The notes under the pieces: generated by a model
What the model was told of the DNA's origin: nothing
Database searches by the model: none
What the model saw: the letters and a program-made list of their open reading frames with translations, nothing else
Part shown: piece by piece, positions 1 to 64,000 of the stretch
Layout: every line of letters starts with the position of its first letter
How positions within the stretch are numbered: position 1 is the first letter of the stretch
DNA from: Thermoflavifilum thermophilum
GTDB taxonomy: Bacteria > Bacteroidota > Bacteroidia > Chitinophagales > Chitinophagaceae
Assembly: GCF_900116565.1 (NCBI RefSeq)
Contig: NZ_FPCJ01000001.1
Location: 992,001 to 1,056,000 of the forward strand
Direction of reading: 5' to 3'
DNA: 64,000 nt
Translations under genes and position numbers: made by a program

Positions 1-9
1 AACTTCCCT

Positions 10-1581
10 TTACGGCAACCAGCGCGGATCCCCGGCTTTGTAACTGGCTGCAAAGTTGGCATCCATGAGCGTGAAATCGCCTGTAGATGGCGAACGGAAC
101 AACGCTGTGGATGAGCCATTGTAGGCCGTAGCACCATAAATATTGTTGGCACTAAACACACAATCGGTGGTATAAAAACAGTTGGTTACCGTCAGGTTGG
201 GCGTGGATTTAATCCAGTTGGCATTCGTGGGATCCAGTGTGCTGCCAAAGATGTTGTTTGAAAGAACAAAGTTTGAGGGGAAATAGGTATAGTTTATGAA
301 ATACCCACCCTGATTGATAAAGGCATTAAATGTACAATGATCAACCACACAGGAAGTGGGATGCACATTGTCTTCTCTGATGAAATAATAAATGTTGTAG
401 AAGGTACTGTTGTGAATTTCAATATTGTCAATCATGGCGCTGGAGCTGGCATTGGCATAGAATACGGCGTATTTATTTTGGACACCAATGCTATCGAAAA
501 TGCAGTTGTTCACATACAGTTTTCGAATTGTATCATTGGCTGTTTTCAAACGAATCAACGAATTGGTAAATACACCCTGAGTCGTACAATTCACCAGGCT
601 TACAGTACCTATTGTGGCCGTATTTCCCACATTCATCAGATATTGTGCACCATTAGTTGCAATTACTAAATCAGAAAAACGGATAGAATCAATCTTTCCG
701 GTTGCATCAAAATTGCTGCTGAGCAACAACACAGCCGGCGTACTGAAACCCATGCCACTCATGATGGTAACAGCACGATCAAAAGTATAAGTGGAAGGAA
801 TGGTATAGGTTTGCCCACGCGCCAGCAATACAATGCTGCCCGATGGAATCTGCGGCAGGGTGTCGTACAATACCGTAGGCCTGCCCGTAATGCCGCGAAG
901 GTCAATGATATTTCCGGTCAGTGCAGGCTTGGTAGTAAAGGTGATTAGTCCTTTGCTTTTGGTCCCGGCAAAAATCTGAGCTGTGTAAGTTGTACCGGGT
1001 TGCAATCCATTCACGATAATCATGCCATTGGCATTATCTGTACTGCTCACCTGCACATGCATAGTATCTCCGTTGGCGGCCGTCAGCACAATCAGATTCA
1101 CACCGGCCGTAGGTGTCCAGTTTAGTCGAACAGCATCATCTAAAATATCGGAGTTCAGCAGCGTTCCGAATATTTGCACACCGGTTAAGGTAAATGAACT
1201 GGTGCTATATACCCAATTGGATGAATCAGCGCCATCAGCAGCATTGGCACGTACCCGTACGAAATATTTCACCCGATCGGCAAGCGTATCATCCGTTACC
1301 ACCAGATAATTGGTATCGGCAACCAACGTAAAATCGGCACCCGACTGGAAAGTGGAATCCCGGCCGATTTGCACCGTATAGCTCACATGCATGGTACTGG
1401 TATAAAGCGATGCTGGCCAGGAGATATTCACCAATGTATCGTAGGCAATGATGCTAATAGAAGTTGGTGTGAAAATGCGGCTGGGATAGAACTGATTGAC
1501 CGGTTTTTTTTCACAAGCATTCACCAATCCGATCAACAGCATGCCGATTGCGAGCCAGTATATTGAAAAATATTTTTTCAT
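10..1581 (-). CDS. Surface lipoprotein with FN3 and beta-helix regions (DUF4957/DUF5123-like)
   Basis: The 523-residue product begins with a lipoprotein signal peptide whose lipobox ends at Cys23 (LVNAC). Residues about 40-130 and 135-220 look like two fibronectin type III modules. Residues about 225-515 are rich in short N/S/T-containing repeats typical of a right-handed parallel beta-helix, and the protein ends in GDPRWLP, an ending I associate with DUF5123 proteins. It is the third gene of a SusC-SusD operon, 36 bases after the SusD stop. The usual role of such a protein is surface glycan binding, or lyase-like action on pectic or similar polysaccharides. No catalytic residues could be assigned, so binding protein versus enzyme is open. 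Confidence 0.75.
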   Translation of the reverse strand: MKKYFSIYWLAIGMLLIGLVNACEKKPVNQFYPSRIFTPTSISIIAYDTLVNISWPASLYTSTMHVSYTVQIGRDSTFQSGADFTLVADTNYLVVTDDTLADRVKYFVRVRANAADGADSSNWVYSTSSFTLTGVQIFGTLLNSDILDDAVRLNWTPTAGVNLIVLTAANGDTMHVQVSSTDNANGMIIVNGLQPGTTYTAQIFAGTKSKGLITFTTKPALTGNIIDLRGITGRPTVLYDTLPQIPSGSIVLLARGQTYTIPSTYTFDRAVTIMSGMGFSTPAVLLLSSNFDATGKIDSIRFSDLVIATNGAQYLMNVGNTATIGTVSLVNCTTQGVFTNSLIRLKTANDTIRKLYVNNCIFDSIGVQNKYAVFYANASSSAMIDNIEIHNSTFYNIYYFIREDNVHPTSCVVDHCTFNAFINQGGYFINYTYFPSNFVLSNNIFGSTLDPTNANWIKSTPNLTVTNCFYTTDCVFSANNIYGATAYNGSSTALFRSPSTGDFTLMDANFAASYKAGDPRWLP

Positions 1582-1617
1582 AGTCTATCTTGTTTTATCA
1601 TTCATGATAATAATCAT

Positions 1618-3390
1618 TCAATATCCGGGATTTTGCACCAGATTGGGATTAGCGCTGATGATAGCCTGCGGGAAGGGGAATAGTTCTGTTTTACCAGGTG
1701 TGAATCCTTCCGCATATTTATTCAAACTGTTGGAAGTAAGCATACTTGAGCTCACCCAGTTTACGCTTCCATATCCGGATGGAGTGGTGCTGGGCGCGGG
1801 CTGATAGAAAGAATTACCCCAGATCAGCGTAGTGGAATTCAGCTTGTAATACATTTTATTAGGCAAATTGTTGTAAGGGGGCTGACCGTTGGCCATAGCC
1901 TGCAAAGCCGCTTTGGTGTTGTTTAACATTGTGCCCAGCAGATTCCAGCGGATCAGGTCATACTTGCGAATGCCTTCGCCGCCAAATTCCCATGCCCGTT
2001 CGCGCATGATAGCCTGGAAAAATCCCTGTTTGTCGGCAGGGGGTGTACCTACATTCTGCAGATTACCGGCAAATGCTCTTTTACGCACCTGCAAATAGGC
2101 ATTAATTGCAGCTGGCGTGGGACCATTGTTGATTTCGTTTTCTGCTTCTGCATACATCAACAGTATATCCGCATACCGCAGAATCGGCCAGTTGATGCCA
2201 AAATATTGGGCGTTATTCGTTGGCCCGAATGAGGGATTGGTAATCCAGTCGCGGCGGAATTTCCCATCACAAAGGGTGCTGATGGATTGGGCCTGAATGG
2301 TATAGTCTGCATTTACCCAATAAGGAGCAATGGTTACATCGCGGCGGCTATCAAGCGAATCAAAAGAATAAAAATAAGTGGGCAAGGGATATACACTGGA
2401 ATTGCCTTTGCCTCCCACACGAGGTCCATTGTAATATCCCAGTTTGCTATCGGTAGCACCGGTTCCGCCGCTCATGGCCACTTGAAACATAATTTCACCA
2501 TAAGGATCTATTTTATGTGCATCTACCTGATTTTGCCAGAGATCCTGAAAACTTGGATCCAGGCTGTGTTGTCCGGAATTGATGATGGCGAGGCATTCCG
2601 TATCGGCAATCTGATAATATTTCAGATAATCAGAACGCCGTTGCATGCTTCCATCCTGGCGAAGTGAATATCCGCCTGCAAATAAAGCAATGCGTGCCCG
2701 CAAGCCTTTCACGGCTCCTTTGGTGATGCGTTCGTCGTTGGGATCTCCCAGGGAAGCCACTTCCGAACGCCAGGGAACCAGCGTTTCGGCTAATTGCAAA
2801 TCATTTAAAATATGATCGTAAATACTATCGCGGCTGGTTTTGCTCTCAAACAAATTTTGCACATCTGCTGAAGGCACCCAGTGCGCCGGCACATCACCCC
2901 AGTTTAACATCAATTGAAAATAAAACTGCGCTCTCAAGGTTAAGGCTTCCCCATATAACCGCCGCAATTCCGCCTGCTGCTGGGGTGTTCCATGGTTATA
3001 CAAATCCATTTGCGGAATGTATTTGATGCATTGATTGGCTCTTTCAATGCCGTTGTACAACTGTTCAAACGGCCGCTCAATCTGCAGATTACCAGGTGCA
3101 AGGTTATATCTTGCAATATCGCGGCGATCACCATCGCCATCGCCACTGGCACCCATATAAGTATCATCGTCATACGGGAAATACATGCTGATACGAATGC
3201 CATAGCCCTGGTCACCTGCCAGTTCCTGATATACACCCAACACGGCCATGCGTGCATTATTAACCGTGCCAAATACAGTTTCCGGACCAAAAGAAGATAT
3301 GGGTTGCAAATCCAGATAATGCTTGCAAGAACTGAGGACAATTCCCATCACAACAAATCCTGCGATATATAATTTGCGAGTCGTTTTCAT
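1618..3390 (-). CDS. SusD/RagB-family glycan-binding lipoprotein
   Basis: The 590-residue product has a short signal peptide with lipobox LSSC (Cys22), followed by the SusD opening pattern (HYLDLQP) and a TPR-like helical body. The C-terminal half carries the conserved RYADILLMYAEAENEI and RERAWEFGGEG-type segments of the RagB/SusD family. SusD proteins cap the SusC barrel on the cell surface and deliver oligosaccharides to it. The gene starts 19 bases after the SusC stop and is followed by the FN3/beta-helix lipoprotein, so the three form one operon. The substrate cannot be read from the sequence; the third gene hints at a pectin-like or other plant polysaccharide. Confidence 0.93.
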   Translation of the reverse strand: MKTTRKLYIAGFVVMGIVLSSCKHYLDLQPISSFGPETVFGTVNNARMAVLGVYQELAGDQGYGIRISMYFPYDDDTYMGASGDGDGDRRDIARYNLAPGNLQIERPFEQLYNGIERANQCIKYIPQMDLYNHGTPQQQAELRRLYGEALTLRAQFYFQLMLNWGDVPAHWVPSADVQNLFESKTSRDSIYDHILNDLQLAETLVPWRSEVASLGDPNDERITKGAVKGLRARIALFAGGYSLRQDGSMQRRSDYLKYYQIADTECLAIINSGQHSLDPSFQDLWQNQVDAHKIDPYGEIMFQVAMSGGTGATDSKLGYYNGPRVGGKGNSSVYPLPTYFYSFDSLDSRRDVTIAPYWVNADYTIQAQSISTLCDGKFRRDWITNPSFGPTNNAQYFGINWPILRYADILLMYAEAENEINNGPTPAAINAYLQVRKRAFAGNLQNVGTPPADKQGFFQAIMRERAWEFGGEGIRKYDLIRWNLLGTMLNNTKAALQAMANGQPPYNNLPNKMYYKLNSTTLIWGNSFYQPAPSTTPSGYGSVNWVSSSMLTSNSLNKYAEGFTPGKTELFPFPQAIISANPNLVQNPGY

Positions 3391-3409
3391 AACCGAATCT
3401 TTTTAAGGG

Positions 3410-6400
3410 TTAAAAAGTAACATTCAAACCAAAAATATAGGCCTTGCTGCGCGGATATGCCGAAAAGTCAACTCCCGGCGTCATCGGTGTACCGCGACGG
3501 GTATTTACTTCCGGATCATATCCGGAATACGGCGTAACCACAGCCAGATTATTCAACGTAACATAAGCCCTTAATTTCTGGACCAGGAATCGTTTGGTAA
3601 GCCTTTCCGGTAAGGTATATCCCAAGGTGATGTTGTTGATACGCAGGAAGGAGCCGTCTTCCACAGCCCATGACTGGGGTGCAAATGCAGCATAGGCACT
3701 TTTTACGGGTTGCCAGATTTTGGCATGGGCATTCAGGGCTGCCAGCTGATCAGGATCCGTTACCAGATTGCCCTGATCATCAACAATACGCCAGCGGTCC
3801 TTCATGATAGCCAGTAGATTGGCATAGGGTGTATATCCACTGGCAAATTCAAGTTTATTGGCATTAAACACTTTGTTGCCATACTGAAAATTCACAAATA
3901 TGCTCAGGTCAAAGCCTTTGTACACAAACTGCTGGTTCAGACCTCCAAAGAATTTCGGATTGGCATTGCCAATAATGGTTTCATCGCCTGCACCCAGTTG
4001 TGCATATCCGGTTGTGATCTTTCCATCCCCATTTAGATCTTTGAACTTAATGGTGCCGGGCTGAGGAGCTGTTCCGGTAATACTGCTGTTATCCACAACA
4101 CCTGGCTTCAATGTGTAAGTACCAGTCGTTTTATCATAATTAAAATCATCAAGCGTATAATATCCATCATTCACAAACCCAAACATGCTACCCACAGGCT
4201 TACCCACCTGCACAATATAATCGTCAGGATTGTTGCTGCCGGCCCAGCCAGAATTCACAGTGAAGAAAGTCTGGTTGCCCAGGCTCAACACTTTGTTTTG
4301 ATTGAAGGAAATATTAAAGCTTGCATTCCAGCTGAAATCTTTTGTTTCAATGAGGTAGGTATTCAACTGCAATTCAAATCCATTGTTGCTGGTAGAACCC
4401 ACATTTTGAATCTGTGTGAGATAACCTGATGTTTGCGGAATACGCACATTTACCAACAGGTCTTTGGTTTTATTTCTGTAATAATCAGCACTAAGTTGCA
4501 CCCGGCTGTTGAACAGGGATACATCCAGGCCTATATCACGCGAGAGCGTAGATTCCCATTTCAAGTAAGGATTGGCTAAAGCCACGGGGCCATAGGCTGT
4601 AGCGAGTTGGTCTTGTAATCCATAATAATTCCCGTTGGTATTAAACTGTGTTAAAAACAAGAACGAAGAAATGCGATTGTTTCCAGCTTCGCCGTAGCTC
4701 AAGCGCAGTTTCATGTCGGAAATCACCGGTTGCAATCCCTGCATGAAGGGCTCTTGTGAAATGCGCCATGCCAGCGAAGCAGCGGGGAAATAACCCCATT
4801 GCCGGCCTGGAGCAAATACGGAAGAACCATCGGCCCGGATGCTGGCTGTGGCTAAATATTTGTCCTTGTAGTTGTACATGACGCGGGAAAAGAACGACAG
4901 AATCCGCTGAATATCTTCGCTGGAAGTGGGTGAAGGTTCTTGAAAGCCAATCGGTGGGCTGGCAAGACTTAAATTACCCAGCGCCTTTTGTGGCGAAGTA
5001 CCATTGGGAAAATATTTCTGTACAATACCCAAAGATTTGTTTCTGGTTTCATAGGTTTCCTGACCTACGATCAGCTGAATATGATTGTGCTGATGGAATG
5101 AACCTTTGAGTTTATTGTTGGAAAAGGTAAACACGTTTGAATTATCAAAACTCAAATAATTGTTATTGCTGATGGTGGCAATGGGCATGGCATTGCCATT
5201 TAACCTGGAATTATAGGAAAGGCTGTCATCATATTGATTGGTATTTTGCAAATCATAGGTATAACCCATGGTTGTACGGAAAGAGAGAAATTTGGTAATC
5301 GTCAAATCCGCATATCCACTCAATCCCAACACTGTCCGATATTGACGTTTGTATTGTGCCTTGATGAGCAGCAGCGGATTCACGAGATAAAGCCCATTAG
5401 CATTGGTATTATCGGCCAGGCTGGCATCGTAATAATCCAATGAGGTACCGGGCGACAGAAATGGCGGATAGCGAATGGCCTGGCGCAGAAAATTGGTGGC
5501 GCTACTGCCTGGATTGGAGGTGCCTGCTCCATCGATGGTTTGGTTATCAAACCGCACATTAAATCCCACTTTCAGATAATTGGTGGCCTGATGATTGAGC
5601 CGGAAGTTAACCAGCTTACGGTTGAAATCGGATCCTTCCATGATGGCCTGGGTTTCGTTGTCGGTCAGACTCAGGCTCACCTGTGTTTTTTCACTCCCAC
5701 CGTTGATATCCACGTTATGGGTTTGCATCAATGCTGGTCTGCCAAACACCTGATCCTGCCAATCGACGAAGGGCGCCTGCTTGTATTGGGCAATATCACT
5801 CCAAAGCCCAAAAGTCTTATAAAAATTATTCAGATTCTGCTGGCTTCCCTGCGCCCATTCATATTGATACAACACATAATCATAGGGGTCAAAAACTTTC
5901 AATTCTTTCTCCAGTTTCTGAACCCCCACAAATCCGTTATAGCTAACTGTCGTACGGCCGGCTTTACCGCTTTTGGTGGTAATAATCACCACGCCATTGG
6001 CTCCCCGTGCTCCATAAATAGCCGTAGCCGAAGCATCTTTCAACACATCGATGGATTCAATGTCCTGTGGAGAAAGCGTAGAAAGGGCATTGTCCATAAT
6101 CACGCCATCCACCACATAGAGAGGGGAATTATCCTGCGTGATGGAACCTCCGCCTCGCACCCGAATCATCACCTGCGCATCGGGCGAGCCTTCCGAGCCG
6201 GTAACCTGTACACCAGCCAATCGGCCAGCCAGGGCCTCAGCAGCTGAGTTAATCGGTACATCTTTTAGCTGTTCGGCTGTAACAGAGGAAACAGAAGCGG
6301 TGAGATCGCGCCGGTTTACCGTACCATAACCTACTACCACTACCTGATTCAGCAGTTGCTGGGAAGGGATCATCTGCACTTGCAAGCGGCTGCCAGGCGT

Positions 6401-6655
6401 GGCAGCAATCGTCTGGGTTTGATAACCCACATAGCTGAAAACCAGATGATACTGGGCTGCTTTGGGCACTTCCAGGCTAAAATTGCCCTGGGCATCGCTT
6501 ACTGCTCCCGTATTGGAATTTTGCAGCCGCACTGTAACACCTGCAAGGGGTTGACCGGTGCTTTTATCAGTCACACGACCCTGCAGCTGCACCGTTTGTG
6601 CCCATCCTGCGAGTGTACCTAACGTACATACAAAAAGGAATATCCATTTTTTCAT
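3410..6655 (-). CDS. SusC/RagA TonB-linked outer-membrane transporter
   Basis: This 1081-residue protein has a cleavable signal peptide (ending near GWAQ), a carboxypeptidase-D-like regulatory domain (about 22-100), a TonB-box region (VVVVGYGTVNRRDLT, about 105-120), a plug domain with the SusC signature DVLKDASATAIYGARG, and a long beta-barrel ending in an aromatic residue (NVTF). SusC proteins import oligosaccharides using TonB energy in complex with SusD, whose gene follows directly. The order SusC, SusD, surface lipoprotein is that of a polysaccharide-utilisation locus. The 246-base upstream gap carries a candidate promoter and LacI-type half-sites. No hydrolase or sensor gene of this locus lies within the window. 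Confidence 0.95.
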   Translation of the reverse strand: MKKWIFLFVCTLGTLAGWAQTVQLQGRVTDKSTGQPLAGVTVRLQNSNTGAVSDAQGNFSLEVPKAAQYHLVFSYVGYQTQTIAATPGSRLQVQMIPSQQLLNQVVVVGYGTVNRRDLTASVSSVTAEQLKDVPINSAAEALAGRLAGVQVTGSEGSPDAQVMIRVRGGGSITQDNSPLYVVDGVIMDNALSTLSPQDIESIDVLKDASATAIYGARGANGVVIITTKSGKAGRTTVSYNGFVGVQKLEKELKVFDPYDYVLYQYEWAQGSQQNLNNFYKTFGLWSDIAQYKQAPFVDWQDQVFGRPALMQTHNVDINGGSEKTQVSLSLTDNETQAIMEGSDFNRKLVNFRLNHQATNYLKVGFNVRFDNQTIDGAGTSNPGSSATNFLRQAIRYPPFLSPGTSLDYYDASLADNTNANGLYLVNPLLLIKAQYKRQYRTVLGLSGYADLTITKFLSFRTTMGYTYDLQNTNQYDDSLSYNSRLNGNAMPIATISNNNYLSFDNSNVFTFSNNKLKGSFHQHNHIQLIVGQETYETRNKSLGIVQKYFPNGTSPQKALGNLSLASPPIGFQEPSPTSSEDIQRILSFFSRVMYNYKDKYLATASIRADGSSVFAPGRQWGYFPAASLAWRISQEPFMQGLQPVISDMKLRLSYGEAGNNRISSFLFLTQFNTNGNYYGLQDQLATAYGPVALANPYLKWESTLSRDIGLDVSLFNSRVQLSADYYRNKTKDLLVNVRIPQTSGYLTQIQNVGSTSNNGFELQLNTYLIETKDFSWNASFNISFNQNKVLSLGNQTFFTVNSGWAGSNNPDDYIVQVGKPVGSMFGFVNDGYYTLDDFNYDKTTGTYTLKPGVVDNSSITGTAPQPGTIKFKDLNGDGKITTGYAQLGAGDETIIGNANPKFFGGLNQQFVYKGFDLSIFVNFQYGNKVFNANKLEFASGYTPYANLLAIMKDRWRIVDDQGNLVTDPDQLAALNAHAKIWQPVKSAYAAFAPQSWAVEDGSFLRINNITLGYTLPERLTKRFLVQKLRAYVTLNNLAVVTPYSGYDPEVNTRRGTPMTPGVDFSAYPRSKAYIFGLNVTF

Positions 6656-6743
6656 ACAGCAATACCTTTTTTAGGTTTAAAAAGTAGCGGGTAATCCCCA
6701 ATGAAAAAGAACAAACTTGATCAGCCTGGCTGATTTTCCATGA

Positions 6744-6774
6744 CAATTCTACATACTCTGTCCTTTCCCAGCAA
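6744..6774 (-). promoter_or_regulatory. Candidate promoter of the SusC/SusD operon
   Basis: Read on the minus strand, GTTG (TTG at 6774-6772) is followed after 20 bases by TAGAATTG (6751-6744). This matches the Bacteroidota pattern TTTG / about 20 bases / TAnnTTTG with one mismatch in each box. Transcription would start near 6737, giving a leader of about 80 bases that begins with the perfect dyad TCAGCC-T-GGCTGA at 6721-6733. The assignment rests on pattern match alone. Confidence 0.35.
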
Positions 6775-6796
6775 CGATTTCACCGAATTTTTTTAC

Positions 6797-6821
6797 GCAA
6801 TCGTTCCCGGTAACGTTGCCG
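6797..6821. promoter_or_regulatory. LacI-type operator half-sites upstream of SusC
   Basis: The stretch holds CGCAATCGTT followed by GGTAACGTTGCC (6809-6820), a 12-base near-palindrome with an AACGTT centre. CGCAA and its inverted partner TTGCCG frame the whole element. CG-centred palindromes flanked by GCAA/TTGC are typical of LacI-family operators. The element lies about 22 bases upstream of the proposed -33 box, a position that suits an activator or a looping repressor. No LacI-family gene is in the window. Confidence 0.35.
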
Positions 6822-6901
6822 AAAAATGAATCAGAAGCAAAACAAGGAATGGGTAATGGTATATGTGGGAGATCAAATCAAAAATGCAGGAAAAATATGG
6901 C

Positions 6902-7702
6902 TCAGAGCTGTCGGATGGCATCTGCCTTTACCCATCCCGAAATGTGGTTAGGAAGCTGGATCTTGCACCAGCTGCCGGCCATATCCAGCACTTCACAGGG
7001 CACACCTTCGGAGAGCTGGGTCATCACTTCACTTTGGGTGTCGGGGGCTGTGTACAGGGCAGCCTGAGGTGCAATGCAAACAGCGGCCCCGTGCGGATGG
7101 GTGGATTGATAAGCACTTAGTGCGATTACTATTAGCAACAACAAACTGCAGATGCTTGCCCCAAAAATATATTTTACACCTGATTTGTTCTGCCCCTTAA
7201 GCCAACGTATCGCCAGCAGCAAAGCCACGATCCAGATATTGACTACAAGGAGTAAAGCCCATGTATTGAGTGAGAACATGTGAACCAGTCGAAACCAGAC
7301 GGATACAAAAAACAAGGGTGGAAGGGTTTCCGGCATGTCTTTCACCTGCTGCTCTGCCACATGCAGGTTGTGTTCAATATCAGCCGTTGGCAAGCCTTTT
7401 TCCTGTGCCAGCAACAGCGCTTTTCTGAAATAATACACGGCTTCACCCATATGCCTGGATTCAAAAGCAGCACATCCGGCATTGTAATACACATCGGGTG
7501 AAACAATGCCTTCGCTTATGCATGCTTTGTATAACTGAAATGCGCTGTCGTATTTTTTTTGCTGAAAATATGCATTGGCTTTGGAAAAATGCGTTAACAC
7601 CGGGTCTTCAGCATACCCGCTCATGCCCCATCCCATCAATAAACAGCCTGCTATCCAGAGCATCTTTATCCAGAATCTTGTTTTTGCACGACCCTGCTTC
7701 AT
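6902..7702 (-). CDS. batE: BatE-like TPR/SH3 membrane protein
   Basis: This 266-residue protein has an N-terminal signal or anchor segment (about 12-31), TPR repeats (about 36-105, including FSKANAYFQQKKYDSAFQLY), two membrane segments (about 130-165 and 178-198) and a C-terminal bacterial SH3 domain (about 205-266, with GVPCEVLDMAGSWCKIQL). This is the layout of BatE of Bacteroidota aerotolerance operons. The gene starts two bases after the batD stop, so the two are almost certainly cotranslated. A BatE role in cell-envelope stress or oxygen tolerance is known only broadly. The partners MoxR, BatA, BatB and BatC are not nearby. Confidence 0.8.
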   Translation of the reverse strand: MKQGRAKTRFWIKMLWIAGCLLMGWGMSGYAEDPVLTHFSKANAYFQQKKYDSAFQLYKACISEGIVSPDVYYNAGCAAFESRHMGEAVYYFRKALLLAQEKGLPTADIEHNLHVAEQQVKDMPETLPPLFFVSVWFRLVHMFSLNTWALLLVVNIWIVALLLAIRWLKGQNKSGVKYIFGASICSLLLLIVIALSAYQSTHPHGAAVCIAPQAALYTAPDTQSEVMTQLSEGVPCEVLDMAGSWCKIQLPNHISGWVKADAIRQL

Positions 7703-7704
7703 GA

Positions 7705-9708
7705 TTATTTTTTTAACTGGCTTTCAAGGCTGGAAATCCATTGCAAAGCCTGTTGATATACCTGTTCCCTGTCCTGCGATGAGGTGGTGGGAGCATACAG
7801 CGCTTGTTCACAATGATCCAGCAATTGGAACAAGGCGTCTATCTGCCCGGGTTGTATGGCTTTTTGCAAAAGAGTTTCCCTGACCCTTTCCCGGCTCAGT
7901 TCTGCAAAAGGAATATTGCATTTATGGCTGAGATAGCCCCAGAGCGCCTGTGATGTTTCCTGATAGAAAGCTTTTTCCTGCTGTTGGCGAAGCAGTTCTC
8001 CAGCTTTTGCCAGACGCTTCCTGGCTATCTTGTTGGCCTGTTTATTTTTCCACAACGCTTCATCCGTGCGCAGCCATGCTAAACGGCGCTGTTGTCGCCA
8101 CCACAGCCATACACCCAGCAATGGTAAAACGAGCAACAACCAGTACCACCATTGTTGCCAGAGCGAGAAATCGCTGTGCAACCAGAGCAGCGGAGTCAAA
8201 TGAATGGGTGCGAGCTGATCGGGCAACATGTGCTGCTGGCTGAAATCAACCGGTGCAGCCGAAGCCCGGCTACCCATAGTCACATGCAAGATAACCGGAG
8301 CCGTCTCCACCTCTTTGTAGGCTTTAGCCTGCGGATCAAAATAGGCAAAGCGGATGGCCGGTATTGTATAATCGCCTGCGGCATGCGGCATGAAGACATA
8401 TTCAAAACTGCGAGAACCCGAAAAGGGAATGCTGTTTTTCTGGAAATGATCTTCAATTTTCGGATCGTAGCTGTCAAAACTGCTGGGGAAATTCACCGTC
8501 GGCGCACTAACCATCTGCAGATTGCCGGCTCCGCTGATGGTAACTTTTAATGTGCCAGCATCATCGGTACTCAAGCTGGGTTTATCTACCGTGGCTGTAA
8601 TCGTGAAATTACCCACCGCACCCGTAAAGTTGTCCGGCTTACCTTCTTCCGGCAATGGCTTGACGTGAATGGTTACTGGATTGCTGGTAAGGTGATAGTC
8701 ATAATCCCGATAGGTGATACCCGATCCTCCACCAAAAGGATCATCAAAAAATGGATCATCAAACGGATTGAAATGGAAAGGATCTTTCAGGAATTCTTCC
8801 AGTGGATCGGTGTGACGCACGTGCCGGGAAGGTTTGTTGAGGATATAAAGCCGCACCCGGTTGTCAATCTCCACCGGATCCAGCTGCAGCTTACCCGTTT
8901 GAAGGGGAAAAAGAATGGTTTTGCGGATGGTAAACACTTTGTATCGTTTGCCATTCACGATTTCGGTGGTGGCCTGCGGCGGATTGGGCAAATCAATATC
9001 ATGCGTAGAAAAACCACTGAAAGCCGGAACCTTCATGACATCTGAAGTGGTCTGCAGACGGGTATACAGTTTATAGGTAGCCACAATCTGCTCGCCCTGG
9101 TAAACATCTGTTTTATCTACATCCACCTTCACAAATAAATTTTTGCGGATCACTTCCATCGGATCGTCGCCGCTGCGAATCAGACCCGGAAACTGATCCA
9201 GATCCGTTTCGTCTTCATCGGGAGGCATAAAACCAGGCGCAGCAGGCATAGGCACCTGAGGAACAGAAGCTGCAGAGCTATTACCAGCATTACTGTTGGA
9301 AGCCACGCCAGCCATTACCTGAATGGTAACCGGATTGGAATGAAGGGTCGCACCATCCACAGTGGCTGTAGCCCCGTCAATGGTAAATTTACCCGCCCTT
9401 AATGGCTGCAATACATAGGTAACCGTGTAGCTGGACGATACCTGGCCATTGATAATGCTGGTTTGCTGGGATTGAAAATTTTGCAATACCTGAAAACCTT
9501 TGAACGAAGGGGGTGTAAATGCCGTAACGCGTTGGGCATTTTCCAGTACAAATTGAACCTGAAAGGGCTGATGTAAATCAACAGTATGCGATTGCACACG
9601 GGTGGTAAAATGCACGGGCGACGATTGCCCGGTAGCATGCCGTCCCGCCCAGAGCCATAACCCGCAGCAAAGCACCACTTTCCAGCTGTAAAGGATACCG
9701 CGTTTCAT
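7705..9708 (-). CDS. batD: BatD-like membrane-anchored protein
   Basis: The 667-residue product has a signal peptide (ending near ATGQ), a series of Ig-like beta domains in the periplasm (about 30-500), one strong membrane segment (about 535-560, Trp/Leu-rich) and a cytoplasmic helical tail (about 565-667). The opening segment (VHFTTRVQSHTVDLHQPFQV) and overall size fit BatD, which acts with BatA/BatB von Willebrand proteins in aerotolerance and envelope integrity. batE follows with a two-base gap. Upstream lies an unrelated SDR gene 76 bases away, so batD begins its own unit with a perfect -7 box. Confidence 0.85.
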   Translation of the reverse strand: MKRGILYSWKVVLCCGLWLWAGRHATGQSSPVHFTTRVQSHTVDLHQPFQVQFVLENAQRVTAFTPPSFKGFQVLQNFQSQQTSIINGQVSSSYTVTYVLQPLRAGKFTIDGATATVDGATLHSNPVTIQVMAGVASNSNAGNSSAASVPQVPMPAAPGFMPPDEDETDLDQFPGLIRSGDDPMEVIRKNLFVKVDVDKTDVYQGEQIVATYKLYTRLQTTSDVMKVPAFSGFSTHDIDLPNPPQATTEIVNGKRYKVFTIRKTILFPLQTGKLQLDPVEIDNRVRLYILNKPSRHVRHTDPLEEFLKDPFHFNPFDDPFFDDPFGGGSGITYRDYDYHLTSNPVTIHVKPLPEEGKPDNFTGAVGNFTITATVDKPSLSTDDAGTLKVTISGAGNLQMVSAPTVNFPSSFDSYDPKIEDHFQKNSIPFSGSRSFEYVFMPHAAGDYTIPAIRFAYFDPQAKAYKEVETAPVILHVTMGSRASAAPVDFSQQHMLPDQLAPIHLTPLLWLHSDFSLWQQWWYWLLLVLPLLGVWLWWRQQRRLAWLRTDEALWKNKQANKIARKRLAKAGELLRQQQEKAFYQETSQALWGYLSHKCNIPFAELSRERVRETLLQKAIQPGQIDALFQLLDHCEQALYAPTTSSQDREQVYQQALQWISSLESQLKK

Positions 9709-9722
9709 GTCAATTCAGCCAA

Positions 9723-9730
9723 CAAATATA
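9723..9730 (-). promoter_or_regulatory. Candidate -7 box for batD-batE
   Basis: The minus strand reads TATATTTG, a perfect match to the Bacteroidota -7 consensus TAnnTTTG, 14 bases before the batD ATG. No clear TTTG lies about 20 bases upstream, so support is the -7 box and its position only. Confidence 0.4.
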
Positions 9731-9784
9731 TCCAAAGCCGCTGCCACAGGCTGTTAGGGCTAAGTTAAAAATGGTGAAAAAATC

Positions 9785-10501
9785 TTATGTGTCGGCCGGA
9801 ATATCTCCTTCCATGGGCCGTACGATTAATTCCTCTACTACGGTCTGGGGAGCTAAACAGCTCAACTGCCACACCAGAGTGGCAATATCTTCCGGAGGAA
9901 TAAAACGCGTGGCGGGTGCGGGATAACCAGCCCATGAGTCGGTGAGGGTAGGGCCGGGCATGATGGCTGTCACCTTGATCCGGTAAGGCTTTAACTCTTC
10001 CCGCAAGTTGCGGGAAAAGCCCAGCAATGCAAATTTGCTGATGCTATAAGATCCGCCATTGGCATAGGCCTGTAAACTGGCCACAGAGCACATGTTAAAG
10101 ATATGTCCCTGCCGTCGGGCTATCATCATGGGCAACAAAGCACGTGTAAGATAATAGGCACTGTAGAGATTGATAGCCATCAGACGTTCCAGCTGCCCTT
10201 CAGCTTCCTGATGTACGGCTCCGGGTTCAAAAATACCGGCATTATTTACCAGCACATCAATCACCGGAAAACGCTGCTGCACAAGCCGGACAAAAGCTAA
10301 TACCTGCTCCTTATCAGACAGATCCACACGTTCGGCAATCATTTCTCCTTCAGGATGCAATCTTCTGGTTTCCTGTAACACGGCCTGAAGAGCCATTTCA
10401 TCACGTCCGCAAATGGCTATATGCCAGTGTTGCCGGGCAAAATGCAAGGCAATGGCTTTCCCGATGCCTTTGCTGCCCCCACTGATGACTATGTATCCCA
10501 T
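9785..10501 (-). CDS. Short-chain dehydrogenase/reductase
   Basis: A classical SDR of 238 residues. The Rossmann motif GGSKGIGKA is at the N terminus, NNAG follows the fourth strand (VLVNNAGIFEPG), and the catalytic Ser plus YxxxK (YSISKFALLGFSRNL) come near residue 150. The reading frame extends nine bases further to a TTG at 10510, but I chose the ATG at 10501, which places the Gly motif at the usual distance. The protein is similar in size to NADP-dependent oxidoreductases of the YdfG/3-oxoacyl reductase type. The substrate is unknown. A perfect TAnnTTTG box (10508-10515) ends six bases before the ATG, so the transcript may have almost no leader. Confidence 0.88.
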   Translation of the reverse strand: MGYIVISGGSKGIGKAIALHFARQHWHIAICGRDEMALQAVLQETRRLHPEGEMIAERVDLSDKEQVLAFVRLVQQRFPVIDVLVNNAGIFEPGAVHQEAEGQLERLMAINLYSAYYLTRALLPMMIARRQGHIFNMCSVASLQAYANGGSYSISKFALLGFSRNLREELKPYRIKVTAIMPGPTLTDSWAGYPAPATRFIPPEDIATLVWQLSCLAPQTVVEELIVRPMEGDIPADT

Positions 10502-10507
10502 GAAAAT

Positions 10508-10515
10508 CAAAGGTA
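10508..10515 (-). promoter_or_regulatory. Candidate -7 box for the SDR gene
   Basis: The minus strand reads TACCTTTG, a perfect TAnnTTTG, ending six bases before the ATG at 10501. Used as a promoter it would give a leaderless or nearly leaderless mRNA. Confidence 0.3.
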
Positions 10516-10544
10516 TGAAAAGCTGATCAGGTAAGATATTTCAA

Positions 10545-10612
10545 AGGGGAATAAGATGAGAACCCTCGGCCTTAAGTCTGTGAAGCTGATGTTGCACTGG
10601 TGCCAACCGGAT
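10545..10612 (-). pseudogene. Decayed tRNA-Gly-like remnant
   Basis: On the minus strand the 32 bases at 10591-10560 match the functional tRNA-Gly next door from the anticodon arm through the T loop at 26 of 32 positions, counted by eye. They include CATCAGCTTC, GGCCG and GGGTTC. Weaker similarity (GGTTGGCACCAG versus the D-loop region) extends the likeness outward. The anticodon stem no longer pairs (TCAGC against ACTTA), and neither the acceptor nor the T stem can form. It lies 66 bases downstream of the intact tRNA in the same orientation. It may be a degenerate tandem duplicate or an old integration-site duplication. Outer limits are approximate. Confidence 0.5.
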
Positions 10613-10656
10613 TCTTTCTTACGAGGTCCTGCGTTCAAAAAACTTCTATCACCATG

Positions 10657-10729
10657 AGCGGAAGACGGGAGTCGAACCCGCGGCCCTCAGCTTGGGAAGC
10701 TGATGCTCTACCAACTGAGCTACTTCCGC
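10657..10729 (-). tRNA. tRNA-Gly (anticodon CCC)
   Basis: The 73 bases fold as a complete cloverleaf: acceptor stem GCGGAAG/CTTCCGC, D arm GCTCAGTTGGTAGAGC, anticodon stem TCAGC/GCTGA around loop TTCCCAA (anticodon CCC), variable loop GGGCC, T arm GCGGG-TTCGACT-CCCGT, and discriminator T as expected for glycine. The 3' CCA is not encoded. It lies 33 bases downstream of the TonB-dependent receptor gene in the same orientation. Confidence 0.97.
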
Positions 10730-10746
10730 TTTTTCCGGTCTCACCG

Positions 10747-10754
10747 CAAAGCTA
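10747..10754 (-). promoter_or_regulatory. Candidate -7 box for tRNA-Gly
   Basis: The minus strand reads TAGCTTTG (perfect TAnnTTTG) 17 bases before the tRNA 5' end, in the gap after the receptor gene. A start near 10741 would leave a short 5' leader for RNase P. No -33 box is evident. Confidence 0.35.
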
Positions 10755-10762
10755 TGAAAAAG

Positions 10763-12967
10763 CTAATCATCCCGCTCTGCTTTACCCAGCATATCCCATT
10801 TTACCGAAATATTGATCACACGGCCATCGAGCGGAGCATAAATTTCCTTGAATTGCGGATGCTGAGGGGACCCCGTGAAAAGTGGCCCCCATCGGGATTG
10901 GCGGGTATCCGTGATATTTTCTGCATTCAACAAAATCAAGAATCGGGAAAATTGCCGGGCCACCATCAGGTCGAATGTCCAGTAAGCCCGCGTAAGCATG
11001 CCATCATCCAGATGCTGATGTCCGGTATAAAACGCTTCAATGCCACATTTCACATCGCCCTGGTGCCACAACAGCGTGGAAACAAACCTGCCACGCGGCG
11101 TAAGGGGTAAATCAGGATGAAGCCTGTTGTACCTACGCACAGCATGGATAAAGGTATATCCGAAATAAGCCTCCCAGGGTGAAAGTTGCAGGTGCACATT
11201 CGATTCCAGTGCAGTGGTAAGGATGGGTGCCGGAGCATTGACAAATACGATGCTTCCGGTAGAGGAGCTTGCTTGTTGGGCAGTATCCACGAGCGCGTTT
11301 TTCAGGTGTGTAACATAGATTCCCTGATCCAGGCTCAGGCTTAGTCCGTTAGAAAATGTTTGTTGATAATAGGCATTGCCCGATAGACTCAAAGCCCGCG
11401 CCGGCAGCAGCGACCCTGATGCTGCAACCACATGCAGATATCCATTCTCTTCTGCCTGTGCATTGAAAAAGTCCGGAATTTTGTAGCCCCAGCCCCATCC
11501 ACTGCGAAGCTGAAGGCCTGCCAGAGGCTTCCATAACAACATAAGCCGGGGCAAAAGAAAACGCCCATATACATTATGCCAATCGAGTCGCAAACCAGCC
11601 TCCACGGTGAATTCTTGCCCAACTTCCCAGTCGTCTTGCAGAAACAAACCCAAGGTATGGTAATCGTATGGCGGTGGTGCGCTACTATCAACGGCTGCAG
11701 GCAGATAATGATCGGTCAGCAAATTTAGCCCGGCTACCATGTGATTTCTTTTCCACGCAGGAGCATAGCTGATTTCTGAATAAGAATCGTATTGACGGCC
11801 CATAAAGGCATTCAGCTGTCTGCGATACGCGACTCCACTGGTTTTGATCGTAAAAATGGCGTTATGAATCTTTCGCTGATAGCGTAATTCCGCATCCTCC
11901 CGGGAGGTCAGGCTTTCCTGCACATACGGATGCAGGCTGTCGGCGCCGGATTTCAATGCCTGCATGTCGCCTCCCTTTCGTAGTTCGTGAAAAAGATGCA
12001 GGGTCAGCCAAAGCTGGCTGCTGTCGCGGAAATACAAATAGCCCGAGGGCTGCAACGTAAACTGCCTGAGGAAGGGAAGATCCGAAAATCCATCGTGGTT
12101 GACATCAAAAGGTTGCTGGAGGCTGTAATCAGCCATCCAAGCCGTACCTATCCGTTGGTTGCGGGATGCAAAATAACTACCCAGATCCGTTCCTCCTTTA
12201 TGGGTTTGATTGACAACCATCGTCCAGGTCGGCGTAAACGGTGGCTGCTTCGATACCAGATTGATTACGCCCGCAATGGCATCTCCGCCGTACAGGGCTG
12301 AGCTGGCACCTTTGATGACTTCTACCCTTTGCAAATCGAGCGGAGGAATCTGCAACATGCTTAAAGAGCCAGACAGTCCACCGTACAATGGAAAACCATC
12401 TTTTAACAATTGGGTATATTCCCCATCCAGTCCGAGCAGCCGTATGCTGGCATAACCTGAAACGGCAGATGTTTGCTGCACCTGTGTGCCCGACAGTTCC
12501 GTCAGCAGTTCCCGGATATTGCCGGGCGACATAGCTGTGCCTTCTTCGATATCATCCTCATCAACCACCTGCACATGCGTGGGAATATCGGCTATGGGTT
12601 GCGGAATGCGGGTTGCAGTAATCACTACCTGCTGCAATGCCTGACTCAGAGGATGCAACATAACCCGCAAAGTATCCTGCGGGTAACTGCTCATGGCTAC
12701 ACGCCGGGATTGATAACCCATGCCCGACACCTGCAGCACTACAGGAAAACGCTTGACCCCCTCCCAACGCACCACCCCACAAGAATCGGATATCTGAACA
12801 TGTCCACTGCCATCATCCACCACAGCAGCGCCAATCACCGGACTATGGGTTTGTTCATCTTCAATCTTTAATATGATTTCGCTCCTTTGCTGCGCCTGTA
12901 GCAGCAAACAGCTTATGCAAAACAGAGCAATATAGGCTGCAAAAACAATTTTTTGAATAGCATTCAT
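10763..12967 (-). CDS. TonB-dependent receptor (possibly metal or metallophore)
   Basis: This 734-residue outer-membrane receptor has a signal peptide (ending near LLQAQQ), a carboxypeptidase-like regulatory domain (about 30-110), a TonB-box/plug region (VVITATRIPQPIADIP; VEVIKGASSALYGGDAIAGVINL, about 115-240) and a 22-strand-type barrel. It is shorter than SusC proteins and has no SusD partner, so it belongs to the classical CirA/FecA-like group. Upstream on the same strand lie a frameshifted membrane-protein gene and a CDF cation pump, which suggests a metal-related ligand; this is inference from context. The upstream gap contains a palindrome and direct repeats suited to repressor binding. 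Confidence 0.9.
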   Translation of the reverse strand: MNAIQKIVFAAYIALFCISCLLLQAQQRSEIILKIEDEQTHSPVIGAAVVDDGSGHVQISDSCGVVRWEGVKRFPVVLQVSGMGYQSRRVAMSSYPQDTLRVMLHPLSQALQQVVITATRIPQPIADIPTHVQVVDEDDIEEGTAMSPGNIRELLTELSGTQVQQTSAVSGYASIRLLGLDGEYTQLLKDGFPLYGGLSGSLSMLQIPPLDLQRVEVIKGASSALYGGDAIAGVINLVSKQPPFTPTWTMVVNQTHKGGTDLGSYFASRNQRIGTAWMADYSLQQPFDVNHDGFSDLPFLRQFTLQPSGYLYFRDSSQLWLTLHLFHELRKGGDMQALKSGADSLHPYVQESLTSREDAELRYQRKIHNAIFTIKTSGVAYRRQLNAFMGRQYDSYSEISYAPAWKRNHMVAGLNLLTDHYLPAAVDSSAPPPYDYHTLGLFLQDDWEVGQEFTVEAGLRLDWHNVYGRFLLPRLMLLWKPLAGLQLRSGWGWGYKIPDFFNAQAEENGYLHVVAASGSLLPARALSLSGNAYYQQTFSNGLSLSLDQGIYVTHLKNALVDTAQQASSSTGSIVFVNAPAPILTTALESNVHLQLSPWEAYFGYTFIHAVRRYNRLHPDLPLTPRGRFVSTLLWHQGDVKCGIEAFYTGHQHLDDGMLTRAYWTFDLMVARQFSRFLILLNAENITDTRQSRWGPLFTGSPQHPQFKEIYAPLDGRVINISVKWDMLGKAERDD

Positions 12968-12974
12968 CCTGAAA

Positions 12975-13017
12975 AGTTTTGAAAACTGAGATCATACAAA
13001 GAAGATTGATCATACAA
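12975..13017. promoter_or_regulatory. Palindrome and direct repeats before the TonB receptor gene
   Basis: The perfect dyad AGTTTT-G-AAAACT lies at 12975-12987, eight bases upstream of the receptor ATG. Two exact copies of GATCATACAA follow at 12990-12999 and 13008-13017, 18 bases start to start. Repeats on nearly the same face of the helix next to a start codon suggest a regulator site. The regulator is unknown, and the sequence is not a recognisable Fur or Zur box. Confidence 0.35.
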
Positions 13018-13025
13018 CCGCACCC

Positions 13026-13070
13026 TGATCTGCAAAGTTGAACTGCTTATACGCCTGAACTTGCAGATCA
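13026..13070 (-). repeat. Long inverted repeat (hairpin) after the frameshifted gene
   Basis: TGATCTGCAAAGTT (13026-13039) pairs with AACTTGCAGATCA (13058-13070), a 13-base-pair stem with one bulged A around an 18-base loop. It begins five bases after the stop of the frameshifted gene on the minus strand. No T-run follows, so it is not a textbook terminator. An mRNA-stabilising or attenuating hairpin between the two genes is more likely. Confidence 0.5.
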
Positions 13071-13075
13071 TGATT

Positions 13076-13683
13076 TTACCAAACTACCATGTAGTAATAC
13101 TTTCCAAAGAATGCTACCTGCGGAATACCCTGTTCATCAAAAATACCGGTCGCTGAACAGGGTACGTACAAAAGAGAGTATACCAGCGAAACAAACAAGC
13201 TGAAAAAATGCAAATCAGCCTCAGATAAATCGTAGTCAAATAATGGGTGAAACAATGATGAAGGCTGCTGTGAAAATACCTGCCAGAACCGTTCCTGGAA
13301 GTTTTGCCTACTTGTTTGCGGGATGCAGGGATTATCCGGATGATCTTTTCTTCCGGCAAACAATAGCTCAGCAAGAACAAACCCAATCCAACCAACAGGT
13401 ATTTAACCACTCGCCATATTTTGCTGCACCATGCAGGTATCTGGAAATCAGATTCCGACAGCTGGTACAAAGCAAAATCAAAAGGTAGTTCTACCGTTAC
13501 TAACATCAAGCCGGTGAACAAATCAAATACTCCGTTGCCCCATCTGAGCTTCGGTTTCTGAAACCCATCCCGAACATACAAGCGTTTTTGCATCACAAGT
13601 GCAATCACAATCAGTTGCACCCGCAATAGATACATTTCATCCACCAGCGCCGGAATATCAATGTATGGAATACGACGTTTCAT
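13076..13683 (-). pseudogene. Frameshifted gene for a small membrane protein
   Basis: Translation starts at the ATG at 13683, overlapping the stop of the CDF pump gene as ATGA, a sign of translational coupling. The first frame reads well through two membrane segments (about residues 50-70 and 90-108) to LPEEKIIRI. After roughly 13400-13300 the convincing reading lies in the -1 frame (NFQERFWQVFSQ to FFGKYYYMVVW, stop 13076), which carries a third hydrophobic segment (LHFFSLFVSLVYSLLYV). One extra base, for example in the A4 run at 13302-13305, would give one protein of about 202 residues. The second frame has a stop at 13405-13403, so the shift lies downstream of that. It could be a true mutation, an assembly error or programmed frameshifting. 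I do not recognise the family. Confidence 0.6.
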
Positions 13684-14642
13684 GGGGATGCGGGTGATGA
13701 GGAAGTTTGTTGGGCAGCTACACAACAATCGCCATGCTTGCAGGCATCAGCAGGGGTTTCCATTTCAAAAGTGCTGTGCTGAATATGCATATCGCGTATC
13801 ACAGCCTCCAGTTCATGCCTGATGCGGCTCGATTCAGCAACGGATAATTGCTGATCTACTACCACATGGGCAGTCAATGCATTTTCCAGTGTACTCATGG
13901 CCCAGACATGCACATGATGCACATTTTTTACTCCTTTTACCTGTTCCATCCGACGGGTCAGAGCTTGTACATCCACATCCCTGGGCACTCCATCTAACGA
14001 AAGACGCAGGCTTTCCTTCAATAAATTCCAGGTGCTGATTAAAATAACTGCTAACACGGCAAAACTAATAACCGGATCCAGCCAGTACCAACCAAAGGCA
14101 GCCATAAGCAATCCGGATATTACCACAGCCACTGACACCAGGGCATCGGCAAGCATGTGCAGAAAGGCTCCTTTCATGTTTAAATCCCGATGCTGATACC
14201 GGAAAAACAAAAAAGCAGTAAAACCATTGATGAGTATACCACAACCTGCCACAATGGACACATCTATGCCGGCAATAGCAAGAGGATGCAGCATTCTCTT
14301 CACTGCTTCCATACCGATGGCACCCACTGTAATCAGCAAAATCACAGCATTCAGTAAAGCAGCCAGAATGGTGGTTTTGCGATAACCATAGGTAAACTGC
14401 TGATTGGGACTGATTTGCAGCAACCGGAAAGCCAACAAGGAAATCACCAGGCTCAGCACATCCATCAGATTATGCCCGGCATCAGCTACTAGCGAGAGCG
14501 AATGCAGCCACAAGCCCACAAAGGCTTCCACCAGCACATAAGCCGTGTTCAGCATAACTCCTAACCACAACACCCGCCGGAATGAATCATGGAGCCCGGC
14601 TGGTTTATGCGGGTGTGAAATGTGGGAATGATGCACATGCAT
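13680..14642 (-). CDS. CDF-family zinc/cobalt/cadmium efflux pump (CzcD/ZitB-like)
   Basis: The 320-residue product has a His-rich N terminus (MHVHHSHISHPH), six membrane helices, and the two HxxxD metal-site motifs of the cation diffusion facilitator family: VADAGHNLMD (Asp54, His57, Asp61) in helix 2 and HMLAD in helix 5. A cytoplasmic C-terminal domain follows (about 210-310), with a Cys/His tail (CKHGDCC). Family members export Zn, Cd or Co from the cytoplasm in exchange for protons. It heads a three-gene run, overlapping the next gene by ATGA, with a TonB receptor third. A perfect -7 box stands about 43 bases upstream. Metal choice cannot be fixed from sequence alone; zinc is most likely. 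Confidence 0.93.
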   Translation of the reverse strand: MHVHHSHISHPHKPAGLHDSFRRVLWLGVMLNTAYVLVEAFVGLWLHSLSLVADAGHNLMDVLSLVISLLAFRLLQISPNQQFTYGYRKTTILAALLNAVILLITVGAIGMEAVKRMLHPLAIAGIDVSIVAGCGILINGFTAFLFFRYQHRDLNMKGAFLHMLADALVSVAVVISGLLMAAFGWYWLDPVISFAVLAVILISTWNLLKESLRLSLDGVPRDVDVQALTRRMEQVKGVKNVHHVHVWAMSTLENALTAHVVVDQQLSVAESSRIRHELEAVIRDMHIQHSTFEMETPADACKHGDCCVAAQQTSSSPASP

Positions 14643-14685
14643 AGCCTTTCAATTGATGAACCATCGTATTCGGAATGCATCCAGA

Positions 14686-14693
14686 CAAAGGTA
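14686..14693 (-). promoter_or_regulatory. Candidate -7 box for the CDF pump operon
   Basis: The minus strand reads TACCTTTG, a perfect TAnnTTTG, 43 bases before the CDF ATG, giving a leader of roughly 37 bases. No clear -33 box is seen. Confidence 0.4.
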
Positions 14694-14744
14694 GGTGAAA
14701 TATCAGGTATCTGTGTCTATAATCAGGAATCGGGTCAGCTGTGA

Positions 14745-16274
14745 TTAACGGGATTGTTGCCAGGTAAAAAGCAAGGGATACAGAGTTACAAAACGGGGGA
14801 AAAGCTGTGCATACCAGGAACTCGTATCCGGATCCGGAAGATAATGCTGTTCCTCATCTGGTTGCGATGGGTGCCGGTGCAATGAAAATCCATAACCCAT
14901 ATTGGACGGAAGGATATCTGCCGAGGAAGTCAACGCCATCAATGTCAACACACCTGTACAGGATGCATCGGTTTCACTGCGCACACACAGCTCGCGACCC
15001 GTGATATCGGCCAGCAGTTGAATCCATTCGGGCACATGAACAATGCCTCCGCTGAGCCATATCTGCCGGAAAGAACCTGTAAGCTCCTCGAGCAGATCCA
15101 CCAGCTGCTTCACGGAAAATCCTATGCCCTCCAGCAACGCCCGTTGAAAGTGCATGGCCCGGTGCGTAGCACGAATGCCCACAAAAGCTCCCTGAGCCAG
15201 CGGATCCCATACCGGCGATCGTTCTCCCAGAAAATAAGGTAAACACATCAATCCTTCACAACCAGGTGGAGCCATCATGGCTTGATGAACAAAATGCTTC
15301 ACGCTACCCGCACAATCCGCTTCACCAAATACTTCTGTAAATTGAGTTACCGCACCCCCACCATTGTTCAAAGCGCCTCCAATGATATAATGCCCAGGCA
15401 ATAACATGTAACAGAATAATCTCCGTCCGGGGTCCATCAGCGGTTGAGGCAACCACCTGCGTACTGCCCCACTGGTACCAATGGTGATGCTCACATCTTC
15501 CGTACCCGCCAGCCCGGATCCAATAGCCGCCAGACAGCCGTCTGTCGAACCTACCATCACTGGAATCCCGCCCACAAGTCCCGACTGCTGCACCAGCCTG
15601 CACCGCGCGTCTGTCTGCAGCCAGGTGAGCGGAGAAACAATTTCCGGCAATTGCCCTCTTTCCAATCCGATATGGCCGAGCACTTCCATATTCCATTGCC
15701 GCGTATGCATGTCAAACATTCCCGTCGCACCGGCCATGGCATAATCTGTTAATACCTCACCCGTCAGATGATACAAGACATATTCTTTTACCGACACCCA
15801 CCAGCGCACCTGCGATAACCAGGGCTCCATCCTTTGATTCCAATATATCCATTTACAAACCGGAAGCATAGGATGAACCGGGACGCCGGAGTGCGTATAA
15901 ATCGTTTCCCCCATGGCTGCTTTCAATTGTTGAGCCGCATCCATGCTTCTCCGGTCTGACCAGATGAGCAAAGCCGACAATGCCCGGCCATCGGCATGCA
16001 TGCCCATCAAACCGTGCATGGCCGCACTGAAACCCAGCGCAGCTGGCTGACCCAAGCGCTGCACCGCTTCCCGAATCAACTGAGAAGTGGCCTCCAGAAT
16101 TTCATCCGGATATTGTTCAACTCCATACTCCCCCACTGGGTGTACCGGATAAGGCTGTTGCAAAAACAGTAACACCCTGCCATCGGTCGTCGCACAGCAC
16201 AGCTTGGCCGAGGAAGTACCTAAATCTATGGCCATCCGATACCGTTTCTCGTCCGCATGGTTGTTTGATTTCAT
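14745..16274 (-). CDS. FGGY-family carbohydrate kinase, probably gluconokinase
   Basis: The protein has 509 residues, normal for FGGY kinases. The phosphate-1 motif AIDLGTSSAKL is at about residues 15-25, the substrate region holds AAMHGLMGM and GVPVHPMLPVCKW, and the second ATPase domain has TIGTSGAVR and GGALNNGGG. The HPMLPVCKW segment resembles FGGY gluconate kinases (HPMSPL..) more than xylulokinase or glycerol kinase. It would convert gluconate plus ATP to 6-phosphogluconate in the cytoplasm. A GntP permease gene at 39821-41140 fits that role but is not adjacent. Xylulokinase is the main alternative. Confidence 0.8.
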   Translation of the reverse strand: MKSNNHADEKRYRMAIDLGTSSAKLCCATTDGRVLLFLQQPYPVHPVGEYGVEQYPDEILEATSQLIREAVQRLGQPAALGFSAAMHGLMGMHADGRALSALLIWSDRRSMDAAQQLKAAMGETIYTHSGVPVHPMLPVCKWIYWNQRMEPWLSQVRWWVSVKEYVLYHLTGEVLTDYAMAGATGMFDMHTRQWNMEVLGHIGLERGQLPEIVSPLTWLQTDARCRLVQQSGLVGGIPVMVGSTDGCLAAIGSGLAGTEDVSITIGTSGAVRRWLPQPLMDPGRRLFCYMLLPGHYIIGGALNNGGGAVTQFTEVFGEADCAGSVKHFVHQAMMAPPGCEGLMCLPYFLGERSPVWDPLAQGAFVGIRATHRAMHFQRALLEGIGFSVKQLVDLLEELTGSFRQIWLSGGIVHVPEWIQLLADITGRELCVRSETDASCTGVLTLMALTSSADILPSNMGYGFSLHRHPSQPDEEQHYLPDPDTSSWYAQLFPRFVTLYPLLFTWQQSR

Positions 16275-16748
16275 GGCATTGAATTAATACGACCAAATTA
16301 GTTTTTGCAGAAAAATTGACCTAAACTGAATGACGGAAATCCTCTTTTTTGCTGATCTTTTTGAAATGACCCTTTTCATACAGCCACCACATGCCTTCGA
16401 AGGATTAACGGAAACTGAAACACAGGCCAGGCTGAAGCCTTGGGATCGAAATACGTTCCAAACCCGCTAAATTCCCATAACCTTACGCATCCAAATCTGG
16501 AGTCCCATTTTTCTTCATGATTATCAAAAAGTATATACGGCCGAGCCCTGTTTGTGTGTGATGTCGAAACCCAAAACGGCTAACCGATTGAACATATCCG
16601 TTTGCCCGCTGCCCACCTTGTGTGTTATCGCAATCCTCTGTACAGGATGGACAGAGAAGGTCGAAGGTGCTCAATCGTTTTATCTGCAAAAAATTCATAT
16701 TCCGAAAAGCTGAAACTACAGATCTTTAACATAGAAATCGGATATATC
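16275..16748. other. 474-base gene-poor gap with a structured segment
   Basis: No convincing gene lies between the FGGY kinase and the phosphorylase. A 46-codon ORF at 16330-16470 (+) has no recognisable features. The part nearest the phosphorylase can form nested stems: CACCTT (16614-16619) with AAGGTG (16664-16669), and CTCTGT (16636-16641) with ACAGAG (16651-16656). These could be part of its mRNA leader. AACCGATT at 16582-16589 fits the loose LacI-family core AANCGNTT, but its flanks are not symmetrical. Confidence 0.4.
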
Positions 16749-18422
16749 ATGTCTTTTGATTTTGCACACCCCTACCATTTTGATCCTCGTTACAGCCGGC
16801 CTGTAGCTTATTTTTCGATGGAATATGCTATTCATCAGCCGCTTAAGATCTATGCCGGCGGATTGGGATTCCTGGCTGGCTCACATTTGCGCAGTGCTTA
16901 TGTCCTGAAACAAAATATGGTAGGAGTGGGCATACTCTGGAAATACGGGTACTACGATCAGGTGCGCAATGCTGATCAGACGATGGGTGTGTTGTTTCAG
17001 GAAAAAATTTATCATTTTCTGGTGGATACAGGTATTCAGTTTACCATTCGCATTCACGGACAACCCGTGCAGGTGAAAGCCTGGTATCTGCCACCGGAAA
17101 CCTTTCAGACGGCCCCTTTGTTTTTATTAAGTACGGATGTGCCAGAAAATGATTATCTGGCAAAAACCACATCACACAAGCTGTATGATGCCGATCTGGC
17201 GGCTCAGCTGGCGGCTGATATTGTACTGGGCATTGGGGGTGCCAGGCTGTTTGAATACCTGCCATGGAAACCGGAGATTTATCATCTGAACGAATCGCAT
17301 GCCTTGCCCCTGGCTTTTTATCTGTACCAGCAACATCAGGATTTAGATGAAGTGAAAAAAAGACTGGTATTTACCAATCATACACCCGAAGCCGCCGGTA
17401 ATCCTCAGCATGATTATCATTTGCTGGAAGAGATGAGTTTCTTTGGTGAATTGACAGCCGATCAGGTGCGCCGGATCACAGGTATTGATGGTGCAGTGTT
17501 TAACCATACGCTGGCTGCCTTGCGGATGGCGGGCGTTACAAACGGTGTTTCGGAAATCCACACCCGTGTTTTGCATCAGATGTGGGGGCAATATGACCGG
17601 ATTTCCCCGATCTGTTCCATCACAAATGCCCAACATGCTGGTTACTGGGCCGACGCGGAGATGTATGAAGCGTTGCAAACACGCGATGCAGCACGCCTGC
17701 GAAACAGAAAACGCCAGCAAAAGCAGGCCTTGTTTGAAGTCGTCGCCGATCAGTGCGGAAAATTATTTGATCCGGACGTGCTTACCATTGTCATTGCCCG
17801 GAGATTTGCAGGATACAAACGGCTGGATTTGCTTCTGCACAAACCCGATGCGTGGGAGGCACTGGTAAATAATGCCCGGCAACCAGTACAGCTGATCTGG
17901 GCCGGAAAGCCCTATCCTGCCGATCAGGGCGCCATCGGGTTGTTTAATCATCTGGTGCACCTCAGTAAATCATATCGGAATGTGGCTGTGCTTACCGGCT
18001 ATGAGTTGGCTTTGTCCAAACAACTGAAAGCGGGGGCCGATGTATGGTTAAACATTCCCCGCCTGACACGCGAAGCCTCGGGCACCAGCGGCATGACGGC
18101 AGCCATGAACGGCGCAATCAATGTAAGTACGCCCGACGGTTGGTTTGCGGAATTTGCACGGGATGAGGAAAACAGTTTTGTAATCCCGGCAGCTCCGCCC
18201 GATTGGTCACCTGAACAAGCTGATGCCCACGACGCCACCCAACTGTATGACGTGCTTACCCGGAAAGTCATACCAACATACTACGAAAATCCAGCACGAT
18301 GGATTGATGTCATGATGAACAGCCTGCGGGATGTGATACCCCGGTTCGATAGCAACCGCCTGGCAGATGAATATTATGAAAAGCTCTACAGACCTGAACA
18401 ATATCGCTCTGCACCGGCCTGA
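16749..18422 (+). CDS. Short-type alpha-glucan phosphorylase (GT35-like) lacking the PLP lysine
   Basis: The reading frame is open from 16602, but the ATG at 16749 gives a 557-residue protein that starts correctly for the family (VAYFSMEYAI..LKIYAGGLGFLAGSHL). It matches the short alpha-glucan phosphorylases of the GlgP group: GIGGARLFEYL, YHLNESHA, FTNHTPEAAGN, ARRFAGYKRLDLL, and EASGTSGMTAAMNGA near the C terminus. Members release glucose-1-phosphate from alpha-1,4-glucans. At Thr450, in GTSGMT, classical phosphorylases carry the lysine that binds pyridoxal phosphate (GTGNMK or GTSGMK). This may be a lineage-wide substitution or a sign of changed chemistry. No other gene follows within 186 bases. 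Confidence 0.85.
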   Translation: MSFDFAHPYHFDPRYSRPVAYFSMEYAIHQPLKIYAGGLGFLAGSHLRSAYVLKQNMVGVGILWKYGYYDQVRNADQTMGVLFQEKIYHFLVDTGIQFTIRIHGQPVQVKAWYLPPETFQTAPLFLLSTDVPENDYLAKTTSHKLYDADLAAQLAADIVLGIGGARLFEYLPWKPEIYHLNESHALPLAFYLYQQHQDLDEVKKRLVFTNHTPEAAGNPQHDYHLLEEMSFFGELTADQVRRITGIDGAVFNHTLAALRMAGVTNGVSEIHTRVLHQMWGQYDRISPICSITNAQHAGYWADAEMYEALQTRDAARLRNRKRQQKQALFEVVADQCGKLFDPDVLTIVIARRFAGYKRLDLLLHKPDAWEALVNNARQPVQLIWAGKPYPADQGAIGLFNHLVHLSKSYRNVAVLTGYELALSKQLKAGADVWLNIPRLTREASGTSGMTAAMNGAINVSTPDGWFAEFARDEENSFVIPAAPPDWSPEQADAHDATQLYDVLTRKVIPTYYENPARWIDVMMNSLRDVIPRFDSNRLADEYYEKLYRPEQYRSAPA

Positions 18423-18470
18423 AGATTAAAAAAAACACAAAGGATGAAGCGAAGTTTTAAAAAATTATCT

Positions 18471-18498
18471 TGTATAAAACGCAAAATCCCTATATTCG
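18471..18498 (+). promoter_or_regulatory. Candidate promoter of the GMC dehydrogenase operon
   Basis: CTTG (TTG at 18471-18473) is followed after 17 bases by TATATTCG (18491-18498), one mismatch from TAnnTTTG. The start would be near 18504, leaving a leader of about 105 bases before the ATG at 18609. Confidence 0.4.
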
Positions 18499-18608
18499 TT
18501 TTCCCATACAACCAATCACCTCTGGCTTAACTCCACAACAGGCTGAAGCGCAGGTGGGCTCTGCCGCATATTGAATCTGTAACCCATATCTTAAAACATA
18601 GATGCATT

Positions 18609-20351
18609 ATGAGTGATTTTCAGATCAAAAAATCACCCGAGGTTTACGATGTATGTATCGTCGGATCGGGGGCAGGAGGCGGCATGGCCGCGTATGTACT
18701 GGCACAGGCAGGTGTCAAAACAGTATTGCTGGAAGCAGGACCTATGTTTGATCCGGCCAATCCGGCTCAGCGCACCCAGCTGAAATGGTCGTATGAATCG
18801 CCACGACGCGGTGCCGGCACCACCCGGCCTTTCGGAGATTTTGATGCAGCCTGGGGAGGCTGGGAAATTGATGGGGAACCATATACCCACAAAGACAACA
18901 CCCAGTTTGCCTGGTTTCGCTCCCGAATGTTGGGTGGTCGTACCAATCATTGGGGGCGTATTTCCCTACGCTTCGGCCCACTGGATTTCAAACGCAAAAG
19001 CATAGATGGCCTGGGAGAAGACTGGCCAATTAGCTACGACGATATTAAACCCTACTACGACAGGGTGGATAAGCTCATCGGTGTATTTGGCACCAACGAA
19101 GGCCGATACAATGACCCTGACGGCTATTTTCTGCCTCCTCCCAAACCCCGCCTGCATGAACTGATGATCATGGAAGCAGGTAAAAAGCTGAACATACCTG
19201 TAATCCCATCGCGTTTGTCGATCCTGACCCGCACGGTAAACAAGGATCGCCAACCTTGTTTCTATTGCAGCCAATGCAACCGCAGCTGCATGATTTACGG
19301 TGATTTTTCTTCTTCCTCGGTGCTGGTAAAACCGGCCGTCAGCAGTGGTCATGTTACCGTGATTCCCAACGCCATGGCCCGGGAAATCCTGACTGACCAG
19401 AACGGATTGGCAACAGGGGTTTCCTACATCAACAAGGAAGATTTGCAGGAATACCAGGTGCGCGCCCGGGTAGTAGTGCTGGCAGCCAGTGCCTGTGAAT
19501 CAGCCCGCTTGCTGCTCAATTCCAAATCGCCCCGCCACCCCAACGGGCTGGCTAACTCCAGCGGTGTAGTAGGCCATTATCTGCACGATTCCACCGGAGC
19601 GGGCCGTATGGGCATTTTGCCACAGCTGTTCGGCCGCAAACGCTATAACGAAGACGGCGTGGGCGGTATGCACGTTTACACCCCCTGGTGGGGCGATAAC
19701 AAAAAGCTTGATTTTCCCAGGGGCTACCATATCGAATACTGGGGCGGCATGGGCATGCCCTCCTACGGCTTTGGCTGGGATATCCAGAACCTGAACGGCC
19801 GCTTCCCCGGACGCAACGGGAAAGTAAAAGAAGCTGGCGGCTATGGAGCTTCCCTGAAGGATGATTACCGCTGGTTCTACGGCGCTACCTTCGGCATGGC
19901 CGGACGTGGAGAATCTATAGCCCGCTTCGAGAATTATTGCGAAATCGATCCCAATGTGGTGGATAAATACGGTATCCCGGTCCTGCGCTTCCACTACACC
20001 TGGACAGATTATGAAATCAAGCAAGCCAAACACATGCAAGACACATTTGAAGAAATCATCCATGCCATGGGCGGTATTCCATTGGGTGACAAACCCGGCC
20101 CCGAAAGCAACTACGGGCTTTCCACTCCGGGTGAAATCATCCACGAAGTGGGCACCACCCGCATGGGCAATGATCCGCGTACCTCGGTGGTGAACAAGTT
20201 CAACCAAGCACACGACTGTAAAAATTTGTTTATCGTGGATGGCGGGCCATTCGTATCACAGGCCGATAAAAATCCCACCTGGACAATTTTGGCGCTTAGC
20301 ATGCGCGCCACAGAATATCTGGTGGATCAGCTCAAGAAAAGAAATATTTAA
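18609..20351 (+). CDS. GMC-family FAD-dependent sugar dehydrogenase, large subunit
   Basis: The 580-residue product has the FAD dinucleotide motif CIVGSGAGGGMAAYVLA near residue 15, the GMC segment RMLGGRTNHWGR, and the C-terminal catalytic region with HEVGTTRMG (His) and DKNPTWTI (Asn). No signal peptide is seen. The next gene encodes a gluconate 2-dehydrogenase subunit 3-like partner with a Tat-like signal, so the large subunit is probably exported with it. A cysteine cluster, Cys217, Cys220, Cys223 and Cys227, could bind an iron-sulfur centre as in FAD glucose dehydrogenases. Likely reactions are oxidation of glucose, gluconate or glucosides, including 3-keto-sugar formation. The exact substrate is not determined. 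Confidence 0.88.
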   Translation: MSDFQIKKSPEVYDVCIVGSGAGGGMAAYVLAQAGVKTVLLEAGPMFDPANPAQRTQLKWSYESPRRGAGTTRPFGDFDAAWGGWEIDGEPYTHKDNTQFAWFRSRMLGGRTNHWGRISLRFGPLDFKRKSIDGLGEDWPISYDDIKPYYDRVDKLIGVFGTNEGRYNDPDGYFLPPPKPRLHELMIMEAGKKLNIPVIPSRLSILTRTVNKDRQPCFYCSQCNRSCMIYGDFSSSSVLVKPAVSSGHVTVIPNAMAREILTDQNGLATGVSYINKEDLQEYQVRARVVVLAASACESARLLLNSKSPRHPNGLANSSGVVGHYLHDSTGAGRMGILPQLFGRKRYNEDGVGGMHVYTPWWGDNKKLDFPRGYHIEYWGGMGMPSYGFGWDIQNLNGRFPGRNGKVKEAGGYGASLKDDYRWFYGATFGMAGRGESIARFENYCEIDPNVVDKYGIPVLRFHYTWTDYEIKQAKHMQDTFEEIIHAMGGIPLGDKPGPESNYGLSTPGEIIHEVGTTRMGNDPRTSVVNKFNQAHDCKNLFIVDGGPFVSQADKNPTWTILALSMRATEYLVDQLKKRNI

Positions 20352-20387
20352 CCCGCTTTTTTTCAAGGCTTAAAAAATATTGAACCT

Positions 20388-21077
20388 ATGGACAGAAGAG
20401 AATCTCTGAAGGTGCTGGCCCTCAGCTCGGTTTCTGCCGGATTGTTGCTGGATGCCTGCAAACAGGAAACCAAAAAGGAAACGGATGAGCTCCCCGCTTC
20501 CCTGAAGGCATGGGATGAAAACAGCGGCCGGCAGCCTTTTGAAGTAGAACGTGATAAAAAACTTGCCAGTGAAAAGTTTTTCACCGAACACGAAATGAAA
20601 ACAATTGCCATCCTGGCCGATATCATCATCCCGGCGGATGAACACTCTGGAAGTGCTACCGACGCAGGAGTGCCAGATTTTATTGAATTCATCGTAAAAG
20701 ACATGCCCCGCCTGCAAACACCCATGCGCGGAGGCCTGCGCTGGCTCGATGTGCAATGCATGAAACGATATGGAACTGATTTTGCCAGCCTGAGCCATGA
20801 ACAACAAATTGAAATGGTCGAGGAAATTGCCTATCCCAACCGGGCTAAACCCGAAATGGAACCCGGCGTGGCCTTCTTCAATTTGATGCGCAACCTCACT
20901 GCCACCGGCTTTTTTACCAGCGAAATGGGCATCAAAGACCTGGGCTATGTAGGCAACCAACCCAACTTCTGGGACGGAGTGCCGGAAGATGTGCTGAAAC
21001 AGTTTGGGCTTGCTTATGACCCCCACATTCCGTATATCAAAGCCGATGAACGGGGTAAAATCATGACCTGGAGCTGA
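20388..21077 (+). CDS. Gluconate 2-dehydrogenase subunit 3-like protein (Tat or lipoprotein signal)
   Basis: This 229-residue protein begins MDRRESLKVLALSS, a twin-arginine-like signal, and the hydrophobic stretch ends at LLLDAC (Cys24), so it may be a Tat-exported lipoprotein. The body contains HEMKTIAILADIIIPADEHSGSATDAGVPDFIEF, split here as the family hallmark TIAILADIIIPAD followed by DAGVPDFI. Subunit 3 proteins chaperone and export the partner GMC subunit, whose gene ends 36 bases upstream. The Gfo/Idh/MocA gene starts 26 bases downstream, so the three form one operon. Confidence 0.87.
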   Translation: MDRRESLKVLALSSVSAGLLLDACKQETKKETDELPASLKAWDENSGRQPFEVERDKKLASEKFFTEHEMKTIAILADIIIPADEHSGSATDAGVPDFIEFIVKDMPRLQTPMRGGLRWLDVQCMKRYGTDFASLSHEQQIEMVEEIAYPNRAKPEMEPGVAFFNLMRNLTATGFFTSEMGIKDLGYVGNQPNFWDGVPEDVLKQFGLAYDPHIPYIKADERGKIMTWS

Positions 21078-21103
21078 TTTTCCAAATAAAAAACCAATGT
21101 GAT

Positions 21104-22591
21104 ATGAGCGAACAAAAATCCCATTACCCACACCAGCATGATCCATCCGATCAGAAAAAATCCATTTCCCGGAGACAGTTTATTCGGAACGCGGCTTTGG
21201 CCACAGCAGGATTTTACATTGTACCCCGCCATGTACTGGGCCGTGGCTATGTGGCACCGAGCGACAAGCTCATCATTGCCGGCGTAGGTGCCGGTGGAAA
21301 AGGTGGTGATGACCTGCGCCATTTTTACGCCACCGGCAAAGTGGAAATCGCCTATCTGTGCGATGTGGACGACCGCCAGGCCCAGGACAGCCTGAAACGC
21401 TGGCCCAAAGCCAAATACTACCACGACTGGCGCGAATTGTTTGACAAAGAGCATGACCATTTCGACGCAGTAAGCGTGGGCATTCCCGACCATAACCATG
21501 CCATTGTGGCTTTTCATGCCATGCAGTTAGGCAAACATGTGTACGTTCAGAAGCCCCTGACCCACGATATCTACGAAGCCCGTATGCTCACCGAAGCCGC
21601 CAAACGCTATAAGGTGGTGACCCAGATGGGCGACCAGGGCGCATCCAGCGACGGCGTGCGCCAGCTCAGAGAATGGTATGAAGCCGGCATCATCGGTGAA
21701 GTGCATACCGTATATTGCTGGACGGACCGACCCGTATGGCCTCAGGGCATTCCTTGGCCTGACAAGAAACCTCCCGTTCCCAAAGGGCTGGACTGGGATC
21801 TGTGGCTGGGGACCGCTCCCTATCGGGAATACGAAGACAATGTGGTACCCTTCAACTGGCGCGGCTGGTGGGATTATGGCACCGGCGCCCTCGGCGATAT
21901 GGGCTGCCATATCATCGGACCCGTATTCAAAGTACTGGGGCTGGATTATCCCACAGAGGTCAACTGCAGCGTAAGTACCCCGTACATCACCAACTGGACA
22001 CAGGCCTATTACCCCGATAGCGGCCCAATTTCTTCGGTCGTTCATTTCAAATACAAAACCCAAAAAGGCAATGAAGTCCGCCTGACCTGGATGGATGGCG
22101 GTATCCAGCCTGAACGCCCGGAAGAACTGGGACCCAATGAAATCATGGGTGACGGTGGGAACGGCGTAATCTTCATAGGTACCCGTGGAAAAATGATGTG
22201 CGCTACCTACGGGGAAAATCCCCAATTGCTGCCCACCTCGCTTACCAAAGAAATCAATGTGCCCCAAAAATACCCCCGGGTGCCGGGCGGTGCCGACGGG
22301 CACTACGGTCAATGGGTGGATGCTTGCATAGCAGGTTACGGCAATATGGAAGTGGATTCGCCTTTTGTGGGATATGCCGGCCCGCTCACGGAATGCGTGC
22401 TGATGGGTAACCTGGCTATCCGTAGCTTTAACTACCGTGAACCCAACAGCAACGGGCGTGGCTATCGTTATCCCGGACGTGGCATCACCCTGCAATGGGA
22501 CGGCCCGAATATGAAAGTCACCAATTTCGATCCGGCTAATCAATACATCCGGCGGACCTACCGCCAGGGCTGGCCGGAATTGAGCTTTTAA
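21104..22591 (+). CDS. Tat-exported Gfo/Idh/MocA-family oxidoreductase
   Basis: The 495-residue product has a twin-arginine signal (SISRRQFIRNAALATAG, about 21-37), then an NAD(P)-binding fold (KLIIAGVGAGGKGGDDL), the family lysine motif VQKPLTHD, and a C-terminal beta-sheet domain with WWDYGTGALGDMGCHI. It probably works in the periplasm with a tightly bound cofactor. It is third in an operon with the GMC dehydrogenase pair. Oxidation of a sugar by GMC followed by redox, isomerisation or elimination of the keto product by an Idh-like enzyme is a known logic of 3-keto-sugar routes. That link is inferred from context. Confidence 0.88.
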   Translation: MSEQKSHYPHQHDPSDQKKSISRRQFIRNAALATAGFYIVPRHVLGRGYVAPSDKLIIAGVGAGGKGGDDLRHFYATGKVEIAYLCDVDDRQAQDSLKRWPKAKYYHDWRELFDKEHDHFDAVSVGIPDHNHAIVAFHAMQLGKHVYVQKPLTHDIYEARMLTEAAKRYKVVTQMGDQGASSDGVRQLREWYEAGIIGEVHTVYCWTDRPVWPQGIPWPDKKPPVPKGLDWDLWLGTAPYREYEDNVVPFNWRGWWDYGTGALGDMGCHIIGPVFKVLGLDYPTEVNCSVSTPYITNWTQAYYPDSGPISSVVHFKYKTQKGNEVRLTWMDGGIQPERPEELGPNEIMGDGGNGVIFIGTRGKMMCATYGENPQLLPTSLTKEINVPQKYPRVPGGADGHYGQWVDACIAGYGNMEVDSPFVGYAGPLTECVLMGNLAIRSFNYREPNSNGRGYRYPGRGITLQWDGPNMKVTNFDPANQYIRRTYRQGWPELSF

Positions 22592-22602
22592 CCAGAAATC
22601 CG

Positions 22603-22629
22603 GGTGGAGCCATTGGCTCCACCTTTTTT
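22603..22629 (+). terminator. Rho-independent terminator
   Basis: GGTGGAGCC (22603-22611) and GGCTCCACC (22615-22623) form a perfect nine-base-pair stem with loop ATT, followed directly by six T (22624-22629). It lies 11 bases after the Gfo/Idh/MocA stop and ends the GMC operon before the SGNH hydrolase gene. Confidence 0.93.
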
Positions 22630-22662
22630 ATTTCATTCACCCTTAGCCATACAGATTTCCCC

Positions 22663-23316
22663 ATGAAACGAATAACATCCTGCTGGTTTATATGCTTTTT
22701 TTTAATCGCCAGCCTCTGGAAAGTCCATGCCCAACAACCCATTCGTGTAGCCTGTGTGGGCAACAGCATTACGGAAGGATATGGCCTGGGCGATAGTACC
22801 TATCCCAAAGCCCTGCAGCGCATCCTGGGCAGCGCCTATGAAGTGCGAAACTATGGCCTGGGCGGCCGAACCCTCCTCAAAAGCGGCGATCACCCCTATT
22901 GGAAAGAAAAAGCCTTCCAGGAGGTACAGCAGTGGAACCCGCAGATTGTGATCATCGAATTAGGTACCAACGATTCCAAACCGTGGAACTGGAAAGACAG
23001 CCTGAACTTTATCCCTAACTATCGGGAATTTGTGGAAATATTCAAGCAATTACCCAGCCATCCCCAAATATATCTATGTCTTCCCCCACCTTCATTTTCC
23101 GATAAATTCGGCATCCGGAATGCCGTGATCAAAAAACAAGAAATTCCAATGATCAAGCGTGTAGCCCGCACCGAACATGTCCGGATCATTAACCTGTACA
23201 AGGGTATGCAGCATGAAGGGGCCCATTTTTATGACGGCATCCATCCCGATAAAATCGGAGCCGTGCACATGGCCACCTATATTGCCCGACAGCTGAAACT
23301 GCCCCACCAGCCTTAA
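22663..23316 (+). CDS. Exported SGNH/GDSL-family hydrolase
   Basis: A 217-residue protein with a cleavable signal peptide (ending VHAQ). The SGNH blocks are present: block I VACVGNSITEG with nucleophile Ser35, a Gly block (YGLGGRTLL), block III ELGTNDSK with Asn, and block V DGIHPDKIG with Asp191 and His194. Such enzymes are esterases or acylhydrolases; in this context deacetylation of an acylated sugar is plausible. The gene lies after the terminator of the GMC operon, so it may have its own promoter or depend on read-through. Its stop codon overlaps the convergent dacB-type gene by three bases. Confidence 0.87.
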   Translation: MKRITSCWFICFFLIASLWKVHAQQPIRVACVGNSITEGYGLGDSTYPKALQRILGSAYEVRNYGLGGRTLLKSGDHPYWKEKAFQEVQQWNPQIVIIELGTNDSKPWNWKDSLNFIPNYREFVEIFKQLPSHPQIYLCLPPPSFSDKFGIRNAVIKKQEIPMIKRVARTEHVRIINLYKGMQHEGAHFYDGIHPDKIGAVHMATYIARQLKLPHQP

Positions 23317-24704
23317 TAATGTGCCACCAGCCAACGCAGCCAGTCGCCCATCCGATCCCTGAGCCTGGCCGGGGAGCTGACGTAATTGCCTACCAAGATG
23401 CTGAAGGCAAGCATACGTCCACGCCTGGTGAGCAAATATCCACTCAGCGCTGCCTGGTTGCTCAGGGATCCCGTTTTGGCATAGAGCTTACCCCGCAAAT
23501 CCGGATACCGACTCAACGTACCGCTTCCGCCCGTAGGCAATAAGGCAAAAATATGCCTGCTGGAACGACCACTATCCATGGTGGGAAAATCAGCTATTAG
23601 CCGTTGAAGTAGATAAACCATATCATCGGGTGTGAACAAGTTCAATCGTGAGAGCCCCGACCCATCAACCCAACGCGGCGGTTGTGGCAAGCCTGGCAAC
23701 AGGCTGTCCAGCACCCACCGGATTGTACGCCGGGTATCCATCGTATCAAACAAGCGATAGCTGCACATCATCAGGGTTTGTTCAGCATAAAAATTGTCGC
23801 TTCTGAACATCATGCGGCGGAATAAACTATCCGTCGGCACATTGGGAATTTGTTTTACCGACACATCTTCTCTGACCAAATGCCGGTCTGGAAAGAAAAA
23901 CACAGGCTTATGAAGGGTATCTGAAAGCAAAAGCGCGCTCACCGAATCTTGCAGCACGCGATAGGGAATCTGCACATGCACGGTATCTCTGACGGGATGT
24001 AAGATAAACCGATTCGTTTCCGGCAGGCGTTGTACAGGGGACAGCCCGGCTATAGTATCCCATCTTACCAGCTCCGCCTTCTGAAAATAGGCGGGCATCA
24101 TTTGCACCCGATGATCGTAAAGGGTGCACCAAACCACATTGCCATACAAGGGTAGTGTATTTCGTTCTGGTTGATAATCTTCGGCATAATCATCCCAGGC
24201 CCATCCGGGGCCCCATATAGCATTCCGATTAACGGGTTCCAGTAACGCCAGTACACGGTGGGCATCGTTCAGCAGAAAATTTGCAGCACGCTGCTCTTTA
24301 AACTCAGGATGAAACAGGCTGGGATCGCCTGTGCCCTGGATGAACAGCGTATCCTGGTTTTCAGCATATAAAATACCAGTTGTAGAATCGCTGAGCAAAT
24401 GCAGCCCGGCAAAAAGGGTAAATAACTTGGTGTTGGAAGCAGGATTAAAATATTGCTGGTTATGGTATTGCAAAATGCTGCGCCCACGTGAAATATCATA
24501 GACAGATATGCCTACCTGTGCCCCTCGAAACAGGCTATCCTGCAACCAGCGGTGGGTAAAATGTTTTATCCGGTGCTGACCCACTACGGATTCACGCAAC
24601 GGACTGCAGCCTGCACAGATCAGGCCCGAGATACTTATCCCCAGGATGCACCTCCACAACAAATGTATAGGGAGGCCAGCAATATTTACCTGAAAGCCAA
24701 TCAT
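23313..24704 (-). CDS. dacB: D-alanyl-D-alanine carboxypeptidase/endopeptidase (PBP4, S13 family)
   Basis: This 463-residue penicillin-binding protein has a lipoprotein-type signal (GLICAGC, Cys33), the SxxK motif in NPASNTKLF (Ser90, Lys93), an SxN-region motif in DGSGLSRLN and the KTG motif in YAKTGSLSN. This is the set for class C PBPs that trim or cleave peptidoglycan cross-links in the periplasm. The ATG overlaps the stop of the upstream arginase-fold gene by four bases (ATGA), so the two are translationally coupled even though no functional link is obvious. The protein is slightly shorter than E. coli DacB. Confidence 0.88.
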   Translation of the reverse strand: MIGFQVNIAGLPIHLLWRCILGISISGLICAGCSPLRESVVGQHRIKHFTHRWLQDSLFRGAQVGISVYDISRGRSILQYHNQQYFNPASNTKLFTLFAGLHLLSDSTTGILYAENQDTLFIQGTGDPSLFHPEFKEQRAANFLLNDAHRVLALLEPVNRNAIWGPGWAWDDYAEDYQPERNTLPLYGNVVWCTLYDHRVQMMPAYFQKAELVRWDTIAGLSPVQRLPETNRFILHPVRDTVHVQIPYRVLQDSVSALLLSDTLHKPVFFFPDRHLVREDVSVKQIPNVPTDSLFRRMMFRSDNFYAEQTLMMCSYRLFDTMDTRRTIRWVLDSLLPGLPQPPRWVDGSGLSRLNLFTPDDMVYLLQRLIADFPTMDSGRSSRHIFALLPTGGSGTLSRYPDLRGKLYAKTGSLSNQAALSGYLLTRRGRMLAFSILVGNYVSSPARLRDRMGDWLRWLVAHY

Positions 24705-25831
24705 CGTTCCTGTGCCCGTAGCCAGCGCTCCGGTATTTCATTGCGACAGGCCTGGTAATAATCTTCTGCCGTACAGGGAATAAAACGCTGGTCGGGCAGC
24801 TGCATCCACCAGCGTCCGGTACGCTTGCTGCGCAGAAAGAGGGTTTCTACATCGGTAAACCGCACATGAAACTCCCAGTAAGCCTGTTTTTCTTCCGGAG
24901 GCGGATCCATGCTTCTCCAGTAAAAGCCTTCTATGAAATACCAGATCATCTGGGCAATTTGTTTGGCTGTTAGCTCATGCTGATCCCTTTCCGGATGATA
25001 CCCATAAATACCCAATGAGCTGAGTCTGGCGCTCATACCCGCATACTTGCATAGCAGGCACATCTCCTGTCCGGTAAAGCCATTCGGAGAAAACCAGTTG
25101 GCCGGGACGTCACTATGCCGGATGGCATTCAGATCAATACTCAGCATATCACTCATCCGCAAAGCCGGCTCCATATCTTCAGGCCTTTCCTGTGCATAAC
25201 CCACCCGATAACAATCAAACCGCAGTTTATCGAGCGTTTCCAGCATGTGTGGCTGCACATAATAGCTCTGAAAGCCAATATGGTTGTAATGTTTCAGAAA
25301 ATTAGGCTGGGAAACAAACAAATCCATCAAAAAGGTATCCGCCGGCAATGTGCTGTCTTCCCGAATATCAAACAAGGCATCAATCAACGTGGCTTCCATG
25401 AGTTGCTCCCTGGCCACATAGCCCAGATACTGGCCATAGGTGAGGTCGTGTGATCCGCCCAGCATCACAATCAGCTTGCCATGTGCCAGCAATTCGCCTA
25501 CCACGGTCTTCATAGCTGCATAGGTGTCTGAAATCTGCCTTCCTGATTGTATATCACCCAGGTCGGCAATTTTGATTTCGGGATGCCAGTGAAACAAGCG
25601 ATACAATTGCCTTCGGATGTAAAATGAAGCTTCTGATGGCTGGGAAAAACCTTCGCCACGCTGATCCTGTAGGCCTATCAATACGATATCGGCGGCCGTC
25701 CAGTCGGGAACCGACTTTTCATGTACCTGTATCTGAGCACCGAGCTGAAGCTCATGATAGGCTTCGTCTTCATTGATCTGATACCGATCTACCGGCATCA
25801 ATAACTGTTCAAAAAATGTATCTGCTGCCAT
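24701..25831 (-). CDS. Arginase-fold protein with altered metal site
   Basis: The 376-residue product has ureohydrolase-fold motifs that are changed. GGSHD (His128) is present, but the canonical DAHxD reads DALFD (Asp151, Leu153, Asp155) and SxDxD reads SIDLN (Asp233, Asn235). One histidine and one aspartate of the two-manganese centre are therefore missing. Such proteins are often labelled formimidoylglutamase in Bacteroidota. With this site a classical arginase reaction is doubtful, and a single-metal or non-catalytic role is possible. It is coupled by an ATGA overlap to the downstream DacB-type peptidase gene. No histidine-degradation genes lie nearby. Confidence 0.7.
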   Translation of the reverse strand: MAADTFFEQLLMPVDRYQINEDEAYHELQLGAQIQVHEKSVPDWTAADIVLIGLQDQRGEGFSQPSEASFYIRRQLYRLFHWHPEIKIADLGDIQSGRQISDTYAAMKTVVGELLAHGKLIVMLGGSHDLTYGQYLGYVAREQLMEATLIDALFDIREDSTLPADTFLMDLFVSQPNFLKHYNHIGFQSYYVQPHMLETLDKLRFDCYRVGYAQERPEDMEPALRMSDMLSIDLNAIRHSDVPANWFSPNGFTGQEMCLLCKYAGMSARLSSLGIYGYHPERDQHELTAKQIAQMIWYFIEGFYWRSMDPPPEEKQAYWEFHVRFTDVETLFLRSKRTGRWWMQLPDQRFIPCTAEDYYQACRNEIPERWLRAQER

Positions 25832-25892
25832 GCATTATCATTCACCGGAAAGCAAACCTAACCTAATTCGCGCGGAAATGAACATGCAAAAC

Positions 25893-26186
25893 TTAATTTT
25901 TGCAGATGAAAAAATAAAAGGGCGGTAGCTCCGACTTTCTGGCATAACGCAGGATCTTACTGGGTTTCCTGATCATGCGTGTGTGAACAAAATCATATAA
26001 CTCATAGCTAAGTACAAAGCGGGAAGGTGTTTCAATGGCAGATAGCATAAGGTTCAACATGCGGATTTCTCTTTCTTTTGCAACGGGATAATCTCCATCG
26101 GCCTTTTCCCGCTCCGGCAACCAGAATTTATGCTCATCAAAAAAACGATATGTGTTGTGATCCCAGGACATGTGTGTTTGATGCAT
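25893..26186 (-). CDS. Uncharacterised 97-residue protein
   Basis: I do not recognise this protein. It is soluble-looking, charged and aromatic (YRFFDEHKFWLPERE near the start, FVLSYELYDFVHTRM in the middle), with no signal peptide or membrane segment. The ATG at 26186 follows the stop of a small lipoprotein gene by 12 A/T-rich bases, as is normal for cotranslated genes in Bacteroidota. This arrangement and the protein-like composition support a real gene. It ends 61 bases before the start codon of the arginase-fold gene on the same strand and could share its transcript. Confidence 0.55.
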   Translation of the reverse strand: MHQTHMSWDHNTYRFFDEHKFWLPEREKADGDYPVAKEREIRMLNLMLSAIETPSRFVLSYELYDFVHTRMIRKPSKILRYARKSELPPFYFFICKN

Positions 26187-26198
26187 ATTTATTTAATT

Positions 26199-26324
26199 TT
26201 AATGCATTCGTTTCTTTGTCATAGTTGGGCAACCGCAATCATTATGCTTGATTACTCCGCAACCGCCGGTACCCAACATCAGCATGATCAACAAAAATAA
26301 TAACCATTTAGTTGACTTCATCAT
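26199..26324 (-). CDS. Small lipoprotein, 41 residues
   Basis: Reading from ATGATGAAG at 26324, the frame encodes a basic start (MKSTKW), a hydrophobic core (LLFLLIMLMLG) and a Cys after TGG (Cys22), then a short tail with the motif HNDCGCPTM and a stop at 26199. Very short lipoproteins with a CxCP tail are common in Bacteroidota, usually unannotated. The second Met (26321) could be the actual start. The next gene (97 residues) begins 12 bases downstream. The function is unknown. A divergent glycosyltransferase gene starts 119 bases upstream. Confidence 0.6.
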   Translation of the reverse strand: MMKSTKWLLFLLIMLMLGTGGCGVIKHNDCGCPTMTKKRMH

Positions 26325-26443
26325 TTTTTCTTACAGAAACGTTTGTTTTCCAGATTTATGATATTCCAATCAGGCTAATTTCACGATTTATTCATATCTC
26401 ATAACAAAAATTCTCATTTAGTTTCGCTGAAAAATACAGTGGT

Positions 26444-27547
26444 TTGACAAGCAAGCGAATCCTGGTTGCCCCTCTTGATTGGGGGTTGGGGCACGCCACC
26501 CGATGCATTCCTATTGTGCGTGAATTGCTTGTGCAGGGATGCGAGGTTTGGCTGGCAGCTGAAGGTAAGCATGCCCGCCTGTTGCAGCTGGAATTCCCCG
26601 ACCTGCCCATCCTTACGTTGAAAGGTTACCGCATTCGCTATACCCATCACAACCATGGGAAATGGTTTGCATGGAATATAGTTCGGCAAATCCCTCGGAT
26701 TTTCAGTACGATCCGCTACGAGCACGAATGGCTACAAAAAATGCAGCGCCATTATCGGTTTGATGCCATCATTTCTGATAATCGGTTCGGATTGTTTCAT
26801 CCGGACATTCCATGTGTGTTCATGACTCATCAGTTGCAGATTCTGGTTCCCGGGTGGATGGAAAAGCTGCCGGGCCCGTCTGCCTGGCTCCGACAGCTGA
26901 ACTATCGGTATATCCGGCGATTTGCAGCCTGCTGGATTCCCGACTGGCCTGGTTCAATCAACCTGGCAGGTAAACTTTCCCATCCGGCAAACCTGCCTGA
27001 TCATGTCTCGTACATCGGACCGCTTTCACGCTTTGCTGCCTTGCCCGATATGCGCAAAAAACATGATGTGGTGGCTTTAATTTCCGGGCCCGAGCCGCAG
27101 CGTAGCCTGCTGGAAAAATTACTGATCGCACAGCTAAAAGATGCGCCCTTACAGGCTTTGCTGATCAGGGGCAGGCCCGATGAGCCTTTTCAGGAAATCT
27201 CCATCAATAGCCATTTGACCATCATCACTCATCTGCCCACTGCCCAATTAAATGAGGTAATGCAATCGGCTCATGCTGTGATCTCCCGTTCGGGCTATAC
27301 CACTATCATGGATCTGGTGGCAATGAATCAGAAGGCAATCCTCATTCCCACTCCCGGACAAACGGAACAAGAATACTTGGCCGTTTATCATCAGCAACAA
27401 GGCATATTCCCCTATTGCTCCCAATCTCAGTTTCACTGGCAGCAACAACTGCCTCAACTGTCGCTTTACCCATCGCCCGCTACTCATTTTCCCTTGCCCA
27501 TGGATATGTACAAATCCAGGATTGCAACATTCTTAAACAGCCTGTAG
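26444..27547 (+). CDS. Glycosyltransferase of GT-B fold (GT28/MurG-like)
   Basis: A 367-residue protein beginning at a TTG codon; no early in-frame ATG exists and the N-terminal motif VAPLDWGLGHATRC needs this start. That motif (GxGHxxR) is typical of MurG-type nucleotide-sugar transferases. The C-terminal half holds VISRSGYTTIMDLVAMNQKAILIPTPGQTEQ, which splits into the donor-binding SRSGYTTIMDL and PTPGQTEQE elements. The acceptor is unknown. A GT39-type gene follows 75 bases later on the same strand, so both may serve lipid- or envelope-linked glycosylation. Confidence 0.8.
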   Translation: MTSKRILVAPLDWGLGHATRCIPIVRELLVQGCEVWLAAEGKHARLLQLEFPDLPILTLKGYRIRYTHHNHGKWFAWNIVRQIPRIFSTIRYEHEWLQKMQRHYRFDAIISDNRFGLFHPDIPCVFMTHQLQILVPGWMEKLPGPSAWLRQLNYRYIRRFAACWIPDWPGSINLAGKLSHPANLPDHVSYIGPLSRFAALPDMRKKHDVVALISGPEPQRSLLEKLLIAQLKDAPLQALLIRGRPDEPFQEISINSHLTIITHLPTAQLNEVMQSAHAVISRSGYTTIMDLVAMNQKAILIPTPGQTEQEYLAVYHQQQGIFPYCSQSQFHWQQQLPQLSLYPSPATHFPLPMDMYKSRIATFLNSL

Positions 27548-27610
27548 CACCCATGCGGGAGATTTGATAAATGGCTGACATTGCACTCCTTCCAGGCTGC
27601 AGGTATGCCC

Positions 27611-27618
27611 TAACTTTG
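27611..27618 (+). promoter_or_regulatory. Candidate -7 box for the GT39-type gene
   Basis: TAACTTTG, a perfect TAnnTTTG, ends four bases before the ATG at 27623. A start at the usual distance would fall on the ATG itself, implying a leaderless mRNA. Confidence 0.35.
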
Positions 27619-27622
27619 AACC

Positions 27623-29362
27623 ATGGAATTGATTGAAACCCGAATCAAGCCTCAACATGGGATGTTGATTCCCCAAAATCCTGTTCTTTGCCCTAAGCTC
27701 ACTCGTTATTTTTTTCTTTTCCTGGGTGGATGGACACTTGTCAATCTGCTGCAAGCCAGTTTTACCCAGCTTAATCCCGATGAAGCTTACTACTGGTTAT
27801 ATGCCCAGCATCTCGAATGGGGTTATTTTGATCATCCTCCCATGATTGCTTTGTTCATCAAACTGGGCAGCCTGTTGCTATCTGGTGAATTGGGCGTGCG
27901 TTTGCTCACTGTACTGGCGCAAAGCATAAGCCTGATATTCATTTGGCTCACGGCCCGCTCGTGGACCACGGATGTCAAAACATTAGTTTTATTTTTCGGT
28001 ATAGCAGGTTCCATCGCGTTGTTTGATGTATATGGATTTGTGAGCACGCCCGATGCGCCTTTGCTGCTGTTTGAAAGCATATTTCTATGGGCTTATCAGC
28101 AGTTTTTGCGCCATGCAAACTGGAAAACGGCTTTTTGGATATGCCTTGGCATGACCGGCATGATTTACAGCAAATACCACGGCTTCCTGATCATTGCCCT
28201 GGTATGCTTGTCCAACCTCCGATTGCTGAAAAATGGCTACTTCTGGGCTGCAGGGATATTAACCTGTTTGCTTTACTTGCCACATGTGCTTTGGCAAATC
28301 CATCATGGCTTCCCTTCACTGGAATACCACCTGATAGATCGTGCTGAACCCTTTCAATGGCAATACCTGCTGGAATATTGGCCTAACCAGATGGTTGCAC
28401 TCAACCCTTTTACCCTGGGACTGATCCTTTACCTCATGTACCGGTTTCGTCCACAACATGTATTCGAAAAATCTCTTTATTTCATCATCGGCGGCCTGTT
28501 GCTTTTTTTCTGGCTGATGACTTTTCGCGGACATGTAGAGCCGCAATGGACAATAGCCGCTGCTGTACCGATGATTATCATCACCTACCGACAGGCTACG
28601 CAAAAACATTCGTTCTTCCGCTATGTGCATCGTTTCATTTTCCCAACCTTGTTGTTGATTCTGCTGGCACGTATCATACTCATCGTCCCCCTTCCGTTTG
28701 TTGATGTTCCGTTTTACGGACACCGGGAATGGGCCACTACGTTGCAACGCATAACAGGTAACCACCCTGTCGCATTCATGGATAGTTATCAAAAACCATC
28801 GTTGTACACATTTTATACCCATCAGCCAGCATTCACATTCAATAGCATTGATTATCGAAAGAATCAGTTTGATATCTGGAAAATGGAAACCCGGTTTCAT
28901 GATCAGCCTTGTGTGTTGGTAAGTACACCGGAAGATCCTTATGCACAGCCTTATTCATTGCCTGATCAGCAAACGGTATATCTGCATTTCACCAGGCATC
29001 TGCCCACCGTCCAGCATCTTCGCATTCATTTCAAATTCGCTGATACACATGTGCGTGCTGGAGAAAATATCCGCTTGCCTGTAGAGATCTACAATCCATA
29101 CCCATTTGCCGTGCATTTGCACAATCAGGAATTTCCTGTGAGCCTGAAGACGGTTTGGATTCATGGAGATAAAAAGTGGAGCGAACCATTGATTTCATCT
29201 GAACTTCCCCCTATTATTGAGGCACATGATACCATACAAACCACCATTCAATTTTCCGTTCCGAATTTGCCAGCCTCACATGTACACATGGCAATTTCCT
29301 TCCAGGCAGGGGTAATCAAGCCAGCATTCAATTCATCATTTGTAAGCCTGCATCTTCAATAA
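27623..29362 (+). CDS. ArnT/PMT-like membrane glycosyltransferase (GT39/GT83 type)
   Basis: The 579-residue product has about ten membrane segments and the characteristic first-loop signature LNPDEAYYWLYAQHLEWGY with the catalytic Asp/Glu, followed by FDHPPMIALFIKLGS. This is the mark of dolichyl/undecaprenyl-phosphate-sugar-using transferases. A soluble beta-rich C-terminal part (about 470-579) faces the periplasm. The family transfers a sugar from a polyprenyl-phosphate carrier to lipid A, proteins or glycans outside the inner membrane. An alternative start at 27659 would shorten it by 12 residues. Confidence 0.85.
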   Translation: MELIETRIKPQHGMLIPQNPVLCPKLTRYFFLFLGGWTLVNLLQASFTQLNPDEAYYWLYAQHLEWGYFDHPPMIALFIKLGSLLLSGELGVRLLTVLAQSISLIFIWLTARSWTTDVKTLVLFFGIAGSIALFDVYGFVSTPDAPLLLFESIFLWAYQQFLRHANWKTAFWICLGMTGMIYSKYHGFLIIALVCLSNLRLLKNGYFWAAGILTCLLYLPHVLWQIHHGFPSLEYHLIDRAEPFQWQYLLEYWPNQMVALNPFTLGLILYLMYRFRPQHVFEKSLYFIIGGLLLFFWLMTFRGHVEPQWTIAAAVPMIIITYRQATQKHSFFRYVHRFIFPTLLLILLARIILIVPLPFVDVPFYGHREWATTLQRITGNHPVAFMDSYQKPSLYTFYTHQPAFTFNSIDYRKNQFDIWKMETRFHDQPCVLVSTPEDPYAQPYSLPDQQTVYLHFTRHLPTVQHLRIHFKFADTHVRAGENIRLPVEIYNPYPFAVHLHNQEFPVSLKTVWIHGDKKWSEPLISSELPPIIEAHDTIQTTIQFSVPNLPASHVHMAISFQAGVIKPAFNSSFVSLHLQ

Positions 29363-29448
29363 TTCTTTGCAAAGCGTTAATTTTAGCCAGATTAAACCTA
29401 TCCTGTTGTTGATCTGAAGTATCATTGCCTTTTTCAAATTTGTACCCA

Positions 29449-32253
29449 ATGGCTCAGCAAAAATTATTTCTATTAGATGCGATGGCCCTGATTTACAGGG
29501 CTTACTACGCCCTGATCCGCAATCCCCGAATCACTACCTACGGTAAAAATACCAATGCACAATTTGGCTTTACTTCCACGCTGTTTGAATTAATACAAAA
29601 AGAAAAGCCCACCCACATGGCTGTGGCCTTCGATACCGAAGCTCCTACAGAACGACACGATACTTATGTAGCCTACAAAGCTAACCGACAGGAAACACCC
29701 GAAGATATTCTATCATCCATACCCGATATCAAACGTATCATACGCGCTTTTGAAATTCCTATCATCGAAAAAGATGGCTATGAGGCCGATGATATCATTG
29801 GCACGCTGGCCCTGCAGGCAGCTGAACAAGGATTTGAGGTGTTCATGGTAACGGCAGATAAAGATTATGGCCAGCTTTTACACAACCATATCTACATCTA
29901 CAAGCCACCTTACATGGGCAATAAAGAAGAAATTTTGAGTGCTAAAGATATTTGTGAAAAATGGCAAATCCAGGATGTGAAACAGGTGATTGATATCCTG
30001 GGCTTAATGGGAGATAGCGTGGATAACATTCCCGGCATACCCGGAATTGGTGAAAAAACAGCAACCAAATTGATTCAGCAATATCATTCTGTTGAAAATG
30101 TGATTGCACATGCCGATGAAATTGGTGGTAAACTGGGTGAAAAAATAAAGGAATTCGCCGATCAGGCCCTGATGTCCAAACAATTGGCAACCATTATTAC
30201 GGATGTGCCCGTACAGTTTCATGAAGAAGATTTTCGGTTGAAAGAATGGAATAAAACAGAATTGGAAAATATTTTCCGCGAACTGGAATTTAAAACCCTC
30301 GGTAAAAGAATTCTGGGAGAGGATTTTTCCATATCCCCTATTCAACCTGATTTATTTGCACCCAGTGATGCGGAGATTGCGAAAAAGGCTGATAAAAAAA
30401 ATCAGGAAGAAAATCATCCCAGCGACCATTACAAAACCATCCATGATGTAGCACATCAATATTTTGTTTGCGATGATGAAAACGCTATTCAACAATTAAT
30501 TAAAAAATTTGAAACCAGCAAAAATATCAGCATCGATACAGAAACCACTCATATTGATGCCATGCAGGCCGAACTGGTGGGCATGAGCCTTTGTGTGAAA
30601 CCTCATGAGGCTTATTACATTCCTTTTGATGCCGATTATAAAAAAGCAACACAACGCCTGGAGCAGCTTAGCAAATTGCTGAACCGGACAGATGTGTGCT
30701 GGATTGGACATAACATCAAATATGATATGCTGGTACTGAAAAAATATGGAATCGAACTGAAAGGCAGTTATTTCGATACATTAATTGCACACTACCTGCT
30801 CCATCCGGAAGGCAGGCGCAGCCTGGATGATGTGGCCATGCAATATCTGCAATATGCTCCTGTTTCTATTGAAACACTCATCGGAAAAAAAGGAAAACAT
30901 CAAGGCAGTATGCGGGATGTGGAACTGGAAAAAATCAAAGAATATGCGGCCGAGGATGCTGATATTGCTTTTCAGCTGAAAGATAAACTTGAAAAAGAGT
31001 TGCAAAAAAACGAACTGGAAAAAATATTTTATGAAATTGAATGCCCGTTAATCCCGGTGCTGGCTGAAATGGAATTTACCGGTGTGAAGATTGATGTGGA
31101 TTTTTTGCGGGAATACGCCAAGGAATTAAGCCGTGAAGCCAGGCAACTGGAAGAAAAAATTTATCAGCAGGCGGGTGTAAGATTCAATATTGCTTCGCCC
31201 AAACAATTGGGTGAAGTGTTGTTTGAAAAATTAAAACTCGACGAAAATGCCAAAACCACCCGCACCGGTCAATATGCCACCGGTGAAGAAGTGCTTATCA
31301 AGCTGGCGCCCAAACATCCCATCGTCGTCGATATTCTTGCCTATCGGGAAATTACCAAACTGCAATCCACCTATGTGGAAGCATTGCCTGACATGATGGA
31401 TCCGAAAACCGGAAAAATACATACATCCTACAACCAAACCGTGGCTGTTACGGGCCGACTGAGCTCGAACAATCCCAACCTGCAGAACATTCCCATCCGC
31501 ACCGATCGCGGAAAAGAAATTCGCAAAGCATTTATTCCATCTGAAAAAGGCAACCGACTGGTATCTGCCGACTATTCACAAATTGAATTGCGCATAGTGG
31601 CCGCCATGAGCGGAGATAAAAACATGATTGAAGCTTTTCAGAAAGGATGGGACATCCACACAGCTACAGCAGCTCGCGTGTTTGGCGTACCGCTGGATCA
31701 GGTTACCAAAGAAATGCGTTATCGGTCCAAGAGTGTGAATTTTGGTATCATCTATGGACAAGGGCCCTTCGGGTTAGCCCAGAACTTAGGCATTTCCCGC
31801 ACAGAAGCCAAAGAATTGATCGACAATTATTTCAAACAATATCCGGGTATCAAAGCCTATATGGATGCACAGATTGCTTTTGCCAAAAAACACGGATACG
31901 TGCAAACCCTGATGGGGCGCAAACGTTGGCTTCCGGACATTCATTCTTCAAACAACACCGTAAGAGGTTATGCTGAACGAAATGCCATCAACATGCCCAT
32001 CCAGGGCACAGCAGCCGATATGATCAAGCTGGCCATGATCCGCATTCACGACAAGCTGCAGCAAAAAAAATTAAAAGCCCGCATGATTCTGCAGGTGCAC
32101 GATGAACTGGTACTCGATGTGCCGGAACAGGAAGTAGATGTTGTATCTAAACTCGTGATTCGCGAAATGCAGGAAGCCCTTCCGCTGCCTCACGACGTGC
32201 CGGTGGTGGCCGAAGTGGGTGTAGGCAAAAACTGGCTCGAAGCTCATGCCTGA
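29449..32253 (+). CDS. polA: DNA polymerase I
   Basis: The frame is open from a TTG at 29425, but I prefer the ATG at 29449 (MAQQKLFLLDAMALIYRAYYA), giving 934 residues. The parts are a 5'-3' exonuclease (about 1-290, with DKDYGQLL and GIPGIGEKTA), a 3'-5' exonuclease with intact DTET (about 360-530) and a family A polymerase (about 540-934). The polymerase holds motif A DYSQIELR (Asp708), motif B RSKSVNFGIIYG and motif C VHDEL (His884, Asp885). All catalytic residues are visible, so both exonucleases and the polymerase should be active. It serves repair and Okazaki-fragment maturation. The 3' end overlaps the convergent permease gene by 10 bases. Confidence 0.97.
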   Translation: MAQQKLFLLDAMALIYRAYYALIRNPRITTYGKNTNAQFGFTSTLFELIQKEKPTHMAVAFDTEAPTERHDTYVAYKANRQETPEDILSSIPDIKRIIRAFEIPIIEKDGYEADDIIGTLALQAAEQGFEVFMVTADKDYGQLLHNHIYIYKPPYMGNKEEILSAKDICEKWQIQDVKQVIDILGLMGDSVDNIPGIPGIGEKTATKLIQQYHSVENVIAHADEIGGKLGEKIKEFADQALMSKQLATIITDVPVQFHEEDFRLKEWNKTELENIFRELEFKTLGKRILGEDFSISPIQPDLFAPSDAEIAKKADKKNQEENHPSDHYKTIHDVAHQYFVCDDENAIQQLIKKFETSKNISIDTETTHIDAMQAELVGMSLCVKPHEAYYIPFDADYKKATQRLEQLSKLLNRTDVCWIGHNIKYDMLVLKKYGIELKGSYFDTLIAHYLLHPEGRRSLDDVAMQYLQYAPVSIETLIGKKGKHQGSMRDVELEKIKEYAAEDADIAFQLKDKLEKELQKNELEKIFYEIECPLIPVLAEMEFTGVKIDVDFLREYAKELSREARQLEEKIYQQAGVRFNIASPKQLGEVLFEKLKLDENAKTTRTGQYATGEEVLIKLAPKHPIVVDILAYREITKLQSTYVEALPDMMDPKTGKIHTSYNQTVAVTGRLSSNNPNLQNIPIRTDRGKEIRKAFIPSEKGNRLVSADYSQIELRIVAAMSGDKNMIEAFQKGWDIHTATAARVFGVPLDQVTKEMRYRSKSVNFGIIYGQGPFGLAQNLGISRTEAKELIDNYFKQYPGIKAYMDAQIAFAKKHGYVQTLMGRKRWLPDIHSSNNTVRGYAERNAINMPIQGTAADMIKLAMIRIHDKLQQKKLKARMILQVHDELVLDVPEQEVDVVSKLVIREMQEALPLPHDVPVVAEVGVGKNWLEAHA

Positions 32254-33590
32254 TTTGATACACGTTGTTGCCGCGATAGCATTTTTAATATCAAATAAAT
32301 GCCTCCGCAAGCCAAACATAAAAGCACACTGAACCATACGGTGTATACATCCTCCATTGCAATGCTGATGGCTATGGCTACATAGGCAAGAATAAACAAA
32401 GCGGGTATCCAGGGATAACCCCTCATCACGTATTGTTCTTTTGGATTTACCTGTATGCGTTTGCGCAGTATAAAAATAGTAGCCGCCGATGAAGCCATCC
32501 CTATGCAATCCAGAAATATCGTGTAGTTCAGCAATACATTGAACTGATTAGAGGCAAACAAAGCTCCCACGCAAATGATCGTAAACAACAACAATGCTGG
32601 AAATAAAATCTGTTTTTCGGCTTGACGACGTTTAAAAATCGCCGGTAAAATACCATCTTCACTCATGGCAAATACCACACGCGGATTGGATAGCAACGAC
32701 ACATTTACATAACCCAATACGGAAATAAACAGCAACAAGGAAAATAACTGATCGGCTGCATGTCCAAATAAAGTACCCGCAAGCCTAGCCGCTATGGCCT
32801 GCGTATGAGGCAGCTGATCAAATCCAATCACCCGCACATAGGCCCAATTCATGGCTAAATACAAAGGCAGAATAATAGCCATGGCCAACACAATGGCTCG
32901 GGGTAATGTCCGACCCGGCCTGTTGACCTCCGCACCAAAATTGATGGTTTGCTGATAACCTTCATACGTAAATGTCACAGCAATCAATGCCGCCCCAAAC
33001 ATGCGAAGTTGTTGCAATGCTGTAAACGATGCAGATGAAGAAACCGGTGCCGACCTGTGCGGAACCGGTATGAACAAAGATGTTAACAAAATCAGCATCA
33101 TCAGGATCTTAATACCCATCAGGATGTTCTGTGTGGTAGCACTCATCCGCAATCCGGTCATGTTGACGATGAAGAAAATCATAATCGAACAAATTGCAAC
33201 CACTTGCTGCACAAATGCGGTCTGCAAATGAACCGAAAAAAATGCATGTACCAGATATTCCGCACCAATCAAAGCTACTCCGGCTGTAGAAATGGCATTG
33301 GAAACCAGAATCACAATATTGATGATGAAACCCACCATCGGATGATAACAATAAGCAAAGATCCGGTAATAACCTCCCATCACCGGATAGCGCGAGCCAA
33401 TCTCTGCATAGGTCAATGCACCACACAAAGCCACAAGACCTCCCGCTACCCAGGCTGCAAAAAACCAGAAAGGAACAGGACTCTCAGCTGCTACCAACGA
33501 TGGGGCCTTGAATATACCCATCCCAATCACGAGGCTGATTACTATGACGGTAAGATCGAATAAACCTAATCGTGGTTTTTGATCGGGCAT
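32244..33590 (-). CDS. APC-superfamily amino-acid permease
   Basis: This 448-residue protein has 12 predicted membrane helices. Helix 1 carries the APC glycine motif IGMGIFKAPSLVA, and helix 2 is followed by LTYAEIGSRYPVMGGYY, both typical of amino-acid/polyamine/LAT-like permeases. It would import or exchange amino acids across the inner membrane. Substrate specificity is not visible. It stands alone, convergent to polA and 69 bases upstream on its strand from the phosphatase-like gene. Confidence 0.9.
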   Translation of the reverse strand: MPDQKPRLGLFDLTVIVISLVIGMGIFKAPSLVAAESPVPFWFFAAWVAGGLVALCGALTYAEIGSRYPVMGGYYRIFAYCYHPMVGFIINIVILVSNAISTAGVALIGAEYLVHAFFSVHLQTAFVQQVVAICSIMIFFIVNMTGLRMSATTQNILMGIKILMMLILLTSLFIPVPHRSAPVSSSASFTALQQLRMFGAALIAVTFTYEGYQQTINFGAEVNRPGRTLPRAIVLAMAIILPLYLAMNWAYVRVIGFDQLPHTQAIAARLAGTLFGHAADQLFSLLLFISVLGYVNVSLLSNPRVVFAMSEDGILPAIFKRRQAEKQILFPALLLFTIICVGALFASNQFNVLLNYTIFLDCIGMASSAATIFILRKRIQVNPKEQYVMRGYPWIPALFILAYVAIAISIAMEDVYTVWFSVLLCLACGGIYLILKMLSRQQRVSNQA

Positions 33591-33659
33591 ACAAAATAGA
33601 AACAGAAATCCCTGTAAAATACGGATTCCTGTTCATAATCAAATCGGAAAACAGCAAAA

Positions 33660-34751
33660 TCAGTTTTCTGCATGCACCAACACCGGGTAGAGAGAAGGTG
33701 CTATGGGATGATCGGCCTGAAACTTGAAACCCAGCAAATCGGCCAACGTGGCGGCTATCTGTGCCTGATAATATTGTGCATGCTCTTTTCTTTCTCCCAC
33801 GGCAGCAATTCCTGGCCCCATCACCGCCATCCAGATAGCGGATGAACCTTTTACTTTTGCTCCATGATCACGCCAGGCATCGCCTGTGCCACGACCATGA
33901 TCGCAGGTAAGCAACAAGACTGTTTGTCCAGCATAAAAAGGATCCTGTTGCAAATAAGTCCATAAATCGCGTATCATCCCATCTTCCGCATGCGCACTTT
34001 TGATGTATTGATCATACATGCCCGCATGCGCATAATCATCCGTCTCATCAAAAGCTATGTACAACACCCGCGGATGATAAGCCTTCAAATATTCCTTCGC
34101 CGCTGCATACGTAAATATATCCGGACGCAAATCCAATGGCTTGGCCGTCAAACGCTGCAGAAGGTTCAGCAAACGCAGTTCAGGTGTCGCATCGGGTAAG
34201 CTATCTTCATCCGCATTCACATAGATGCCACTTTCCCATTTGTTTAAAATATAGGGAAATACATCCCACGAAGTAAATGCCGCAACTTTACCCTGATAAC
34301 CAGATTGCTGATTGAGATAGCCCAGCACATGTTTATTGGGATTGCGGACTTTATCATTTGAATGAATGGCTGTATCCGGATATCCGGTAAAGATTTCATG
34401 ATAACCAGGATAGGAAAAATGATACACATTGGCTACATTCATGTCATTGCCCAGATTCCTGTTGCCCAACAGCTGCCCGTCGTGCGCCATCACGCCCCAG
34501 ATAAATGGAAACAACTTCTCCCGCCGTACCTGGGGTGATGCATCCCAATATAAGCGCCGCATCTCATCCGGATCTCGCGTATATGCTGCATCATGCATCA
34601 ATACCGAATCCACTCCACCGAAAACCTCCTGCCATCGCAATCCGTCAAAAGTAACAATGACCAGATTCCTCGCAGGCTGCTGAGCTTTGGCCAGATATAC
34701 AACCAGCAAAAATGAACTAAGGAATAGCAGAAAAAAACGTCGCATTTGCAT
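33660..34751 (-). CDS. Exported alkaline-phosphatase-superfamily hydrolase
   Basis: A 363-residue protein with a signal peptide (ending YLAKAQQ). The metal and nucleophile motifs of the phosphodiesterase/phosphopentomutase-like superfamily are seen: IVTFDGLRWQEVF (first metal Asp), YPGYHEIFTGYPD with the probable nucleophile, FDETDDYAHAG, and LTCDHGRGTGDAWRDHG with the distal metal ligands. It would hydrolyse a phosphate or sulfate mono- or diester in the periplasm. It follows SusD by 12 bases, so it is the third gene of a SusC-SusD operon and may process the imported ligand. Sulfatase activity is unlikely because the Cys/Ser-x-Pro-x-Arg motif is absent. Confidence 0.82.
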   Translation of the reverse strand: MQMRRFFLLFLSSFLLVVYLAKAQQPARNLVIVTFDGLRWQEVFGGVDSVLMHDAAYTRDPDEMRRLYWDASPQVRREKLFPFIWGVMAHDGQLLGNRNLGNDMNVANVYHFSYPGYHEIFTGYPDTAIHSNDKVRNPNKHVLGYLNQQSGYQGKVAAFTSWDVFPYILNKWESGIYVNADEDSLPDATPELRLLNLLQRLTAKPLDLRPDIFTYAAAKEYLKAYHPRVLYIAFDETDDYAHAGMYDQYIKSAHAEDGMIRDLWTYLQQDPFYAGQTVLLLTCDHGRGTGDAWRDHGAKVKGSSAIWMAVMGPGIAAVGERKEHAQYYQAQIAATLADLLGFKFQADHPIAPSLYPVLVHAEN

Positions 34752-34763
34752 GATATTATTTTT

Positions 34764-36347
34764 TTATTTTAAGATCCACATGATGCCATTGATATCATCA
34801 TTACCTCCAAACTGCCTGTTCAGTGCATCCTGATAATGCTGTGCATTAGCTGTTTTTTCTTCCGACGGATATTGAAAACGCATGGCTATGCGTCCACTAT
34901 TACCCGTGCCCGGACCGGTAGTAAAATTAGGCACGCCCGTGCGACGATATTGATAGTAAGCTTCAAGTCCGGCATGCAGAAACAAAGTAAGATATTTTTG
35001 CTGAAGAATCTGGGTAAGTCCCATTGCATTGTTGCCCGCATATTTTACGGTAGACTGGTTGTAATAACTGGTAAAATCTACAGGAATCTGATAGGTATCA
35101 TATGTGCCCAAGCTAGCACCTGGATGTAGAAAATAAGCCGTGAACTGACCTGATAAAGGAATCTGATAAAAACTCCACGATGCCTGAATACCTTGTTTAT
35201 AATAAGCTTCTGCATTCCCAAGAGGTCCGCCGGCAATCCATCCGCGGTTAATAGCTTCTGCAATGTTGAAGCATTGTTCAGCATAACCGATTTGAATACA
35301 AGGCTCACCCGTATAAGTATCGTAATATCTTTTCCGATTGATCAATGAATATTCGCCCGCATTGGTTTTATTATACATGGTACCCAGATCTTCTCCAGGA
35401 TCAGCACCCACAAAGGCATTAAAACTGGTGGCTGAAACACCAGCTGACACAAGAGCCTGAGCAGGTTCTGAAGTAACAAATACACGCGGATCATGTAATT
35501 GTGTAAGCAGGCCTACATAAGTAGCAGAGCAATTCTCTCTCAATGCATTGAAACCAAAATTACCGGGATTACGAGGATAAATATTTGTGGGATAAATAAA
35601 CACGTATTGTAAGTTATCATCATTGCTTTGCAACAAAGGATATTGAGAAGGGTTATTAACAATGGTATTAAACTGTTGGGCAATATGCAAATCAGGATCG
35701 TTGATTTTTTTGCTCAAATGAATCAACAATCTTAGCCTGAATGCATTCACAATTTTCTGCCATTGTACCAGATTGCCATTGAAATAGAAATCACCATCTG
35801 GCTTGCTGGGTCCTGAAATAATGAGTTGATGCAATTCCTGATTAGCCGTATCCAACCAAAGCAAGGCCTGCTGAAAAACAAGTTTTTGGGAATCATACAC
35901 GGGCGTAAGATTATTTGTTCCTTTCAATGCATCGCGCATGGGAATATCCCCCATTTCGAGGCTCATCTTGGTAAAGAAATATGCTTTGAAGAATAGTGAC
36001 AGTGCATGATAGGGATTTTGCAATGATGTATTTCCAGCTGATGCTTCCTGAACCATTTTATCCACATTCTTTAACGTTGCATAATAATCATTACCAGGTC
36101 CAAAATCATATCGGTTGTTGCCGTAATAACTGTAATTGATCAAAAAATATTGATCCCATCGCTCATCCATGCCACCCGGTAAATCTGCCATATCACTCAG
36201 AATACCGGTAAGTAACAACGATGGAGGAACCTGCGTAGGCTTGTTTGGATTCACATTCAGATCCTGAAATGACTGATTGCAGGAAATAGTAAATAATGCA
36301 CATCCTGTACAACATAAGATCAACGAAATGGTAATAAACTTTTTCAT
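34764..36347 (-). CDS. SusD/RagB-like lipoprotein (SusD_2 type)
   Basis: The 527-residue product has a lipoprotein signal (FTISC, Cys23) followed by FQDLNVNPNKPTQVPP, the opening of the SusD-like 2 subfamily, and a TPR-rich helical body. It starts 12 bases after the SusC stop and ends 12 bases before the phosphatase-like gene. SusD_2 proteins are surface lids for SusC-type transporters whose ligands are not always glycans; peptides and other molecules are known. The partner hydrolase suggests a phosphorylated ligand, as an inference only. Confidence 0.9.
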   Translation of the reverse strand: MKKFITISLILCCTGCALFTISCNQSFQDLNVNPNKPTQVPPSLLLTGILSDMADLPGGMDERWDQYFLINYSYYGNNRYDFGPGNDYYATLKNVDKMVQEASAGNTSLQNPYHALSLFFKAYFFTKMSLEMGDIPMRDALKGTNNLTPVYDSQKLVFQQALLWLDTANQELHQLIISGPSKPDGDFYFNGNLVQWQKIVNAFRLRLLIHLSKKINDPDLHIAQQFNTIVNNPSQYPLLQSNDDNLQYVFIYPTNIYPRNPGNFGFNALRENCSATYVGLLTQLHDPRVFVTSEPAQALVSAGVSATSFNAFVGADPGEDLGTMYNKTNAGEYSLINRKRYYDTYTGEPCIQIGYAEQCFNIAEAINRGWIAGGPLGNAEAYYKQGIQASWSFYQIPLSGQFTAYFLHPGASLGTYDTYQIPVDFTSYYNQSTVKYAGNNAMGLTQILQQKYLTLFLHAGLEAYYQYRRTGVPNFTTGPGTGNSGRIAMRFQYPSEEKTANAQHYQDALNRQFGGNDDINGIMWILK

Positions 36348-36359
36348 ACAAGCTATTGC

Positions 36360-39300
36360 TTAAAATGTGAGTTGAATATTGAATCCAAAACGTCGGGTAG
36401 TAGGAGTTTGCAAAACTGTAGAACTGGTTCCATAATTAAACTGATCTACATCCACATCTTTAAATCGTTTGTCTTTGTAGAAATAAAGCAGATTTCTTCC
36501 AACAAGTGAAACGGTTAATCTTTGAATTCCTGAACGTTGCAGCCAATTCTCAGGGAAATCATAGCTGATGATTACTTCTCTTAGTTTGGTAAATGTTTTG
36601 CTCATCAGATTGGCTTCACTGGTGGAGTAATAAATGGTAGTCCAGGGTTGCACCTGTATAGGGGTGGTGTTGGGTACAAACTTTAGTTGATCATAATTGG
36701 TAATAACGCCCGTTTTTGAATCAAAATTGATAGGCACATTATTCGCAACCACTACTCCTTCACCCACATAAGCTCCTTTCCAGTTCGGATCACCTGCATG
36801 CTGATCGTCCAGATCTCTGGCTATACCTAATTGGCCTTGCACGGTTTCAATATTTCTTCCTCCACGCATCGTTTTGTTGTGAATATAATCAGTAGTCACA
36901 CCACCTACCCTTCCATCAAACTGAAATCCCAGGCTAAATTGTTTATACCGGATCTGATTGTATATGCCCCATTCATATTTCCCATTTAGATAACCCAGGA
37001 ATTGAGGAACTGGATTAATTAGAGGAGCACCACTATTATCATATACAACCAGTCCTTCTTTGGTTTTCACGAAAGCAGATCCATAGAACTTATCTACGCG
37101 ATCTCCTTTACGGAAGAAAGTATTGTAGGTTGTTTGACCTGGCGGCAACTCCAAATACACTTCCTTGAACGTACTCCAGTTAAATGATATATCCCAATTG
37201 AAAAGATGGGAAACAGATACAGGCGTTGCCGTAATATTTAGTTCATATCCGCTCTTTTCTGTTTTTAGCGCATTCAGATAATAATAACTGTATCCTGTAG
37301 CTGTAGAAATAGGATTTTGCAGGATCTGCGGACCATCAATATACTGAAAAGCTGTAGCACTTAATCCCAGACGGTTGTTGATGAATTTGATATCAAATCC
37401 CTGTTCAAAATTCACCCGATTGAAAGTTTTGAGATTGGGATCATACAGGTTGCTGCTGTAATAGGCAGCCGTCATGTTGTTGTATGGTTTGGAAGTAGAA
37501 TAGGTTTGAATCAGCGAATAATCAGGCCCGCCGTAAGGCGACAGATAAGGATTGCCGTAACCCAATGGATAATCATACAAAGAATTTCCGGATGGATTGG
37601 CACCAAATTGTGTGATGGTATTAAACGGTGCCGGTCCAATAGTGGGAGAGGTTGCATCACCATGTATGGTAGCAAACGAAGCACGTATTTTGAAGAAGGA
37701 TATATTTCTGGGTAATTGAATATAATCTGATAATACCGATGACAAAGAAATGCTAGGATAAAAATAACTGTTATGTTTAGGAGGTAGAGCTGAAGATTTG
37801 TCAATTCTTCCTGTGAGTCCAATAGTAGCATACTTGGAAAGCGAAATATCCGACGAAGCATAAGCACTATATACACGCATATCAGCCAGGAAATTGCTGG
37901 CCTGTATAGGGTTCAGGGAATTGCTGAAATTATACACACCAGGTACACTTAAATAATCAGTAGAAATCCAGGTTGAACGATAATTAAACAATCTGACACT
38001 TCCACCTACCAAGCCGCTGATTTCAATTTTTCTTCTGATCGTGTAATCATAATTTATCTGAACATCGGTATTGTTCTCGAACAGATCCCGATGATCTTCC
38101 CGGTAATCACCTTTGTTTTGTTCACGACCATATGGATGCGCTGAGTAAGGCATTTTTTCATTGCGGAACAAATTATAGGTGGTAATTTGTGTACGAACCT
38201 GCACATTTACATGCGGATTCAACACATAATGAGCTGTCACATAACCATAGATGTCTGTTTTGTAATGACCTCTTAGCCATTCATAAACCATAAACCATGG
38301 ATTGTGATAGCGTTGATATTCGGCAAACATTTGCTGAATACCCACTTTACCGGGTTGCCAGATAGCACGGATATCCGGTGCATCCACATCCCAATCCGAT
38401 CCCGTCCAGATAGCCACATTGTAAATCAAACTGTTGGGGCCATAATCTACATCCGGGAAATTGGGACTGAACTGGCGGTTGATATTCACATTTGATTCAA
38501 TCCGGATGCGATCGCTTAGCTTATAGGAACCATACGTGTTGAAATTGATGATATTCAGACTCATGTTGGGGATAATGCTCTGCTGATGCGATTGAGAAAC
38601 TGAAAACCTCAGCTGATACGCATCACCTGTAGCCGAAAGCGATATGTTATTGTTGGTCTGAAAACCCATCCGCAGAAAACGTTGCAGATTATTGGCCCCA
38701 CGTGCAATCCAGGGTGTAGGCTGAATATGCCCTTTCCACACATATCCTCCCGGAAATACAGTGGTGAAAACAGAATCGGGGTAATATTTTCCATCGTATT
38801 GTGGTATCAATTGTCCGCGAAATTTAGGTCCCCAGATATCATAGTCATTGTCATTCAAACCTCCACCACGTCCATCCGCAAAAGCATATAGTTGGTTTTC
38901 ACCTGGGCCATATTCATTTTGCAAACGTGGAAAAGCAATAAATCCTTTGTCAAACATATTGGTGGAGTTAACTTCCACCTGCCAACCTTTTTGCTTGAGT
39001 CCTTTTTTGGTGGTAATTAATATCGCACCATATTGTGCACGGCTTCCGTACAAAGCAGCTGCTACCGGGCCTTTTAGTATAGAAATGGATGCAATATCAT
39101 CCGGATTCAAATTCCAGCTATCGGAACTGATAGGAACACCATCTACCACATATAAGCTGATCTGATTTCCACGTAATAATACCGTCGGCTGACGAAGCAT
39201 TTCAGCAGAGGGTCCTACCGAAAGCCCGGCTACTTTTCCTTCCAGACCGGTAAGAGGATTGGGGTCGCGCGCTTTCACCAGTTCATCTCCATTTACTTCC

Positions 39301-39686
39301 TGAACGGCATATCCGATTTTCTTTACCTCCTTGCGTACACCCAATGCTGTAACTACAACTTCATCGAGAGCTTGTTGAGCAGGTTTCAGCACAATTATCA
39401 ATTCCTTGTTTTCTGCTACGGGAATGCGTTGCGTTTCAAATCCAATGAACTTGACAACCAATGTATCGTGCAATACATAAGGTAAATGAAACTGCCCGTT
39501 TTCTCCGGTAATCCTGCCTTCTTTTGTCATTACTGAGAAAACACTCGCTCCCCGCACAGGCTGCTGATCAACAGAAGAAAGCACTTTTCCTGAAATCATT
39601 TCCTGGCCAGAGGCTGAAATAAACATCATCCATCCGGCAAACAGGCATATACAAGTTTTTCTGGCGTGTAAATAAAATTGTATCAT
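36360..39686 (-). CDS. SusC/RagA TonB-linked outer-membrane transporter
   Basis: The frame is open to a TTG at 39713, but the ATG at 39686 (MIQFYLHARKTCICLF) gives a proper signal peptide and a protein of 1108 residues. It has a carboxypeptidase-like domain (SGKVLSSVDQQPVRGASV), a TonB-box region DEVVVTALGVRKEVKKIGYA, a plug with ISILKGPVAAALYGSRA and a barrel ending NIQLTF. It pairs with the SusD_2 lipoprotein and the phosphatase-superfamily gene in one operon. A GntP permease gene ends about 134 bases upstream on the same strand. The plug sequence differs from the first SusC in the window (ASATAIYGARG), so this is a separate subfamily. Confidence 0.94.
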   Translation of the reverse strand: MIQFYLHARKTCICLFAGWMMFISASGQEMISGKVLSSVDQQPVRGASVFSVMTKEGRITGENGQFHLPYVLHDTLVVKFIGFETQRIPVAENKELIIVLKPAQQALDEVVVTALGVRKEVKKIGYAVQEVNGDELVKARDPNPLTGLEGKVAGLSVGPSAEMLRQPTVLLRGNQISLYVVDGVPISSDSWNLNPDDIASISILKGPVAAALYGSRAQYGAILITTKKGLKQKGWQVEVNSTNMFDKGFIAFPRLQNEYGPGENQLYAFADGRGGGLNDNDYDIWGPKFRGQLIPQYDGKYYPDSVFTTVFPGGYVWKGHIQPTPWIARGANNLQRFLRMGFQTNNNISLSATGDAYQLRFSVSQSHQQSIIPNMSLNIINFNTYGSYKLSDRIRIESNVNINRQFSPNFPDVDYGPNSLIYNVAIWTGSDWDVDAPDIRAIWQPGKVGIQQMFAEYQRYHNPWFMVYEWLRGHYKTDIYGYVTAHYVLNPHVNVQVRTQITTYNLFRNEKMPYSAHPYGREQNKGDYREDHRDLFENNTDVQINYDYTIRRKIEISGLVGGSVRLFNYRSTWISTDYLSVPGVYNFSNSLNPIQASNFLADMRVYSAYASSDISLSKYATIGLTGRIDKSSALPPKHNSYFYPSISLSSVLSDYIQLPRNISFFKIRASFATIHGDATSPTIGPAPFNTITQFGANPSGNSLYDYPLGYGNPYLSPYGGPDYSLIQTYSTSKPYNNMTAAYYSSNLYDPNLKTFNRVNFEQGFDIKFINNRLGLSATAFQYIDGPQILQNPISTATGYSYYYLNALKTEKSGYELNITATPVSVSHLFNWDISFNWSTFKEVYLELPPGQTTYNTFFRKGDRVDKFYGSAFVKTKEGLVVYDNSGAPLINPVPQFLGYLNGKYEWGIYNQIRYKQFSLGFQFDGRVGGVTTDYIHNKTMRGGRNIETVQGQLGIARDLDDQHAGDPNWKGAYVGEGVVVANNVPINFDSKTGVITNYDQLKFVPNTTPIQVQPWTTIYYSTSEANLMSKTFTKLREVIISYDFPENWLQRSGIQRLTVSLVGRNLLYFYKDKRFKDVDVDQFNYGTSSTVLQTPTTRRFGFNIQLTF

Positions 39687-39820
39687 CTTTATACAGGTTG
39701 AAAGGTGAATCAATCACAAACTTCAACCTGCATGATGAACAAATCAATAAGGAAAAATGAAATTCTGTTTAACAAATCGTAAACCCAAAAGCCGCATTGA
39801 AAATCCAACGCCTGATACAT

Positions 39821-41140
39821 TTATATGTGCAATAAATGAAGGATCCATACGCCTGCCAGACCTCCAATGGATACAATCGTTTCCATCACACTCCAGGTGA
39901 GAAAAGTTTGTTTCATGGTTAAATGAAAATATTCTTTAAACAACCAGAAACCGCCATCGTTTACATGCGAAAACATCAGACTGCCTGCACCAATGGATAA
40001 TACCATCAATTCAGGCGACACATGTGATTGCTGTAAAAAAGGCATGAGAATACCCACAGTGGTTAATCCAGCCACTGTAGCTGATCCTATGCATATCCTG
40101 ATGACCGCAGCTACCAGCCATCCCATCAGCAAAGGATGAACATGCCACTGGACGAAAATAGCTGAAAGATAATCATTGAGTCCGCCGTCATGCAATACTT
40201 GCATAAATGCCCCGGCACCCGCAATCACAAACATCACCACCGAAACCTGTTGAAAAGCATCCTGCAAATCGCGCGTGATGGACTTCATGGATAAACCTCT
40301 CTTTAAGCCAAGACCCACGATTGCTATAATCACAGATATAAACATAGCAATATCTGCATTGCCAATGAAATGCAACACCTGCATCAGAAACCCGGATGTG
40401 GGAAAAAGCATGGCACCTATTGTATACAATGTGAGCAAAATCAATGGCATGAGGGCAATAATAAAACTTGTTGCTACACCAGGGAGTTTATCTGCTGCTA
40501 ACGCAGGGGATGTAAACATGTGTGCTTCTATTACAGGCTTGTATTTTTTGAGTCGGGTTGCGAACAGGGGTCCTGCCAGGGCAATGACCGGAATTGCAAT
40601 CACGATTCCATACAGCAATGTTTTCCCGATATTGGCATGCAGCTCCACAGCAATAGCTGTAGGAGATGGATGGGGCGGTAAAAAGCCATGCGCAACCGAT
40701 AAAGCAGATAGCATGGGAATAGCTATGTATAACAAAGGCAGACGAACACGATGCGCAATTGCAAAAATAAAAGGTACTACCACTACAAAACCTGCCGTAT
40801 AAAACATGGGAATACCTATGATAAGTCCGGCCAGTGCCAATCCCCACCGGATATTCCGTAAACCAAACCAACTGATGAGTTGATCCGTTATTTGCCTGGC
40901 AGCACCGCTATCAGCCACCAGGCGCCCCAGCATAGCCCCCAATCCCAGAATAATAACCAGTGACCCTAAAGTATTCCCGATGCCGGTCTCAACAGCATGC
41001 ACAATTGCATCTGATCCCATCCCGCTCCACCATCCTACCATTACACTTACCAGCAAAAAAGATAAAAATGTATCGGCCTTCACCCAGGCAATAAGCAGAA
41101 TCAATAGGAATATACCGAAAATGGTAATCAACAAAGGCAT
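39821..41140 (-). CDS. GntP-family gluconate:H+ symporter
   Basis: This 439-residue protein from the ATG at 41140 (a TTG two codons earlier is less likely) has 12-14 membrane segments and GntP hallmarks: GIPMFYTAGFVVVVPF and AHGFLPPHPSPTAIAVEL, the latter split around the conserved HPSPTA. It imports gluconate or a related aldonate. The FGGY gluconokinase-type gene at 14745-16274 would be its metabolic partner. The gene precedes the second SusC on the same strand with a 134-base gap, so cotranscription is possible but unproven. Confidence 0.9.
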   Translation of the reverse strand: MPLLITIFGIFLLILLIAWVKADTFLSFLLVSVMVGWWSGMGSDAIVHAVETGIGNTLGSLVIILGLGAMLGRLVADSGAARQITDQLISWFGLRNIRWGLALAGLIIGIPMFYTAGFVVVVPFIFAIAHRVRLPLLYIAIPMLSALSVAHGFLPPHPSPTAIAVELHANIGKTLLYGIVIAIPVIALAGPLFATRLKKYKPVIEAHMFTSPALAADKLPGVATSFIIALMPLILLTLYTIGAMLFPTSGFLMQVLHFIGNADIAMFISVIIAIVGLGLKRGLSMKSITRDLQDAFQQVSVVMFVIAGAGAFMQVLHDGGLNDYLSAIFVQWHVHPLLMGWLVAAVIRICIGSATVAGLTTVGILMPFLQQSHVSPELMVLSIGAGSLMFSHVNDGGFWLFKEYFHLTMKQTFLTWSVMETIVSIGGLAGVWILHLLHI

Positions 41141-41250
41141 AAGCAAATGAAATAAATACAGATTAAAAATAAAAGGAAGTTTTTTAAATTCAATTTTTTC
41201 TTTTGATCAGGCCATTCTCTTTTCAACTAAAAATTCATTTCAAACATGAG

Positions 41251-41281
41251 TTGTTCATTCATCTTCATTTCCTCAATTTTG
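41251..41281 (+). promoter_or_regulatory. Candidate promoter of the HAD nucleotidase gene
   Basis: AGTTG (TTG at 41251-41253) and CAATTTTG (41274-41281) are separated by 20 bases, close to TTTG / 20 / TAnnTTTG. Transcription from about 41286 fits the starts at 41294 or 41300 and rules against the longer frame from 41246. Confidence 0.45.
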
Positions 41282-41299
41282 CAGGATCAAACGATGATC

Positions 41300-41995
41300 A
41301 TGAAATATCAACATATCTTCTTTGATCTGGACCATACCCTGTGGGATTTCACCCATAATGCAAAACAAACTTTGGCACAACTATACGAGGAATACATGCT
41401 GGAAAAGAAGACAGGTATAGGCTTTGACAAATTCTATCAAGGTTATGCATATCATAATGAACGGCTATGGGAGGCATATCGCCTTCATCAGATCAGCAGG
41501 GAAGAGTTGCAATGGAAACGTATGTGGCTGGCTTTACAGGAAATCAATTATCCCGATGAATCACTGGCTATCCGGATGGGTGAAGATTTTCTGAAAATCT
41601 TGCCTCGTCAGTCACAACTAATGCCTGGTTCAAAAGAAATTTTGGATTATCTGAAGAGCAAAAATTATCATCTGCATATTCTGACAAACGGTTTTCCGGA
41701 AATTCAGGAATTAAAATTGCAAAGTGCAGGAATTGACAAGTATTTTGATTATGTAATTACTTCTGCTCAAGCGGGTTGCTTAAAGCCCGACCTGCAATTC
41801 TTTCTGTATGCGCTTACACATACCCACGCACATCCCAACGAAAGCCTGATGATTGGCGATGATTTGGAAGTGGATATTGAAGGGGCCCGCCAGGCGGGTA
41901 TGGATCAGGTTTATTTTAATCCTCCAGGATATCCGGAAACATCAACGGCGACCTATACTATTACACATCTGGAAGAACTAAAGCAAATACTCTGA
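41300..41995 (+). CDS. HAD-family YjjG-type pyrimidine nucleotidase
   Basis: A 231-residue protein starting MKYQHIFFDLDHTLWDF (ATG 41300; a second ATG at 41294 is also possible, and the frame is open to 41246). The four HAD motifs are present: DLDHTLWDF, the Thr motif ILTNGFPEIQ, KPDL and GDDLEVDIEGA. The length and the DxDHTLWDF start fit YjjG, a nucleotidase that removes non-canonical pyrimidine monophosphates. It lies divergent from the gluconate permease gene and convergent to psd. Confidence 0.87.
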   Translation: MKYQHIFFDLDHTLWDFTHNAKQTLAQLYEEYMLEKKTGIGFDKFYQGYAYHNERLWEAYRLHQISREELQWKRMWLALQEINYPDESLAIRMGEDFLKILPRQSQLMPGSKEILDYLKSKNYHLHILTNGFPEIQELKLQSAGIDKYFDYVITSAQAGCLKPDLQFFLYALTHTHAHPNESLMIGDDLEVDIEGARQAGMDQVYFNPPGYPETSTATYTITHLEELKQIL

Positions 41996-42014
41996 ATGAA
42001 AAATCCGGGAAAAT

Positions 42015-42674
42015 TTAATTCCAGCTTGCCAATCGGGTAACACCGGTTTTAACGGGTTGCTGAAGTTTTACGTGGATGTGCACATGCGGAGGAAGCAATA
42101 CATCTACACGAGATCCAAATTTAATAAATCCCAGCTCATCACCCTGACGTACCTGCATGCCCTCTCGTGCATAATTCACAATGCGACGTGCCATGGCACC
42201 GGCAATCTGTTTCACCATCACATCTCCATGGGATGAACGAATTACAAGGGTGTGTCGCTCATTGAGTGAAGATGATTTCGGATGCCAGGCAACCAGGTAT
42301 TTACCCGGATGATAAGCACTGTATGTAACCTGCCCTGATACGGGATAGCGATTGAGATGCACATTCAACGGACTCATAAATACAGAAATCAGTATGCGCC
42401 TGTCATGAAAATATTCTGTTTCATCCACCTCTTCAATAGCTACTACATGTCCATCGGCAGCCGATAGAATAGCATTTTCATCATCTACTTTTTTTCGGTG
42501 GGGCACCCGGAAAAAAGCAACGATGAGAATGAATAAAACGATGGAAACTACCAGCCATAAACCCCATACAGATGGAAAATGCTGATGCAAAAAATGATAT
42601 ATCAACCAATCGAGTATCAGCAGTACTATGGCTGAAATGGCTATGATGCGATATCCTTCGCGATGAATATGCAT
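42015..42674 (-). CDS. psd: Phosphatidylserine decarboxylase-family protein
   Basis: This 219-residue protein has two N-terminal membrane segments (about 10-28 and 34-52), the catalytic core (LSAADGHVVAIEEVDE; FMSPLNVHLNRYPVSG) and the self-cleavage motif FGSRVDVLLP, where cleavage before Ser makes the pyruvoyl group. This is the short, membrane-anchored Psd type found in Bacteroidota. It makes phosphatidylethanolamine from phosphatidylserine at the inner membrane. The substrate-forming gene cdsA lies 57 bases upstream, so both serve phospholipid synthesis. It also has its own perfect -7 box in that gap. Confidence 0.92.
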   Translation of the reverse strand: MHIHREGYRIIAISAIVLLILDWLIYHFLHQHFPSVWGLWLVVSIVLFILIVAFFRVPHRKKVDDENAILSAADGHVVAIEEVDETEYFHDRRILISVFMSPLNVHLNRYPVSGQVTYSAYHPGKYLVAWHPKSSSLNERHTLVIRSSHGDVMVKQIAGAMARRIVNYAREGMQVRQGDELGFIKFGSRVDVLLPPHVHIHVKLQQPVKTGVTRLASWN

Positions 42675-42693
42675 TATACAAAAACTATGGATA

Positions 42694-42701
42694 CAAAGAT
42701 A
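42694..42701 (-). promoter_or_regulatory. Candidate -7 box for psd
   Basis: The minus strand reads TATCTTTG (perfect TAnnTTTG) 19 bases before the psd ATG, in the gap between cdsA and psd. No -33 box stands out. Confidence 0.4.
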
Positions 42702-42731
42702 ACATTATTTTATCACCCCTTGTTTCGTGCA

Positions 42732-43604
42732 TCAAAGCATCCAAATATGCACATACAGCCATACCACCGGCACAGCTATCAGCATGGAATCAAACCGGTC
42801 GAGCAAGCCACCATGCCCCGGCATCAACTGTCCGGAATCTTTTACCCCTGCCATTCGTTTCAGGGCCGATTCCAACAGATCACCCATGGTACCAAATATG
42901 CCAACCAGCAAAGCAATCATGATCCAGTGCCACTTGCTGAATAATGGCCATATTTCGGATGCAACCAACGCCAGCAGCATGGTGCATACAATACCTCCCA
43001 GCGTACCTTCCCAGGTTTTACCCGGTGAAACAGCAGGCCAAAGCTTGTGTTTCCCCAATAAAGAGCCGGTAATATAAGCCATCGTATCATTTACCCATAG
43101 ACATCCAATAATGATTACAGGTATCCATTGCAGAGAAGCATGCATCTGTTGCCAGCGAAAATAAATCATCAACGCAGGAGCAAGACCCACATACAAACAA
43201 CCAGCCAACGATAACATCACAAAAGCAAATCGAAACTGCCCTATGAATAATTCAGATACTGGAATCAACACAAAACTGATCATCAATATATCGAGACCTA
43301 TTGCATCCACCCGCGGTGATTGTACAGATGATGCCAAACCCATTGCCATCAACAATATACCCATTACAGCCAGCCACATAGCTATCTGGTTTATCAGGTT
43401 GCGTTTTTTACCCTTGCTATTATCTGATACAACCATCATTATCAGATTCGTTAATTGCTGATACTCCCACAGGCAACCTACAGCAATTATGGTAAACAGT
43501 ACAAGAAAACTATAACGATTGAGTAACAATCCCAAAAGCATAATGGCAACAAATACCACTGCCGTAATGCTCCGTGTAAAAAAAGTGCGGGAAAGTGTAC
43601 CCAT
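42732..43604 (-). CDS. cdsA: Phosphatidate cytidylyltransferase
   Basis: The protein of 290 residues has about eight membrane helices and the CDP-diglyceride synthase signature near the C terminus, LKRMAGVKDSGQLMPGHGG followed by LLDRFD, with the metal-binding Asp residues intact. SPGKTWEGTLGG is the upstream conserved element. It makes CDP-diacylglycerol, the precursor of phosphatidylserine and phosphatidylglycerol. It lies between a DUF2007 gene (44 bases upstream) and psd (57 bases downstream), all on one strand. Confidence 0.95.
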   Translation of the reverse strand: MGTLSRTFFTRSITAVVFVAIMLLGLLLNRYSFLVLFTIIAVGCLWEYQQLTNLIMMVVSDNSKGKKRNLINQIAMWLAVMGILLMAMGLASSVQSPRVDAIGLDILMISFVLIPVSELFIGQFRFAFVMLSLAGCLYVGLAPALMIYFRWQQMHASLQWIPVIIIGCLWVNDTMAYITGSLLGKHKLWPAVSPGKTWEGTLGGIVCTMLLALVASEIWPLFSKWHWIMIALLVGIFGTMGDLLESALKRMAGVKDSGQLMPGHGGLLDRFDSMLIAVPVVWLYVHIWML

Positions 43605-43648
43605 GCAGAATATAACTTACCAATTGTCTAAAAAAGGATATGATGATT

Positions 43649-43855
43649 TTATTTTTCTCGCGTTTCTTCAATCAACTTTCTAGCTTGTTCCGCATCTGAC
43701 TGATATACATACAGGTGTATTTCACCCACCAGAAACTCAGAATCCTGCCTGTTCATAATGACACTTTCAATACCATGCTCCTTAAGCATACCCTGAATCA
43801 GTGCGGCCTCATAGGATTGCCGCGTACTGTATATTTTTACCCATTCTGTTTCCAT
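43649..43855 (-). CDS. DUF2007 small protein
   Basis: This 68-residue protein (METEWVKIYSTRQSYEAALI at the start, IHLYVYQSDAEQARKLIEE at the end) matches the DUF2007 pattern: a short ferredoxin-like domain that pairs YEA..I..L...GI with V....A..A..LI. The family's role is unknown; a regulatory or signalling part has been suggested from domain fusions. It sits between the CPBP protease and cdsA on the same strand, with gaps of 69 and 44 bases. Confidence 0.85.
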   Translation of the reverse strand: METEWVKIYSTRQSYEAALIQGMLKEHGIESVIMNRQDSEFLVGEIHLYVYQSDAEQARKLIEETREK

Positions 43856-43924
43856 ATACTTCCAAATATTTAACGTTTAGTTATTCAACCTATTATGTGT
43901 TCGATCATGCAATCAAACATCCGT

Positions 43925-44845
43925 TCAGAAAAAAGATTCACGCTGCTTATGCCGAGCCGAAAGTCGTTTCAGCCCTATCAGCAAAACTATCACCATTACA
44001 CCACTCAGCAAGCCCACCCATGGCGTAACCTGACTATCGCCCATGGGATCAGTTTTTATCCAGCCCAGCTGATACAAATACACGAGCGTAACATCCACCC
44101 CATTATTTACAAAATGCCCTATCATAGCCAGCCACAAGCTTCTGGTTAGGACAAATACATATCCCAGCATCAGTCCGAGAATAAAACGGGGTAAAAAGCC
44201 AAGAAACTGAAAATGCAAAAAGCTAAAAATAAATGCTGTGAGAATCACACCTGCAGTTACGCGGCCCGTCCACCTGATGAGCAGCTGTTGCAAGGCTCCA
44301 CGAAAAAAAGCTTCCTCGCAAATACCCGGCAACACAGCTACCATCAACAAATTAACCAGATAATCACCCACATTGTGCGTAGTAAGCAAAAGACGAGTTT
44401 GTTGTTCAGCTAACTTTTCCGTGTTCCGAATCCAGGTTTCCAGTTGATGCAAACGACCACCCAGATGCACCTGTTCATTCCATTGGCCTGTCAAACCAAT
44501 AAATGGCAAACTTGCTACCATCAACGCCGCTACTACTACCAGCTGAGGAAGGCTAAATGACCGCCCTAACCCCATCCAGTGCATGGGTTTGGTATCAGCC
44601 AACCAGGCAAATACCAGAGCAGGCAACAAAAAAATCATGATGCTGGAAAGCGATTGCAGGAGTTTAAGCATCCCCAGCATCCGGGGATCAGTCAATGCCT
44701 GTTTCGTATCTATCAGCTGAAACCCGGCATGGCTGAACAATAGCAGCATACTTAACAAAAAATAAAGCATAAACCCGGCAATCGTCAGGGCAATCAAAAT
44801 CAGCACCTGCATGCCATAACCTGTGTAATGAAATTTACTGCTCAT
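43925..44845 (-). CDS. CPBP-family intramembrane metalloprotease
   Basis: The 306-residue product has about eight membrane helices and the three CPBP (Abi/Rce1-like) motifs: CEEAFFRG (EExxxR), FSFLHF (FxxxH) and GHFVNNG (HxxxN). The family cleaves substrates within the membrane, and some members process prenylated or bacteriocin-like peptides. The substrate is unknown. It is first in a co-directional run with DUF2007, cdsA and psd. Confidence 0.88.
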   Translation of the reverse strand: MSSKFHYTGYGMQVLILIALTIAGFMLYFLLSMLLLFSHAGFQLIDTKQALTDPRMLGMLKLLQSLSSIMIFLLPALVFAWLADTKPMHWMGLGRSFSLPQLVVVAALMVASLPFIGLTGQWNEQVHLGGRLHQLETWIRNTEKLAEQQTRLLLTTHNVGDYLVNLLMVAVLPGICEEAFFRGALQQLLIRWTGRVTAGVILTAFIFSFLHFQFLGFLPRFILGLMLGYVFVLTRSLWLAMIGHFVNNGVDVTLVYLYQLGWIKTDPMGDSQVTPWVGLLSGVMVIVLLIGLKRLSARHKQRESFF

Positions 44846-44938
44846 CTGGGAAAATTATTCCCCCAAATTAGAAAATTCACATGGAAAATAAACTGCGGTT
44901 AAAAAAGAGAAATGAAGGATATGAATAGCAATTGTGAT

Positions 44939-45370
44939 CTATGCGTGGGTACTTCTTTTTGTGAAAAACTTCAGGTGATATACCCAGGCTATGAGTATGC
45001 CCCCTGCAGCGTATTGAAGCAGGCCGTACAAAAACCATTTTGCCGCAAGTGAAAAAGGAATGAATCCGGTAGATGCATAAGTATTCAGCGACATTGTCAA
45101 CCCAATCCAGCATCCCATTATCAGCCCGTAGATCAATCCTTCAACTATACGACCTGTTTTTTTCCAGGCACTGTATACCAGGACAAAGAAAAATGATCCA
45201 ATAACAGAAGTCACGATAAATGCCCATATTTTACTTTGAATGTTTTCTGTGTGCAATACCGGCATCAATTCCATGTATTGGCGATGCAACAATACATCGT
45301 GAATCACGTAGCCCGTTATGCTGTTAAAAATATATAAAACAACACATGCAGAAAGAAAACGAATGACCAT
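44939..45370 (-). CDS. Uncharacterised four-helix membrane protein
   Basis: This 143-residue protein has four hydrophobic segments (about 1-22, 45-65, 75-97 and 108-130) and a short basic C-terminal tail (KFFTKRSTHA). The N-terminal half includes the polar segment HDVLLHRQYMEL between helices. I recognise no family. The start ATG at 45370 opens the first membrane segment immediately. It lies 98 bases downstream of the DUF1648 gene and 93 bases upstream of the CPBP gene. Confidence 0.75.
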   Translation of the reverse strand: MVIRFLSACVVLYIFNSITGYVIHDVLLHRQYMELMPVLHTENIQSKIWAFIVTSVIGSFFFVLVYSAWKKTGRIVEGLIYGLIMGCWIGLTMSLNTYASTGFIPFSLAAKWFLYGLLQYAAGGILIAWVYHLKFFTKRSTHA

Positions 45371-45468
45371 AAATACGGAGATTCAAGTATTATAAAATAA
45401 ATTTTTCATGCAAAACTTTTCATTTTCATTCACTCTTGTATAACAATCATGCTGTTATTCACATAGGT

Positions 45469-45960
45469 TCACTTACTTTTTACCAATTTCACCAAATAAT
45501 AACCCAATGGAACAAAAATCAGCAATAAGGAAACAGGCATAAACCATTCACCTAATCCTGCTGCCTTGCCTTCTGCAGATTTGATAAGCTGATATTCCAT
45601 CAATCCGAAAATAAACACCAGGATTGTTTTCAGGTATCTGATCAATCGAGTGGCAAGTGTGTATTGTGTATATGCATTTTCATCGGTTATGCGCGTGGGA
45701 TAGTTAAACAAATGAGGATACTGATTCAACACGGTTAAACCGATAAAAAGAACCGTTGTAACTGACGGGATTGTCCATATCATCCATTTCTTGCCCAATT
45801 TATTTGCGTGCCCCATTGCATCAAAATGCACCGGAATTGTTTCCGGCAAACGGTGATAATGCGCTATCACCATCCACCACAAAGCAATCAGCAAAATCCA
45901 ACCGGCAATCTCAAGCACCTTATCAGCCATACGAAGCTTTAATTGAATAACGGGTCGCAT
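45469..45960 (-). CDS. DUF1648-domain membrane protein
   Basis: A 163-residue protein with four membrane helices. After helix 1 it has the DUF1648 element LPETIPVHFDAMGHANKLGKK, split here into LPETIPVHFDAMG and the downstream HANKLGKK, then two more helices and a short tail. DUF1648 proteins include SdpI-like immunity and signalling proteins and stand-alone forms of unknown role. An internal Met (residue 11, MADKVLEIAGW) is an alternative start. No neighbouring toxin gene is visible. Confidence 0.85.
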   Translation of the reverse strand: MRPVIQLKLRMADKVLEIAGWILLIALWWMVIAHYHRLPETIPVHFDAMGHANKLGKKWMIWTIPSVTTVLFIGLTVLNQYPHLFNYPTRITDENAYTQYTLATRLIRYLKTILVFIFGLMEYQLIKSAEGKAAGLGEWFMPVSLLLIFVPLGYYLVKLVKSK

Positions 45961-46284
45961 GTATGTCAGTTATGATTTACATTTTGTTGGATATTTTTTG
46001 GAAATATCTTTTATCTGGTTCTTGTTTGAATGCCGAACTTTAGGTTTTAAGTTTACCCAATGTAAAACTATTTTTTTCATTATTAAAGTTTACTTGGTTA
46101 ATTGGTAAAATAGCATATACAAACGGTTTTTTTCGGGTTTGGATTGACGAAAAGATCAGCTAATGCTATCCATAAGAGCGCATGTTGCAAATCCGCAATC
46201 CCGCGAAAGAGAAAGAATTCTTAAACCCATTTTACGTAAAATTTGTTTATATTTGTAAGGCTATTCCGGATAAACATTCATGAG
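45961..46284. other. 324-base intergenic region between divergent genes
   Basis: This A/T-rich stretch separates the DUF1648 gene (minus) from a small exported protein (plus). It holds a perfect -7 box for the plus gene at 46248-46255. No ORF with coding character and no clear inverted repeat was seen. Confidence 0.5.
46248..46255 (+). promoter_or_regulatory. Candidate -7 box for the small exported protein gene
   Basis: TATATTTG matches TAnnTTTG exactly and ends 29 bases before the ATG at 46285. The region about 20 bases upstream has no good TTTG. Confidence 0.42.
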
Positions 46285-46533
46285 ATGAAAAAGTTCCTGT
46301 TGGGTGTGTTGATGGTGGCTATTGGGCTGTTGCTCATAGGGATTGACAGCCAGGCCCAATGTTCCATTTGCACCAAGACTGCTTCTGATTTGAATCCGGA
46401 TGCAGCGCGGAGTTTGAACGCCGGCATTCTCTACCTGATGATTACACCGCTGGCGCTGGTGGGTTTTATCGGCTGGCGCTGGTGGGTGAGCAATAAACAG
46501 GATGAGGATGAAGGCAATGCCAATCATGAATAA
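46285..46533 (+). CDS. Small conserved exported membrane protein
   Basis: From the ATG at 46285 the gene encodes 82 residues: a signal peptide (MKKFLLGVLMVAIGLLLIGIDSQAQ), a short segment with a CSIC motif (QCSICTKTASDLNPDAAR), one membrane helix (about 50-70, ILYLMITPLALVGFIGW) and an acidic tail. The longer frame from 46243 lacks an ATG and overlaps the -7 box. I believe similar short proteins are widespread in Bacteroidota, but no function is known to me. The paired cysteines could bind metal or form a disulfide. Confidence 0.7.
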   Translation: MKKFLLGVLMVAIGLLLIGIDSQAQCSICTKTASDLNPDAARSLNAGILYLMITPLALVGFIGWRWWVSNKQDEDEGNANHE

Positions 46534-46662
46534 ATGTTAGCCTCTGGTTTTATTCCGCAAATCTTTCGACATTTTTCCGAGAGCTGTTTTCCGCCCGTGG
46601 CATCTTTAATTTTTTGAATCAGCGTACAATATTTCATTTCCCCCCAGAATCAGCTTCAGAGC

Positions 46663-47661
46663 CTACTTACCCAGCAAATAACCATTGATGAGCTGCGCCA
46701 ATCTTGAACGGGAGGTTCGGGGTATCAGATAATACTGCTGGCCGTCAGATTTGTACTCCCAGCCATTGGAGCCATCGGGATGAATGATGATGCGACCGGG
46801 TTCCGGGACGAACAGCTGATGTGTGGTATCCAGTGCAGCCAGTACAGCTGTTTCATCCCAGCTGGGATGACCAATTTCAACTTCATGCCAGCAACGCAAA
46901 CCCACACGAAATGTTTGCCTGAGTGGGCTTTCGGGCAAATGGGGCTGCAACAGTGGCAAGCCAGTGAATACTGAATCGCCGATTTCAAATCCGCTGAAAA
47001 TAATGGGGGTAGGCCAATGGTCCGCCACATAAGCAGCCGCGCGGGTATCGTTGTACACATTAAACTCCCGCCCTTCGGGAAAACGTCCTGCCATGCTCAC
47101 CAAATATTTCACCTTCCTGCGAACCAACTGAAGACCTGAGTCTGGTGCAAACCGATCTGGCATGGATTGCAGCAATGCAGCCAGGTTGCTGAAGAAGCCG
47201 GTGCTGATGATCACCACGCTATGATCAGCCGCTGCAGCCAGCAGTTTCCGATAAAGCTTGATGGCATCCTGGGATGTATCTGCAAGAGATTGCTGCTTTC
47301 GAAATTCGGAATTGGCCAGCACGCTATCCGTCCAATGGCATTCATCGGGCACTACTGGCGCATAAGCCGTATCAGCTCTGCCTACAGGCAGATCCGGGCG
47401 ACCATACCAGCCGTTGAACACATGCAGTACCTGCGGACTGTTTGCATATCCATTACAGGAAATGGTTGCCAGCAGATGAATTTCGCCTTTATCAGCCAAA
47501 TGGTGCAACATAGCCAGCGCGCCAGCATCATCAAAATCAGGCCCGATATCGGTATCCCAGATAACAGGCAATGAAGCAACAGACTTCTGTTGATGGCAAG
47601 CCGTTACCAGACAGATCAAAAGGCTGAAAAAGAATCCAATGTATGGAAGCCGAAAAAACAT
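46663..47661 (-). CDS. Nucleoside-hydrolase-like lipoprotein
   Basis: The 332-residue product has a lipoprotein signal (CLVTAC, Cys22) and the inosine-uridine nucleoside hydrolase start IWDTDIGPDFDDAGAL, with the calcium-binding aspartates Asp36, Asp38, Asp44 and Asp45. It would split nucleosides or similar N-glycosides in the periplasm or at the outer membrane. The ATG lies two bases after the stop of the pyruvate dehydrogenase E2 gene, so the genes are cotranscribed even though their roles differ. The C-terminal part (about 240-332) lacks a clear match to classical nucleoside hydrolases. Confidence 0.83.
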   Translation of the reverse strand: MFFRLPYIGFFFSLLICLVTACHQQKSVASLPVIWDTDIGPDFDDAGALAMLHHLADKGEIHLLATISCNGYANSPQVLHVFNGWYGRPDLPVGRADTAYAPVVPDECHWTDSVLANSEFRKQQSLADTSQDAIKLYRKLLAAAADHSVVIISTGFFSNLAALLQSMPDRFAPDSGLQLVRRKVKYLVSMAGRFPEGREFNVYNDTRAAAYVADHWPTPIIFSGFEIGDSVFTGLPLLQPHLPESPLRQTFRVGLRCWHEVEIGHPSWDETAVLAALDTTHQLFVPEPGRIIIHPDGSNGWEYKSDGQQYYLIPRTSRSRLAQLINGYLLGK

Positions 47662-47663
47662 GA

Positions 47664-49280
47664 TCAGAGCAGCATAGCCAGCGGATTTTCCAGCATCTGC
47701 TTGAGCGTTTGCAGGAACCGGGCCCCCACAGCACCATCCACCACCCGATGATCACAGCTCATGGTAAGTTTCATTACTGGAGCCACAATCACCTGTCCGT
47801 TTTGCACTACGGGCGTATCCTGAATAGCCCCAACAGCCAGGATGCAGCTATCGGGCGGATTGATGATAGCCGTAAATTCCTCAATACCCAGCATACCCAG
47901 ATTGGAAATGGTGAAGGTATTACCGCTGAAATCCTGTGGCTGAAGTTTTCGGTTGCGGGCTTTTTCGTACAATGTCTTTGCTTCTGCTGCAATCTGGGCA
48001 ATAGACTTTTGATCGGCAAAGCGAATCACGGGCACGATCAAACCGTCGTCAATAGCCACGGCCGAGCCGATATGAATATGCTTATAGGTGCGGATGAAAT
48101 CGCCCATCCAGCTGCTGTTGACTTCAGGATGCTTGCGCAGGGCCATGGCCACCGCTTTGATGAGAATGTCATTGAAAGAAATCTTGACTTCGGAGATTTC
48201 GTTCAAAGCTTTGCGAGCATCCACCATCCGACGCATATCCACCGAAATGGTGAGGTAAAAATGCGGGGCGCTGTATTTGCTTTGGCTCAGGCGCTGGGCA
48301 ATAACCTTGCGCATCTGGGTTACAGGCTTATCTTCATAGCCTTCCTCAGCGGCAGCAGTGAAAACGGGTGTTGTTGCGGCGGGTGCCTGAGCCGCCGACG
48401 AAGCAAGATATTGATCAATATCGCGTTTGATAATCCGTCCGTCATCGCCCGTACCTTTGACACGGGTAAGATCTATGCCTTTTTCGGCAGCCAGCTTGCG
48501 TGCCAGTGGTGATGCTTTAATACGGCCTTCGGGTGTTACAGAAGTTCCCGATGGGGCTGTAGGTGCCGGGGCTGGCGCCGCAACAGCAGCTTTGGGTTGA
48601 GCAGGTGCGGCAGCCGGGGCAGATGCGGCCTGAGTCGGTTGTTTTTCAGCATCCAGAATAGGCTGAATATCGGTACCCTCTTTACCCACAATAGCAATGA
48701 TGTCATTCACTTTTGCTGATTCGCCTTCCTTGGGACCGGTGTAGAGCAAGGTACCTTCGGCATATCCCACCACTTCCATGGTGGCTTTATCCGTTTCCAC
48801 CTCGGCCAGCACGTCATCTGATTTTACCTGATCGCCAACCTTTTTATGCCAGGCTACAATTTTGCCTTCTTTCATGGTATCGCTCAGCAGCGGCATCCGC
48901 ACCACCGTCACCTGCTGCAAAAGCTTTTCAATAGCAGCATGGGAAGCAGTTTTACCGGCTGGGGCTTCTGATTCCTGCTTTTGTTCAATTGTTGCGGATT
49001 CAGCTTTACCTTCCGCTGCCAGAAGAGACTGAAAATCTTCCCCCGGTTTGCCGACAATGGCAATGATATCATTTACTTTAGCAGCCTCGCCTTCTTTGGG
49101 ACCAATGTATAACAAAGTGCCTTCCACATATGGAATCACTTCCATGGTGGCTTTATCCGTTTCTACTTCAGCGATGACATCATCAGCTTTTACCTGATCT
49201 CCCACTTTTTTATGCCAGGCGGCGATAACGCCTTCTTTCATGGTGTCACTCAACAGGGGCATCCGTATTGCTTCTGCCAT
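47664..49280 (-). CDS. Dihydrolipoamide acetyltransferase (pyruvate dehydrogenase E2)
   Basis: This 538-residue protein has two N-terminal lipoyl domains with lipoyl-lysines Lys43 and Lys165, each in the motif ETDKATMEV, joined by Ala/Pro-rich linkers. A peripheral-subunit-binding domain (ASPLARKLAAEKGIDL, about 258-295) and a catalytic domain ending in DHRVVDG (His511, Asp515) follow. It forms the core of the pyruvate dehydrogenase complex and transfers acetyl groups to CoA. E1 and E3 genes are not in the window. A nucleoside-hydrolase lipoprotein gene follows two bases after its stop. Confidence 0.95.
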   Translation of the reverse strand: MAEAIRMPLLSDTMKEGVIAAWHKKVGDQVKADDVIAEVETDKATMEVIPYVEGTLLYIGPKEGEAAKVNDIIAIVGKPGEDFQSLLAAEGKAESATIEQKQESEAPAGKTASHAAIEKLLQQVTVVRMPLLSDTMKEGKIVAWHKKVGDQVKSDDVLAEVETDKATMEVVGYAEGTLLYTGPKEGESAKVNDIIAIVGKEGTDIQPILDAEKQPTQAASAPAAAPAQPKAAVAAPAPAPTAPSGTSVTPEGRIKASPLARKLAAEKGIDLTRVKGTGDDGRIIKRDIDQYLASSAAQAPAATTPVFTAAAEEGYEDKPVTQMRKVIAQRLSQSKYSAPHFYLTISVDMRRMVDARKALNEISEVKISFNDILIKAVAMALRKHPEVNSSWMGDFIRTYKHIHIGSAVAIDDGLIVPVIRFADQKSIAQIAAEAKTLYEKARNRKLQPQDFSGNTFTISNLGMLGIEEFTAIINPPDSCILAVGAIQDTPVVQNGQVIVAPVMKLTMSCDHRVVDGAVGARFLQTLKQMLENPLAMLL

Positions 49281-49305
49281 AATGATAATACTTTCAAATT
49301 CGGCT

Positions 49306-49313
49306 CAAAAGTA
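49306..49313 (-). promoter_or_regulatory. Candidate -7 box for the E2 gene
   Basis: The minus strand reads TACTTTTG (perfect TAnnTTTG) 25 bases before the E2 ATG. No -33 box is evident. A position between dnaX and E2 suits an independent promoter. Confidence 0.4.
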
Positions 49314-49357
49314 ACTAATTCAGGGTTAAATGAAAAAAGCAGCTACTGGTGCTGTTT

Positions 49358-51139
49358 TCAATAATCCACTTCCAGATCCAGCTCGTCTTGCAGACGGGCA
49401 ATCAGCGGATAATGCATTTTCAACTGTTCAAACTGTTGCTGGGGCGTAAGCACAGATTGGGTATCGGCAGGCGTTTCCTGTTCTTCCAGCAAAATTTTCA
49501 TCACCAATCCCGGTCTTGCGAGTTTTTCCTTCAGATATTCAGCTATATGAATTCTTTCTTCCTCCAGAAAGCGGAACTGTACAATGTTCCAGGTAGTGAC
49601 CTGAATTTCTTCCGGAGGCATAACGCCAATGCGCGCGTGTGTAAGCTGTGCAGCCAGCGCATGTTGACCTTTTTCCTGCAGCAGGGCAATGTAATGATCC
49701 CAGCATTGCTGTACCTGCTGAAGAGTCAGCGGTACCTGCACGGTATCGGTTGGTTGCCGGGATGTCTGACGATCTTTTTTAAGGGTTTCAAGCGTGGGGA
49801 GCTTACCGCTGGCAGTCATGCCAGGTTCACTCAACACCGGGCGAATGGATGTTGTAACCGAAGAAACGTATGGTGTGGGATTTTCTTTGACAGATGGGGA
49901 AGTCGATGGAATAGATCCTGGTTTGGGAATCGTTGTTGGTTTGGGGACGGCCTGAAAGGGAGCACGAAGCCGGGTTGACGCGCCTTCATGGATCAGCTTT
50001 TTTTTTACTACCTCGCCTGTGGCCACATCACTCACCAGCTGCACGGCCTGCTGCAAATAGCAAAGTTTAATAAAAGCAATTTCCAGCGTAAGCCTTTTGT
50101 TGCGTGAATTGCGGTATTGCACTTCTGCATCCTGCAACAAAGCCAGCGCACTTACCAGCCATGAAAGGCTGCATCGCTGAGCCATTTCAGCATATCGTTT
50201 TCTGAAGTTCTGGGCAATATCCAGCAGAGCTGTGAGTTTTTCATCTCTGCACACCATCAGATCCCGCAGAAATTCAGCCATTCCTTCCAGCACATTTTCA
50301 CCATCAAAACCCTTCTGCAAGATTTCATCCAAACAAAGCAAGGTTTGTGCGATATCCTGTTGATGAATGGATTCCATCAGCCGGAAATAATACTCCACAT
50401 TCAGCATGTTCAAATGCGCCAGAGCCTGCTGATAAGTGATATGACCTCCTGTAAAACTCACCAGTGTATCGAATATACTCAGCGCATCGCGCATGCATCC
50501 CTCGCTTTTCTGAGCTATCAGATGCAAAGCTTCTTCTTCAGCTTGCACCTGCTCTTTGGCACAGATTCCCTGCAAATGATGCACAATATCATGCAGGGTA
50601 ATGCGCCTGAAATCAAATACCTGACAGCGGCTCAGAATCGTGGGCAGGATTTTGTGTTTTTCGGTTGTAGCCAAAATGAAAATAGCATAAGATGGTGGCT
50701 CTTCCAATGTTTTCAGGAATGCATTGAAAGCGGCCGTACTGAGCATGTGCACCTCATCGATGATATAGGTTTTGTAACGAGCTCCCTGGGGTGGAAAACG
50801 CACCTGATCAACCAGTGCACGGATATCATCTACCGAATTGTTGGATGCCGCATCCAGTTCGTGGATGTTAAAAGATGTGCCCTGGTTGAAGGCTACACAG
50901 GATGCACATTGATTGCAGGCCTCTCCATCGGGACGAAGGTTTTCACAGTTGATGGTTTTGGCAAGGATGCGTGCACAGGTTGTCTTTCCTACTCCTCGCG
51001 GACCGCAGAACAAAAAAGCATGTGCCAGTTGCTTTTGCAGAATGGCATTCTTAAGCGTGGTGGTAATGTGTGATTGTCCGACAACGGATGCGAAATCCTG
51101 CGGACGATATTTCCGTGCTGAAACCAGAAAATGCTCCAT
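49358..51139 (-). CDS. dnaX: DNA polymerase III gamma/tau clamp-loader subunit
   Basis: The 593-residue product has the AAA+ clamp-loader ATPase: Walker A GPRGVGKT (46-53), a four-cysteine zinc site (Cys65, Cys75, Cys78, Cys81), Walker B YIIDEVHML and the SRC motif (LSRCQVF). Domain III runs to about residue 370, and a variable tau-like tail follows. At the domain III/tail border, codons 379-381 form a run of nine A (minus-strand 50006-49998). A -1 slip there reaches a stop after four codons and a +1 slip reaches a stop almost at once, so a short gamma form of about 381-384 residues could be made. The gene lies between the GNAT-like gene (24 bases upstream) and E2. Confidence 0.95.
   Translation of the reverse strand: MEHFLVSARKYRPQDFASVVGQSHITTTLKNAILQKQLAHAFLFCGPRGVGKTTCARILAKTINCENLRPDGEACNQCASCVAFNQGTSFNIHELDAASNNSVDDIRALVDQVRFPPQGARYKTYIIDEVHMLSTAAFNAFLKTLEEPPSYAIFILATTEKHKILPTILSRCQVFDFRRITLHDIVHHLQGICAKEQVQAEEEALHLIAQKSEGCMRDALSIFDTLVSFTGGHITYQQALAHLNMLNVEYYFRLMESIHQQDIAQTLLCLDEILQKGFDGENVLEGMAEFLRDLMVCRDEKLTALLDIAQNFRKRYAEMAQRCSLSWLVSALALLQDAEVQYRNSRNKRLTLEIAFIKLCYLQQAVQLVSDVATGEVVKKKLIHEGASTRLRAPFQAVPKPTTIPKPGSIPSTSPSVKENPTPYVSSVTTSIRPVLSEPGMTASGKLPTLETLKKDRQTSRQPTDTVQVPLTLQQVQQCWDHYIALLQEKGQHALAAQLTHARIGVMPPEEIQVTTWNIVQFRFLEEERIHIAEYLKEKLARPGLVMKILLEEQETPADTQSVLTPQQQFEQLKMHYPLIARLQDELDLEVDY
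49998..50006 (-). other. A9 slippery run in dnaX
   Basis: On the coding strand GTA AAA AAA AAG gives nine consecutive A. A -1 shift reads AAA GCT GAT CCA TGA, and a +1 shift reads AGC TGA. Runs of A in dnaX drive gamma production in E. coli (ribosomal -1 slip) and in Thermus (transcriptional slippage on A9). Here the location at the end of domain III is the expected one. A8 runs occur elsewhere in this window, so the run alone is not proof. Confidence 0.6.
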
Positions 51140-51163
51140 GAAAACGAAGTTAGAAAATCTCTT

Positions 51164-52324
51164 TTACACCATCGGATGCCGCTGAAAAAGCTTACTGCGG
51201 TCAAACAAATACCGATAGGTAATCAACCGGCGGCTACGGTAGGTGCCCAGGCTTTCGGCAATATTGATCATCTTGGGATTGAAATCTCCAATCCATTGCA
51301 TTTCATATTCTTCATACCTGGCTTCGGGCTGAATGACTTTCGCACCTTCAATAATCAGATAACTGTCAACACCCTTGCCCTGGAATGCAGGTACAATGCC
51401 AAATACCAATCCGATGAAGCGCTTGCACACACCACGGCGCATCAGCCAGATGAACTTTAGCTTGTGCCAAAGGCTGAAATGACCATGCAGGTATCGAATA
51501 GCCTGGTTGATATCAGGAATATTCAACCAGCACCCAATGGGTTCATTCTTGTAATAAACAAACCATACCAAATGTTCATCGGCGACAGGATTCATTTTCC
51601 GGAAAAACTGAATTACTTGTTTCAGCTCCAGTGTTTTCAGTCCGCCATGTCCGGCCCAGGCTTCGTTATACACTTTGCAAAAATCGGCTGCAAATTTTTC
51701 CAGATCTTTTTTGCGGTAATGTTCTGCATGAAAATCCGGATTGGCAGCAAACTGTGCATGGCGTTCGTAAAATTTATCCTGCAGCCGCGTATCTACCCGC
51801 ATGGCATAGCAATACTGATTGAAAAACACTTCAAATCCGTAACTTTCAAACAAATCCCGATAGTAGGGAGGATGATAATTCATGCCGTAGGGGGGTGCAT
51901 GAAATCCTTCCACCAGCAAGCCCCACCATTTATCGCGCTCACCAAAGTTGATAGGGCCATCCATGGCCTGCATGCCGCGTTGCTGCAGCCACGCCCTGCA
52001 TTGATCAAATAGCATGTGGGCAGCCCTGCGATCGTTGACACACTCAAAGAATCCTATGCCTCCCACCGGCATATCATCCCCTTTGTTCTTGTATTTCTGG
52101 TTTACAAATGCAGCTACCCGACCGATGCAGTTTTGCCGATCATCCACCAGAATCCAGCGGGCGCATTCCCCATGGCGAAAAGCCTTGTTGCGACGCGGAT
52201 CAAACACTTCTTCTATGTCGCGATGCAAGGGTTCAATCCACTCCGGATTACCGGCATAAATTTTTCTGGGTAACAACAAAAAGGCACGGGCTGTCTGGCT
52301 ATTTTCAACGGGTAGGATATGCAT
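51164..52324 (-). CDS. GNAT-fold acyltransferase-like protein (YghO-like)
   Basis: This 386-residue protein seems to contain two GNAT-like halves. The N-terminal half has RWILVDDRQNCIGRVAAFVNQ and GGIGFFECVNDRRAAHMLF, with the typical V..A.N...N pattern. The C-terminal half has WFVYYKNEPIGCWLNIPD and GIVPAFQGKGVDS, where the latter resembles the acyl-CoA-binding loop (Q-x-x-G-x-G/A). The segment GPINFGERDKWWGLLVEGF is characteristic of YghO-like proteins of unknown role. It may transfer acyl groups from CoA or from acyl carrier protein. It lies 24 bases upstream of dnaX on the same strand. Confidence 0.7.
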   Translation of the reverse strand: MHILPVENSQTARAFLLLPRKIYAGNPEWIEPLHRDIEEVFDPRRNKAFRHGECARWILVDDRQNCIGRVAAFVNQKYKNKGDDMPVGGIGFFECVNDRRAAHMLFDQCRAWLQQRGMQAMDGPINFGERDKWWGLLVEGFHAPPYGMNYHPPYYRDLFESYGFEVFFNQYCYAMRVDTRLQDKFYERHAQFAANPDFHAEHYRKKDLEKFAADFCKVYNEAWAGHGGLKTLELKQVIQFFRKMNPVADEHLVWFVYYKNEPIGCWLNIPDINQAIRYLHGHFSLWHKLKFIWLMRRGVCKRFIGLVFGIVPAFQGKGVDSYLIIEGAKVIQPEARYEEYEMQWIGDFNPKMINIAESLGTYRSRRLITYRYLFDRSKLFQRHPMV

Positions 52325-52463
52325 AAACCTTTGTAATACATTTTATTGGGTGTGGGTACTGATATATGTGGATATAAATTTTCACCATTTGAGCAGCTCA
52401 ATTTGCAAAGGAGCAGGCCTTTTCGGCTGACAGAAATATACACGCTGGATTGTGGCAAACATA

Positions 52464-52471
52464 TAGTTTTG
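52464..52471 (+). promoter_or_regulatory. Candidate -7 box for the coiled-coil protein gene
   Basis: TAGTTTTG, a perfect TAnnTTTG, ends 10 bases before the ATG at 52482, giving a leader of only a few bases. No -33 partner was found. Confidence 0.28.
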
Positions 52472-52481
52472 TTTTTATTTT

Positions 52482-53105
52482 ATGAAATCGAAATCCGTTT
52501 TTTTCATCTTCATTTTCGCTTTGTTGCTGATCCTTTGCCTGTGGCTTGGTTTGGCTAACAAGCGGACACGCAGGGACTTGCAACAAACCCAACAAAAGCT
52601 GCATCAGTTGCTGATGCAATACCAGGAAATTCAACAGGAAAATGAACAACTCCGCAATGCCATCAGCCAGTTGAACCAGCAACGTTCCCCCCTTAGCAGC
52701 CAGGGCACCATGATGGATCTGCGAGCCTATTACCGGAAAAACTGGCCTAACTACATTCATATCAGCATTGCTGGATTTAACACCGGACTTTTCGGAGGCA
52801 TTCATCATCCCATGATCCGAATTGAGAACCAGACTGATTTTCCGCTGGATCAGGTGGAATGCCAACTGGTTTATATACAAAACAACGGCTCTATTTTTCA
52901 AGCCATCCCACTCACGGCCTCCGATATCCAAGCCCATAGCGAGAAGACCATCACTGCGCCTGACAGCCGGCGAGGCGTGAAAATCAAAATTCAGCTTCAA
53001 AGCATCACCAGTCAGGCCATGAATTTTTGCTGGACTTCCGATAAAGCCGGGATTCCGCCACAGGCCGATGCCTGCCAGTGTGCACCGGCCGGCCCTCATG
53101 AATAA
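52482..53105 (+). CDS. Membrane-anchored coiled-coil protein of unknown function
   Basis: The 207-residue product has one N-terminal membrane segment (about 5-24), a glutamine-rich coiled coil (about 30-68, heptads such as QQTQQKLHQLLMQYQEI) and a C-terminal beta-rich domain (about 85-185) with a Cys-containing end (DACQCAP). The domain resembles extracytoplasmic Ig-like folds, but I do not recognise the family. The gene is convergent with the large TolB-like gene, whose stop is two bases away, and divergent from the GNAT-like gene. Confidence 0.7.
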   Translation: MKSKSVFFIFIFALLLILCLWLGLANKRTRRDLQQTQQKLHQLLMQYQEIQQENEQLRNAISQLNQQRSPLSSQGTMMDLRAYYRKNWPNYIHISIAGFNTGLFGGIHHPMIRIENQTDFPLDQVECQLVYIQNNGSIFQAIPLTASDIQAHSEKTITAPDSRRGVKIKIQLQSITSQAMNFCWTSDKAGIPPQADACQCAPAGPHE

Positions 53106-53107
53106 AA

Positions 53108-56100
53108 TCAGAAATCAACGCCCAGCGCCAAATAGAGCTTGGGCGATCCTTTGAAAAAGCCTGTAGCAGGCCATCCGGCATCAAACCGCAGAAAATAACC
53201 GGCAATGGTTGTGCGTGCACCAAAACCATAACCTGCTGCAAACGGCCCTAGAAAACCATTTTTTACTGTCACCACCACAGGAGGTGATCCGTAATAGGTG
53301 TAAGTATTATCTTTTAAAGAAAATCCGCCCGTCCACGCTGTGCCCACATCAATGAACGATGTAACCTGGAAATTGCGCACAAAATCAGAATTGATCGGTG
53401 TTTCAATAAAAGTGGAAAATACCGGCAACCGCAATTCCGTGTTCAACAACACATAATTGTTTCCGTTCTTGATATTCTGATCATATCCTCTGAGGTTTTC
53501 TGCCAGCGTCTGGAAAGCATAGTTGGCATTGTAATCAATCGGGGTATTGTTATTGAATTTAGGAAATAGCCAGTTGTCAACCCCTCCCAGATAGTAAATC
53601 AATTTGCGGGTACCCCAGGAAAATCCGGTTGCAAACCGGGTAGCCCAGATGAAATTCCGGTAAATGGGATAATAATACCGCACATCGGCACCGGCATTGA
53701 AGGTAAAGCGGCTGCCTCCAGGCTGCTGCGGTTTGTTGAGCTGCGGAAACATTTCTCCAAATACTTTATAGCGAAGGCCGTTCCAGATATTGATAGCCGG
53801 GTTTATGGTATTATCATAAACATATTCCAGATGCAGGATTCCATAGGTTTCATTGTAATCAGGATATTTCAATGTAACCGGATCACTGGCCAGATACACA
53901 ATCCGATCGGTGCGTACACCCACCTGCGCCCGCACACTTTTTACTTCATCCAGCGGATAGGTGAGATCAACCTGATACAGGTTTGTCTTGAATTTGGCCT
54001 CTGCAACCGCATTGCCTTGCTGATCGACCAGTGTATTGCGCTCTACTTTTCGGTAGTAGAGCAAACTCCAGTCAACCATCTGCTTCAAATCCGAAAACTG
54101 GAAGAAATATTCGCTTCCGTTCAGGTCCGATGGCACCCGAAGACCCCCTGAGAACTTGATATCTTCCAGCATATCCGATACTCCCAGGCGGATGAGTCCG
54201 TTGAATGGATTGGCGAGCTCAATGGGTCCACTACCGGTAAATTTTTGATATTGGGTAAATAACACCGAATTATCGACCTGTGTCATCAAGTAATCGGAAG
54301 CGAAGCGAAGATGGTAGGGGATCAGCTTAAGTCCGCTCAATACAGAAGGCTGTGCCTGAGCGGGCTGAGGTGCTGCCTGGCTGGTATCGGGCTGAGCTAT
54401 GCCAAAGGGACTTTTGAAAAAGCTTTTTCTGCGCCGCAGGGTATCAGGCTGCACATAATAGTTGGGCAAGCCCATCCGAGCGCTATCAGCCTTACGCTGC
54501 CACAACACATAATGGGTGGGCCGGGTGCTTACATTGCGCCGGCGAAGCGTGATGGTATCTTCTTTCAATCGGTAAACCCGCTTGAAATCCATCTGATGAA
54601 TCACCTCTGAAATCTGCTGGTTATTGCCGGCTATATGGCTTTCCTCAATGCCATAAGCATAATTGGTGATAGGAAAAGTATAAGTGGAATCGCGAGTAAC
54701 GGCAATCACCCTGATGGAATCAGGCTGTGTGCTGCCATAATCAGCCAAAGCGGAATCCAGCTCCTGTGGATCAGGATTGCGCAAAATGGTGCTGCCCAGG
54801 TAAAACAAGGAATCCACCCCTGCCGGAATAGCCGTGTAGGAACCGGCATAACGGTTGGCAATGCCATTTTCGTTGCTGATATAGGTGAAATACGTATCGC
54901 CATATTGCATGGGCAGGCGCGCATCTGCATCGGTGAGATGGGTGAGCTGGGTAATCTGTCGCTGGTCACTGTCCCAATCGTTCACCATAAACACATTGTA
55001 ATGGCTGTAATGAATCGCCGTATCACCCGAAGGTGCATCGGGTGAAGGTCTGTTGGAAACAAACAGGATGCCGCTTTTGCGGGGAAAAGCTGCATAGGAA
55101 GGATCCAGATCATCATAGGCATCGTTGGTGAGCTGGGTGGATTTGAAATTGCTGATGTTGTACGTGTAAATATCACTATGTCCGTTGCGGATAGCCGAAA
55201 GCACCAGGGTGTTGTAATCGTGCAGGAAGTTAAAGCTGTTGATGCTTTCATAAGGTAGCGGATAGGTATGTTTGAGCCGCGTGATGATGTCGTAAATCAG
55301 CAACTCGGGTTTACCGGCTTTTTCATAAATTACACCCAACCGGCTACCCCGCGGGTCCCAGGCCAGCAGCGGATAAACCGGATTTTCAGCCGACTTCAGC
55401 CTGCGCACACCCCCTTTGTAAATAAGAGTAGGCTTGAATAAGCCTTGATAAAGCAATACCTTGTAAAATCCCTGTTTGTATTCCACATAGGCATAATCCC
55501 TGCCCACGGGTCTCGGTGCAAAATGAAAATAATCTGTTCTTTCGCTGACTTCTTTTACCGTCACAGGCGTGCCTACTACTACCTGGCGCCGGCCCCGGTT
55601 GTCCTGTGCATATTGCTGGCGATAAAACATGATCATATCCCGGTTGATATCCCGGTATGATTTGCGTAACACCTGTTTCATGGCTCGTTTCAAACTGCGC
55701 TCAATGCGCGCAATGTAAAGCAGGTATGAGGTGGCTTGCGGGCTGTAATTCATTTCCACAAAATGCCAGAAAGCCTGCCCGCCCAGGGTTGGATGATCAA
55801 GCACCAGCTGGTTGAGTGTTTGATATCTTCCGGAAAGAATCAGATTTTTCAATTCTGCATCCAGATCAGCATTCCAGTTTTGCGCCACATAGGCAATATA
55901 TCCATCGGTAAACCATTTAGGTAAATACAGCAATATGGCATTGCTGGCAAATTCTCCCACGTCCTCACCAAATAACATATTCTCCACAATCACCCGGGCA
56001 ATACCTTCGCGAATCTGCCTGGTCAGATCCGTGTGATCTCCATTGTAATAGACAATCATTTTATTGTTAACCAGTTTGGTAATACCACCCGTATTCTGCC

Positions 56101-56428
56101 AGTCAATCCCGATGCCGATATTGGATTGCTTCATTTCACCAAAGTTGTTATACACCACTATATTGATTTTGCCATTCACCCCATAATCCATGAATCGCTC
56201 AATCAATGGCAGCTGTTCTTCCGCTATCTGAGCCACAAAGCGGCCCAGGTTCAAGCCATTCTGGCTGAAATACACATCAAAGTGAACGGATTGATAATAT
56301 CTCCAGTGAAAGTTTTTAAATTGAAGCCGATTCTGGCCAAACTCAACGGCATTGGTCTGCGCCTGCGAAGCGATATGCAGCAATGCGACCATTCCACATA
56401 ACGATGTCAGTGTGAGGAAGCGCTTCAT
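53108..56428 (-). CDS. TolB-like outer-membrane protein with peptidase-like, propeller and barrel parts
   Basis: This 1106-residue protein starts with a signal peptide (ending SQAQ). Residues about 30-280 resemble peptidase MA-type metalloproteases, but the zinc motif is missing: where HExxH is expected the sequence reads REGIARVIVE, and the later helix LPKWFTDGYIAYVAQ keeps the family shape without the usual Glu. Residues about 290-640 form a WD40/TolB-type beta-propeller (LLAWDPRGSRLGVIYE; VLSAIRNGHSDIYTYN). The last 400 residues look like an outer-membrane barrel of Omp85-like style, ending in LALGVDF with terminal Phe. The role is unknown; a surface assembly or anchoring function is plausible. 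Confidence 0.72.
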   Translation of the reverse strand: MKRFLTLTSLCGMVALLHIASQAQTNAVEFGQNRLQFKNFHWRYYQSVHFDVYFSQNGLNLGRFVAQIAEEQLPLIERFMDYGVNGKINIVVYNNFGEMKQSNIGIGIDWQNTGGITKLVNNKMIVYYNGDHTDLTRQIREGIARVIVENMLFGEDVGEFASNAILLYLPKWFTDGYIAYVAQNWNADLDAELKNLILSGRYQTLNQLVLDHPTLGGQAFWHFVEMNYSPQATSYLLYIARIERSLKRAMKQVLRKSYRDINRDMIMFYRQQYAQDNRGRRQVVVGTPVTVKEVSERTDYFHFAPRPVGRDYAYVEYKQGFYKVLLYQGLFKPTLIYKGGVRRLKSAENPVYPLLAWDPRGSRLGVIYEKAGKPELLIYDIITRLKHTYPLPYESINSFNFLHDYNTLVLSAIRNGHSDIYTYNISNFKSTQLTNDAYDDLDPSYAAFPRKSGILFVSNRPSPDAPSGDTAIHYSHYNVFMVNDWDSDQRQITQLTHLTDADARLPMQYGDTYFTYISNENGIANRYAGSYTAIPAGVDSLFYLGSTILRNPDPQELDSALADYGSTQPDSIRVIAVTRDSTYTFPITNYAYGIEESHIAGNNQQISEVIHQMDFKRVYRLKEDTITLRRRNVSTRPTHYVLWQRKADSARMGLPNYYVQPDTLRRRKSFFKSPFGIAQPDTSQAAPQPAQAQPSVLSGLKLIPYHLRFASDYLMTQVDNSVLFTQYQKFTGSGPIELANPFNGLIRLGVSDMLEDIKFSGGLRVPSDLNGSEYFFQFSDLKQMVDWSLLYYRKVERNTLVDQQGNAVAEAKFKTNLYQVDLTYPLDEVKSVRAQVGVRTDRIVYLASDPVTLKYPDYNETYGILHLEYVYDNTINPAINIWNGLRYKVFGEMFPQLNKPQQPGGSRFTFNAGADVRYYYPIYRNFIWATRFATGFSWGTRKLIYYLGGVDNWLFPKFNNNTPIDYNANYAFQTLAENLRGYDQNIKNGNNYVLLNTELRLPVFSTFIETPINSDFVRNFQVTSFIDVGTAWTGGFSLKDNTYTYYGSPPVVVTVKNGFLGPFAAGYGFGARTTIAGYFLRFDAGWPATGFFKGSPKLYLALGVDF

Positions 56429-56463
56429 GAAAAATGACGGTTTAAAAGTAAAATTAAGATGAT

Positions 56464-57108
56464 ATGACCGAAATCCACCAGTTTGCTTTCAATCCTTTTC
56501 AGGAAAATACCTACCTTCTCATTAACGAACAAAACGAGTGTCTCATTATAGATCCCGGCTGTTATTTTCCTGAAGAACAACAACAGTTCCTGGATTTTAT
56601 CGGAAAACGCAAGCTAAAGGTTGCGGGGTTAATCAACACCCATGCCCATCTGGATCATATTTTCGGTAACCAATTGGTGTATGTGCATTGGAAACTGAAG
56701 CCCCTGTTACACCAGGCTGAGCTGCCCGTTCTCGATGCGGCACCATTTTCCGGACAGATGTACAACATTCCGTTTGAGCCATCACCCTATCCGGAACGCT
56801 TCCTGGCCGACGGGGAAGAGTTGACATTCGGAAATACACGCCTGCGCCTGATCTGGGCTCCGGGGCACTCGCCGGGCAGTATATGCCTGTACAATGAAGC
56901 GGAAAAATGGCTGATCGGCGGCGATGTCCTGTTTCGCGAAAGCATTGGCCGTACCGATTTGCCAGGTGGTGATTTCAAAACTCTGGAAACCAGCATCCGC
57001 CAGCAACTGTATGTACTGCCCGATGAGGTAGTAGTGTATCCCGGGCATGGACCTGCTACAACCATCGGCCATGAAAAACTACATAATCCCTTTGTGCGAG
57101 CAGCTTAA
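56464..57108 (+). CDS. Metallo-beta-lactamase-fold hydrolase (glyoxalase II-like)
   Basis: A 214-residue MBL protein with the metal motif THAHLDH (His60, His62, Asp64, His65), then GHSPGSICLY with the next His, GGDVLFRESIGRTDLPGG with the bridging Asp, and VVYPGHGPATTIG with the last His. The set is complete, so it should bind two metals. The sequence matches the short YcbL-type glyoxalase II-like hydrolases that act on thioesters such as S-lactoylglutathione or bacillithiol/CoA analogues. It is divergent from the TolB-like gene and convergent to the flippase gene. Confidence 0.88.
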   Translation: MTEIHQFAFNPFQENTYLLINEQNECLIIDPGCYFPEEQQQFLDFIGKRKLKVAGLINTHAHLDHIFGNQLVYVHWKLKPLLHQAELPVLDAAPFSGQMYNIPFEPSPYPERFLADGEELTFGNTRLRLIWAPGHSPGSICLYNEAEKWLIGGDVLFRESIGRTDLPGGDFKTLETSIRQQLYVLPDEVVVYPGHGPATTIGHEKLHNPFVRAA

Positions 57109-57137
57109 TGGTTAGATAAAATACATAAGGCAAAGAG

Positions 57138-58673
57138 TCAAAAATTTAACTTTTTGTTTTTCATTTTCCCCGACCAGGATAATGGCTGCAGATAAGGCTT
57201 TTCAATTCGATATAAAATATACACATACGTGCAGAACAGCACGGTGGCCAGCAAAAGCGAAGGCCATGCTATCCGATAGGGATCCTGGGGTGAAAGCAAA
57301 TAACGGTTGATGAGCCAATATACGGCATAAAACAAAAACGCCATCACCATGATACTTACCAGCTTTTTAACTGCATAAGGAATCGGATAATATTTTTGTC
57401 CCAGCACATAACAAATCACCATCTGCACCAGATAACAGACCATGGTGGCCAGCGCACTGCCAAAATAGCCCCAGATCGGGATCCACCAATAATTCAAGAT
57501 AAAAGCCAGCAAGGCCGTGAACACAGTTATGTAGGCCCCCATGCGCGTGCGATCCGTAAGTTTGAACCAAATCGTAAGATTGTAATAAATACCCAGAAAC
57601 ATGTTGGCAGCCAGCAGATATGGCACCACATACAGGCCTTCCCAATAAGCCGGACGTCGTAAAAACAATTTCCAGACAGGTAAATACATGGCCACAAACA
57701 AAAACATGATGCTTACCACCATCACAAAATATTTCATCACCCTGGCGTAGGTTTGTTTGGCATTTGCATACGTGGATTGTTGAAAGAAAAATGGTTCGGC
57801 ACCCAACCGGAATGCCTGAATGAATAAGGTAATCAAAATGGCCAGCTTATAATTGGCACTGTAAACTCCAATCAGATAATCATTTTTTGCATGATCATAA
57901 GGCAAATAATGCGGCAGAAACCATGCCCGGTCCATGGTTTCATTGACCATACCTGCAAATCCCACAATTACCAGCGGCAGCGAATATTTCATAATGCGCC
58001 ACCATAATCGGAAATTAAATTGCCATTCAATGTGAAAAAATTCTTTCCATAACAATAACCAGGCAAAGGCACTGGATAAAATATTCGCAATAAATATATA
58101 ACCAATTTTTTCATAGGGATTGTAAAACAACACCACCCAATGATGGCCATGATGCAGCAACCACGGACAAATAGAAAGGGAAAAAACATTAAACAAAATA
58201 TTCACAACAATACCTGAAATCTTGATGACAGCATATTTTACCGGCCGCTCTTCCAAACGCAGCCTGGCAAATGGAATCACACCCAGCGTATCAAAAAACA
58301 AGATCCAGGCAAAATAGGTTACATATTCCGGATGATGCGGCAAAGTGATCCAGCCTGCAATGACTTGTTTATAATGCAAAAGCAGAAAGGTAAAAAGGAA
58401 TGTGGAAAAGATAATGGAAACAGAACTCGTTCCCAGTACGGCTTTTCGGTCATCCCGGTTCTGGGAAAATCGAAAATAAGAGGTTTCCAGTCCATAAGTA
58501 TAAATCGCAAACAAAAATGGAATGATCGCATAAATGATATTAACCGGGCCATATTCTCCCGGTGAAAGCAGATGCGTATAATAGGGCACCAGCAGATAGT
58601 TGAGCAACCTGCTGATGATATTGCTAAAACCGTAAATGATGGTTTGTCCGGCGAGTTTTCTGAGAGCGCCCAA
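57138..58673 (-). CDS. Polysaccharide flippase/Wzx-like exporter (MATE/MOP superfamily)
   Basis: The 511-residue product has 12-14 membrane helices and starts TTG GGC GCT at 58673. A stop codon lies five codons further upstream in frame, and the next internal ATG would cut the first helix, so TTG is the likely start. The N-terminal segment LAGQTIIYGFSNIISRLLNYLLVPYYT is typical of Wzx-type lipid-linked oligosaccharide flippases, split here at NIISRLLN. It probably moves polyprenyl-linked sugars for capsule, O-antigen or exopolysaccharide. No other polysaccharide genes flank it in the window. Confidence 0.87.
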   Translation of the reverse strand: MGALRKLAGQTIIYGFSNIISRLLNYLLVPYYTHLLSPGEYGPVNIIYAIIPFLFAIYTYGLETSYFRFSQNRDDRKAVLGTSSVSIIFSTFLFTFLLLHYKQVIAGWITLPHHPEYVTYFAWILFFDTLGVIPFARLRLEERPVKYAVIKISGIVVNILFNVFSLSICPWLLHHGHHWVVLFYNPYEKIGYIFIANILSSAFAWLLLWKEFFHIEWQFNFRLWWRIMKYSLPLVIVGFAGMVNETMDRAWFLPHYLPYDHAKNDYLIGVYSANYKLAILITLFIQAFRLGAEPFFFQQSTYANAKQTYARVMKYFVMVVSIMFLFVAMYLPVWKLFLRRPAYWEGLYVVPYLLAANMFLGIYYNLTIWFKLTDRTRMGAYITVFTALLAFILNYWWIPIWGYFGSALATMVCYLVQMVICYVLGQKYYPIPYAVKKLVSIMVMAFLFYAVYWLINRYLLSPQDPYRIAWPSLLLATVLFCTYVYILYRIEKPYLQPLSWSGKMKNKKLNF

Positions 58674-58716
58674 ATGGAATTTTTGTCAAAAATAATAGAA
58701 TTCATCTTTTGCATTC

Positions 58717-58732
58717 ACGCAAGCGATTGCAA
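58717..58732. promoter_or_regulatory. LacI-type operator before the glucan-hydrolase cluster
   Basis: ACGCAAGCGATTGCAA has a CG centre (58724-58725) with left arm ACGCAA and right arm TTGCAA. It closely follows the LacI-family form ACGCAAnCGnTTGCGT. It lies about 155 bases upstream of the debranching-enzyme gene and 44 bases from the flippase start. A binding protein is not encoded in the window. Confidence 0.42.
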
Positions 58733-58887
58733 GCAGTTGTTCGCAACCTCTCAATTGTTTTTGATGTGTAAGTAAAAAAATATATCTGCCTGATCTGCAT
58801 TGCATATGTGTTTTTGTTTTTTGCAGCTACAGATAAAATTTTTTTAACAAAAGCTTGCTGGTATGACTGCATGAAAATGAGTATTTT

Positions 58888-60879
58888 GTGAGTATCCTAT
58901 TTAGTTTAAATCTTTTTACTTTGACCTGTTCCATCCACATAGCATTGCATCATCTGTCTATACGTGATTTGCTGGGAGCAGAATGGTTGGATACAAATGG
59001 TGCGGGTGGATGGGCTTCTTCGAGTTTGCTGAATTGTAATACCCGACGATATCATGGTTATTTGATTGCAGCTGCAGGTCCGCCTCTGCAACGGTTTAAT
59101 ATGGTAGCTGATCTGGAAGAAAGCATGACGCTTTCATCTTCATCAAGCAAATATCTTCTTTCCTGCCACGACTATGGTGATGGTTTGTTCCCAGCACCTT
59201 TTTCTGCCGGGCAAGCCGTGTTTTTTCATTTGCGGCATTATCCGGAATGGCGCATACATGTGCAAGATGTGGTGCTTGTAAAAACCTTGATCACGGTTCA
59301 TCAGCGCCAAACCACCATCATCCGATATCTGCTGCAGGAAGGGACCAGCCTGCAACTCCACATCAGGCCGCTGATAGCTGCTCGCGATTACCATGCGCTC
59401 CAACATGCTTCCGCTCCTATTCAACAGGCTGCTGAGTGGCAGGCTGATCATCTAAAGGTTCAGCCATTTCCGGGATTGCCGGTATTGAGAATGGGACTTA
59501 CAGATGGAGCGTTTCATCCAGATGCCTGCTGGTATTTTCACCTGCATTATGCGCAGGAAACAGAACGGGGCATGGACGATCGGGAAGATTTGTTCAGCTA
59601 CGGCATCTGGACAGCCCATTTGCAAAAGGGAGAACCCGTGTATCTGGTTTTAACCACCGATGCCTATCCGGAAAATCCGGCTGAAAGCTTTGCAGCTGAA
59701 ATACGCAGGCGGGAGCAAGCATTGGCAAATAGTTTCTCTAACGATGCGGCTCATCATTTTCTCATTCATCAACAACATGTGCCGGCTATTCTGGCTGGCT
59801 ATCCCTGGTTTACGGAATGGGGCCGGGATACCCTGATTGCGGTCAACGGACTGTGCACCTACAACGGCAATCCCAAGCTTGCCCGACAAATCATCACGCA
59901 ATATGCCCATCAGCTTGCTGCAGGCATGTTGCCCAACTTTTTTCCCGATGGGGCCCAAGAACCCTGCTACAACACCGTAGATGCGGCTCTGTGGTTTGTA
60001 ATTGCTGTGCATCATTACTGGCAACTCACTCACGACGAGGATTTTTTGCGGGAAATGATTCCTGCCGTGCAAGATATCTGGAAGCATTACCGGCAGGGAA
60101 CCCGCTATCAGATTCATGAAACCGAGAGTGGACTGCTCTTTGCCGGTGAGGACGGATGGCAGCTTACCTGGATGGATGCACGCACAGGCGATCGTGTGGT
60201 TACACCCCGCATCGGCATGCCCGTAGAAGTCAATGCCCTGTGGTACAATCTAAAATGCCTGCTTGCCGAATGGCTCTACCACACAAATCAGCACCAGGAA
60301 GCCCAACATTTGGTCATAGATGCCGAACGCACGCTTCAAAGCTTCCGGACACTATTCTGGAATCCAGCAGGGCAATGCCTGCACGACGTGCTCACCCCCG
60401 AAGGGCCGGATGCTTCTGTGCGACCCAATCAGCTGTTTGCCCTCAGCCTGCCTTATCCACTCGTAGAAATCCCGCAGGCTCTCCACATCCTGCAGGTGGT
60501 TCGTGAAAAGCTTTACACACCCAAAGGCCTGCGAAGCCTGGCACCAGATGATCCGGCCTACCAAGGCATCTACGCGGGTCCTCCGGAGCAACGCGACGCA
60601 GCTTATCACCAAGGCACCGTATGGCTTTACCTGATTGGCGCGTATGTGGACGCCCTGATCCGCTACCTGCCCGAAGGCAAACTGCAGGCTACGCTGGTGA
60701 TGAACCGCCTGCTCACCACCCTGGCGGAACAAGGATTGCTTACCCTAGGAGAAATTGCCGATGGCGATAGTCCGCACCTGCCCCGGGGCTGTATAGCGCA
60801 GGCCTGGAGCGTGGGCGAGCTGATTCGCGTGATAAAGCAATATCAATTGCCCGTTCAATCTTCATTTTGTATAACCTAA
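58888..60879 (+). CDS. Amylo-alpha-1,6-glucosidase/glycogen debranching enzyme
   Basis: This 663-residue protein has an N-terminal beta-domain with WLDTNGAGGWASSSL and NTRRYHGYL (about 32-58), the debranching-enzyme hallmark, and a C-terminal (alpha/alpha)6 barrel with WFTEWGRDTLIAVNG, DGAQEPCYNTVDAALWF, EDGWQLTWMDARTGDRV and YHQGTVWLYLIGAYV. WGRDTL holds the probable catalytic Asp. It removes alpha-1,6 branch glucose from glycogen or starch-like glucans. The GTG start at 58888 is uncertain; a start nearer the LLGAEWLD segment is possible. An SDR gene starts 12 bases after its stop and a GH63-like gene follows, suggesting one operon. Confidence 0.9.
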   Translation: MSILFSLNLFTLTCSIHIALHHLSIRDLLGAEWLDTNGAGGWASSSLLNCNTRRYHGYLIAAAGPPLQRFNMVADLEESMTLSSSSSKYLLSCHDYGDGLFPAPFSAGQAVFFHLRHYPEWRIHVQDVVLVKTLITVHQRQTTIIRYLLQEGTSLQLHIRPLIAARDYHALQHASAPIQQAAEWQADHLKVQPFPGLPVLRMGLTDGAFHPDACWYFHLHYAQETERGMDDREDLFSYGIWTAHLQKGEPVYLVLTTDAYPENPAESFAAEIRRREQALANSFSNDAAHHFLIHQQHVPAILAGYPWFTEWGRDTLIAVNGLCTYNGNPKLARQIITQYAHQLAAGMLPNFFPDGAQEPCYNTVDAALWFVIAVHHYWQLTHDEDFLREMIPAVQDIWKHYRQGTRYQIHETESGLLFAGEDGWQLTWMDARTGDRVVTPRIGMPVEVNALWYNLKCLLAEWLYHTNQHQEAQHLVIDAERTLQSFRTLFWNPAGQCLHDVLTPEGPDASVRPNQLFALSLPYPLVEIPQALHILQVVREKLYTPKGLRSLAPDDPAYQGIYAGPPEQRDAAYHQGTVWLYLIGAYVDALIRYLPEGKLQATLVMNRLLTTLAEQGLLTLGEIADGDSPHLPRGCIAQAWSVGELIRVIKQYQLPVQSSFCIT

Positions 60880-60891
60880 AACCTGATCATC

Positions 60892-61707
60892 ATGGCCCAA
60901 CACCTCACGATTTCCCTGAAAGGACATACCGTACTGGTTACCGGTGCCAACTCCGGCATTGGAAAAGCCATTGCCCTGGCCTTCGGCCAGGCCGGCGCCA
61001 ACGTGGCCGTCAACTATGTGGTGCAACCCGAAACAGCCGAAGAAGTAGCCCACCAGATCCGGGATGCGGGCGGACAGGCCATCACCGTCCAGGCCGACGT
61101 GAGCCAGAAAGGCCAGGTGCAGGCTATGTTCAAGCAGGTAATCGACCATTTTGGTACGGTGGATATCCTGGTGAACAATGCCGGCCTGCAACGCGATGCG
61201 CCTTTCACGGAAATGACCCTCGACCAATGGCAAAAGGTAATTGACGTAAACCTTACCGGACAATTTCTCTGTGCCCGCGAAGCTGCCCGTGAATTCCTCA
61301 GACGAGGCATCGTGCCCGAACGCTCGTGCGCAGCCGGCAAAATCATCTGCATCAGCTCAGTACAACAGGAAATCCCCTGGGCCGGACATGTCAATTACGC
61401 CGCTTCCAAAGGCGGTATTCACCTGCTCATGGAAAGCATGGCCCAGGAACTGGCTCCCCATAAGATCCGGGTAAATGCCATTGCACCTGGAGCTATTAAA
61501 ACCCCAATCAATTACAAAGCCTGGTCTACACCCGAAGCCGAAAAACGCCTGCTGGAACTGATTCCCTACGGCAGGGTGGGTGACCCAGAAGATATTGCCC
61601 GGGTAGCGGTATGGCTGGCCTGCGATGAATCGGATTACATCACCGGTGCTACCATCTTCGTGGATGGCGGCATGACATTGTATCCCGGATTCGCCACCAA
61701 TGGATAA
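60892..61707 (+). CDS. SDR-family oxidoreductase (glucose 1-dehydrogenase-like)
   Basis: This 271-residue SDR has TGANSGIGKAIA (Gly motif, about 19-30), NNAGLQRDAPF, the catalytic Ser (ISSVQQEIPWAG) and YAASKGG with Tyr and Lys, then the C-terminal VDGGMTLYPGF. The motif NNAGLQRDAPFTEM and the C-terminal end fit the glucose 1-dehydrogenase group. It would oxidise glucose, or a similar aldose released by neighbouring hydrolases, with NAD(P). It starts 12 bases after the debranching-enzyme stop and 33 bases before the GH63-like gene. Confidence 0.88.
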   Translation: MAQHLTISLKGHTVLVTGANSGIGKAIALAFGQAGANVAVNYVVQPETAEEVAHQIRDAGGQAITVQADVSQKGQVQAMFKQVIDHFGTVDILVNNAGLQRDAPFTEMTLDQWQKVIDVNLTGQFLCAREAAREFLRRGIVPERSCAAGKIICISSVQQEIPWAGHVNYAASKGGIHLLMESMAQELAPHKIRVNAIAPGAIKTPINYKAWSTPEAEKRLLELIPYGRVGDPEDIARVAVWLACDESDYITGATIFVDGGMTLYPGFATNG

Positions 61708-61740
61708 TGTATTTTTTACTTTTTCAAATCAAAAACCGAT

Positions 61741-64000
61741 ATGACCGACTCCGAAAACACACATACCTCAATCAATGCCGAACAGGCACGCCTGCAAAGC
61801 AGTGCTGCCAGGGAAGTGCCCCTGCCGCTTTGGGGGCCTTATCTGAGCGAACGCCAGTGGGGTACCGTACGTGAAGATTACAGCCCCTACGGCACAGCCT
61901 GGGATTACTTCCCGCACGACCATGCCTGCTCCCGTACCTATCGCTGGGGGGAAGACGGCATAGCCGGCATTTCGGATTACAACCAGCTGCTATGCTTTGC
62001 CTTTGCTTTCTGGAACGGACAGGACCCGATTCTTAAAGAACGATTGTTCGGGCTGAACAACACAGAAGGCAACCACGGCGAGGATGTAAAAGAGCTGTAT
62101 TACTATCTGGACAATCTGCCCAGCCATTACTACATGCAATACCTTTATAAATATCCCCAGCGGGCCTATCCATACGATGACCTGGTCAAAACCAACCAAA
62201 GCCGCAATGCCCTGCAACCCGAATACGAAATCCTCGATACCGGCGTATTCGACAACCGGCAGTACTTTGATATCCTGATTACCTATGCTAAAAACAATGA
62301 TACCGATCTGGCCATTCGTATTTCCGTGACCAATCGCTATCACCAGGACGCCTCGCTGTACGTGCTGCCTACGCTGTGGTTCCGCAACCAGTGGTCGTTC
62401 ACACCCGGGGCTCCTCATCCTTCCATCGAACGCGATATGCACATCCAGCGGCTAATCTGCCGGCATCCAGTCCTGGGTACCTACTGGTTTTACTATCCCG
62501 ATACCGAACACATCCTGTTCACCGAAAACGAAACCAATACGGCACGCCTTTTCCAGTATCCCAACGCCACGCCGTTCGTGAAAGATGCCTTTCATGACGT
62601 GATTATCCACGGCAAATGGGACCTGCTCAAAGACCGCCAGCATGGCACCAAATCCAGTCCGGTATATGCACTGAATATTCCGGCCGGACAAACTCGAAGC
62701 CTGTATTTCCGTCTCTGTGCCGAACACAGCCTTTCGGAACATACCCCGATCGACGAAAAATGGATAGAAACCCTCATCCAGCAGCGCCGGCAAGAAGCCG
62801 ACCTGTTTTACAACCAATTTCTTCCCGAAAAACCTGACCCCGACCTGGCGAATGTGTTCCGCCAGGCTTTTGCAGGACTGCTCTGGAATAAACAATTTTA
62901 CCACTACGACATCCCCTTGTGGCTAGATGGCGATCCCCTGCAACCTCCGCCACCTCCCCAGCGCAAACAGGGCCGCAACCACACCTGGCGGCATCTCAAC
63001 AACCACGACGTGCTGTCTATGCCCGACAAATGGGAATATCCCTGGTATGCAGCCTGGGATCTGGCTTTTCATTGTGTGGCCATGGCCCTGATTGACCCCG
63101 TATTTGCCAAGCACCAGCTTATCCTCATCACGCGCGAATGGTACATGCACCCCAACGGCCAGATTCCAGCTTACGAATGGAATTTTTCTGACGTCAATCC
63201 GCCCGTGCAGGCCTGGGCCGCCCTGCAGATTTACCGGCTGGAACGCTCCATCCGTGGTGAAGGTGATCTGGATTTTCTGAAACGCATTTTCCAGAAGCTG
63301 ATGCTTAACTTCACCTGGTGGGTAAACCGCAAAGACGCCTCAGGCAATAACATCTTCGAAGGCGGTTTTCTGGGGCTGGATAATATTTCAGTCTTCGACC
63401 GCGGTCAAATGCATGCCCAAGGAGGCCTGCTCGAACAGGCTGATGGTACCAGCTGGATGGGCATGTTTGCCCTGAATATGATGGAAATAGCGCTCGAAAT
63501 AGCCCGCTACGACCGGGCTTTTGAAGATGTAGCCACCAAATTCTACGAGCATTTCGTCTATATCGCCGAATCACTCAATTCCCTGGAGTTGTGGAATGAA
63601 GATGATGGCTTCTTCTACGATGTGCTTAATCTTCCCGATGGCAGAAAAATTCCCCTGCGTGTACGTTCCATTGTGGGCCTGACGGCACTGTTTGCCACCT
63701 CAGTGCTGAATATGGAACACCTGAAAGCGTTGAAAGATTTCCATAAACGGGCTCGCTGGTTTCGCAACTATCGCCGTAAGCGCAATCTCTATATGCCCGA
63801 AGAACGCACGGGCGATCAGGGACTGATGCTGCTTTCCCTGGTACAGCATGACCGGCTGATTCGCCTGCTGCGCTATGTGCTGGATGAAAATGAATTTCTT
63901 TCACCGGGCGGCATCCGCTCTGTTTCACAATATCACCGCGATCACCCCTTCTGCCTGACACTCGACGGAAAAACATATTGCGTGGATTATGAACCCGGGG
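61741..64000 (+). CDS. MGH1/GH63-like glycoside hydrolase (partial, runs off the window)
   Basis: The frame is open from the ATG at 61741 to the window end (753 codons, no stop). The sequence has WGPYLSERQWGTVREDYSP, WGEDGIAGISDYNQLLCF, PDKWEYPWYAAWDLAFHCV, NPPVQAWAALQIYR and LLEQADGTSWMGMFALNMM, the ordered signatures of the MGH1/GH63-type glucosidases. The (alpha/alpha)6 barrel occupies the second half. Family members hydrolyse alpha-glucosides such as glucosylglycerate, trehalose-like or oligoglucan substrates. It is third in the debranching-enzyme/SDR cluster and shows no signal peptide, so it acts in the cytoplasm. The full length should be around 880 residues. Confidence 0.88.
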   Translation, partial: MTDSENTHTSINAEQARLQSSAAREVPLPLWGPYLSERQWGTVREDYSPYGTAWDYFPHDHACSRTYRWGEDGIAGISDYNQLLCFAFAFWNGQDPILKERLFGLNNTEGNHGEDVKELYYYLDNLPSHYYMQYLYKYPQRAYPYDDLVKTNQSRNALQPEYEILDTGVFDNRQYFDILITYAKNNDTDLAIRISVTNRYHQDASLYVLPTLWFRNQWSFTPGAPHPSIERDMHIQRLICRHPVLGTYWFYYPDTEHILFTENETNTARLFQYPNATPFVKDAFHDVIIHGKWDLLKDRQHGTKSSPVYALNIPAGQTRSLYFRLCAEHSLSEHTPIDEKWIETLIQQRRQEADLFYNQFLPEKPDPDLANVFRQAFAGLLWNKQFYHYDIPLWLDGDPLQPPPPPQRKQGRNHTWRHLNNHDVLSMPDKWEYPWYAAWDLAFHCVAMALIDPVFAKHQLILITREWYMHPNGQIPAYEWNFSDVNPPVQAWAALQIYRLERSIRGEGDLDFLKRIFQKLMLNFTWWVNRKDASGNNIFEGGFLGLDNISVFDRGQMHAQGGLLEQADGTSWMGMFALNMMEIALEIARYDRAFEDVATKFYEHFVYIAESLNSLELWNEDDGFFYDVLNLPDGRKIPLRVRSIVGLTALFATSVLNMEHLKALKDFHKRARWFRNYRRKRNLYMPEERTGDQGLMLLSLVQHDRLIRLLRYVLDENEFLSPGGIRSVSQYHRDHPFCLTLDGKTYCVDYEPG

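Follow-up and report, generated by a model that had tools for sequence, protein, structure and literature searches.

An A9 run in dnaX of Thermoflavifilum thermophilum is probably a selected slippage site for the production of gamma beside tau

The window analyzed here (the whole stretch of 64,000 nucleotides, with a G+C content of 46.8%) contains a dnaX gene with nine A's in a row near the end of the part that encodes the clamp-loader core. The question raised by this locus is whether the run is a site of slippage that allows a short protein, gamma, to be made beside full-length tau and, if so, whether it is the ribosome or RNA polymerase that slips. The product was identified as DnaX in profile searches (NCBIfam PRK14971, 706.8 bits with a cut-off of 685; TIGR02397 spanning residues 6-360), and the features of the gene are as follows.

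49358..51139, minus strand: dnaX, a single ORF for tau (593 aa), from the ORF list, family matches and predicted structure
50018..51139, minus strand: clamp-loader core (residues 1-374) with the AAA+ module, lid and domain III, from the predicted model; DNA_pol3_gamma3 at 251-365
49998..50006, minus strand: candidate slippery run A9, read from the letters, 4 to 7 residues past the last core helix
49997..50003, minus strand: A_AAA_AAG heptamer within the A9, read from the letters, in the same frame as the E. coli dnaX shift site (PMC5009743)
49993..49995, minus strand: +1-frame TGA; loss of one A would give ...KKS, 381 aa
49986..49988, minus strand: -1-frame TGA; gain of one A would give ...KKKADP, 384 aa
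49799..50017, minus strand: low-confidence, probably disordered linker (residues 375-447), from the AlphaFold model
49379..49723, minus strand: C-terminal tau domain (residues 473-587), which gamma would lack, from the AlphaFold model and tail homology among relatives

The run is made up of the last base of GTA (codon 378), AAA AAA, and the AA of AAG (codon 381). It is followed in the -1 frame by AAA GCT GAT CCA TGA, with three codons ahead of the stop, and in the +1 frame by AGC TGA, with one. A preliminary description of this DNA had reported an A9 in dnaX with stops in both shifted frames, and it was found that both the run and the stops are present as described, including the ADP and TGA that a -1 slip would reach and the almost immediate TGA after a +1 slip. 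The run had been assigned to codons 379-381, whereas its exact span is codons 378-381.

In the AlphaFold model of DnaX (mean pLDDT 74, pTM 0.47), the core matched E. coli clamp-loader subunits in a Foldseek search. The last core helix comprises residues 348-374, model confidence is below 50 from about residue 371, and the run, at residues 378-381, lies just past the end of this helix, in agreement with the earlier claim that it stands where the clamp-loader core ends and the tau tail begins. Because the helix is followed directly by a low-confidence stretch, the run thus appears to be the first point at which the chain could be cut without damage to the core. Judged from sequence and predicted structure, the shorter product corresponds to the clamp-loader core minus the tau tail. 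In E. coli, domains IV and V of tau are described as binding the helicase and polymerase (PMC11470591); if the same is assumed for the present DnaX, gamma would retain clamp loading and lose the tau contacts.

Counts of runs within the window do not distinguish the A9 from chance: there is one A9 compared to a mean of 2.94 in dinucleotide shuffles and eight A8 matches compared to 10.05, and across the whole genome A9 matches 25 times, at 23 distinct sites on the two strands, several of them inside other ORFs. The A8 runs elsewhere in the window, which had been cited, under the names batE and polA, as a reason to consider chance, do exist: a long ORF of about 942 aa holds two (30394 and 32063) and another, of about 266 aa, holds one (7553). 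There is an additional A8 at 1504 in an ORF of about 523 aa. Counting runs was therefore rejected as a chance test, being too weak because the A9 number in the window is ordinary. The window A9 alone is no more than chance, and it is the relatives that carry the case. Four further A9 or A10 sites common to two genus members (L218, L242, L245 and L246) were seen by blastn, and so one A9 conserved between two species is not unique to dnaX.

The comparison was made with three sets of dnaX genes. The family set came from 111 genomes (110 of 195, plus one genus member), the named set consisted of 80 phylum-wide loci that were the best 80 of at least 592, and the phylum set added 88 loci from 118 genomes drawn from the phylum, of which 90 were covered when two already included are counted. 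The choice of genes was manual, with about one or two for each genus or family group and odd ones included; because short or split matches had priority, two-ORF genes may be over-represented. Removal of one cut-off gene and four duplicates left 274 distinct genes (110 family, 78 named and 86 phylum). Two of the family genes proved identical to the Terrimonas ferruginea and Longitalea luteola records over the core plus 50 codons (duplicates L016/L121 and L046/L122); we take both species to belong to Chitinophagaceae, in agreement with the family of the window. Outside the 274 genes, 27 class-level genes and 60 loci of two genera were used. The run was sought in the 400 nt past the position that matches residue 352.

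A run of at least nine A's was found soon after the core in 222 of the 274 genes, which are related and hence not independent samples (103/110 in the family, 60/78 among the named loci and 59/86 in the phylum sample), and all but one of these runs begin within 44 codons of the residue-352 position. Run lengths cluster at 9 and 10, with A8 in two genes only, and the longest A-run inside the core is never more than 8. When amino acids were kept fixed and codons were drawn from each gene's own usage, 43.6 of the 108 single-ORF family genes were expected to have such a run, compared to 102 observed; the corresponding numbers were 15.8 expected and 44 observed of 56 for the named set and 10.5 expected and 33 observed of 60 for the phylum sample. 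In none of the three sets did any of 20,000 simulations reach the observed count. The flanking ORFs (delimited mechanically, at least 150 codons, both strands) held only 6 runs of this length in 284 kb. In the genus, an A9 in the tau frame with three codons before the -1 stop and one before the +1 stop was present in 5/5 genomes searched. Unusually long runs occur at the dnaX site of L379 (A14, frame kept), L170 (A13) and L149 (A12).

The conservation in related Chitinophagaceae that the preliminary description had asked for is thus seen, and interruption of the run by synonymous change, which it had named as counting against slippage, is confined to an AAG inside the run in 1 of the 110 family genes (L050); in addition, the third codon of L092 is AAG, with a run of A8. 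The run is lacking (no A-run of nine or more) in 52 of the 274 genes, and so production of gamma by this route is not universal. Among the named loci, it is absent from 15 of the 29 in Bacteroidales and from 3 of the 13 that are assigned no further than Bacteroidota or Bacteroidia, compared to none of the 36 in the other groups (0 of 35 in Chitinophagales, Sphingobacteriales, Cytophagales, Flavobacteriales, Saprospirales and Marinilabiliales). This difference between Bacteroidales and the other orders lends itself to asking what takes the place of gamma. The run was present in 19 of the 27 extra class-level genes, which were obtained from 30 loci that were best matches to the Bacteroidales gene L176 and not a random draw.

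The close off-frame stops are conserved as well. Of the 102 single-ORF family genes with the run, 97% have a -1 stop no more than 4 codons away and 93% a +1 stop no more than 10 codons away, where the backgrounds are 31% and 47%, respectively. The mean distances in the family were 2.2 codons for -1 and 4.9 for +1, compared to 12.7 and 10.3 after synonymous resampling, and in the 77 remaining single-ORF genes they were 1.5 and 5.3, compared to 9.0 and 18.0; for each frame, in the family and in the rest, 0 of 300 resamplings were as short as observed. The +1 effect in the family is an absence of long distances, since +1 stops within 3 codons make up 46% compared to 42% after resampling. For the five genes of the genus alone, near stops are present in both non-zero frames at distances not beyond resampling (29 and 46 of 300 were as short). 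If shifts occur in both directions, as they would with RNA polymerase, selection should also act on the +1 frame; a -1 ribosomal shift alone would give no such expectation. The kept run and these stops support the earlier proposal of A-run slippage as the source of gamma.

The codon phase of the run and the residues that it encodes have changed repeatedly. The run starts in all three phases, with at least 46 phase changes on a core tree made with FastTree only and counted without comparison to shuffled labels. In genus g7, a member of which is about 84% identical in DNA to Chitinophaga terrae dnaX, the third lysine is replaced by asparagine with the A9 kept (L391-L394, L396, L397 and L412). 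Where the third codon is AAG, AAC or AAT, the codon ahead of the run has A as its last base in 23/24 family genes and 59/59 of the rest, compared to 25/80 and 37/52 where the third codon is AAA (three genes with AAG inside the run are excluded from this count, and probabilities derived from it treat related genes as independent). What is kept is thus the length of the run and not lysine. The extra A ahead of the heptamer would not be needed for a ribosomal shift on A_AAA_AAG.

The window gene, with one ORF of 593 aa, is not of the two-ORF type seen in some relatives, in which a frame-0 stop stands 0-8 codons past the run (44 genes: 43 with at least nine A's, plus L040 with A8). A tau tail was matched in a shifted frame in 42 of the 44, in -1 for 41 (L040 included) and in +1 for L277; L150 is cut off at the contig end, and L170, also cut, had no significant tau-tail match. 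The open tail of the 43 genes with at least nine A's is in -1 in 41, in +1 in one and unassigned in one. Because frame 0 stops right after the run and the tail lies in another frame, tau would require slippage in these genes. On the same core tree, the gene changed between the one-ORF and the two-ORF layout at least 22 times, which is hard to explain unless slippage already gives both products. As a warning for annotation, an apparently truncated dnaX in two-ORF members is probably intact.

There were also odd cases. L277, the only +1 case among the two-ORF genes in the set of 274, lacks 2 bases directly after the run compared to 29 genus relatives, a loss that may be real or an assembly error. 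Odd lengths or split ORFs occur in one-contig assemblies (L040/L390 with A8, L366 with A9 and split, L418 and L485 with A7), and the open tail of L418 is in the +1 frame; these may be true indels for which slippage compensates, or errors in the sequencing of homopolymers. The phylum-level groups with many same-layout species are independent of these one-contig cases.

Two explanations do without slippage in expression. The run could be a product of chance, or of selection at the protein level for a linker rich in lysine in a genome that prefers AAA, and have no slippage function. The ordinary A9 number in the window and the 23 sites in the genome agree with this, as does the codon usage of the genus, in which AAA makes up 73% of lysine codons outside the run; with amino acids fixed, the resampled chance of a run of nine or more is about 0.4 per family gene. 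We nevertheless consider it the least probable of the alternatives, and very improbable in itself, because such runs greatly exceed expectation in the family and are scarce in the flanking ORFs, the preceding codon is coupled to the third codon, the off-frame stops are nearer than resampled, and two-ORF genes need slipping to make tau. Run-length change in the DNA itself, that is, phase variation that switches between tau and gamma, would account for related species that differ by a few A's (the A8 of L040/L390, A9 of L366, A7 of L418 and A14 of L379). It is nearly as improbable, because frame-keeping lengths dominate (28/30 loci in one genus and 27/30 in another), several odd cases are in one-contig assemblies in which homopolymer error is possible, and outright loss of tau in a subpopulation would probably be harmful to replication.

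A more serious alternative concerns the ribosome. The preliminary description had left the E. coli and Thermus types undivided; slippage as such is supported, and the evidence leans to the Thermus type. Programmed -1 ribosomal frameshifting of the E. coli type on A_AAA_AAG would yield gamma of 384 aa, with the longer run merely an aid; we regard this as unlikely, though clearly less so than the two explanations above. The heptamer is in the right frame at 49997-50003 with a near -1 stop, the -1 stops are the nearest and most constant, the two-ORF relatives are mostly of the -1 kind (41/43), and a GAGG is present upstream at 50011-50014. Shine-Dalgarno (SD)-like tetramers upstream of the run are about twice the background (family 22% compared to 9%, rest 18% compared to 9%, two-ORF genes 21% compared to 10%). 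However, GAGG occurs in only 2/5 genus members and SD-like tetramers in 22/102 family genes, so that no conserved upstream stimulator was found, although the tetramers are above background. Folding of the 60 nt past the run, in which simple stem-loops only were considered, likewise gave no sign of a structure conserved there (mean z of 0.1 for the genus and -0.3 for 102 family genes). A hairpin just 3' of the window run (-10.9 kcal/mol, 40 nt) was rejected as a candidate, since over 60 nt it does not stand out from shuffles (z 0.58). A ribosomal shift would need neither the floor of nine A's nor the extra A before the heptamer, and it does not predict +1 stops that are on average also nearer than resampled. 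Furthermore, the genome has both tRNA-Lys UUU and CUU (L422 and L423; 30 of 41 tRNA loci scanned), Bacteroidia ribosomes are reported to fail at recognizing SD sequences (PMC9976891), and SD-aided shifting in prfB is reported to be low in Flavobacterium johnsoniae (PMC12421855).

RNA-polymerase slippage therefore fits better than ribosomal frameshifting of the E. coli type, on account of the floor of nine, the stops in both frames, the lack of a conserved hairpin, the second tRNA-Lys, the extra A before the heptamer and the SD-blind ribosomes of Bacteroidia. Efficient bacterial slippage has been reported at nine A's, and the Thermus hybrid is given as 9-10 bp (PMC5009743). The same source describes Thermus dnaX mRNAs with one or more additional A's, and so the mostly -1 tails of the two-ORF genes fit RNA polymerase also; their -1 excess fits ribosomal -1 shifts or insertion-biased slippage equally. 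The two kinds of slippage may act together.

We conclude that the A9 is quite probably a selected slippage site that makes gamma (381-384 aa) beside tau (593 aa), mainly by RNA polymerase. In this model, RNA polymerase copying nine template T's would slip and produce mRNAs with extra or missing A's. Those in which the run is changed by a multiple of three would encode tau, and the others would reach a stop within one to three more codons and encode gamma, which would keep the whole clamp-loader core and lose the linker and the C-terminal tau domain. The data themselves show the layout of the gene, its conservation in the phylum sample, selection at the nucleotide level on run length and on the stops of both frames, and the existence of relatives for which slipping is the one way to tau. 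The occurrence of slipping in this species, its mainly transcriptional nature, its rate and the entry of gamma into the clamp loader are points that we infer.

Among known systems, Thermus thermophilus dnaX, for which transcriptional slippage at an A9 is described (PMC5009743, PMC1088944), is alike in its A9 within a single tau ORF, near stops in both frames, two lysine tRNAs and a shorter gamma. T. thermophilus is likewise given two lysine tRNAs in PMC5009743, in which a separate AAG tRNA is a suggested reason for this route and not a strictly defining one. It differs in that the run lies about 64% along the gene here (codon 378 of 593) compared to seven-eighths in Thermus, and in that the present site is conserved across another phylum; on every sequence feature compared, the window gene agrees with the Thermus type. 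The GeneTack cluster of 17 two-ORF dnaX genes from 12 genera, nine of them with 10 A's, for which a transcriptional route was proposed (PMC3711429), shares the A-run at the junction and a tau tail in -1 with the two-ORF relatives, whereas the window gene is single-ORF; the GeneTack screen sought frame breaks (PMC3711429). E. coli dnaX, with ribosomal frameshifting at A_AAA_AAG (PMC5009743), shares the heptamer in the tau frame, the near -1 stop and a gamma product, and it differs in that the conserved SD and hairpin are absent here, the run is longer, and a second tRNA-Lys and a near +1 stop are present.

Slippage in dnaX is itself known from Thermus, and what is new is how widely and how strongly selection acts over a phylum; no account of phylum-wide dnaX slippage in Bacteroidota was found in the open-licence literature searched. 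We tentatively suggest, as something short of an even chance, that RNA-polymerase slippage at A9-A10 is the ancestral and general Bacteroidota route to gamma and tau, favored by SD-blind ribosomes, with a run of mostly 9-11 A's in any phase, and that where the run was lost in some gut Bacteroidales it was perhaps replaced by recoding, for example at an in-frame UAG in a shared 14-base context. Whether the short gamma matters was long a subject of controversy in E. coli (PMC5009743). Selection that maintains a slippage site over a phylum, while its frame, residues and layout change, would argue strongly and independently for a cellular need of both forms, and Bacteroidota would then be a phylum that exploits errors of transcription instead of avoiding them.

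Other possible junction signals were seen in genes that lack the long A-run. Three genes of uncultured Bacteroidota/Bacteroidales, L153 (codon 367), L175 (codon 368) and L176 (codon 367), have an in-frame TAG at the core/tail junction in the shared context CATAGATTGCWAGG, past which the frame is open for 189-254 codons that match tau tails. UAG readthrough, re-initiation or other recoding could yield gamma and tau in these genes; no account of dnaX readthrough was found in the parts of the open-licence literature covered. A pattern search for relatives of these genes gave no match in 395 genomes, and no in-frame stop was found among the matches listed, which represent part of the 257 matching genomes of 295. 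Since no further TAG relatives were found, this lead rests on three records. In L186, a Bacteroidales MAG with no A-run longer than 5, a TAA follows codon 383 and the tau tail is in the +1 frame (E 4.7e-18), which indicates either another frameshift signal or an assembly error.
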